Positions 1-39,132 of a stretch of 39,132 bases of DNA are shown here, in pieces. This DNA is from Aurantiochytrium sp. KH105 (taxonomy: Eukaryota; Sar; Bigyra; Thraustochytrida; Thraustochytriidae). Within the stretch, counting starts at the first letter, position 1; each line of letters begins with the position of its first letter. The stretch lies in assembly GCA_003116975.1 (NCBI GenBank), contig BGKB01000298.1, positions 1 through 39,132 of the forward strand. Direction: 5' to 3'. The notes beneath the pieces were generated by a model. That model was not told the DNA's origin, did not search any database, and was given only the letters and a program-made list of their open reading frames with translations. Made by a program: the position numbers and the translations under genes.

Positions 1-187
1 GCCTCTTAGATAAGTAACGAAAAGCCAGCGAAAAGAAGAAAAAATCCCCCAGCGATGTTGATGACTCCGAGATCAGGCGCGAAGCGAGGCCGGCAAGGTA
101 GAGAGAATTTTACCGCACACTGAGAGGCATTAATCTGGTTTTTGAAAAAAATATGCAACAGTCAAGACGAAGCGTTTTATAGAATTC

Positions 188-193
188 TTTATT
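188..193 (-). terminator. Candidate poly(A) signal for the dihydroorotate dehydrogenase gene
   Basis: Read on the minus strand this is AATAAA, about 140 bases past the stop codon of the gene at 332-1513. The first 331 bases are AT-richer than the coding DNA around them and hold nothing else I can name. The hexamer could be chance in AT-rich sequence. Confidence 0.3.
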
Positions 194-331
194 TTGCGCT
201 TTTGCTGTGGCTGTTGATTTTAATCGCCGATGACACGATGCTGCAAGGTATTCAACAAGAAATCCAAAGGAATCTACTCAATTCCGCTGTCTTTGATCAT
301 AGAAAAGGTACTGTTTTATAAAAGTAAAGGC

Positions 332-1513
332 TCACTTTTCGTGGTCCTTGCCCACAACTTCCGCAATCGTATGATAGCCGTCGCGCTCCATAAGAACCTT
401 GAGTTCGCGGTTAAGACGATTCACGAGCGGGAAACCCTGATATGTGAGCGCAGTGTACAACTGAACCAGCGAGGCGCCGGCCTTTAGCTTTTCGTAAGCA
501 TCAATGCCTGTGCTGATACCGCCAACGCCAATGATGGGAACCTTGCCCTGCGTGAGGCGGTACATGTCGCGAATAACAGCGGTGGACTTGTCCTTGACGG
601 GCATTCCACTCAGGCCTCCAACTTCCCCACGCGCGTCGCTCACGAGAGTCTCTGGCCTGGCAATTGTGGTGTTGGATACGATGAGACCATCCACACCTCG
701 CGAAGTGACAACATCGGCAATGTCTTGTTTGTCCTCCTCGCTGAGATCGGGCGCGATCTTGAGCACAACAGGGGTGCGGCGGCGGCCGGCGCAGACCTCA
801 TCACGGGTCTGCACCACATTGCTAATGAGTTCGTCGAGCTCACGCTTGGCCTGCAGGTTACGCAGGCCGGGCGTGTTGGGGCTTGAGATGTTCACAACGA
901 GATAGTCTGCCATGGTGGCAAACTCGCGCACACCCTTGCCGTAGTCCTCAATGGCGCTCGGGGAGGTCTTATTCTTGCCCAGATTGATGCCCAGCACGCA
1001 GGGGGTGCGCGATGGGTCAGACAAGTACGCCTCAAGGTTGGCCTTAACGGCAGCGTGTCCGTCGCTGTTAAAGCCGTAGCGATTGATGACAGCCTGGTCC
1101 TGCGGCAAGCGAAAGACGCGCGGTTTCGGATTTCCTGGCTGTGGCTCTGGAGTCACGCTGCCGATTTCGACAAAGCCAAATCCAGTGCGAGCCATGCCTT
1201 CGACGCCTTCTGCGTTCTTGTCAAAGCCTGCTGCCAAGCCCACTGGATTGGCAAACTCAAGATCCCACAACGATTGCTTGAGCGCCAGGTCGAGGCCCTC
1301 GTTCTTGGTGGGACGCGGAATCAGCTTGTACTTGGCGGCCAAGACGCCCAGTCGGTGCGCCTGCTCTCCGTCCGTAAACGTGTGCACCATGGGCATGATG
1401 ACCTGGTTGAAGACGCGCTCGTCCTGGGTCCAGTAGCCGTAGCCGACGGCGCACCCGATGCCCGCCCAGCCGCCGAGCAGCGCGTTCCGCGCGAACCTCA
1501 TCGTGCCGGCCAT
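332..1513 (-). CDS. DHODH: Dihydroorotate dehydrogenase (quinone), class 2, mitochondrial
   Basis: A 393-residue intact ORF. It oxidises dihydroorotate to orotate using FMN and passes the electrons to ubiquinone, the fourth step of pyrimidine synthesis, on the mitochondrial inner membrane. Residues 5-27 form a short basic and then hydrophobic segment, as expected for the targeting signal and membrane anchor of class 2 enzymes. The quinone-tunnel helices follow (about 30-65), then the barrel, with the substrate loop NISSPNTPGL at 208-217 carrying the catalytic serine of class 2 enzymes (class 1 uses cysteine). The FMN phosphate site IIGVGGIS lies near residue 330. Length matches the family. 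No intron is needed. The start at 1513 gives a plausible presequence. The transposon begins only about 150 bp upstream, so the promoter must be short or has been altered by the insertion. Confidence 0.96.
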   Translation of the reverse strand: MAGTMRFARNALLGGWAGIGCAVGYGYWTQDERVFNQVIMPMVHTFTDGEQAHRLGVLAAKYKLIPRPTKNEGLDLALKQSLWDLEFANPVGLAAGFDKNAEGVEGMARTGFGFVEIGSVTPEPQPGNPKPRVFRLPQDQAVINRYGFNSDGHAAVKANLEAYLSDPSRTPCVLGINLGKNKTSPSAIEDYGKGVREFATMADYLVVNISSPNTPGLRNLQAKRELDELISNVVQTRDEVCAGRRRTPVVLKIAPDLSEEDKQDIADVVTSRGVDGLIVSNTTIARPETLVSDARGEVGGLSGMPVKDKSTAVIRDMYRLTQGKVPIIGVGGISTGIDAYEKLKAGASLVQLYTALTYQGFPLVNRLNRELKVLMERDGYHTIAEVVGKDHEK

Positions 1514-1659
1514 TCTCGCAGCCTCTTTATCTCAGGCCCCTTTGTCCGGTCGCTCTCGCCCTGTCTGCCGCGCGCAACCACCGGGTCCCAGCCCTCCTCG
1601 CTTGGGGTCTTGTCTGTCTGCGCGGCTGCTTGCTCCGCCCGCCCACGCCTGCCACATGC
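1514..1659. promoter_or_regulatory. Remaining upstream region of the DHODH gene
   Basis: GC-rich, pyrimidine-rich sequence between the DHODH start codon and the first transposon repeat. No TATA box is visible. Taken with 7861-8060 on the other side of the element, it probably formed one divergent promoter of about 350 bp before the insertion. This is inference from gene orientation. Confidence 0.4.
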
Positions 1660-1695
1660 CAATTGCGTACCGTGACTGTACGGTAGTGGAGGCCG

Positions 1696-1893
1696 AGTTA
1701 GCGATAACGTACCTCCGCGGTACGCAATCATAAGTAAGTTAGCGATAACGTATACCTCTGCGGTACGTAATCATAAGTAAGTTAGCGATAACGTACCTCC
1801 GCGGTACGTAATCATAAGTAAGTTAGCGATAACGTACCTCCGCGGTACGTAATCATAAGTAAGTTAGCGATAACGTACCTCCGCGGTACGTAA
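1696..1893. repeat. 41-bp tandem repeat at the left end of the transposon, five copies
   Basis: The anchor GCGATAACG recurs at 1701, 1742, 1785, 1826 and 1867, so the spacing is 41, 43, 41 and 41. The 43 comes from a two-base insertion in copy 2. Each unit contains ACGTACC and GGTACGT separated by TCCGC: a 7-bp hairpin stem that grows to 11 bp with one mismatch (GAT-A-ACGTACC against GGTACGT-A-ATC). An earlier related hairpin, TACCGT...ACGGTA, lies at 1664-1684. Diverged copies occur at the right end. Confidence 0.9.
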
Positions 1894-1907
1894 TTATAAC
1901 TTAGAGC

Positions 1908-1928
1908 AATCGCAATAAGCCGCTTTTT
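1908..1928 (+). repeat. Left inverted-repeat core of the transposon
   Basis: Twenty-one bases starting AATCGCAATAAG and ending in five T. They are the exact reverse complement of 7745-7765. The two copies are 5,858 bp apart, outer edge to outer edge. Confidence 0.9.
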
Positions 1929-2325
1929 CTCACGATCACAGGCGGCAGCACCACCCGAAAAAGCCAAAGAAGACCCTTTTAGCCCCCTCGAGGACACTAA
2001 CCTGGTAAAAGCTCGAGCAAAATACTCCTAGACTACCCCTAATCTGGTGTCAACAGGAATCGTATTGTTTACTTTATTATTTACGTTGCACCCAATGGAA
2101 CAGGCGAAATGGGTTGCGGATACTTATTGTTCCTTTTTACATTTCGTTTATAATTTTTGAATGTTTTTTTTTTGTTGCCATGGTCGGTGGATTGGAACAG
2201 AGGTGATAGTAGCCTCCGAGTCTCGCATGCTGCGACCTGTGCGGAGCCGTAGATCTGGTTGGTGCGTTGGACAGGAGCCCCGCCGATCGGTCGAGCGCCA
2301 CCGACGAGATAGCGAGCGCGCTGTC

Positions 2326-3989
2326 ATGAGTGATGCACACGGCTCAAGGCATGGCGACGGAGAGACGCGGTCTCCCTCGCGCCACGAAAGAGCGGCGGGT
2401 GAAGATGAAGCCATCGAGGCTATGACTGACCAACTAGCAGAGGACTTTACCACTCACGACGTCGAGCTGGCAGCTGTTATCGCAGAGCGTCTGTCGCACT
2501 CGACCCACGTACCGAATCTAGATCTTCCGGATGTGACTGTTGCTGAGACCTTTTCTTCATCGTCATCGCAATCACTTCAAGAGGACGAGGGTGCCGGGGC
2601 TCCTCCATTCGCGAGACCTCCTTCTCTGGACATTCCTGCAACAGAACGAAGCTCGACGCTCAACGTCGGGTTAGAGGAGTCACCTGCTCCATCAGCTGAT
2701 GCATCTTCCGGCTCCGAAATGAGATGGGCAAAAGCGTTGGAGTCAAGTGCCAAGTCTGAGCTCAGTAAACTCCTGAGCCGAGACACTGATGTTGATGTGA
2801 TCATCCGAAATTTCCTGTCTGAAGGATCCAAATCTCGGAAGGCATCGCTTTGCGAGCACTTCAAAGATGGCGAGTCGCTCTTTAGATGCCACGAAAAGGC
2901 CAGGAAAGCTGTGGCTGTGCAGGCGCAAAAGGTATTCGAAGCATTGAGTCCCGCAGACCAGAAGTATCTCGATGTTGAAGTTGGGACATCCATTGCGAAA
3001 GTCCTTAGCGAAGGTGGTGGAAACAAGGCCTATCTTGCGAAGATATTCTCTTACGTGGACAAGCGCAAGATTTCGAATAACATGAGAGTCTTTCCTTTCT
3101 CTTTATTACCCAAGGGTGATGTTGAAAATGTCTTCTCCTTTGGTGAGGCTCGGCCGAAAACTTTAGTCGATATGCTCCTTATGGCGCTGTTGTTGTACAC
3201 GATTCCATTCCTGATGCGCAGCGAAGGTGATAAGCTCAAATTGCGGACCCTTGCGCCTTCTGGTGAAGGGAGCAACTTTCTGGATTGGATGTTGGAGAAG
3301 TTAAATTTTGCGCTCAAGAAAAGGACGGGCTACAATCTGGATCGAGCACAACCCAAGAAGACGCGGGCGCTGCCCAGAAAGAACTACAAGTCTTACGATA
3401 TGGGGGACGTTGCCGCGCGAGTAGCAGAAATCATTCTCGACGAGTCGCGCGAAGAGAGTTGCGACGTTCAGAGAATCCTTCGTTGCCCAGGTCCTGTGGA
3501 CGGGAGCCCGGGCGAATATGGACGGCAGCAGCTGGAAACCAGTGTCTTTAGCAAATTGGCCGATCTGGTCAACGATAAGGCCTACGTCATCAACCCCCAA
3601 TTTTCCGCAGACCAAGTGGGTGTCGACCCATCGAAGGCCCCCGAGACTGATAAGCTGAGGCTTGACGAGTCATCGGCGAGAGCATTGCTCAAGAAGATGA
3701 AAGTCGATCTTCAAACTGCCATGAAATTGGCGGAGTCAAGTGGCTTTAACGACGCTGATCCATTTCCTGCCGCAGCCTCTCATGGTGCGGAAAGGAGAAA
3801 AAGGCACAGAGCCAAGAAGTTGAGGGATGGCGAATCTCTAGAAAGCGACGATGAGGATAGTGACGATAGTGATGATGATGCCNGAAAATGGCTACACATC
3901 TGTCTCAAACGGAACGAGACGAATACGAGTCAGACATACGTAAACTCTTCACGGACCTAGGCCAGGTATTGAGGAGAATTTCAATATGA
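2326..3989 (+). CDS. Transposon ORF of unknown function (third gene), with one ambiguous base
   Basis: I do not recognise this protein. From the ATG at 2326 it runs about 554 residues: a Ser/Glu/Asp-rich N-terminal third, a more ordered middle part (about 2720-3480) rich in Lys, Asp and Leu with one hydrophobic stretch near 3170-3215, and a very acidic tract (SDDEDSDDSDDD) ending at the N at 3883. Read as given, the frame continues to a stop at 3958. One base more than the single N instead puts the sequence into another frame that reads KMATHLSQTERDEYESDIRK and goes on to a TGA at 3987-3989, a far more protein-like end with a possible amphipathic helix. So the N probably hides a one-base deletion in the assembly. 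ATGs at 2161 and 2228 are in frame, but the residues before 2326 look non-coding. It converges with the transposase ORF, 12 bp apart. A role in transposition is inferred from position only. Confidence 0.65.
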
Positions 3990-4001
3990 GTTCATATTCA
4001 G

Positions 4002-5612
4002 TCAATTGAGTTGCATCGAGTATTGCGCCTCAAATACTGTGCTAGTATTCCTTCGTTTGGCTGCGCGCTCCTCCCTTCGTTGCATTTCTTCATCAACGTG
4101 TTTGCGCCAGCGCTTTCGTGCTTTTGCCATGTCAAATTTGTAGTACCGGCCCAAATGAGTTGCAAGAGCGTTGCGACGAGATGCTCTCATGCTATTCGTG
4201 GGCGTACTTTCACATAATCGACCCCCGCCAGTATCGATCGAGAAAATTGTAGCCTCAGAGAGGTTTTGAGGAATAGATTCGTCGACGACGCGAATGCTCG
4301 AGAAATCTTGAATATCTGTGGTACCATCGCTATTCGTCACTACGCGATATTCAGTTTGTCGCCGCACACTTTCGACGCCTGGGCGTGCGTTACGCCTTCG
4401 GCAGTGATTGTAAAGTAAGACACAAGCGCGAAAGATTCCTTGCGCAAACTCAACACAGCTCGTCCTTATGTGGCGTAGGATTCGGAATTTGTTCGTCATA
4501 ATGCCAAATGTGATCTCAATGCGGCATCGCAGCGAAGACAGTTTCTCATTGAAAGAAATATGCTTGATTGCCCGGGACGTTCGCGAGAACGGAGTAAGAA
4601 TCTCATTGGTGCAAGCGTAGGCATTGTCAGCTGCGATCCAGTATTTATCCCCCAATCTTTTTTTCTCGTAGATGGCCTTGGCAAGCGTCGAGTGTCTGAA
4701 AGCAGCAGAGTCTGCTGTGCTACCGTAGTGATACTCGGAAGCAAATGTGATAATGTTATCGGCGTCACACATGCACTGAAACGTGAGCGCATAGTACCCT
4801 TTTCGATTCCAGAATCGTCCGACTTCAGGCACGTCCGGCTTAAGCATACGAATCACAATGCCATCGACGGCACCCACACAGTTTTGCATTGTTCTCAGTC
4901 CTTTGTCGTAATTATAGGTGCGTTTATTGAATCCCGTTGCAAGCGCTTCAATCTTCTCAGGCGAGCCAAAAGGGTCTGAGTCAATGACGTGGTCTTCTTT
5001 TGCAAGGATTGCACTAACACCGTCACGGGCAAGTCGTGGGACAGTATCATGATGAAGGCCAAATTGGTCAGCAATGGAAAGAGAACTTTCACCTCCCAAA
5101 AACATGAGAGTTACTGCCACGATAGTGCGAGGGCAGCAGACAACAATGTCTGAGCGTTTTGCTTTTGTGGAATCTCTCTGTAGATCCTGGTGGTTCCCAA
5201 TGACGTGCATGAGAGACTCAAAGGCAGCAAGGTCCATTCTAATGAAACGGCGAAAAGCTATGTCTCGGTCAATAACTTCCCCATGCCGTTTATAAAGAAA
5301 TGCCTCCCATCCTGTTCGAGGGACGCGCTTCAGAAAGTTGTAGACTCGAGGCTGGCCTCTTAGCCTCCTTGCTTTCGATCTTAAGCCCGCCGCCTTTCGA
5401 AAGCGACCAGAGTTACGCGCAATGATGGCGTCCTGTTCCAGCTGTTCTGCCACTTCCAATTTCAAGATAACCGGCGAGCACCACCACGGCACGAGGGTGC
5501 AGAGTGTTTTGAGTCTTATCTCCAATTCTACCTCCCCAGGGTCGTTGTATGGAGGAATCTCGAGCCTGTAGTGTCTCGACATGACTTTGTGCTTTCTTGT
5601 GAGCAGATACAT
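4002..5612 (-). CDS. PIF/Harbinger-type DDE transposase
   Basis: 536 residues from the first ATG. The catalytic core matches the DDE_4 nuclease family: D250 in GAVDG, D301 in the TADSAAFRHS block, D329 in ADNAY, and E366 in RIEITFG, the usual last acidic residue before a conserved FG. A helix-turn-helix-like stretch (SLSIADQFGLHHDTV, 178-191) precedes it, as in related transposases. The same frame stays open upstream of this ATG as far as a TGA at 5874-5876, with an acidic, Ser/Glu-rich sequence that looks coding. The real N-terminus may therefore lie further upstream and be reached by splicing. It would nick and join the element ends, aided by the Myb-like partner encoded next door on the same strand. 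Whether this copy is functional cannot be told. Confidence 0.85.
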   Translation of the reverse strand: MYLLTRKHKVMSRHYRLEIPPYNDPGEVELEIRLKTLCTLVPWWCSPVILKLEVAEQLEQDAIIARNSGRFRKAAGLRSKARRLRGQPRVYNFLKRVPRTGWEAFLYKRHGEVIDRDIAFRRFIRMDLAAFESLMHVIGNHQDLQRDSTKAKRSDIVVCCPRTIVAVTLMFLGGESSLSIADQFGLHHDTVPRLARDGVSAILAKEDHVIDSDPFGSPEKIEALATGFNKRTYNYDKGLRTMQNCVGAVDGIVIRMLKPDVPEVGRFWNRKGYYALTFQCMCDADNIITFASEYHYGSTADSAAFRHSTLAKAIYEKKRLGDKYWIAADNAYACTNEILTPFSRTSRAIKHISFNEKLSSLRCRIEITFGIMTNKFRILRHIRTSCVEFAQGIFRACVLLYNHCRRRNARPGVESVRRQTEYRVVTNSDGTTDIQDFSSIRVVDESIPQNLSEATIFSIDTGGGRLCESTPTNSMRASRRNALATHLGRYYKFDMAKARKRWRKHVDEEMQRREERAAKRRNTSTVFEAQYSMQLN

Positions 5613-5776
5613 GCCAATGCAAGGCTCACCAGACTCAGAAAATGATGAAAGACATTCTGCGACTTGCTCTGCATCCCAGATTGAGCCTTCATCCTGTTCT
5701 GAGAAGAAGCGCGACTCGTTGTGAACAGGGCCTGAGCTATTCGCATGTTCATTCGCATCGTCAATCAGTGATGATG

Positions 5777-6033
5777 TCGAGGTGCAACCTCGTTGCTCCC
5801 CGAGACGTGCATTTGCGAAGCCACACGCGCGGAAGCTGCCGAAGCTTCGCCAGAACTTGTCTATCTTGTCGAATCACTCCCCGGCCGAGACCTCGTTAAC
5901 CACGTTTGATGACGAATCAATCGCGTGCTCGTTCGCATCGTCAGATAGTAAGATCGGAGATGAAATCGAGGTGCAACCTCGTTGCTCCCCGAGACGTGTA
6001 TCTGCGAAGCCACACGCGCGGAAGCTGCCGAAG
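5777..6033 (-). repeat. In-frame 189-bp-spaced duplication upstream of the transposase ORF
   Basis: A 68-bp block at 5777-5844 is repeated at 5966-6033 with two mismatches. Weaker similarity extends beyond it (TTCGCATCGTCA before both). The offset is 63 codons. In the transposase frame both copies encode FRACGFA followed by a variable pair and RLGEQRGCTS, then a DDANEHA segment. An in-frame TGA at 5874-5876 lies between them. The 5613-6152 interval has no other ORF I would defend. It probably holds the 5' end of the transposase gene. Confidence 0.8.
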
Positions 6034-6152
6034 GAACGACCACTCTGGCTGCCAGTTCCAGCGAAGAATCGAGCAGCACAAGCGACGACTTTGCAATCGC
6101 ACAAAGAACCTCGACACTGCGGTTGAGGTGCGCAGTACAGGCGCGAGCACAA

Positions 6153-7166
6153 TCATTCAGAAGACCCTGTTGCGTCGGCTCGACCCATCATTAACATAGT
6201 CCGTTCGGCTTCGATTTTGTCCACTTCCGCCTGATACTCTTCGTCGGTGATGAAACCGCGGGAAAACCTGATCAATGCCATATTGAACTTGTTATTGAGC
6301 CTCGAGATCGACATCTGAAAGTCTTGCTGCTCCCCCACAACAGTCATGATGAGCCCGGACAAACGCTTCTCGCTTTCGAGCAACTCCAATGCATCAGGTG
6401 CGTGCATGTTTTTTCTAATCCGAGCTTTCTTCGTCTGATTCGCTCGAAGTTTCGCTTTCTTGTTGCCAACCGCCCGTTTCGAAACCTGCAAGCTTGCACG
6501 CCTCTTCATGTATCCTGATGCTGACTCCGTGCTCGAGATCGAGGAGCTTTCGGCGCTTTGGCTGAAGCGACCAGAACTAGAAGATGTTGATCTTGAACGC
6601 GAGATGGTAGGACTGTCTTCCTCCTCTTCGTCCGAAGGAGAGACGTCGCTGTGGTCGTCGTCGCTGTGGTCGTCGTCGCTTCCAGGCGCGACATGGCTGG
6701 GCTCGGACAATTCGGTCGACGCCGCGATGCGGGAGAGTGGCTCCATCTGCTGAATGATGTCAATAACGTGGGCGAACTTAAATTTCAGGGCAGCAGATTC
6801 TTTTGCGCTCAGGAAATTTGCTTCCTTACCAGTTTTGGCACGGCCCTCTTCAAAAGACAGCTTCTCGGCTCGCTCAACATAGTCTGGTTCAGACCAGCCA
6901 ATGCTCCTCGTCGTTTTGCGAGCCTGCAAGTCGCAGAATATGTATCGCTTGCACTCCCGCTCGATATTCTTCACGCGATTCTTAAGTGCAATCGGCGTGC
7001 GGGCAACTGGGGAACGGGATGCCACATTTTTTCGCGCCATGAGCTCCAGCATCTTGGTTTGCACGGAATTCCAGAAGTCCTCCGCGCTCTGGTTCGTTCC
7101 ACGGTTCCTCTCCTCTGTGATATTCACGTATGCAATGAGACATTCATCTTCAGCCTTCGTGTACGA
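6153..7166 (-). CDS. Myb/SANT-like DNA-binding protein of the transposon
   Basis: About 337 residues, open from just after a TAG (7167-7169) to a TGA at 6153-6155. The first visible residues read SYTKAEDECLIAYVNITEE, then RGTNQSAEDFW near residue 40. This is the tri-helix Myb/SANT-like pattern seen in Harbinger accessory proteins and in NAM-associated plant proteins. Next come a basic helical part, an acidic Ser/Asp tract (DDDHSDDDHSD), a lysine/arginine-rich segment (possible nuclear signal), and a C-terminal helix pair around ALELLESEKRLSGLI. No ATG lies at the natural start, so a 5' exon is likely (see 7296-7439). In this superfamily such proteins bind the element ends and bring the transposase into the nucleus. 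That role is assumed here by family. Confidence 0.75.
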   Translation of the reverse strand, partial: SYTKAEDECLIAYVNITEERNRGTNQSAEDFWNSVQTKMLELMARKNVASRSPVARTPIALKNRVKNIERECKRYIFCDLQARKTTRSIGWSEPDYVERAEKLSFEEGRAKTGKEANFLSAKESAALKFKFAHVIDIIQQMEPLSRIAASTELSEPSHVAPGSDDDHSDDDHSDVSPSDEEEEDSPTISRSRSTSSSSGRFSQSAESSSISSTESASGYMKRRASLQVSKRAVGNKKAKLRANQTKKARIRKNMHAPDALELLESEKRLSGLIMTVVGEQQDFQMSISRLNNKFNMALIRFSRGFITDEEYQAEVDKIEAERTMLMMGRADATGSSE

Positions 7167-7295
7167 CTAGCCCCTGCCGCCTCGAGAGGTGCTTCGAGGA
7201 GTGTCGCTGCTGCGAGGCTTGTGGGAAGGATCTTGATCATTTCCGATGTCTATGCATGCAGGATAGGCGCCAGAGCGATTGTTCGCTGCCGCTAC

Positions 7296-7439
7296 CTCGT
7301 TGCCGCCACGTTCACCAAGCTCACCTCTCTCTTTGCACGCGTTCGGCTCCTCACGAGATAAGTCGTCGACTAGACCAGTCGCAAACTCATTGCAGATCGC
7401 GGCCCCGTCGCAATCCTCTACGTCGTAGCTGCTTGCCAT
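7296..7439 (-). other. Possible first exon of the Myb-like gene
   Basis: An ATG at 7439 opens an acidic 48-codon reading frame (MASSYDVEDCDG...) in the same frame as the main ORF. A GTAGCG donor at 7295 and an acceptor GCTAG ending at 7167 would remove 129 nt, including the in-frame TAG, and keep the frame. No CTRAC branch motif is seen in that interval, so this is only one possible model. An in-frame ATG also exists at 7532. Confidence 0.3.
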
Positions 7440-7591
7440 TGTCGCGATAACTACGATGACGCCACCGACCGCGTGCACTGCCTGCAGTATCTGCTTTGTC
7501 GATCGATTTGGAGCGCAGCTTTGCAATCCCATGCACTACAGAAGGATCATCATGATGTTTCTCTTGTCGTTAGGCTAGAAAAGTCTATAGG

Positions 7592-7748
7592 GTTCTCATG
7601 AGAACGATCTCCTTGGAGTTACGCAACTAAAGAAAATTGAAAGAAATTCTCATAATCTGAGCCATGCTGGCCAGCATGGTTCTGTCGGTAAAAAAGTTTT
7701 CAAGAGTCATCTTTCAAGAAGCCAAATTTTTGGCTTTTGGCGCCAAAA
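7592..7748. promoter_or_regulatory. Cluster of three perfect palindromes upstream of the Myb-like gene
   Basis: GTTCTCATGAGAAC (7592-7605), CCATGCTGGCCAGCATGG (7662-7679) and TTTTGGCGCCAAAA (7735-7748) are all perfect inverted repeats of 14, 18 and 14 bp. They lie between the 5' end of the Myb-like gene and the right inverted-repeat core. The last one overlaps the core and matches the E2F consensus TTTSSCGC in both directions. Binding by the element's own proteins or by host E2F is inference. Confidence 0.5.
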
Positions 7749-7765
7749 AGCGGCTTATTGCGATT
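7745..7765 (-). repeat. Right inverted-repeat core of the transposon
   Basis: Exact reverse complement of 1908-1928. Outward of it, 7766-7855 holds two diverged hairpin units related to the 41-bp repeat of the left end: GTACC...GGTAC near 7822-7840, and the ATACCGTATC / GGTACGG segment at 7781-7803. Confidence 0.88.
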
Positions 7766-8060
7766 ACTTATAAGCTATCAATACCGTATCAAAAAGGTAC
7801 GGTGTCACAGTTACGTACCATTGAGAGGTACGGTAAAATCTTACCTAACCTACTACGAGATAGGCCTAGATGCGCCACGGCATCTCCACTGCAAAGCCCG
7901 AACCGCGAGCGCTGCAGCTGGACGCAGCGCGAGAGGCAGGCTTGTGCTGCCGCCCCTGGCGCCAGCTTGAGCGGGAGGAGAATCTTGCAAACTTGGCTGG
8001 CTGACTGGCTGACTGGCTGGCGGTCGAGAGTTCAAGCACCTCGCTTGCGAACGCGAAGAG

Positions 8061-9446
8061 ATGAGCTCCGTCGACCAAGTGGATGATGGCCTCGTGGCCG
8101 CCGCTGCAGCCGCCAAGACGTACAAAGTCGAGCTGCCAGAGTGGCTGGGAGGGTCTGTAGTAGAAATTGACAGCCAGCTTGCGGATTTGTTGCTCCTTGG
8201 ACTGTTTACGTTTGTGCTCTTCTTCTTGACGGACCCCTTTCGCATCATTGAAAAGGTCGATGAGCGCCTTGTCCGGCTGTACAGGGCGCCCGAAAAGTCT
8301 GCCGTTCAGGGCCGCAAGGTGTTTTGCATCGTGAACCCTACGAGCGGCAACAAGAATGGGAAATGGCAGTACGCCAAGGTTGCCTTTCCTCTGCTTCGAA
8401 GTGCGGGGGCAACCGTTGACATGGTCATGACCAAGAGCACCGAACATGTAACTGAGCTCGGCGAAAGCATGGGCAAGGCGTACAAGGACGGTGACAAGGA
8501 TGCCTTTCCCGATGGAGGCGTTCTTGTCATGGGCGGAGACGGGACCTTTTTCGAGGTTATCAATGGTATTATCAGCGGTCTCACCGGCGGCTCGATGGAT
8601 CTGGACAAGGACGGCGCACGCAAGGCTCTTGAGACCTTGCGCATTGCACACATCCCAGTGGGAACCTCGAACGGCATTGCACGTACTACCGAATGCGCAA
8701 CTGCATACGAGGCCATTTCGCAGCTCATTGCTGGTGACGGCGACGGCAACAATACTAGTCATCTTGACCTGGCTGCTGTCGACCTCGAATTCGCTGAAGG
8801 CGGCAAGGAGCAAACGTCCATGAAGCGCCGCATTTACGACGTCATGTGCACGTCTGTCGGCTTTGTATGCGACTATAACGACCTTACTGAGTACCGCTGG
8901 CGCTTTCTCGGCAAGACGCTCAAGGAAACCTTGGCCCTCTTGACCCTGTTTGCTCTGCGCAGAGTGGTGAAAGCCCGTTTGCTCGTTCGCCCGTGCGAGC
9001 TCTCCAAGGAGCAGCGGCTTGAACTTGCCACCAAACATGGATACAATGACACTGCAGAGCTCTCCGAAGCAGCAGGCCACCCTGGTTGGCTCGAGATCCC
9101 TGGTCCATTCGTCTTGATCACCTGGACGACGCTCTCCTGGATTGCAAACGACTCGTGCTTTGCGCCCGAGACTGGCTTTGGCGACGGACAGGCTACCGTC
9201 GTGGCCATGAATGCCAACAACTCTCGCTGGCAAATGATGCGCGCTGCCATGGCCTTCGAAAAGGGCGATGCGGGCAAATTGCCCTTGGTCCAAATGTATC
9301 GCGTTCGCGAGATGAAAATTTTGCCATCAACTCCACTCCCGGTGGACACGACAGGCTCCATTGTCAAGAACGTGAAGAGCATTAATGTGAAAATCCTTCC
9401 CAAAGCCGTTCAATACCTTCGCAATCCTTCACTTCCGGTGACCTAA
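8061..9446 (+). CDS. Sphingosine kinase / diacylglycerol kinase-like lipid kinase
   Basis: 461 residues, complete. It carries the three nucleotide-binding blocks of the DAGK catalytic domain family: NPTSGN (92-97), GGDGTFFEVING (158-169, the glycine-rich ATP loop with the catalytic Asp) and IPVGTSNGIA (198-207). A single hydrophobic segment at 41-57 suggests a membrane anchor near the N-terminus. Spacing and length fit long-chain-base (sphingosine) kinases, which make sphingosine-1-phosphate. The usual IPGGSGNGLA is changed to IPVGTSNGIA, so ceramide or diacylglycerol as substrate cannot be excluded. The start at 8061 follows a short leader with a GGCTGACT repeat (7994-8022). The gene is divergent from DHODH, and the transposon now sits between them. 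Confidence 0.88.
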   Translation: MSSVDQVDDGLVAAAAAAKTYKVELPEWLGGSVVEIDSQLADLLLLGLFTFVLFFLTDPFRIIEKVDERLVRLYRAPEKSAVQGRKVFCIVNPTSGNKNGKWQYAKVAFPLLRSAGATVDMVMTKSTEHVTELGESMGKAYKDGDKDAFPDGGVLVMGGDGTFFEVINGIISGLTGGSMDLDKDGARKALETLRIAHIPVGTSNGIARTTECATAYEAISQLIAGDGDGNNTSHLDLAAVDLEFAEGGKEQTSMKRRIYDVMCTSVGFVCDYNDLTEYRWRFLGKTLKETLALLTLFALRRVVKARLLVRPCELSKEQRLELATKHGYNDTAELSEAAGHPGWLEIPGPFVLITWTTLSWIANDSCFAPETGFGDGQATVVAMNANNSRWQMMRAAMAFEKGDAGKLPLVQMYRVREMKILPSTPLPVDTTGSIVKNVKSINVKILPKAVQYLRNPSLPVT

Positions 9447-9782
9447 TACACTACCCAACGTAGCAGGAATCAGGCCAAGCTTGCCCTTGGGACCTGATCA
9501 GGGCTAGAGAGCAGTAGGCCTATGCAATTTTTGATTCGATTCTGGTTCTTAGATATTCCGTGTCATCTCTGATGACATGGCATGCTTGCGAAGAGGAGTT
9601 GGAGAGGAACAAGGACACCTTGTTGCAAATCGTTCCAAAAAGAGAAGAATATGTTGTGAGTTGAGTGACAGTCAGCCATACAAACAGGCAGACGTATACG
9701 GCTTGAATTATCTTATTGAACAAAAAAGAAGGCAGCAAAGAAGGTCGGAAGGAATGCGAGCTGCCGGGTCTAAACTTTGATT
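9447..9782. other. Spacer between two convergent genes
   Basis: 336 bp between the 3' ends of the lipid kinase (+) and the hydrolase (-). It holds one TAGGCCTA palindrome at 9515-9522. The short ORF 9577-9780 shows no protein-like composition. No poly(A) hexamer is clear. Confidence 0.6.
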
Positions 9783-11000
9783 CTATCGCTTCGCGCCATC
9801 GAAAAAGGCAGTCACATCGTCATCAAAGACCTCGTTGAGATAGACGTGATGAGTTCCAGGAATGACGCGAAGAGCGTTGCGAGGCGAGTTCATCTGCGAA
9901 AGCGCATGCTCCGCGGATCCAAGATCGCGCGCCATCCAGTCTCGGCTGCCAAAGACGACCATAACGTCCATGCCGGTGATTTTGGGCAAATCGTCGACGA
10001 GAGGGCGCTTTGCGTACGCCATGGGATGCATAATCGTGGAAAGTGCATGCTCGCCACTTGCCGGGGCAGCACTGATTTGGTACATGTAGTCGACGAGGAG
10101 ACCGTTGGTGGCCTCGTCGTTTTCGTCAAGACCTTTAAAGCCGAGCGTACGCGAGCCAAATCGATTCTGGAAGAATCCTTCCACGAGCCTTCGTCCGTAG
10201 AACCCAGAGCCACGAATGAGATGGTGCGGATTTGCGCCTTGCTCCCAGAGCCAAAGGATGGTTCGGAAAAAGAAAGAGCGGGGCTGAGCATTGATGTCCT
10301 CTGGACGCGCTGGCAGGCCAAAAGGACTGGCAAGTACCAGTTTGTCGATATGGTTTTTACCCCCTCGCAGAGCATAGTGCGCCGCAAGGTAGGCACCGAG
10401 ACTGTGACCAACAACGTCGAACTTTTCGATGCCGCGTTGTTCGCGCCAGCGCTCGAGAGGCTCAATGAACCAGTCGATCGCTTCGTTTTCGTTCTTGGCA
10501 ATCCATGGCGGGCGACCCGAGCCTGCGCAGCCGAGCCAATCGACAGCGATCACGGGGCGCCCTGTACGCTGGGCAATCCTTGCCATGTTGTTTGCAAACA
10601 GCAGGCTTCCTGCACCGTAGCCATGCAACATGACGATGGGCTTGTTGTTGTTCGTCGTTGTCGTCATGGCATTGGAGGTCGCCTTGCTGTCTACACGATG
10701 GCACTCAATGGAGTGCACCACCTCTGCTCCTCCTTCATCTTCGCCGACCACGGTACGCACGCGCTCAAAGGCTACCGGGACGCCGTCGACGTCGCGGGTG
10801 TGGCCTGCGATGCGCGCGAGGACTTCGTCCTGCACGTTGTCAAGGCGCTCCTGCGAGACGGAGCCGCCCATAATGCTGCCGCACCTCCTCCGGGGCGGCC
10901 GCAGGTCCACCGCCGCAGTCGCCGAGGCAAGCGCGCGCGTCTGCTGCTCCCGGGCAAGCAGCTGTCGCACGGGCCCGAGTCGTGCCAGCGCCGCGCGCAT
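9783..11000 (-). CDS. Alpha/beta hydrolase of the ABHD4/ABHD5 (CGI-58) type
   Basis: 405 residues from the ATG at 11000. The oxyanion-region motif LHGYGAG (125-131), nucleophile elbow GHSLGA (S200), acid D354 (FGSRDW) and His near 384-385 (GTHHVYLNE) give a full triad. Active members act on lysophospholipids and N-acylphosphatidylethanolamine. CGI-58 itself lacks the serine, so this one should be catalytic and is nearer ABHD4 in that respect. HX4E takes the place of the HX4D acyltransferase-like motif. Residues 1-40 are rich in Arg, Ala and Leu without acids and look like a mitochondrial presequence. An internal ATG at 10871 (MGGSVS, a possible N-myristoylation start) would give 362 residues. 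The frame is open further upstream to 11477, but that part reads as GC-rich low-complexity sequence. Confidence 0.85.
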   Translation of the reverse strand: MRAALARLGPVRQLLAREQQTRALASATAAVDLRPPRRRCGSIMGGSVSQERLDNVQDEVLARIAGHTRDVDGVPVAFERVRTVVGEDEGGAEVVHSIECHRVDSKATSNAMTTTTNNNKPIVMLHGYGAGSLLFANNMARIAQRTGRPVIAVDWLGCAGSGRPPWIAKNENEAIDWFIEPLERWREQRGIEKFDVVGHSLGAYLAAHYALRGGKNHIDKLVLASPFGLPARPEDINAQPRSFFFRTILWLWEQGANPHHLIRGSGFYGRRLVEGFFQNRFGSRTLGFKGLDENDEATNGLLVDYMYQISAAPASGEHALSTIMHPMAYAKRPLVDDLPKITGMDVMVVFGSRDWMARDLGSAEHALSQMNSPRNALRVIPGTHHVYLNEVFDDDVTAFFDGAKR

Positions 11001-11722
11001 GAAGGGAATCAGTTGTGCCCCTCGCGCTCCGAGTCCGAGTCCGAGTCGCTCGCTCCTGTTCTCGTTCTTTTCGGCGAGGGTCCGTCTCAATCTCTGTCTG
11101 CTGTCTGTCTCTCTGTCTCCTCGTCCCAGGCAGCGAAGAAAGCGCGCGGGAATGCGTCGCGGAGATCGCGGTTTGCTGCTGCTGCTGCTGCTGCTGCCGG
11201 CTGCGCACAAGCGCGTCGCGAAATGCGCGACCAGCCAGCCGCAGCTGCGCGCGGATCGACAGAAAGCCGCCAGAGCCGAACGAGGGAACGAGGAAACCCG
11301 GCAGGGGCTCGGCCGGGAACAGCGAAGGTTCGCCGCGGACCGCGGAGTTGATTGATTGTTGGTCCACTGAGCGAGCCGGGGGCTCGGTCGAGTCTGCGAC
11401 CTACGAACTGCCAGCTGCAGCTGGCTGCTCTGAAGCTGGCTGCGGCTGGTTGTTGGCCGCGACGCAGATGCACGCACGCCCGAGACTACTTCTTCTTTCT
11501 TTCAATCTTTTACAGGAGCTGTACGTACGCACCCTCGCATTGGACGTTGAGCTTGGTCTTTTCGAAGTGGGGTACGTAGCGTGGGCCTCGCTTCGTACGT
11601 TTATTCTTTTTTTTTTCTTTTTTTTAAAAAAAAAAAAAAACGAAGCGGGAGACGAAGGGTTTTGGGATTCATTCATTCGATCAATCATTCAAAGGTTATA
11701 AAGGGGAGATGGAGGTTCTAAC
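11001..11722. other. Spacer with a CTG run, a T/A-tract inverted repeat and a poly(A) candidate
   Basis: Contains a run of CTG/GCT triplets near 11174-11200, tetra-pyrimidine stretches around 11090-11120, and a T-rich tract (11606-11625) running directly into fifteen A (11626-11640), which can fold or exclude nucleosomes. Minus-strand AATAAA at 11600-11605 lies about 120 bp past the stop of the arginyl-tRNA synthetase gene and is its likely poly(A) signal. The promoter of the hydrolase gene must also lie here. Confidence 0.5.
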
Positions 11723-14585
11723 TTAGATGCGCTCGAGGAGATCAAGACCGAGGATGGTCATGGACGTCTTGAGGGCGACGCGCACGGAGCGAATGAGAAT
11801 GAGCCAGTTGACACCGTGCTCGTCGGCGAGCTTCTTCTCAGACTTGATGATCAGCTGGTGGGTGTTGTAGAACTTGCTGGCGGCGCGGCAGACCTCGTAG
11901 ACGTACTTGCACAGGTGGTGAGGCTGCAGCTTGCTGACGGACTCATCGAAGCGGTCGCCAAAGCGGAGAATAGCGAGCGCGAGGTCCCACTCTTGCGAGC
12001 GCATGCGCTCGACACAGAAAGTGGCCTTGCCCTCCTCGATGATGGCATCGACGTCCTTGCCAATGACATCCTTGACGGTGCGCTCGATGCTGCACATGCG
12101 CGCGTACGTGTACATGAGATAGACGGCGGTGTCACCGTCGCTCTGGAGCATGAGGTCATAATTGAACACATAGTCCTTGATGCGCGCATTCTTGAGATCA
12201 AAGTACTTGACAGCAGAGTAGCCGAGCTTGTTGGCGGCGTCCGGGGCCTCTTCTTTGGTGAGAAGGCACGTCTTGGCCTCGATGCGCTCCTCAAGGTCCT
12301 TGGCCATGCGGTCACGCGCCTCGTCGAGAAGATCAACAAGACGCACGGTGCCGCCCTCGCGCGTGCGGAAGCGCTGCCTGTCGGCGCCCTGCACGACGCC
12401 AAAGGCAACGTGATCGCATTGCACGCTGTCGTCAATGTAGCCAGCGCGAAGCGCGGCCTCAAAAACGGCAAAAAAGTGACGCTGCTGACCAGCGTCAGTC
12501 ACATACACGAGCCAGTCACATCCGAGCTCCTGCGCGCGGTATTTGATGGCGGCCATGTCGGTTGTGTCGTAGCCATAGCCACCATCACGCTTGACCACAA
12601 AGAGTGGCACACTGTTGGCCTCGGTGCGAATCACCCTGGCACCATCATCGTTCTCGAGTAAGCCCAGCTTGTTAAGCTCCTCGACAATACCGGGGATGCG
12701 CGAGTTGTAGAACGACTCGCCGGTCACGCCGTCCGGGAACGAAACGTTCAGACGATCGTAAATCTGGTTCAGCATGGACTCGCTGATCGACAGATACAGT
12801 TTCCAGCCTGCCACGGCTTGCGGGTCGCCGGCCTGCAGCTTGACCACCTCGAGCCGGGATTCCTCCTTGAACTCTTCTGACTCATCGAAGGCCTTTTTGG
12901 CGGCCTTGTAGAATGCCTGTGCTCATTGCATCGTCCACGCGCTGTCAGTTTCGTGTGTCCTTCCAAAATAACTTTCCATCGCCACCTCAACTTTCTCATT
13001 CTCTTCTCTTTTCCCCTGCCTCCATTTCTCTCTCTCTCTCTCTCTCTCTCTCTTGTACATTGTTTCTGCCATTTGATGAAAAGCAAAAAGCAAAAGCAAA
13101 AGAATAGGTTGTCAGCAACCGAAAGACCACCCCGTCCACCATCATAAAAAGGTCGGGGCGGTGAGTTATGGTGCGATACTTGCTCTTGCACCCGGAAGTC
13201 ACGCAGCCGCAACGCTCGCAAAAGAAGCTCTATCGCAGCTGAAAACAAGAGAATCCAGAACAAGCCTGAGCTCTCTTGCGCGACCCGAATGCTTTTCTTT
13301 CCCCCATCCCTTTCTCTCTTTCACCTCTTTTTTTCGCCCCGAGGCCCCTCGAAAAGGACTTTTGCCAGGTCTCTACAAACCTCTCTCTCCTCATACTTAC
13401 ATTCAAATCCGAGATGGACGGTTTTTCCTCAAGATAGTTCGGGTTGTTGTGACGCATGTACGTGAGCAGCATGCCAAATTGCGTACCCCAGTCGCCAACG
13501 TGGTTGATGCGCTTGACCTCGTGACCCTGAAAGGTCAGCATCCGGCAAAGCACCTCACCAATGACAGTGGAGCGCAAGTGGCCAACGTGCATCTCCTTGG
13601 CCACGTTAGGAGACGAAAAGTCGAGCGCAACCTTTTTCAAGGAGAGCGCACGAGGCGGAGAGAGCTCTCCCTGCTCGACAATTTTGCGCAGACGCTCCGC
13701 AACGAGCTTTTCATTCAGGAACAAGTTGATGAAACCCTTGCCTGAAACTTCGGCACGCTCGATAATGTCCGGATACACGCGGGGCTCATCCCGAAGATGC
13801 TGCGCGAGGGCCTCGGCAGCATCCTTGGGCTCTTTCCAGTCGGCACGGCGCGCGCGCTTGAAGAGGGCCATGGCGCTGTTAAGCTGAAAGTCAGGCTTCG
13901 GGCCATCATTCTTGGAAAATCCCTCTTGCACGTTGGAATCCATGCCAGGGAGCTCCTTGGCGACAGCCAAATCGCACGCCTCCTTGACCACCTTCCAGAG
14001 ATCGCTCTGCGGGTCCTGGGCGTTATCGAGGTAAGAAAAGAGCGCAATCTTGAACTCGTCTTCGGACGATTTCAAGCACGAATCAAATTCCGGGTGCTTC
14101 ATTGTGAGCTTTTCAAGCCACGAGGACGCAAGCGGGCCCAGTGGCAAACCGCGCTCCTTGGCAAACCGCAGAGAGCAGCCAATGCAGACGTCCGCAAGGC
14201 TCAGGGTCTCAGAGGCGAGGTAAGGGCCCGTCAGCTTGGCGAGGCGGTCCTCAAGGCTGGTGTCGAGTGCGTCTGCGGAAGCAGCAGAGGCGCCCAGCAC
14301 GATCTCGTCAAACTCTGCAAGCTCGTTCATGGTGATGCTCGTGTTGTCGATCTTGGGCATGCCGGCGGCCAAAAGATACCTGCAGATGGCATGCTCGCCG
14401 AGGAGCGGAGCCTTGCCCTTCTCCAGCGCAAGCACGGGAAGTCTACCGGGGCTTGGCACGACCGTCTTTGCCGCGTTGACAATCTCGAGCGTCGCGCCCG
14501 ACAGCGCCGCGGCCACCTTGCACTTGTACGCGGCCAGACGCGCGGCCGCGCCGGGGCCCGAGATCAGTTTCATCGGTGTCGCCAT
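11723..14585 (-). CDS. RARS: Arginyl-tRNA synthetase, cytosolic, with GST-like N-terminal domain; two exons
   Basis: Exon 1 is 14585-13401 (395 codons) and exon 2 is 12916-11723 (397 codons plus stop), giving 792 residues. The join ...SDLN|AFYKAAKKAFDE restores the conserved stretch after the Rossmann fold. The class I signature is HVGH at 333-336. The loop RTREGGTVRLVDLLDEA stands where other enzymes have KMSKS, as is normal for eukaryotic ArgRS. The anticodon-binding domain fills the C-terminal third and ends in a hydrophobic helix. It charges tRNA-Arg. Residues 1 to about 170 look like a glutathione-S-transferase-like fold (SPGRLPVLALE, a GEHAICRYL region, TGPYLASETLSLADVCIGCSL), a protein-docking module found in other synthetases. 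Human ArgRS has a leucine-rich coiled coil here instead. Divergent from CFAP52. Confidence 0.93.
12917..13400 (-). other. Spliceosomal intron of the arginyl-tRNA synthetase gene
   Basis: 484 bp with a GTAAGT donor (13400-13395), a CTGAC branch motif (12948-12944) whose A lies 28 nt before the end, and a CACAG acceptor. Phase 0. It includes a CT dinucleotide run (about 13029-13052). It is the best reference intron in the window for judging other splice sites. Confidence 0.9.
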
Positions 14586-15249
14586 GGTTCCAAGGTCTGG
14601 TTCTCTATGCGGGCAAAACTCGCCGCGCCTTTCGCGAGCCTCTCGCGCGAGCGTTCACTCGCGCCTCTGCGTGGTCGCCGCCGTCGGCGCTGCTATCGAG
14701 CGTCTTCTCGCGCGCAAAGGCGGCCGGCCCCCGCGCCAAGCAAGGCCGTTTGAGGATTGGTCTCCGAGGAGAGGTCCTTCAGAGCCAGAGAATCTTTTAG
14801 AGGGCTATCGTGCGCGGTCGCGTCGCTCCGCTTCTTAGGCCTCTTTTTATTCGAAAACATGATTTTGTTTCTTTTCGGCTTACTTGGAGGAAGGCATAGA
14901 GGGGCTGGGACAGGTTTGATCATGCGGCTTCGCGTACGCAAATACGTGACGGCTTGTAAAATGCGCATACTAGCGAGCGAGGAACTAGCTCATTTCCCCC
15001 TGCCCTCGATGGTCCCAGCACGGACTTCTCGACCTGACTTGCATCGTGGCCGTGTGTATGAGAGCACGTGACACTGGCATAAATGAACGTCAACGGTAAA
15101 ATGTCTTGCGTAAATGTCGGCCTCTTTTTTTTTAGTGTGCGACGGCCTGGCGAGAAAGGGAGGCGAAGCCAAGCAGAGCGGAGCGGAGTGCCTGAGAAAC
15201 AAAGACGATCGCGACCGCAAGGAGCGGGTGCGACGGCCCAGAACGGACG
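14586..15249. other. Divergent promoter region between the ArgRS and CFAP52 genes
   Basis: 664 bp separate two start codons facing apart. The part next to ArgRS is GC-rich and the middle (14840-15130) is AT-richer. I see no clear TATA box and no convincing ORF. It must hold both promoters. Confidence 0.6.
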
Positions 15250-17274
15250 ATGTACTCCTTTGAGCTTGAACACGCGATAGGGTACTCGTGCACCGAGCAA
15301 CCGAGCTTGCACATTCACCCGCGGACCAATGAGTTCGTCTATGCGTCCGGAAGCTCGGTCGTGTCGCGCGACTTTGACGATCCGCACCAACAGAGTTTTC
15401 TGCGCGGTCACGACGCTTCGCTCGCGTGTCTAGCGCTTTCAAGACGTGGCACCTTTGTAGCATCCGGCGACGTGAGCTCTGCCTCAGACATTGTAGTTTG
15501 GGACTTTGCGGAGCGGCGACCCTTGTGGAGATTTTCAGAACACGATGGCGGCGTTCGAATCTTGAGTTTTTCGCACGACGAGCGGCTGTTGCTTTCCATC
15601 GGCCGCGAGGACCGACGAATGGCTATCTGGGACCTTAAGACCGGTATGCTCGTTGCCAGCACAGATTTGCCCAAGGGCATTGGTCGCGTTGACTGCGCCA
15701 ATTGGGGAGGTTTTGCCAAAGATGTGAAGCGTCGCGACACGGGCAATTACCAGTTTGCCACGGCGGGCGACGTTCTCACCCTTTGGGCGCTTGACCCTTT
15801 TGCGGGCGAGCTCGTTCTTCAAGTTGCAGACTCGCGACGCAATATTCGACAGCACTTGTGCGTTGCCTTTGCGCACGTCCCAGACAGCTGCGGGCGCGAA
15901 GGCTACGAAGACGAGTGGCTGCTCACAGGAACTGCAAGCGGGGACTTTATGGCCTTTCTCGTCAAGCCAAACAAAACGTCTAAATTTGCTGCCGCGACGG
16001 CAACTTTTGCAGTGTCCACGTCGGCGTGTGGCGGCGGTGTCGTCTCGCTCGTCACAGACCCGGTTGACGAAACCAACGTGCTCATCGGCGGTGGCGACGG
16101 CACGGTGGCTCGTTTCGTATACCAGGTGTCTAATAGCACATGGGTCGACGAAGAGGGTGCCTCGCTGCGCGGTGCGGTGCACGGACTCGCCTACAGCGCC
16201 ACGGGTACCGAAATGCTGGCTGGATCAACGATGGGTGATGTGGTTCGCGCACGACGCGGAGCGCTGAGCAAGCCCGTGCGCGTATGCTGGAACCACTGCA
16301 GCGCCATCACGTCGCTGTCCTTTGCTCCTGGGTCAAACGATGAGTTTGCCACCGCCTCCTCGGACGGATCGATTCGTGTATGGCACACCGAGGACTACTC
16401 TGTGTCGATGGAAACGACCAAGTCTGGGACGCAGCACAAGCAGCAGCTGAAGCAGATTCAGCAGATCCAGACGCAGCAAGTCCCGAACGCTCCCGCGGAC
16501 TACGCAACGTGCTTGCACTTTACCATTGATGCTATCCTTTCTGGATGGACGGATGGCTGCGTGCGTTCGCACCATGCTCAGACCGGGGAGCTTCTCTGGT
16601 GTATTAAGGATGCACATGCCGGTGGCGTGACGGCTCTTCGACTTTCGAACAACATGCGATATGTAGTGACGGGAGGCGAGAATGGCGAGGTCAGGGTGTG
16701 GGAGATGCGCATGCGGCAGCTCGTTTCGCACCTCAAGGAGCACACGCGGGCCGTGACGCGAATCGTTCTCTTTGATGATGACGTGCACGCAATTTCCTGC
16801 AGCCGAGACAAGTCATTTCTTTGCTGGGATTTGCGCGAAGACAAGCGCATTAGCGCGCACACGCAACGCATGGGTGGCATTAATGACATTTCCATGAATC
16901 ACGACCAAACAGTGGTGATCACCATGGGACAAGAACGAACAATTTCCTTTTGGGATCTGCGCGAGTCAAGTCCGATTGCTACCATTGCCACACAACAGCA
17001 GGGCATGCACGAGGACGAGGCCACCTGCATCGCAATATCGCATGGTGGCGACCTCTTTGCTACGGGCGGCATGGACAAGGTGGTCAAGCTGTGGGCTATG
17101 GTTGCCGGAGCTCCGGTGTTGTTGCAAACACATGTCGGGCACACCGGCGAGGTTTCTGCCATTTCCTTTACGCAGGACGACCGACAGCTTGTCAGCGTTG
17201 GTCTCGATGGCGCCATTTTCATTTGGAACGTTTTCCGCGATGACGCCGGCGCTGGGCCCGAGTCTAAAAAGTAA
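15250..17274 (+). CDS. CFAP52: Cilia- and flagella-associated protein 52 (WDR16), WD40 repeat protein
   Basis: 674 residues, complete and without introns. The N-terminus (ELEHAIGY...LHIHP), the LRGHDASLACLALSRRGTFVASG block and the late repeats (GGENGEVRVWEMRMRQL, LKEHTRAVTRI, HTGEVSAISFTQDDRQLVSVGLDGAIFIWNV) follow the CFAP52 order of two seven-bladed propellers. CFAP52 is an inner junction/doublet microtubule protein of motile cilia. A glutamine-rich insert near 395-410 (KQQLKQIQQIQTQQ) is not typical. Its presence says the organism makes a motile flagellum, which fits zoospores. A degenerate 27-bp repeat starts 9 bp past the stop codon. Confidence 0.92.
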   Translation: MYSFELEHAIGYSCTEQPSLHIHPRTNEFVYASGSSVVSRDFDDPHQQSFLRGHDASLACLALSRRGTFVASGDVSSASDIVVWDFAERRPLWRFSEHDGGVRILSFSHDERLLLSIGREDRRMAIWDLKTGMLVASTDLPKGIGRVDCANWGGFAKDVKRRDTGNYQFATAGDVLTLWALDPFAGELVLQVADSRRNIRQHLCVAFAHVPDSCGREGYEDEWLLTGTASGDFMAFLVKPNKTSKFAAATATFAVSTSACGGGVVSLVTDPVDETNVLIGGGDGTVARFVYQVSNSTWVDEEGASLRGAVHGLAYSATGTEMLAGSTMGDVVRARRGALSKPVRVCWNHCSAITSLSFAPGSNDEFATASSDGSIRVWHTEDYSVSMETTKSGTQHKQQLKQIQQIQTQQVPNAPADYATCLHFTIDAILSGWTDGCVRSHHAQTGELLWCIKDAHAGGVTALRLSNNMRYVVTGGENGEVRVWEMRMRQLVSHLKEHTRAVTRIVLFDDDVHAISCSRDKSFLCWDLREDKRISAHTQRMGGINDISMNHDQTVVITMGQERTISFWDLRESSPIATIATQQQGMHEDEATCIAISHGGDLFATGGMDKVVKLWAMVAGAPVLLQTHVGHTGEVSAISFTQDDRQLVSVGLDGAIFIWNVFRDDAGAGPESKK

Positions 17275-17283
17275 TCTACAAGT

Positions 17284-17420
17284 GATGTCTGTGGGCCGCG
17301 ACCCTAGAGCAATGTCTGTGGGCTAAGTCCCAGAAACAATGTCTGAGGGTCGAGTCCCAAAAGTAATGTATTTGGCCGAGTCCAAAAATTAATCTTCGTA
17401 ACCGAGTCCAAAAATTAATG
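17284..17420 (+). repeat. 26-27-bp degenerate tandem repeat just after the CFAP52 stop
   Basis: Units start ATGTCT or a variant at 17285, 17312, 17339, 17366, 17392 and 17418 (spacing 27, 27, 27, 26, 26). The core looks like ATGTCTGTGGGCCGAGTCCCAAAA. The repeat probably lies in the 3' UTR. The rest of 17421-17792 has no ORF I trust and should contain the TGS1 promoter. Confidence 0.8.
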
Positions 17421-17792
17421 TGCGAGCCCGCCCTTTTCTCCGTTCTTCGCGTCAAGCAAATTTTGTTGTTGCGTATTCTTCTGAGCACAGTGCTCTCGAG
17501 ATGAATATCCTCTATTTTCGTGAGATGTCTTGTCCTTACTCATCCTGTCCTTATCCATATTCGCGTTCGTTTTTGCGTTCTACACCTTGCGTTCTGTCAC
17601 ACCCCCACGGTAGCTTCTCTGCGCAGTTCACGAGGAGCGAAGTCTCGACCTACCCGTACTTCCTAGCCAGCGATACCGAGCTATTCTATACGATTGTGTC
17701 AACTTGCCACCAAGCGGGAAAAAGCCAAGCAGGCTATCCATATCCTCTACTGCGTCTGCCGGCGAACAGAGCAGCACTGGCCGCGCGCGAGG

Positions 17793-17951
17793 ATGCAGCG
17801 CGGCGCGACGTCGGGGCCACCGCGGCCGCCGCCAGGCTTCGGCCCGCCCACGACGGCGTCCGCGTCGGCCGGGGCACCGGGCATCGGGAGCCAGGCGGCG
17901 GCCGCGGCAGCAGCAGGAACAACAGCGACTTCTTCTACGACAGTGCCTGCG

Positions 17952-17999
<48 letters not shown>

Positions 18000-19010
18000 C
18001 AGAGCGGCTTTAGCAATGCAGAGAGTATCGTGGACGCCTCTGGTGGCGTGCTCGTGCGAGGTCGCAGCGTCTTTGACACGCCCGGGGGCGATACCTCGAA
18101 CACAACGCCTTCGAGACGGCCGCCGCCAGGCTTTGCAGAGCGGCCACTACTCGCCTCTGACGGAACCGCTGGGTATGGTGGCGGCGAATTCAACACGACG
18201 GTGCTTAACCGGACCTTGGCCGCCAAGGCGCAAAAGCACAAGTGGAACAGACTTTGGGGCTACCTTTCGCCCGACTACATGTCAGCGATTCAGATGGACG
18301 AGGTGGCGACCTTTAGTGTCACGGGCATGAAGATTGCCGAGACGATCTCGCAGGCGCTGCGCTCGTTAGACGGTATATCCGAAGACAGCATTATCACCGA
18401 CGCCACGGCCTGTGTCGGTGGCAATGCCATCTCTTTTTTGCGCTACTTTCGCGTGGTGAACGCCATTGAGCTCGACGAGGCGCGATGCGGGATGCTCAAG
18501 CATAACTTAGATTTGTGCTTGGAGCACGAACGCCTGACCACGCTGTCGGGACACCGGTTTATCAAGATGGGGGGCGAGAAGGACGACGCTGCCGAGGCGC
18601 GCGCTGCGGATCGTCCGCCCGAGGAACTTCCCCCGATCATTGGAAAACTTAACATCTACAAGGGCGACTGTCTGCAGCTTTGCCCGCAGATCCGCCAAGA
18701 TCTGCTCTTTCTAGATCCGCCATGGGGCGGCAAGCAATATCACAAGCGTGACAAGGTGGTCCTCTTCATTTCGAAGCGCCCCTTGGCCGAAATTTGCAAG
18801 ACGCTCGGAAAGACGACGCAGTACCTGGCTATCAAGGTGCCTTTCAATGCTGACTTGACCGATCTCGAGCAAGACTCGTCTTGCAAGTTCATCAAGGAGG
18901 TCAAGCTTGAGCGAATGAAGCTCCTCGTCCTCGAGTTCGCCAATGCGCTCTCTTCCGATCAGCTCAACTTTTTCTACTCCTTTACACCCAGTCAAAGTGG
19001 CTCTGCATAA
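17793..19010 (+). CDS. TGS1: Trimethylguanosine synthase (RNA cap guanine-N2 methyltransferase)
   Basis: 405 residues from the ATG at 17793. The upstream in-frame ATG at 17694 would add 33 residues that look untranslated. The C-terminal 250 residues form an AdoMet-dependent methyltransferase: WGYLSPDY (155-162), motif I DATACVGGN (203-211), the acidic motif IELDEARC (225-232) and the catalytic FLDPPWGG (306-313). This enzyme family converts m7G caps of snRNAs and snoRNAs to the 2,2,7-trimethyl form in the nucleus. The N-terminal 130 residues are low-complexity and probably disordered, with alanine runs encoded by GCA repeats and two PPPGF motifs (12-16, 110-114). PPG followed by a hydrophobic residue is the known ligand of GYF domains. 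Confidence 0.93.
17953..17999 (+). repeat. CAG/GCA triplet run inside the TGS1 gene
   Basis: About fifteen near-perfect triplets. In the TGS1 frame they encode polyalanine (residues 54-69), directly after a shorter alanine block (35-41). Length is likely variable between strains. Confidence 0.9.
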
Positions 19011-19775
19011 AACGAAAACAATCAAACAAACAAACAAACAGACAGACAGACAGACAGAGACAGACGGACAAGAAAAGGTGGCAAAGGGGAAAACCCGCTT
19101 GGCGGTGGCAAATTGGCGGCTCGAGGCAGGCGCCCGATCAAAAGAATATTGATTCTTTGCGCAGTACGCGTTTTCTCATCGATTGACTGCGTTACGTTGC
19201 GTTGCAAGATGTCGGGGCCGGGTAGGGATCCTGGACTCGCCCTTATCGTTTTGCTTTCTTCGAACGAGCAAGCGAACGAACGAACGAACGAACGAACGAA
19301 TGAACGAGAGTAATAAAGCGCACTTTTCTGTTAGTCAAACTAGGCCAAACGATTTTTGCTTATTCTGCTAATAATACGAATCGCACACATGAGTGCGTAG
19401 TAGAGGGATGGGAACCCTTTCTTCTGGTCGGAGCCACACAAACGGAAAGCCCTCGATCTCTTTTGATTGTTGTGTTACGCGCAAGCATCACTTTTGCCGC
19501 GAAAAAAAAATGTAGTGGGATAGCCCAGAACAAACTGATTGTGCGAGTACTTGGTTTACTCGCTCATCGCTCACTCAAGCGAAAACGCAAGTCTTGGTCT
19601 CTCCGTTCAAGCAATGGATATTGCGCCGGGCAGCAGAGTTAGATGCCTGGACAGCCTGGATTGGTCTGACGGATCAGAGAAGCGCACGCACACCACAAGA
19701 CAAATGTTGTGATGACAGTGAGTGAAGATTCCGTTCATTCTCGTCAGCGTCGTGCTTACAGCGTAATACAAGAGC
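19011..19775. other. Spacer between convergent genes, with two four-base repeat arrays
   Basis: CAAA then CAGA units at 19023-19064 and CGAA units at 19273-19308. AATAAA at 19312-19317 could end the TGS1 transcript, about 300 bp past its stop. The remainder (19380-19775) shows no ORF with protein-like composition. Confidence 0.6.
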
Positions 19776-20363
19776 TTATTCTGACAATAAGAAGCGCACG
19801 GTCGGTGGAAGTTGTTTTGGGTCCGTGGGCAGTTCCAGCGCGGATCCGGTTCCACTTTTAAACGACCCCTTTGCGAAGATGCCCGTCCATTCCGAAGGCT
19901 GTTTGCATGAAGCTGCAGTTAATGTACCCTGCCCGTGCATTTTTCCTTCGGACCACATTCCCTCAAAACGGTCACCATTTGCAAGCGTGAGTGCACCGAG
20001 ACCATGGAAGTTGTCCGTACCCTGGAATTCACCTTCGTATGTGCTACCGTCGGCAAAAGAGTAGACCCCGTTCCACATGGATCCTTGGCGCCATTCGCCT
20101 TCGAAAGACTCGCTCATTTCGGGCATGTCGAGCTTTCCCTGTCCGTCTTGGATCATGACGGTGATTGTCTCCATGACAGGCTCGCCGCTGACGGCAGTAT
20201 CATCGTTCTCGGTCGGCACGGGTCGCTTCACTTGTGTCTCTGTCCACTCGCCATCGTAGACGGCGGTTCCGCGAGCCATGGGAAGCTCGAAGCGACCGCG
20301 GCCTCGCCGCGGTGCGACTGCCTCGAGCTCTGCCTCGGCTGCGGCCTTGGCTTTCTTTGTCAT
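19776..20363 (-). CDS. MORN-repeat protein
   Basis: 195 residues. It has a basic N-terminus (MTKKAKAAAEAELEAV), then repeated MORN-type units of the form Y/F-x-G-x-W/F: YDGEWTE, FEGEWRQGSMWNG, YEGEFQGTDNFHGLG, FEGMWSEGKMHGQG and WTGIFAKGSFKSG. About five units can be read, with an acidic, threonine-rich insert (residues 48-70) between the first two. MORN repeats bind membranes or scaffold cytoskeletal and ciliary proteins. Nothing here points to one partner. The start at 20363 has no in-frame ATG upstream. Expressed towards TGS1 (convergent). Confidence 0.8.
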   Translation of the reverse strand: MTKKAKAAAEAELEAVAPRRGRGRFELPMARGTAVYDGEWTETQVKRPVPTENDDTAVSGEPVMETITVMIQDGQGKLDMPEMSESFEGEWRQGSMWNGVYSFADGSTYEGEFQGTDNFHGLGALTLANGDRFEGMWSEGKMHGQGTLTAASCKQPSEWTGIFAKGSFKSGTGSALELPTDPKQLPPTVRFLLSE

Positions 20364-20780
20364 GCTTTTTGTACGCGGCTTCGTCCGCCGTGCGAGCGTA
20401 TCACGGTCCTTTCAGATTGTGTTTGCTCATGCGACTCTCTGGCAGCTCGCTCAAAACTTCTTCTAGCTAGACGTTCTTGTCGGGCCACTCCTAGAACTGT
20501 AAAAAGAACTACCTTCCCCCAAACGTGTCTTGCATTGTGGTTCGGACTTGAAAACAAAACAAAAAAACTTGATTTCTGTAGAACGTAACGGATCACTTTC
20601 CGTAGTAGAACTAGGCTTTTAGGCTTCTTTTAGCCTTCACGGACTCACTCTCTGCGTAAAAACCCCTGGGTCAGGCAAGCATTGTTATTGTTGCCGCGAT
20701 GATTGTCTGTCTGTCTATCTGTCTGTCTGTCAGTTGAAGTAAAAGTGGTTTTATATGCAATGTATACAATATGTTCGCGA
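20364..20780. other. Spacer upstream of the MORN gene
   Basis: Holds a TCTG-unit array (20704-20732) and no defensible ORF. It must carry the MORN gene promoter and the 3' end of the seven-helix protein gene transcript. Confidence 0.5.
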
Positions 20781-20912
20781 GCGACAATCGAAAGGCTCGA
20801 GATGGTCTCGGGATCGCGATGGTCGTAAGGCTCAAGGTTGTTGGACCCGAGATCGCGATGAGCCACAATGTTCAAGGTTGTCTTGGGATTGCGACTGTCA
20901 AAAAGCTCGAAG
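20781..20912 (-). repeat. 36-40-bp degenerate tandem repeat just after the stop of the seven-helix gene
   Basis: Three readable units (20801-20836, 20837-20876, 20877-20912) plus a partial one. Each has a TCGGGATCGCGATGG-like core and ends in a CTCAAG-like tail. The array begins about 14 bp past the stop codon at 20926. Confidence 0.7.
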
Positions 20913-20925
20913 ATGCCTCGGCCTC

Positions 20926-22131
20926 TTATACGCTCGCCACGGCGTAATGGACGGGCTCGTCGGCTGCTTGGCCCCGAGCAAATGGCGTCGCAGGCATCGA
21001 CGCAGTCACGACGACCTGCCCATCTGAAGGTGTCTGCATGCTTGCGTCGCACTCTTCTTTGGACAGTGGCGTCGCACAGGGAACGTCTTCTGCTGAAGCT
21101 TCAGCTGCGGCTGCTGCTGCACCCTGAGAAGATCCTGATCCCGGAAGAGAGAACTTGGTTCGGACTTGATCTTCAGAGAGCCCAAAGTGTCGTTGCTTGC
21201 TTTCAATGATGAGAGCTAGCGTGAGAATCGTTGTCAGGCCAAAACAAACGGATGTGACGATACCACGAATGAAGCCACCACTCGAGATAAGGTTGCTATC
21301 GAAGGCCACGGAAACGAGCAGGATGATCGTGAAAAGAAGGCTTGAAACAAAGAGGCTCAGAGACTCGTATGCAACAGAGGGCATCTCAATGGCTCGAAAC
21401 GAATAGACGAGCGTCATGAGGAAACCTAGGCCGAGGAGTGCCCAAATAATAATGGCAGGATAGGGTAGATCAAAGTCATCGAGAAATGCTGCCGTGGAGC
21501 ATTGGAGGTGGCCGATCTCGCATGGATTGTACTGAATCGGATAGAACAGAAACCAGCCAGCAAGCAGGCCGACAACTTGAGGTACCATTGCAATCATGAA
21601 CTTGACCAGAACGTCGTTCTGTAAATTCGGCGAATCACCTGCAGCGCCCGAACTCTTGTTCACGCGCCAGGAAATGTACACTTTGAAGAATAACGATAAA
21701 AGGATGAAGAGAAGCCCAATGTAGAAGAGGGAGAAATGAGCATAACAAATGCCGGGAAGGTATGTAAAGGCACCAAGTAAATCCAAAAAAAGCCCAATGC
21801 ATGCAAGGAGACATCCCACGGCCAGCAAGAGCAAAAGCTGCCATTGCGTGAGACGTAGCACAGGCTTCTTGCGGTGAAAAAGGACCTTAATAATGGAACA
21901 GAAAGAGAGAAAGCACGGCACTGCGAAGAGTCCTAGGACCATGGGGTGGACGCTCTCGCTTTCGGGCCGACTAAAAACCTGCGTCAAACTCTTGTCCCAG
22001 CTCACAGTAAGACACTGACGGGCCGTCCAGCACACGACCTCCGAATACGTTCCCGTGGTGCACGTAATTTCTTCGAGGGATGTTCCGGCGTCGAAGAGCC
22101 CCCACGCCATCGATGCATCCGACGAGGACAT
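20926..22131 (-). CDS. Seven-transmembrane protein, possibly a receptor
   Basis: 401 residues. Seven hydrophobic segments can be read: about 63-85, 94-115, 124-152, 172-192, 219-245, 254-276 and 285-308. A cysteine-containing N-terminal region of about 60 residues (TCTTGTYSEVVCWTARQC) has no obvious signal peptide, and a 90-residue Ser/Ala-rich cytoplasmic tail follows the last helix. The layout fits a G-protein-coupled receptor, and the helix pattern recalls family C receptors without a ligand-binding venus-flytrap domain. I see no diagnostic motif, so ligand and signalling are unknown. A transporter or other seven-helix family is possible. Confidence 0.7.
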   Translation of the reverse strand: MSSSDASMAWGLFDAGTSLEEITCTTGTYSEVVCWTARQCLTVSWDKSLTQVFSRPESESVHPMVLGLFAVPCFLSFCSIIKVLFHRKKPVLRLTQWQLLLLLAVGCLLACIGLFLDLLGAFTYLPGICYAHFSLFYIGLLFILLSLFFKVYISWRVNKSSGAAGDSPNLQNDVLVKFMIAMVPQVVGLLAGWFLFYPIQYNPCEIGHLQCSTAAFLDDFDLPYPAIIIWALLGLGFLMTLVYSFRAIEMPSVAYESLSLFVSSLLFTIILLVSVAFDSNLISSGGFIRGIVTSVCFGLTTILTLALIIESKQRHFGLSEDQVRTKFSLPGSGSSQGAAAAAAEASAEDVPCATPLSKEECDASMQTPSDGQVVVTASMPATPFARGQAADEPVHYAVASV

Positions 22132-22836
22132 CTTTTCAGCGACTCCTCAGTAGCGAAAGTAGCTCTTTCCTTCGATGCTTTGCCCGGCTGCTTGCTTGCT
22201 TGCTTGCTTGCTTGTTCGGGATTGCTGACTCGGCGTATTATTGTTTTGCCAGCTCTCTCCTTCTCTCTCGTCGAGCCTCTGCATGTCTCTTCGGTTCTTC
22301 CCGGCTCTTGAGCGTTAGAAACGTTTGGAACCTCTATAACTATTGCCTCGCTGGCTCTCCTTTTATTATACGACGTCCAAGTTCATGTTCTCTTTCCTGC
22401 CTGTGCCACAGTCGCTCCTACAGTAGGTCTGGGAATGAGAGCCTGCGAGGCCGTTTGCGTAAACCGTACTTGGCTCGGGGTCAGTCATGAGGTTTCCTCA
22501 GGCTGCTCGTGCAAACTGTCGCGACGTGCAGGTCTCCCCGCTCGCCATCTCTCGTTCGCCTGTCAGCTGACCGACCTCGTGCGCGCACAGGACCACGAGA
22601 GGCGAGACTGGCTGGCTGGCTGGCTGGCTGGTTGGCTACTTGAGCCTACTCGCGAGGCGCTAAGGGTGGACGTGCAATCTGTCGCGCTTTGAAGGCCTTC
22701 AAGGTAATTGATCGTTTTCAAGTTTTTGTGAAGTTTAGAATCTTGAGCTGGTCAAAGTCCAAAGCAGATGTTGGCCTCTCATCAGCAAAACAACGTTTAA
22801 ATCACGTTTTATACCATTGCTCTGAATAAAGAAATT

Positions 22837-23448
22837 ATGCCGAATGACTCTTTCCTTATCGATAGAGGAGGCTGGATACATGTCAAAGTCTTCTGCAGGA
22901 TGACACTGCAGAGCATTTGACGCGTTGCTTTTTTACCATCGAAATTAACCGCCACAGGCCGCGAAACATCCTGTCACGATTAATTTCTTGGTCCCGACGA
23001 GCTAGACAAGACCGAAGAACAGGAGCTGCCAGTTGCCACCAACAATCACTGGTATCACATTACTTTTGATTCCAAGGGGCTCGAGCCTGAACTTATTCTG
23101 GCCAATATTGACCGTGGATTTGAACTTGGAGATGCGCTTCTGCGATAAAGTCTTAATTTTGAGATGAGCAAGACTTATCTTTAGGTGATTTATTGTTCTG
23201 GCTGGACGCTGCACCTGGGGACCGCAGCGTGCATGGAACGACGCAAGGAGGATATTGGCCTTCTCGCAAGGGGACGAGTTTCCTGAAAATTCTTCGGGCG
23301 TCAGACAATTGTGCGACCGTGTATAATAGACGGCACCGCCGTTGATGAGAGTTTCGAAGCCGCTCCGACGATCTGCAGACATGCGGACCTGCGGAGTTGC
23401 GAACCTGCGAACCTGCGGACTCTCGGAATTGTGATAGCAAGCTTTCAC
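22837..23448. pseudogene. Possible decayed coding sequence, identity unknown
   Basis: Two short plus-strand stretches read like protein: an ATG at 22837 giving MPNDSFLIDRGGWIHVKVFC and a stop soon after, and 22992-23152, with NNHWYHITFDSKGLEPELIL and then LANIDRGFELGDALLR before a TAA. On the minus strand a 148-codon ORF (23002-23448) is also open. I recognise none of them. They could be remnants of one gene or chance. Confidence 0.2.
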
Positions 23449-23555
23449 GGCCCGCGTCTGACCGTGAAACGCGGTCGCTCGGGTACGTAAGACAGGAAGC
23501 GTCCCTCAAACTGAAACAAGTCGAACATTCTTCGAGCTACGGAGTGTCGGGAGTG

Positions 23556-23957
23556 GAGCCGGGCAGGGCCTTGCGCTGGTCATTCCCATTCTTGGGCCTC
23601 TAACTTGTTTTCGCGAACATTTCGAACCTCGACGATTAGCAGGTTGTTCACTCTTGTCCATTCCAGCCCTCTAGCTTGCATCGTGCTGTCCATTCTTGGC
23701 CGGAGCCGGTCAACACCTCGGGGCATTGAGCCGGCCTCGCATACTTTGCGCGCTGCGCTGAGCTACTTGTCTCTTCGTCCCTTGTTGTGGCGAGCCGGTC
23801 TTTCGTCTCGGGCGTTGAGCCGGTCTTTCATCGTCTCTGGCTGTCATCAAGATGGTTTCGCGCTCGTTCTCTGCATCAAGACGCGGCGGCATGCAAGCTG
23901 GAGACCAAATGGATGGCGAGCCGGTCTCGCGTTCTTAGCATCAAATCTGTGAGCCGG
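23556..23957. repeat. Dispersed GAGCCGG motif, seven copies
   Basis: Copies start at 23556, 23703, 23728, 23792, 23817, 23918 and 23951. Two pairs are exactly 25 bp apart and most are followed by TC or CC. All lie in the same orientation. It looks like a worn-down minisatellite. Confidence 0.6.
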
Positions 23958-24497
23958 CCTGCCTTTCTTGGCGTAGAGTCCACGTGCCTAGCCAGCCAAC
24001 TCCGGCGAACCGTGCAAGCGTGCGCGCGGGGCATGGCGTGGGTCCCGCGGGACACAAGGTGACCGGCGCGGAGGGCACACCGCGGTGCAGTCTGCCGCGG
24101 CGCGTACCGTTCCTTCCTGTTCTATATCAATACATATATGTAGAAGCAATATGGCATCCCGCGCGGTCCGCGCCGCGTGCAAAGTTACTGCAAGGGGGCC
24201 TCAAGCCGACCACGCGCCCAGTCAATGTCCCGCGCCGCTTGCTAGCAAGTCGCCGCGAAGCCAGTCCGCGCTGTGCTGGATTCACTCGTGTCTCTTCCGC
24301 GCTTTCACACTTTTCTTTCTATTCTTTTCTTCGGCTTCTTTCTCGTGCGGATGTGCGGACGTGCGGATGTGCGGATGTGCGGACGAAGCAAAACTCGAAC
24401 TCGAACTCGAACTCAAACGAGTAGCGAAACACAACCTGAACCCGAGCAGCCCGACATCCAGCTCGACTAAAGCGACAAACGAGAGTTCGCAAACACA

Positions 24498-26711
24498 ATG
24501 CAGGGCGTCTTGACGTTGTTTGTGCTGGTCCTCGTGAGCACATGTCTCCTGGATCTCGTGCACGGGGCGTCGTCGACCGAAAGCAAAAAGCTCAATGTTC
24601 TCCTCGTGATGGTCGATGACTTCCGCCCTGAGGCGTCGTCCTATGGAAGCAGTGATGTAAGCACCCCAAACATGGATGCTCTCGCCAAGGAGTCTGTACA
24701 GTTCGAACGGGCCTACACACAGGAAGCGCTGTGCGGACCATCGCGGGGGTCGATGCTGAGCGCCCGCTTGCCGACAAGTCTCGGCTACTATATTCACACG
24801 GATGCCGCGCAAGAGCGAACAAAGCTCAAGAGCGCCCTTGTGCTGCCCAAATGGTTCGAAAGTCAAGGGTACGATACCTTTGGCACCAGCAAAATCTTTC
24901 ATTGGGTTGGAAACAATGCAAGATATTTCGGAGAGTACGACAAGCAGGGCGTCCATGGCAGCAACAGTTGCGGAGACGATGTCGTCTGCGCAGATTCAGA
25001 CACTCTCGATGACTTCACGGACTACCGCGCGCTCGAATGGGCGACTACCCAGCTTGATAAGTTTGCGGCAGAATCGAGGTACACGAATGGGGCGACGCCA
25101 TGGTTCTTGGTTGTTGGCTTCCGTCGGCCGCACACCAAATTTCGGGCGCCCAAGTCTTTTTTTGAGCGGTTCTCGGCAGACGAGATCTCGCTTCCCAGCG
25201 CGATCGAGCGTGAGCGTCCCACGGGTGCACCCTGGCAGGCGTACAAGGGCATGTGTGCGGACTTGCTCAACTCAAACGAAGTTCGCGCCAGTGGATTTCT
25301 TGATCCTTATGAGGATACTCTCGCAGATGACGTGGCGCGCAAACTTCGCATGGGGTACTTTGCTTGTGTGGAGTGGATCGACTATGCCATGGGCCAGTTG
25401 CTGGACCGTCTCGACACGAACGGGCTCAAAAACGAAACCCTCGTCGTCGTGACGTCAGATCATGGATGGTCGCTTGGCGAAAAGACGAGCTGGTGCAAAG
25501 GCAGCGTGTACGAGCGCGCGCTTCGCGTGCCAATGTGGATTCGCGACCCGGTTGACCGCTCCAGAGCAGGAACACAAGAATCGGCGGGTGTTTCCCTTCT
25601 CGATTTGTATCCGACTATTGCAGAACTCGCTGGTGTTCCTTTGGCGCAGCAGGACTTTGAAGATTACGAGATGGATGGTCGTAGTTTTGCGCACTTGGTT
25701 CGCGACGACGACGACATGAGCGAGACCGTAGCAGAGTCCCTCCTCCGTCTTCCGCAGCTCGGTGGCCACGAGTGGTCCTTTCCGAGCAATGCTAGCTTTA
25801 GTGTTTGGCCGATCTGCGTCGCCGACGGAGAGCCGAACAAGCAGGTTGACTGCCGCACATGCAAAGACAGAAATGGAAACGTGGTGGACTGCCAAGACTG
25901 CGCCTCGTTGTCGTCTTGCACGCGCGAGGAGAGCCCCATTGCCTATATGGGTTTGAGTGTGCGGACGGAGCGATTTCGCTACACGGAATGGCGGGCGTGG
26001 GACGACGCGACCAACAGCGCCGACTGGGATGCTGGCGATGCGGGCGCCGAGAACCGCGAGTTGTATGATCACGATACCAAATTGGGCAGCGTTGAGATGG
26101 AGAACGTGGTCGATAAACGCGCTTATGAGACCAACGCCGAGCAACACGCCAACATGCTTCGCGCTCGCTTTGCCACGTGCTCGGGCATCACGGACGAGAC
26201 GAAATGTTCTGCGCGGGGAGACCACTGCGTGTTCCACAACGGGGACTGCATGAACCGAGGCTTTTGCGCCTTTAGCGGGCCCAATTCTTTTCAAGATTGC
26301 GCAGCGCGAGCAGAGGCATGCGTGTGGAGCCCACTGTACAATCAGTGCGTGAACCGCATCAAGGAGGGCCGCTCGGCACCGATTTCTGCGCCCCCGACCA
26401 CGCCAGAGCCCACGTTGGCGCCGACAAGGCCGCCTGCGTTTCGCGATGTGATCGAATACCCGACGGAGACGACTCCAGCACCGAGTCTTTCGCCGACACC
26501 TTCCAGCGCGTTTTGCAAGAAGTTCAGGCGGCGCCAGAAGCGCTGCGTCCAGAATGGTTGTGCTTTCTTCAAGGGCATTGGCTGCCGGGAGCCAACATTC
26601 TGCGACTTCAAACGCCAGAAATCAACGCGCCGCAAGGCCGGCTGCAGCGAAAACAGCGACTATTGCTCATGGGACGCCAGCGACAAGACCTGCGTTGCGA
26701 TCCATGATTGA
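24498..26711 (+). CDS. Secreted sulfatase, iduronate-2-sulfatase-like, with Cys-rich tail
   Basis: 737 residues. Signal peptide 1-23 ends at VHG|A. Metal-binding Asp pair in VMVDDFRPE (D40, D41). C79 in LCGPSRGS is the cysteine changed to formylglycine in the CxPSR motif. Further active-site residues: K132 and H135 (SKIFHW), H212 (FRRPH), D321-H322 (SDHGWSLGEK) and K329. The order matches iduronate-2-sulfatase-type sulfatases, which remove sulfate esters from sulfated glycans. After about residue 550 comes a Cys-rich region in two parts separated by a Pro/Thr linker (about 630-670). Each has repeats of the pattern C-x(5-7)-C-x(2-5)-C, perhaps carbohydrate- or wall-binding. The substrate is more likely an algal or marine sulfated polysaccharide than dermatan or heparan sulfate (inference). 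Needs a formylglycine-generating enzyme elsewhere in the genome. Confidence 0.9.
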   Translation: MQGVLTLFVLVLVSTCLLDLVHGASSTESKKLNVLLVMVDDFRPEASSYGSSDVSTPNMDALAKESVQFERAYTQEALCGPSRGSMLSARLPTSLGYYIHTDAAQERTKLKSALVLPKWFESQGYDTFGTSKIFHWVGNNARYFGEYDKQGVHGSNSCGDDVVCADSDTLDDFTDYRALEWATTQLDKFAAESRYTNGATPWFLVVGFRRPHTKFRAPKSFFERFSADEISLPSAIERERPTGAPWQAYKGMCADLLNSNEVRASGFLDPYEDTLADDVARKLRMGYFACVEWIDYAMGQLLDRLDTNGLKNETLVVVTSDHGWSLGEKTSWCKGSVYERALRVPMWIRDPVDRSRAGTQESAGVSLLDLYPTIAELAGVPLAQQDFEDYEMDGRSFAHLVRDDDDMSETVAESLLRLPQLGGHEWSFPSNASFSVWPICVADGEPNKQVDCRTCKDRNGNVVDCQDCASLSSCTREESPIAYMGLSVRTERFRYTEWRAWDDATNSADWDAGDAGAENRELYDHDTKLGSVEMENVVDKRAYETNAEQHANMLRARFATCSGITDETKCSARGDHCVFHNGDCMNRGFCAFSGPNSFQDCAARAEACVWSPLYNQCVNRIKEGRSAPISAPPTTPEPTLAPTRPPAFRDVIEYPTETTPAPSLSPTPSSAFCKKFRRRQKRCVQNGCAFFKGIGCREPTFCDFKRQKSTRRKAGCSENSDYCSWDASDKTCVAIHD

Positions 26712-26824
26712 ACCTTAATTGTACGATACTTTTACTCAAAAAGCAATTTCCCCAGACTTACAACTTGAAGCTATAATTGTCCATGAGCCTTTGGGCTAGG
26801 CCTAGGTAGTAGCGATTAGGCCTA

Positions 26825-26968
26825 GCTTGCTCTTCGCAAAGCTTGCTCTTTGCAAAGCTTGCTCTTCGCAAAGCTTGCTCTTTGCAAAGCTTGCTCTTTG
26901 CAAAGCTTGCTCTTTGCAAAGCTTGCTCTTTGCAAAGCTTGCTCTTCGCAAAGCTTGCTTTGTTAGAA
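26825..26968 (+). repeat. 16-bp tandem repeat, nine copies in register
   Basis: GCTTGCTCTTTGCAAA repeats with starts at 26825, 26841, 26857, 26873, 26889, 26905, 26921, 26937 and 26953, exactly 16 apart. The only common change is TTTGC to TTCGC. Each unit holds the palindromes AAGCTT and CTTTGCAAAG. Small ORFs on both strands come from the repeat and are not genes. Confidence 0.95.
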
Positions 26969-27051
26969 CATTCACTGTTTGTCCGCAGTCCGTAAGCAAA
27001 TGCTTGCTTTGTTTTAGAACATTCACTGTTTGTCCGCCGTCCGGAAGCAAT
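26953..27051 (+). repeat. Direct repeat of about 49 bp, two copies
   Basis: 26953-27001 and 27002-27051 both read GCTTGCTTTGTT, AGAACATTCACTGTTTGTCC, then a GC-rich end. They differ by a two-base insertion and a few changes. The second follows the first directly, and both begin with the end of the 16-bp unit. Confidence 0.85.
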
Positions 27052-27176
27052 GCTCTGCCCGTGCTATTAGTCATAGCTGGCATCATTCTCGTTTCGTAAA
27101 ACACAAAGGCGACCTCAGATCGGAAAGGTAGAAGAAGCGAGAGACACGCACGGGCCGGACGCGTGCGAACGGGGCG

Positions 27177-28898
27177 ATGAACGTGGCCAATGGCACCTTC
27201 GCCTCGTGGCCCGAAGAGCTGGCCAAAAGCGCGCAGCTGCGCTCCGAAAAGCGTGCCATTGCAGAGCTGACGAGTGATGGCATGGGCGTGCGACGCGAAC
27301 TCAACTTTGCTCAGCTATGGCACGCGAGTCTCGGTGTGGCGCAGTGGCTTCGCGAGCGAGAGGTCAAGAACAAGAGCCGCTTTGTTATTCTGGGCGATGA
27401 CTCGCTGGAGCACGTCGTTCTCTGGGCAGCAGCTGCTCTGAGTGGGGCTGTGGCAGTCACGGTGGATGCGGCTTCCCCACTCACCTCCATTCTGGATGTC
27501 ATCGAGGACGCAGAGTACGTTTTAACTTTGAGGACGCGCAAACACCTATACAATTGGATGCTGACACGCTAGCACAGGCCTTCGGCAGTGCTCATTCTCG
27601 AAAACAAAGGCAGCGACCTTGTTTCTGCAGAGCGTGCTTTGCAGATTCGTGAGGCCTGCAAGCAGCCGATTCGAGTATATACCCTCGCACCTGGACAGCT
27701 TCTCGATGAGTCAAAAGATCTCGGCGCGGAATTTCCCTTTGAAAAGCGACGTGATCGCGATTTGGAGGCGCCATGGGCAATTTTATACACGTCAGGGACA
27801 TCGACAGGCCGTAAAAAGGGTGTCGTGAGGTCGCAGCGAGGTCACTTGCTCGGCTACTTTGCCCACCTACCGCACATGCACTTTCGTCCGGCGCAGGAGA
27901 CCTTTTTGGCGATTTATCCACTGCATGGTATCTCCAGCTTCTTTTTCGTGACAATGCTCTTGTATCTGGGCAATTCGGTGCTCTTGCTGTCGCGAGAGCA
28001 CGCAACCTCGGGAAGAGTTCTATACAATGCGGCAAATGAGTTCCCTGTTACCTATACCACGGGTGGCCCGGCGCATCTTGTTTCTATCATTGACCACGCA
28101 GAAGCGCACGCAAATGGGAAGCAGCTTCTGGACCTGCGCATGATCATGGCGAGTGGGGCCATGACGTCAAAAGCCACTCAGGAGCGAATCCGAGCCTTTT
28201 ACGCGAATGCATCCTTTTACGAGGTGTACGGGTCCACGGAGGCCGGGATCATTTCCATTCTAGATCCCACCGACTTCAAGGGTAATGAGGGCTCTGTGGG
28301 CATCGAACCGAGCGGCGTGAGCATGGTACGTTTCGTCGACCCCGTGTCGGGCGAGCCAGTTGCAGGGACGCTCCAGGCCCCGGGCGAGATTGCGGTGCGA
28401 ACGCCAATGATGTGCCGCGGATATTGGCGTCGGTCGCCAGAGCACATTGACGGTTGGTTTTCGACCGGCGACATGGGCTATCGGAGCGATGCTGGTTTTC
28501 TCTACCTTCTCGGTCGGGCCGATGATCGCATCACTTTGCCCACGGGTGCCAGTTTTTACCCTTCCGAGGTCGAGCGTGTACTTTTGCGCCACGAGCGCGT
28601 TTCCCAGGTGGTTGTTTTTTGGGATGACGGCGTTCAGACGCTCGCGGCTCTAGTGCTCGCGCGCAACACCATTTTGCTGCCTGCAGGACCTGCAGCCGAG
28701 GCCGACAGCGACGCAACCGCGGAGGCTGTTTCCGGCGGCGAGATAGAGCGCTCGATTCGCGCGCACAGCGAGGCTCACTTGGCGCCGCATCTTGTTCCGG
28801 ATGTGGTCCTGCCTCTCTCCGAGACCTCTTGGGCCAAATTGCCCAAGACGGCCACGCGCAAGATCATGCGCTCGCGTCTCCGACTGCATTCCCTGTGA
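27177..28898 (+). CDS. AMP-forming acyl-CoA synthetase-like (ANL superfamily), two exons
   Basis: Exon 1 27177-27514 and exon 2 27578-28898 join in phase (GA|G, Glu) to 552 residues. The spliced text reads IEDAEPSAVLILEN across the junction, as expected after the first subdomain. Motifs: YTSGTSTGRKKGVV (A3, about 180), YGSTEAG (A5, about 330), GWFSTGDMG (A7, about 405), LLGRADDRI (A8), and PKTATRKI near 535 with the A10 lysine. Such enzymes activate a carboxylic acid as acyl-AMP and pass it to CoA or another thiol. The acid cannot be told from sequence. No peroxisomal SKL-type end and no clear signal peptide. Stop codon is followed after 2 bp by TAGGCCTA. Confidence 0.88.
27515..27577 (+). 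other. 63-bp spliceosomal intron of the acyl-CoA synthetase-like gene
   Basis: Donor GTACGT (27515), CTGAC branch motif at 27561-27565, acceptor CACAG|G. Phase 2. Its removal is required to keep the frame, since a stop (TAG) at 27570-27572 closes the unspliced frame. Confidence 0.85.
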
Positions 28899-29180
28899 TA
28901 TAGGCCTAAATCACTGGCGGGCAATCTTCATCAATTTCATTTCTACGCACATCTTGGTCGCTCGAATGCTTTTTCTCAGCCACTTCCCCTTCTTTGGCCT
29001 CGTACACGGACCTCAGCTCTCTGCGCGTCCCGTCTCTCTCCCCTCGGCCCCAAGACCCCATCAAACGTTCGGTTGCTCGAGTGGCCACCGCTCCTGTCCC
29101 TTATAAGAAAGTGTCCAACTTTTGGCCCCAGCCTTCAGGCAAAGGGACCGCAAGTACCGGACCCCGCGCACTGTTTAGCT
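28899..29180. other. Spacer upstream of the tRNA gene
   Basis: 282 bp with TAGGCCTA at 28901-28908 and otherwise no structure I can name. Confidence 0.5.
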
Positions 29181-29329
29181 TCCGGCTTAGTAAGTCCTAC
29201 TGCTGGAACCTTGGTGATCGTACACCAGTCCGCTAACAGAAGTAACTGCTTCCTTCGCAATCTCAGGCTCAGTGGTAGAGCGTTTGACTTTTAATCAAAT
29301 GGTCGTGAGTTCGATCCTCACAGTCGGAA
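29181..29329 (+). tRNA. tRNA-Lys (anticodon UUU) interrupted after base 9 by an intron
   Basis: Bases 29181-29189 are the acceptor 5' strand TCCGGCT plus T8 and A9. 29267-29329 carry the rest. D arm GCTC/GAGC with AGTGGTA loop. Anticodon stem TTTGA/TCAAA around CTTTTAA (anticodon TTT at 29290-29292). Variable loop TGGTC. T arm GTGAG/CTCAC around TTCGATC. Acceptor 3' strand AGTCGGA and discriminator A. The acceptor pairs over all seven positions with one G-T wobble. All conserved bases (T8, A14, G15, G18-G19, A21, T33, C48, T54-T55-C56, A58) are present. Without the nine bases at 29181-29189 the bases next to the D arm do not pair at all with the 3' acceptor strand. A box: AGGCTCAGTGG across the intron end and exon 2; B box: GAGTTCGATCC. 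A Pol III T-run follows. Introns in nuclear tRNA genes usually sit at 37/38. Confidence 0.85.
29190..29266 (+). other. 77-bp intron inside the tRNA-Lys gene, with spliceosomal-type signals
   Basis: Donor GTAAGT (29190-29195), branch motif CTAAC (29233-29237, A 30 nt before the end), pyrimidine-rich TGCTTCCTTC (29248-29257), acceptor CTCAG|G. Because a G occurs at both edges, a junction one base to the right gives the same RNA. I found no bulge-helix-bulge: only three of four central pairs form and the flanking helices do not. See findings. Confidence 0.75.
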
Positions 29330-29350
29330 ACGAGCAGCAACGTTTCCATC

Positions 29351-29372
29351 TTTTTTTTTCTTTTTTTTTTTT
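29351..29372 (+). terminator. Pol III terminator of the tRNA gene
   Basis: Nine T, a C, then twelve T, starting 22 bases past the discriminator base. The rest of the gap up to 29837 is the 5' region of the next gene and holds no ORF of its own. Confidence 0.75.
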
Positions 29373-29837
29373 CCTTCGTCTTCTTCTCCAAGTTGTTGTT
29401 TGACGACCCGAGGAAGACGAAGGAGACGAAGAAGATCTTGAAGAACGTCGATGGCGATGAGACCAGATCGGATCAGATGCAAAGCTGAGAAAGTCGCTCT
29501 CGCGCGCGGCGGGAGACTGGTGACTGCATGCGCAGCTGGCAATTGTGGCAGTAGGCTACATTACCTTGCGACGCGTTGATTTTCTGGGGGCGTGGCGTGA
29601 GTGAGAAAAGCGAGCGCGGGAAAAGATAGCGAGAGCTCTTCTGCGTGTCTCACGAGCCAACTCGTCTCGGGCAGTTCTGCAACCAGAGACGGCACGCCAC
29701 GCAGGCAGGCGACGCGGCCGCGACTGCACGGAGAGACTCGCGCTCTCGGTCCGTGGACGCGCTCGGGAGCGGAGCGGCGCGGCGATCTTTGAAGACGCGA
29801 ACAACGCCACCGCTCGACACCGAGACCGAAAGAAATC

Positions 29838-31169
29838 ATGGCGGAGTCCGCCAACGAGGACCCCACGGCGGCGGCCTTTGCTGGGAGCAAGCCGGAAGAC
29901 TGGATGTACATTGCAGAGGGGGCGCTCAACCTCGCGACGCGATATGCCGGCGACGATGATCGTCTCCGAGGATGTGTGCTTCGCGTACGCAAGGACAATC
30001 CTGAGGCTAGCGGCGGCAAGTCTGGAGAGAGCAATCCTTGGCGCGAATCCATGCAGTTTCTCGACCGCGTAATCCTGCCGCTGCTCGGCCGCAGATACGT
30101 GCAGCCCGCCGTTGAAGTTCCTCTTCCACAAGGATACATAGAGGCGCTTGGCGCGCATATCGAGCCATCGAGGCCGGAAAAACGCCGCAAGCACACTTTG
30201 GATATGGGCCTTAAGACGGGACTTCTCATGCTCGATAACACAGCCATTCCAACTGGAGAAGGACCCTCCATCTGCTTCGAGCTCAAGGTCAAGTGCGGTT
30301 TCATCCCCGAAACGTGCCCCTTCATCACGCACGATATCAAGCGCAAGGTCGATCGCTTCACTATGCATCAAGCGCTCAAGAATGAAAAGGGCAAACTCGA
30401 CACACTCAGCAAGTACAATCCGACGGACCTCTTCTCCTACGACCGCGACCGTGTCCTTCAGGCTCTCGACGCCCTCGTTGACACCCCTCAGAACAACTTT
30501 CGCATGTTTGTTGATGGAAAGATGGTCTTCCCGGATAATAAGGGCCACGGAAGTCGAGCCGATCTGGCGGAGATTCTTCAAGACTACCCCGCTCTCAAGG
30601 ACGGCGGCGTCGATGGCCTCCTCGCAGCGCTCGCGAACATCCTCGTGCAGGAACCACTGCTCCGGCGGCTGCAGCGTATGCAAGAAATGGACGACTGTGA
30701 CATTGAGGCTGCCTGGCCCATTTACCAAGAGATTCTCGCGCGTGGCGAGACTGTGCAACCGCTTGCAGAAGGCGACAGCATCCTTCCGCGTGCACCGCCC
30801 GCCACCTTGCCAAAGGAACCAGCTGCCCAGCATGACCTCGTTCGTCGCTTCCTCCTCTCGTGCACAGCCAAGGACTGCTCGACCATGATTGTGCTCAAGC
30901 CTTCTGCCGGGAACAAGGAGCCCGAAAATGTGCCCACGAGCCCAGACCTTCCAGTCACAGATGACAAAGTCTCGCGCACGATTGTCGACGGCGTCGGCCC
31001 CTTCATGTACTCAATCGCGATTGTTGATCTTGATCCCAAGCCTATTGAAAAGATGGAGCATTGGTTCACGCTTGACAAGAAGATTGCCGAGTTCTACGCG
31101 GCAAAGATGGCAACGCCCGAAAAGGACGACGCATCCGCTCCTTTGGCACAGGGCCCTGGCAGCAGCTGA
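29838..31169 (+). CDS. IPPK: Inositol-pentakisphosphate 2-kinase
   Basis: 443 residues, complete. Family marks in order: YIAEGALNLATRY (24-36, nucleotide loop), LRVRK (48-52), the FELKVKCGFIP segment near 145-155 in the place of the EIKPK motif, YNPTDLFSYDRDRVLQALDAL near 192 and VDLDPKPIEKM near 395, the metal-binding block. It phosphorylates Ins(1,3,4,5,6)P5 at position 2 to give phytate (InsP6). The EIKPK variant (ELKVK) keeps both lysines. The start at 29838 follows AAATC and gives an acidic N-terminus. An N-terminal extension is not visible. Convergent with the large membrane protein gene, 199 bp apart. Confidence 0.9.
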   Translation: MAESANEDPTAAAFAGSKPEDWMYIAEGALNLATRYAGDDDRLRGCVLRVRKDNPEASGGKSGESNPWRESMQFLDRVILPLLGRRYVQPAVEVPLPQGYIEALGAHIEPSRPEKRRKHTLDMGLKTGLLMLDNTAIPTGEGPSICFELKVKCGFIPETCPFITHDIKRKVDRFTMHQALKNEKGKLDTLSKYNPTDLFSYDRDRVLQALDALVDTPQNNFRMFVDGKMVFPDNKGHGSRADLAEILQDYPALKDGGVDGLLAALANILVQEPLLRRLQRMQEMDDCDIEAAWPIYQEILARGETVQPLAEGDSILPRAPPATLPKEPAAQHDLVRRFLLSCTAKDCSTMIVLKPSAGNKEPENVPTSPDLPVTDDKVSRTIVDGVGPFMYSIAIVDLDPKPIEKMEHWFTLDKKIAEFYAAKMATPEKDDASAPLAQGPGSS

Positions 31170-31368
31170 GCAAGCCGTTAACGACAAACAAACAGGAGGG
31201 AAGAATGAAGAGAAAAAGTTTGTAAAGAATGATTTGCCTGGGATCCCCTCCTCGCCACACTACGCTACACCACACCGTTTTCACGCATAAATGCGCCATC
31301 GTAAAGATAGTAAAAGTGAACGTGAACAAAGACAACAGAATGAGAAACTCGTAATGAAATGATGTTAG

Positions 31369-34300
31369 TTAGGCTGAGGCGTAAACGGGATTGGCCGCCA
31401 CAACGCTATCGCCGGCGTGCTTCGCCTCGACGGCCGAGTATTGGCTGGCTCTGCCACTGCTTCGACTGCTATCGTGGCGGCGGTTGCGGCGACGGCGAAT
31501 AACGACAACGGCAGCAACGACCGCTGCAATCACTGCAAGGACCGTGGGGGCCACAATTGCAGCAATGTCCGAGTCAGATTCGCCATTACCATTGCCGCTG
31601 CCATTCACGTTCGCGTCCGCAGTTGTAAAAGTCGAAGGAATGGCTTGCGAGCTGGGCAGCAAACGATCGCGCGCATCTGCAATGTAGCTGGCCACCTCGT
31701 CGGTATCAGGAAGCTGCCACTTGTAGTCCTCACCTGCAAGCGTCGCTGGTATTTCTGGAATGGTGAGCTGAAAGGCATCGTCCTCATTGGCCAAACGACG
31801 ACGATTTCCCGTTGAAATAATCTCACCGACATTGCCAAAGAGATCTGTCACGCCACGGATACGAAGCTCGACGGTGGACGCGCTCCATATGGCCACGTCC
31901 GCTGCGGCCACGTTCATGAGAACCACCGAGGCGTCATAAAGCCAAGACGAACAAGAAAGCGCAGCGTCAATTGTGGTGTTGCTCTCAGGCTCAGTGAGCG
32001 TCACGGAAAGACCACTTGCGCTGCAGTCAACCATCTCGTTGAACCGAAGATTTGCTACCGCAAAATTCGTGTTCGACGCGCGGATATGGCTGACAGGAAT
32101 GATGGAGGTCAGCTTCGGGCCTGAAACGTCATAGACACCAAGACGCCGTGAGGAGCGCACACTTCCGGTTGCATCACAAGCTGCGCGGAGCTCAAGCACA
32201 TACCGCTGACCGTCCACCAGTACCCCGCTCACGTCATCGGAGCTGAGCTCGAGCTGGGTGTAGCCAGGAGCAAAATTGCCAATCTGGACAGCCGTGCCTG
32301 CAATTGTGCCGTCTACATATGCCGATGCCCAGACCGAGACGGTCCGCGCAACGTCATCGCTTCCACTCGCACGCTCGAGCAAGAGCGTAGGCGATGCCGT
32401 AGACAATTCCCAGGAATCCGTGTCAAGGGCAAGATCGCCAGCCCACGCGAGGGGGGCGCAAGACTGCACCCAATTGAGCGTAAACGACTCGGATGCAGAG
32501 ATGCCACTGTCGCAGGACGATTCCACCGTGATGACGACCGTTGTAGAGAGAATCGAGGTGTCAAGCCGCTCATAAAAAACTTGGACCGGGTGTTGGACGC
32601 CAGCTTCGACATCGATCGTGAGGCCAGAGCTCAGGACTTGGCCACCTGCAGAGTACACAATTCCGCCAGTCGCGCTCTGGGAGTCGACGGAGATCTTCAC
32701 TGCAAACGTGGCGTCAGAGCTGTCGAGGCTTGCTGCGCGTGTGTCGATATAAAAGGAGAAGCTTCCCGTGTCAGTGTCCAGTTTGTCGGCTGGCGCCTTG
32801 GCGACAAGGAGCGTAAAGGCTTCGCGAGCCAGCGTGCCGGGCACGTGGGGACACTGCGTTGTGCCGCCGAGGACTCTGTACACGTGTGCACCACTGTATG
32901 GACTGCGATACATGGCCACGGTGATTGTATCACCAACGTCCGTAGCACCATAGACGGTCGACACGCTGGTCTCGACCTGATCGGTGTCTGTCTCGGACAG
33001 CGTGACTTCAACCTCCCGCTGCACCGAGATTTCGTCCGAGCTCGAAATTTCAGAGGAGATGCCAACATTGAATAGTTCAAAGCCACCACTCAGTGAAGCC
33101 TCGACCAGCTCCTTCATCGATTCCGACGATGTCGTCGAATAGAAGTCTGTGACAGAGCGCGAGCTCGACGTGGTCGTCTCTGAGAAGGAAAAGCCGCCTG
33201 CGCCGAAGGTGACAATATTTGTGGCATCCGACCCCGTGTCCCAATTATCGAGCGGAAAGTTGAGCGAACCCCGAAAGTCATCGTCCCAATGCTTGAGGAG
33301 GCTGAGCCATTGATCGCGCTGCACGAGCGCATCAGAAAGCTGCAATTGCACGTCCTCGCTGTCGAGAGAATCGAGATTCGCCGCAAGAGACTCGATTGAT
33401 CGCTCTGTGACCCGAAGACTTCTTTCGCAGTCTGCGCGAGTCTGGTACACGAGCGAAGCGGACTTTTGGCCCCAGCCCAGAGACTCCGCGCTTCCCACCA
33501 TGCATGACGGCTGCAGAAATGAGAGGAGCGTAGCTTCAGTGAGATTTGCAACGCTCCCCATGAAGAGCACCATGTCGCCCTTTTTTCCCGTCGAGCCAAT
33601 TTTCGTCTTCAGCTCAAACGTTGTCGATGTTGTGGTGGTGTTCACAACGTCGTCGAGTGCAGTAACATTCGCACTCGTCGTCGATGTTGTCCCACCTGTT
33701 GCAATGTTGGCCGAACCGCCCCCAAACTTCATGCCAGCGCTTACTTTGTATGATGATGTGGCACCGTCCTCATCGGTAACCTTGACGTACAATGAGGACT
33801 CAACGGAGAATGAACCTGTGAATGAAGCCGAGGCGTACGACCCGCCGATTGACGCGCGCGATACAGGCGGCGCGTAAAGGTAGAAGAGAGGAATAGGGTC
33901 TTGACCAGGAAAAGTCCCAATCGCGCCCTCGTTCAGAACCACTTTGCCTATCACCAGACAGTCGACTGTCTTAAATCTGGCACTTGCGATCGATGAGTCG
34001 CTCGAGTTCCAGTGGCTTGGGAGCCGAAGTTCGATGACCACGCTGCGGATAAATTCTTCGACACTGTGAGCTGCTGCCGCGCGGTCAAGAGGTCGAGTGG
34101 GCTCACCGACCAAGAGCGAAGTGACAACCTCTGACGCGTTGGCGGCAATATCTTCGGCAGATAGAGAGCACGGGCTCGCTTCGTTGCAAGACGCAGTCTC
34201 AACGGTTGGTGCAAGACCGTTCGTCACAACGATTTCAATGTCCGAAGGCATGAGTCCACAAGCTTGATCATTGTATGTCTGCTCCGTCTTGATGACGAAG

Positions 34301-37104
34301 TCCACATATTGGCTACCTTCGAGAACGTGAGCAAAAGGGGTGCCACCACAGGCAGCTACGACCGTGTTGGCGTCAAATGCCTCGCCGGAAGGAATCTCTG
34401 TCAGAACCACAGGAATAGGCTCGTAGGTCATGTCAAAGACTTGGTCACCATCGTGCAGATCGATTGTGGAGTCGGCAAACTGAAAGTAAAAGTTGTCCTG
34501 GACGTCGGTCTCTGCAAACGTCAGATCGACTGCAAGAGCTGTTGCTGGTACCGTGTACTCCGTGTTTACAGCAGACGTTTCAAAGTGAACGGTCATGCCA
34601 GGGCAATTTGCGAAAGTTAAGTCGACACCGACACTGCCGAGGCTAAAATTGCATCTCGTTGCGGCTGTGTGCAGGGTCAGCGTGCGGCTCGTCACATCGT
34701 GAATGACGAGACCAGATATGTCGTCCTGCACCAGCAAAGAAGACGAGACGAGATCCTGGGCGTCGGCGCCGACACCTTCAATGACGTGGTCCGTGTCCTT
34801 CAATTCCAATTTGACTGAGGCGCCAACAGGAATATTGGCGCCAAAGCTGCCACCCGCGCCAGTAGTTGTCGAAATGACGGTCGTCCAAGAGCCGCCTACT
34901 TGAACCAGGACCTCGTATGGGACTCCCTGCAAAGCGCAAATGCCCGACGAGACACCGTCCAGGTGAGGAAAACCAATGACGCCGGTAACCGAGCGGCTTC
35001 CCGTGTCCACGAGCGAGACGTCGGTCACTTCGTAGTAGCGCGTCGTGATGTGGACGCCACTGCTTATCGCGCTCGATGCCGAGCAGGCTCCTGTTGCTTC
35101 GTCAATGGTTGTGCACACCTCGATGTCAGTAGCGTAGGCGCCTGTCTCGGCACTGACAATGGTGATGCTGGACGTCTCAGATGAGCTGGATCGCGCAGAA
35201 TCCTCATATTCGATACGAGCAATACCTGCGGCGTCCGTCACAGCTGTGCGTTGTACGCTGCTACCTTCAGTTGTATAAGTGATGGTAATGCCCTGTACAG
35301 GAACGGTACGGTAAATGTTGCTCACGGTGAAGCGGACTGCAGTCATGTATGATAGCGTCGTTTCTTGGCAAACCTTGGCAGAAGCCGACATGTACTTGAC
35401 CGAAGGCTGCGAGGGATCCCACCAGGTGGAAGGGACCATTGCTAGGTTGTCGTCCGAATTGATGATCCACCTGTTCGCGACACAGACTTTGAAGTTGCTA
35501 TTCACTGGAACGGCGGTTGTCACAGCCAAGTCCGAGACTGTCACTTGCTGTTGGGACGCGACACAGCCATGGTCTGGGTTGGCAACTTCGATAGTCGACA
35601 TGACGACCCCGGTAGCGGTCTCGCTTGTCACAGTGTATCCAGACACGATGCTCGGATCAATCACAGAGGGGAAAGTCACCTCGAGAGAACTGGTGCTCGC
35701 ATCGGAGACGTGGGGGAAGGCAGAAAGGTCGCCCTGCTCAAACGGTCTGTAGAGACTAAAGTCAAAGCTACCAGGTTCCTGAAAGGCCATGGAAAGTAGG
35801 CTACTACCCAGCTCAGAGTCTCTGCAGACGCGGTGTTGGCAAGCGACACCTGCGCGAGTGGCTTTTGCGCAGGCTCCTTGGACTGCAGCGGAGAGAGTGT
35901 CTTCGACGCAGTACGAGTTGGCGGGGCATGCATTCTTGTTGCCATTGCTGCAATAGTAGCCAGCCTCGCATGGCTGGCAGCTATCGACAGTCGCCGTCGA
36001 CGATTGGATGTAGTAGCCCGGAAAGCAAGAAGGACAATCACGAGCACCAGAATAAACGTTGGAATCCGCGTAGCGGGCTGCAAAGCCCCCCCAAGTTTTC
36101 AGATAGCAGAGCTTGTTGGATTTGACCCATGAGAAGATCACGCAGTCTTTATGCTTTTGGCACTCGCGGCGGCAATCGTGCGGGTTCGCAATGCCACTTC
36201 TCGTCACAATGTCGGAATTCGGAAAGTTTTGGCCTGCTCGCATGCAGCCGTCCTGGTATAGTAACTTGGCAAAGTCTCGCGCCAGTTCAATGTCGTTACC
36301 ATCCTTTTCGCAGTACAGGTTTCCCGACAAGTAACGCTGATTCGAGTTAGCCGGCGCACCTTCCCAGGAGCCTAGGTTGAGAACATCGTTGTAGAGTGTG
36401 CACGTATTGCCCGAGTCCGTCTTCTTGAACCGCCACGAGAGACATGGCAGGTGATTTCCCGTTGATACATAGTTTTGATTGTTGTACGACCATTTGCAAA
36501 TTGAAGCACCGTTCGTTGTAATTGTTGGAAAAATTTCACTGAGGCCTGATACAGAGGCGCCTCGAACACCTCCACTACTTGAGGAGGCAAGACACGAACT
36601 ATCAAACTTCTCCCTTGAGATGTCACCTTCGTAGTCGGAGACATATTTGTAGCATACGGCCGAATAGCAAGGCGTCGCGCGAAGGTAGTTGGTCTTGATG
36701 CGCCAAAATTTCTCCGTATCACCAGTGAACTGTTGCGCGTAGCATTTATCGAAGTTGTGTGCCCCACCCCACTCGCAGTAATATTCACGATGACGGAGGT
36801 ACGCAGTGGGCTTGCCGCTCATCGTGAGCTGAACTCCGCGGTACTTGGCATTTTGAAACCAAGATTTGCATCTGTCTGCGCATTCTTGGGGCGTGTCGGC
36901 ATTAGCAGCAGAAGAGGACATGAGAACGTTGGTGTTTCCGCCGTAAGCGTTGGCATACACCGGGAAGTGGCCGTGGACAATGCAGCCAGGATTTTTGACG
37001 GCAAGATCATGATTCTTTGCGCTTTCGTAGGATTGGAGCGTTCCTTCAGCGTACAATGCAGCTGCTGCTGCGATGCAAAGCGTCAGAAGCAGTCGGTACC
37101 GCAT
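31369..37104 (-). CDS. Large type I membrane protein with PAN-like and Cys-rich extracellular domains
   Basis: 1,911 residues from the ATG at 37104, which opens on a signal peptide (MRYRLLLTLCIAAAAALYAEG). The in-frame ATG at 37272 gives an Arg-rich leader and is less likely. Visible parts: two cysteine-rich PAN/apple-like domains (about 35-125 and 280-357), a short Cys-rich GCC2/GCC3-like stretch (CFPGYYIQ...CEAGYYC...CPANSYC, about 358-428), then about 1,400 residues of beta-rich, Ser/Thr- and Asp-rich sequence with Ig-like or fibronectin-like repeats. One transmembrane helix at about 1847-1869 (IAAIVAPTVLAVIAAVVAAV) is followed by RRRRNRR and a 42-residue cytosolic tail. PAN domains bind proteins or carbohydrates. 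I infer a cell-surface or cell-wall contact protein. No enzymatic motif is seen and I do not recognise the family. Confidence 0.8.
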   Translation of the reverse strand: MRYRLLLTLCIAAAAALYAEGTLQSYESAKNHDLAVKNPGCIVHGHFPVYANAYGGNTNVLMSSSAANADTPQECADRCKSWFQNAKYRGVQLTMSGKPTAYLRHREYYCEWGGAHNFDKCYAQQFTGDTEKFWRIKTNYLRATPCYSAVCYKYVSDYEGDISREKFDSSCLASSSSGGVRGASVSGLSEIFPTITTNGASICKWSYNNQNYVSTGNHLPCLSWRFKKTDSGNTCTLYNDVLNLGSWEGAPANSNQRYLSGNLYCEKDGNDIELARDFAKLLYQDGCMRAGQNFPNSDIVTRSGIANPHDCRRECQKHKDCVIFSWVKSNKLCYLKTWGGFAARYADSNVYSGARDCPSCFPGYYIQSSTATVDSCQPCEAGYYCSNGNKNACPANSYCVEDTLSAAVQGACAKATRAGVACQHRVCRDSELGSSLLSMAFQEPGSFDFSLYRPFEQGDLSAFPHVSDASTSSLEVTFPSVIDPSIVSGYTVTSETATGVVMSTIEVANPDHGCVASQQQVTVSDLAVTTAVPVNSNFKVCVANRWIINSDDNLAMVPSTWWDPSQPSVKYMSASAKVCQETTLSYMTAVRFTVSNIYRTVPVQGITITYTTEGSSVQRTAVTDAAGIARIEYEDSARSSSSETSSITIVSAETGAYATDIEVCTTIDEATGACSASSAISSGVHITTRYYEVTDVSLVDTGSRSVTGVIGFPHLDGVSSGICALQGVPYEVLVQVGGSWTTVISTTTGAGGSFGANIPVGASVKLELKDTDHVIEGVGADAQDLVSSSLLVQDDISGLVIHDVTSRTLTLHTAATRCNFSLGSVGVDLTFANCPGMTVHFETSAVNTEYTVPATALAVDLTFAETDVQDNFYFQFADSTIDLHDGDQVFDMTYEPIPVVLTEIPSGEAFDANTVVAACGGTPFAHVLEGSQYVDFVIKTEQTYNDQACGLMPSDIEIVVTNGLAPTVETASCNEASPCSLSAEDIAANASEVVTSLLVGEPTRPLDRAAAAHSVEEFIRSVVIELRLPSHWNSSDSSIASARFKTVDCLVIGKVVLNEGAIGTFPGQDPIPLFYLYAPPVSRASIGGSYASASFTGSFSVESSLYVKVTDEDGATSSYKVSAGMKFGGGSANIATGGTTSTTSANVTALDDVVNTTTTSTTFELKTKIGSTGKKGDMVLFMGSVANLTEATLLSFLQPSCMVGSAESLGWGQKSASLVYQTRADCERSLRVTERSIESLAANLDSLDSEDVQLQLSDALVQRDQWLSLLKHWDDDFRGSLNFPLDNWDTGSDATNIVTFGAGGFSFSETTTSSSRSVTDFYSTTSSESMKELVEASLSGGFELFNVGISSEISSSDEISVQREVEVTLSETDTDQVETSVSTVYGATDVGDTITVAMYRSPYSGAHVYRVLGGTTQCPHVPGTLAREAFTLLVAKAPADKLDTDTGSFSFYIDTRAASLDSSDATFAVKISVDSQSATGGIVYSAGGQVLSSGLTIDVEAGVQHPVQVFYERLDTSILSTTVVITVESSCDSGISASESFTLNWVQSCAPLAWAGDLALDTDSWELSTASPTLLLERASGSDDVARTVSVWASAYVDGTIAGTAVQIGNFAPGYTQLELSSDDVSGVLVDGQRYVLELRAACDATGSVRSSRRLGVYDVSGPKLTSIIPVSHIRASNTNFAVANLRFNEMVDCSASGLSVTLTEPESNTTIDAALSCSSWLYDASVVLMNVAAADVAIWSASTVELRIRGVTDLFGNVGEIISTGNRRRLANEDDAFQLTIPEIPATLAGEDYKWQLPDTDEVASYIADARDRLLPSSQAIPSTFTTADANVNGSGNGNGESDSDIAAIVAPTVLAVIAAVVAAVVVIRRRRNRRHDSSRSSGRASQYSAVEAKHAGDSVVAANPVYASA

Positions 37105-37508
37105 GCTTGACACTCTTCTTGGCTCTTGCGATCGCTTTTTTCGGGTTTCGGTTTTGCCCCGAGCTCTTTGCTCGTGGCAACAACATCTAGCTTCAGGCAA
37201 TGCTACAAGAAACAATGGAGCAAGTGATCGAGCGAGCGAGCGAGCGAGCGAGGGAAATCGCCTCGAGAACAAGCAGGTCTTGGCCGTTGGTTAAAGTGAA
37301 AGTCTACTATTCTCTATGCGAGCGAAAAGTACCTCGAGCAGAGGGAGATTCTTCTTCCGAGCCCGAGCGAGGGATGCTGAAGCGTTCCGCAACTATCGAA
37401 GTGAAATTTACATTTGGTAGTCCTCGACTTGATTGATTGGAGCAAGCCATTTCCAAGTATCGACGTACGTAGTCTCTACTAGTGTGTGGGCGAGCGCTCG
37501 GCCGCCGT

Positions 37509-37945
37509 TCAAGGCCAGGCCCTGCAAACAGCCGCCGTTGACATGCCGCAAACGCATAGAAAATAGTCGCGGCTCCGTCCGGCGCTCACGCAAAACTCGT
37601 GGAAGGGAAGCGCTACAAACGGCCCGGACGAGATAAGTGCCATCCAGACAAATTGCATGATCGCAAACTCTTGGGACAGAAGTGGCTGCGGAATGAAGCA
37701 GGATCTCAAAATGAACAAGTATACTTCCTTCTCGGGCAGCTCGCTCGATGCAGAAACCAGGCGCGCGTCGATCTTCTCCAGTCACCAGTCACCGAAATGA
37801 CTACTTTGGAGTCTACATAACCTGCAGCCCGGCTGCGATCAGCTAGCTGGCCTGGGTGCGTCGTGCACATAGAGGGTAGGAAGATTTCTGCGCGTGGGGC
37901 AGCGGCAGTTCTCCCTTTCATCTCAAGAATCTTGCACACCGCCAT
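37509..37945 (-). other. Possible small coding sequence
   Basis: An ATG at 37945 (MAVCKILEMKGRTAAAPRAE) and a downstream stretch from about 37786 (EKIDARLVSASSELPEKEVY, then a hydrophobic LFILRSCFIPQPLL segment) are both protein-like, in different frames. A 41-nt gap starting GT and ending AG would join them. The antisense frame is also open, so I rate this low. Identity unknown. Confidence 0.15.
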
Positions 37946-38669
37946 TTACGGCGCACAAAATTGAGCGTGAGCCCACTTTACAAACCTCTTTCACTACTGC
38001 TCCAATTGCCAACGCTAGAAGGTCAGTAGAGTTTCCAGCCTCATGTTGGCAAGGTTCTCAGTCCAGGTTGCGCTGGCTTGCGCCCGTCAGCTTCCATAAA
38101 AAGAGCACGCTCGCGGGCTCGGTTGTTTGCAAAGCTTGTTCTGCGCGGCGCGCACCCACTCACGGCTGGGCCTCGCTCGCAGCTCTGCAGCTGCAGCTGC
38201 AGCTGCAGACGGCCTTCAAGTTGGGTGTTGTCGTCATCTGAAGTTCACATGTGATAAAGCTTAAAAAGCGCCACATCTTCCAATCTTCGAATCTAGGCTC
38301 GGCAGTCGGGAGTGCACACTCTTCGCATGGGACTGGGATGCAGGCCTGTCAGTGTAACATGCGCTGGACAAGGCGGGCGCGCGCTCGAGAAATGCTCTCG
38401 TCCGGAAACCAGGCCTCGCTCGTAGACGGGCCTGGTAGGGCCGCGCCGCCGGGCCGGGCAGTCTGTTTCTACACACAATCAAGCAGGGAAAGAGATTTGC
38501 GTTCCGCACGGCCGCTTGGATCGCAGCTGGGGGGCTTTTTTTTGCGTTCCTCCGAGCCTTGCTGGATTCCAGCTGGGTATAGAATTTCCTCGAGGCCACA
38601 GCCACCACAAGTGGCCGTCCGGCCCGTACCCGACGGATAATAGATTGAGAAGCGCTGAATGTCGCGCGT

Positions 38670-38724
38670 GCGGCCGAGCGAGCGGCCGAGCGGAGCGGCC
38701 GAGCAAGCGGCCGAGCGAGCGGCC
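38670..38724 (+). repeat. GCGGCCGAGC tandem repeat
   Basis: Four to five units of 10-15 bp built from CGGCCG (a palindrome) and GAGCGAGC or GAGCGGAGC. High GC, likely unstable. Confidence 0.75.
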
Positions 38725-39132
38725 TTGCCTTGCGTATGATTTCCGAAATCATCTCATCTTGATCGTCTTGTATACTACATCGCACGACTCATGTTCACTT
38801 CCAGGCTGCCGAGAATTTGTTGTGCGTCTCGAGTCTCGAACATCGCGCACATCTCTCTAGCTTGCAGCTGAGCTGTTAAAGTTTGGTAGAAAAGACCGAT
38901 CAAACATTTTGAGAACGCAGCACTCTCCTCTAAGCCCGGTACACACTCAGCTTGCGATTGGTGAATGCCGGACTAGGCCCCAGAATGGGGCCAAATTATG
39001 TGCAGCCGCGGAAAGGAGAGAAAAGAGAAAAGAAGGGGAAAGGATCGGGTAGATCTAAGCGACTGATGAATCCCCCCTCTGAGCAACTTTTAACTTTGAA
39101 ACTTTTTACATTTTTCAGGGTTTTTGCTATGA

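Follow-up and report, generated by a model that had tools for sequence, protein, structure and literature searches.

Introns of tRNA genes and other short RNA genes

Intron removal in eukaryotes follows a division of labour, in which mRNA introns are taken out by the spliceosome and nuclear tRNA introns by a protein endonuclease. The usual site of action of the eukaryotic nuclear tRNA endonucleases is tRNA position 37/38. Introns of the mRNA type are also present in Schizosaccharomyces pombe and in certain further fungi within the genes for U6 snRNA, where GT-AG ends and a branch site lie within a short Pol III-transcribed RNA gene and the intron is removed by the spliceosome. U6 itself belongs to the catalytic centre of the spliceosome, which suggests that these introns arose by reverse splicing. 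tRNA introns away from position 37/38 occur in the red alga Cyanidioschyzon merolae and in the Guillardia theta nucleomorph. The ectopic introns of C. merolae are 11-69 bp long and form bulge-helix-bulge motifs of several kinds on which the tRNA endonuclease acts, and TATA-like sequences are found upstream (PMC3978253).

The window analysed here is a 39,132-nt stretch of DNA on contig BGKB01000298.1 of the thraustochytrid Aurantiochytrium sp. KH105, and contains a tRNA-Lys(UUU) gene that resembles each of these systems in part. Its intron, like those of C. merolae and the G. theta nucleomorph, lies away from position 37/38, but where C. merolae has a bulge-helix-bulge (PMC3978253), none can be drawn here and mRNA splice signals are present. 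Canonical tRNA introns at 37/38 also interrupt nuclear tRNA genes, and in this genome four tRNA-Asn(GUU) genes have such introns of 24 nt, whereas the intron of tRNA-Lys(UUU) is 77 nt long, lies at position 9/10 and has GT-AG ends and a branch site. It shares these last features with the fungal U6 introns, although its removal by the spliceosome is proposed from its signals and its host is a tRNA.

The searches of the open-access literature brought up no account of a tRNA gene with a spliceosomal intron; subscription papers lay mostly outside their scope. Two thraustochytrid genome papers (PMC7073664 and PMC12258536) give tRNA counts and, in their available portions, nothing on tRNA introns. 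The available portions of PMC4494063, PMC6461891, PMC4053861, PMC13247085 and PMC10161547 contain nothing on a spliceosomal tRNA intron; the last of these describes tRNA-Leu(UAA) as apparently missing from Diplonema, a gap that nothing connects with such a mechanism. The kind of intron is known, and within the literature covered the tRNA host is new.

Structure of the split gene

The tRNA-Lys(UUU) gene is on the plus strand. Exon 1 (29181..29189), which reads TCCGGCTTA, supplies the 5′ strand of the acceptor stem together with T8-A9. Exon 2 (29267..29329) extends from the D arm to the discriminator A at 29329, reads GCTCAGTGG...CAGTCGGAA, and is supported by Rfam and by ARAGORN on the joined sequence. 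The 77-nt intron between them (29190..29266) interrupts the tRNA at position 9/10 and has the signals of the major spliceosome, GTAAGT ... GCTAAC ... CTCAG. The position of the splice point is ambiguous by one base (TTA/G or TTAG/). Joining the exons gives a 72-nt tRNA-Lys with the anticodon UUU and a complete cloverleaf, called tRNA-Lys(ttt) by ARAGORN once the 77 nt are removed. Its acceptor stem has seven pairs, T-A, C-G, C-G, G-C, G-T, C-G and T-A, one of them a G-U pair. The initial annotation had described a tRNA-Lys gene split after base 9 by 77 nt, with a cloverleaf and full acceptor pairing when the insert is taken out; the bases at 29181-29329 are as it gave them, and the cloverleaf is borne out by the ARAGORN call. 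At the junction the joined tRNA is identical to the 14 intronless tRNA-Lys(CUU) genes of this genome (TTAGCTCAG), and 62 of the 72 positions are identical overall.

ARAGORN finds no tRNA gene in the unspliced window and none in the second allele, on contig C7 (L002, L039); a tRNA-Leu(cag) with a 243-nt intron that it called in L001 and L046 is a misreading of the tRNA-Lys(UUU) locus. Since the gene was missed or misread in this way, others like it may lie undetected in genomes that appear to lack an isoacceptor. The Rfam tRNA model matches only 29266-29321 of the window (model positions 9-63 of 71, 49.8 bits), and tRNA is the sole entry reported for the window at gathering scores. In thermodynamic folding, the minimum-energy fold of the joined tRNA is without a proper D arm. 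The alternative of a mature tRNA whose 5′ end lies immediately before the D arm was discarded on inspection by eye, since its acceptor strand would be 29258-29264, which does not pair with AGTCGGA.

Splice signals of the intron

The intron has the sequence signals expected of a U2-type intron. The 5′ splice site, GTAAGT (29190..29195, plus strand), agrees with the GTRAGT sequence that matches U1 and U6 and is identical in the C7 allele. The branch site, CTAAC (29233..29237, plus strand), has its branch A at 29236, 30 nt before the intron end and within the usual distance of about 18-40 nt from the 3′ splice site. With the branch A left out, five of six positions of CGCTAAC pair with the GTAGTA of this genome's own U2. 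A pyrimidine-rich stretch leads to a YAG 3′ splice site (29247..29266, plus strand; TGCTTCCTTCGCAATCTCAG), and the intron ends in CTCAG. An insert opening with GTAAGT, with CTAAC 30 nt before its end, a pyrimidine-rich stretch and a final CAG is what the initial annotation had reported, and every base of it is confirmed. Membership in group I or group II does not fit, since 77 nt is below the size of either catalytic core and Rfam reports tRNA alone.

The coincidence of these signals with the tRNA junction can be set against motif frequencies. Over 214,234 positions (both strands), there are 19 instances of a 9-mer that fits the acceptor 3′ strand and supplies T8-R9, and 18 of GTAAGT, the locus itself being part of both counts. 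If the motifs are independent, the two would be expected to coincide within 500 nt 3.7e-6 times, and together with the CAG and the branch site about 1.6e-9 times, as the product of motif frequencies. When the 500 nt preceding the D arm were shuffled 20,000 times with dinucleotide composition preserved, an acceptor-compatible 9-mer appeared in 1199 of the shuffled sequences and was directly followed by GTRAG in one. It is very unlikely that GTAAGT, CTAAC and CAG arose here by chance.

Three mRNA-type introns of this genome were compared with the tRNA intron. That of the arginyl-tRNA synthetase (ArgRS) gene (12917-13400, minus strand) has GTAAGT, CTGAC 28 nt before its end and CACAG, and that of the acyl-CoA synthetase gene (27515-27577, 63 nt) has GTACGT, CTGAC and ACAG; removal of either leaves an open frame. 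The intron of a Sen2-like gene has GTAAGT and CTGAC, and its 3′ end is unsettled. Thus, donor, branch and acceptor signals are alike in the tRNA intron and the ArgRS and acyl-CoA synthetase introns, as are donor and branch signals in the Sen2-like gene; the difference lies in the host, here a tRNA gene that is probably transcribed by Pol III. The first two introns had already been named for comparison; the first is real but is on the minus strand, and the second starts with GTACGT. Splice motifs are not enriched in 129,542 bases (GTAAGT..CTRAC..CAG 4 times against 3 in the reversed sequence, a looser form 9 against 28), a comparison for which reversed sequence is a poor null, and the likeness to three introns therefore has no genome-wide profile behind it.

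The RNAs that would read these signals are partly visible in the assembly. U2 is present, with GTAGTA, and U6 is present, with ACAGAGA, in two copies that both match the whole model and have no intron. The Rfam U1 model gave no match, and its control also matched nowhere, so that this result is uninformative.

Removal of the intron

We read the locus, with good confidence, as a functional nuclear gene for tRNA-Lys(UUU), whose intron at position 9/10 is of the U2 type and is most likely removed by the spliceosome. Our picture of Pol III transcription, of splicing and its agent, and of the sequence in which the steps follow is inferred. Pol III would start upstream of exon 1 under the direction of a TATA box and end at a run of T. 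U1 and U6 would engage GUAAGU and U2 would engage GCUAAC; the major spliceosome would then excise the 77 nt as a lariat and join UUA to GCUCAG, after which RNase P, RNase Z and CCA addition would complete the tRNA. The initial annotation had proposed that Pol III transcribes a precursor with a GT-AG intron and left its fate undecided among the spliceosome, an endonuclease and no removal at all. The spliceosome is favoured by the mRNA-like signals, the failure to draw a bulge-helix-bulge, a TATA box spaced from exon 1, the shared gene structure of the two haplotypes and the failure of the searches to find a second nuclear UUU gene; the same evidence argues against a pseudogene.

The alternative that survives best, though it is unlikely, is an ectopic tRNA intron cut out by a Sen-type endonuclease, the tRNA being resealed by tRNA ligase, a route proposed for C. 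merolae and the G. theta nucleomorph; the GT-AG appearance would then be due to coincidence or descent. Sen-type endonuclease domains are found at four places in the genome, most simply two genes in two haplotypes, and of the eight tRNA-Asn(GUU) genes examined, four, on contigs C111 and C126, are 97 nt long with a 24-nt intron in the anticodon loop and lie no more than about 2 kb from intronless ones. The usual tRNA-splicing pathway therefore exists, and the endonuclease stays alive as an explanation. Moreover, many ectopic introns of the G. theta nucleomorph are without a defined bulge-helix-bulge, according to PMC3978253. For the present intron, however, the lack of this motif counts against the endonuclease: at the natural splice point two of four central pairs of a bulge-helix-bulge can form, and none of four when the splice point is slid by one base; with central helices of 3-5 bp allowed at both junctions, the best are 3/5, 2/4 and 1/3. 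This agrees with the earlier statement that no bulge-helix-bulge could be drawn, two of four central pairs being the best at hand. The position, 9/10, is not the 37/38 that is usual among substrates of the eukaryotic nuclear enzymes, and the other tRNA introns seen in this genome, those of the four tRNA-Asn genes, are in the anticodon loop. Finally, GTAAGT, CTAAC and CAG are very unlikely to have come together by coincidence.

Transcription signals

Upstream of the gene is a TATA-like box, TATAAG (29102..29107, plus strand), which lies 79 nt upstream of the start of exon 1. Downstream, a run of nine T (29351..29359, plus strand), 21 nt after the last tRNA base, is a probable Pol III terminator, and T runs are also present 3′ of other tRNA genes of this genome that were examined. 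Seven of the 14 intronless tRNA-Lys(CUU) genes have a TATA sequence at -78 to -80, seven of eight in the cluster on contigs C66 and C103 and none of six in that on C21 and C68, and two of four tRNA-Thr(CGU) genes have one at -79. The seven tRNA-Lys(CUU) genes that have no TATA at -78 to -80 are a point against the main reading. The box at -79 from exon 1, like that of other tRNA genes, suggests that in genes with such a box its distance is measured from exon 1 rather than from the D arm, which lies 77 nt farther downstream. The usual position of a TATA box is about -30. Of 34 nuclear tRNA genes of this genome that were examined, a number that excludes two spurious calls and the split gene itself, 13 have one farther upstream, at -58 to -85. 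The tRNA-Arg(ACG) genes have theirs at -33 or -54, or none.

Inspection by eye shows that the intron splits the A box, the first two bases of which are replaced by the last AG of the intron. The sequence of the B-box region, AGTTCGATCC, differs from the consensus by one base. The 14 tRNA-Lys(CUU) genes have, also by eye, a common block of about 45 nt directly 5′ of the tRNA, which consists of GGGAAA, a hairpin of the GGCGA/TCGCC or GGTGA/TCACC type and a GGTA end, while the sequences farther upstream are mostly dissimilar. This block is a candidate promoter element or leader RNA, and the tRNA-Lys(UUU) gene is without it.

The tRNA might instead be cut from a Pol II transcript, for example a read-through of the acyl-CoA synthetase gene, and be spliced within it, so that the intron would still be spliceosomal. 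Spliceosomes act mainly on Pol II transcripts, and the tRNA-Lys(UUU) gene is on the same strand as both of its neighbours, with the acyl-CoA synthetase frame ending 282 nt upstream. Opposed to a Pol II origin are the TATA spacing, which is that of other tRNA genes, and the T9 run 21 nt past the tRNA, and we consider this origin improbable, slightly more so than removal by an endonuclease.

Alleles and supply of tRNA-Lys(UUU)

The split gene occurs twice in the assembly, in the window and on contig C7, both times with the intron. The two contigs have the same stretch in two pieces that are 94.8% and 95.6% alike over 10 kb. Most simply they would be two haplotypes, and the gene is apparently present as one copy in each. 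The neighbouring inositol-pentakisphosphate 2-kinase is 99% identical to a protein named as that of another thraustochytrid, Hondaea fermentalgiana. The exons of the two alleles are identical at all 72 positions, whereas a difference is found at 1 of 77 positions in the intron and at 3 of 86 in the leader, including the TATA box. The well-aligned flanks differ at 20 of 191 positions upstream and 20 of 385 downstream from 29450 (40 of 576 pooled), counts from which 29350-29449, a segment that aligns badly around an inversion (29386-29422), was left out. For the intron of the acyl-CoA synthetase gene the figure is 3 of 63. The low divergence of the tRNA intron is weakly significant against the pooled flanks (Fisher P 0.034), with P at 0.11 against the downstream flank alone and at 0.0017 when part of 29350-29449 is retained.

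A search of the assembly (76.0 Mb in 367 contigs) points to this gene as the sole nuclear source of its isoacceptor. Similarity to tRNA-Lys gives 17 matches, namely the two alleles, the 14 intronless genes on C21, C66, C68 and C103, all CUU by ARAGORN, and one match on the organelle-like contig C366, which has its own tRNA-Lys(ttt). The pattern CTTTTAA-N15-TTCRA has nine matches: the two alleles, the organellar gene and six loci where ARAGORN finds no tRNA. The pattern AGAGCNNNNGRCTTTTA, which would also catch a UUU gene with an intron at 37/38 provided that its D arm ends alike, has two matches, both in the split gene. Hence neither the similarity search nor the two pattern searches of the assembly revealed a second nuclear tRNA-Lys(UUU) gene. 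An intact copy elsewhere, together with the lack of a mature RNA with the TCCGGCT 5′ end, was one of the findings that the initial annotation had named as fatal to its proposal; no such copy was found on the nuclear contigs, and the one on C366 is organelle-like. On viral contigs the intron-end/exon 2 pattern has no match. A plant-like tRNA-Tyr query, possibly too distant, also had no match. For the tRNA inventory, 63 of 1392 candidates were scored with the tRNA model of Rfam.

AAA accounts for 37 of 154 Lys codons in six coding sequences of the window, the acyl-CoA synthetase being counted without its first exon. Because of this demand, and because no other nuclear tRNA-Lys(UUU) gene was found, the split gene is very probably functional, in which case its intron must be removed. 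A dead tRNA gene broken by an insertion, with AAA left to a tRNA whose own gene is divergent, unrecognized or absent from the assembly, is most improbable. Even though the assembly may be incomplete and a UUU gene in which both the anticodon loop and the D arm are unusual would have escaped the searches, no second nuclear UUU gene was found, the junction is exact and has splice signals, the TATA box and T run are intact, and the exons are unchanged between alleles that are about 95% alike over 10 kb and have the 40 differences in their flanks.

Folding of the precursor and consequences

The sequence around the gene may keep the tRNA from folding before it is spliced. When the precursor (29131-29362) is modelled thermodynamically, its acceptor stem barely forms, with pair probabilities of 0.003-0.004. 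The predicted partner of exon 1 is the intron segment GCTGGAA, and the 3′ strand of the acceptor stem is drawn into a competing 7-bp hairpin, GGAAACG...CGTTTCC (29326..29347, plus strand), which combines the tRNA 3′ end with the trailer and has a predicted energy of -8.0 kcal/mol. When leader and trailer are omitted, the acceptor stem forms around the intron. The helix of exon 1 and intron joins TTCCGGC (29180-29186) to GCTGGAA (29202-29208); a 7-bp complement of this kind occurs in 334 of 20,000 shuffles, and the helix is suggestive only. Together, the intron and trailer helices could delay folding of the tRNA until after splicing. In the model of the full precursor, the probability of being unpaired is 0.63 for the 5′ splice site and 0.65 for the CAG, both of which are thus mostly open, but the branch site, at 0.35, is mostly paired, which would speak against an easy picture of splicing within this fold.

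If the spliceosome does remove the intron, the whole nuclear supply of tRNA-Lys(UUU), and with it the reading of AAA, would probably depend on its action on a Pol III transcript, with the acceptor strands held apart by the helices until splicing; we hold this somewhat less firmly than the spliceosomal reading itself. A third route of tRNA intron removal would then stand beside endonuclease and ligase and self-splicing. A Pol III tRNA precursor would be a natural substrate of the spliceosome, with AAA decoding dependent on splicing, and spliceosomal introns would be able to enter an essential tRNA gene and persist there.

Two further features of the window are of a different kind. A segment of 37 nt downstream of the tRNA (29386-29422), amid pyrimidine- and purine-rich sequence, is inverted in the C7 allele, where it is 97% identical on the opposite strand. 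Far upstream, an open reading frame of 536 aa (4002-5612, minus strand) has a DDE_Tnp_4 transposase domain and is presumably Harbinger-like.
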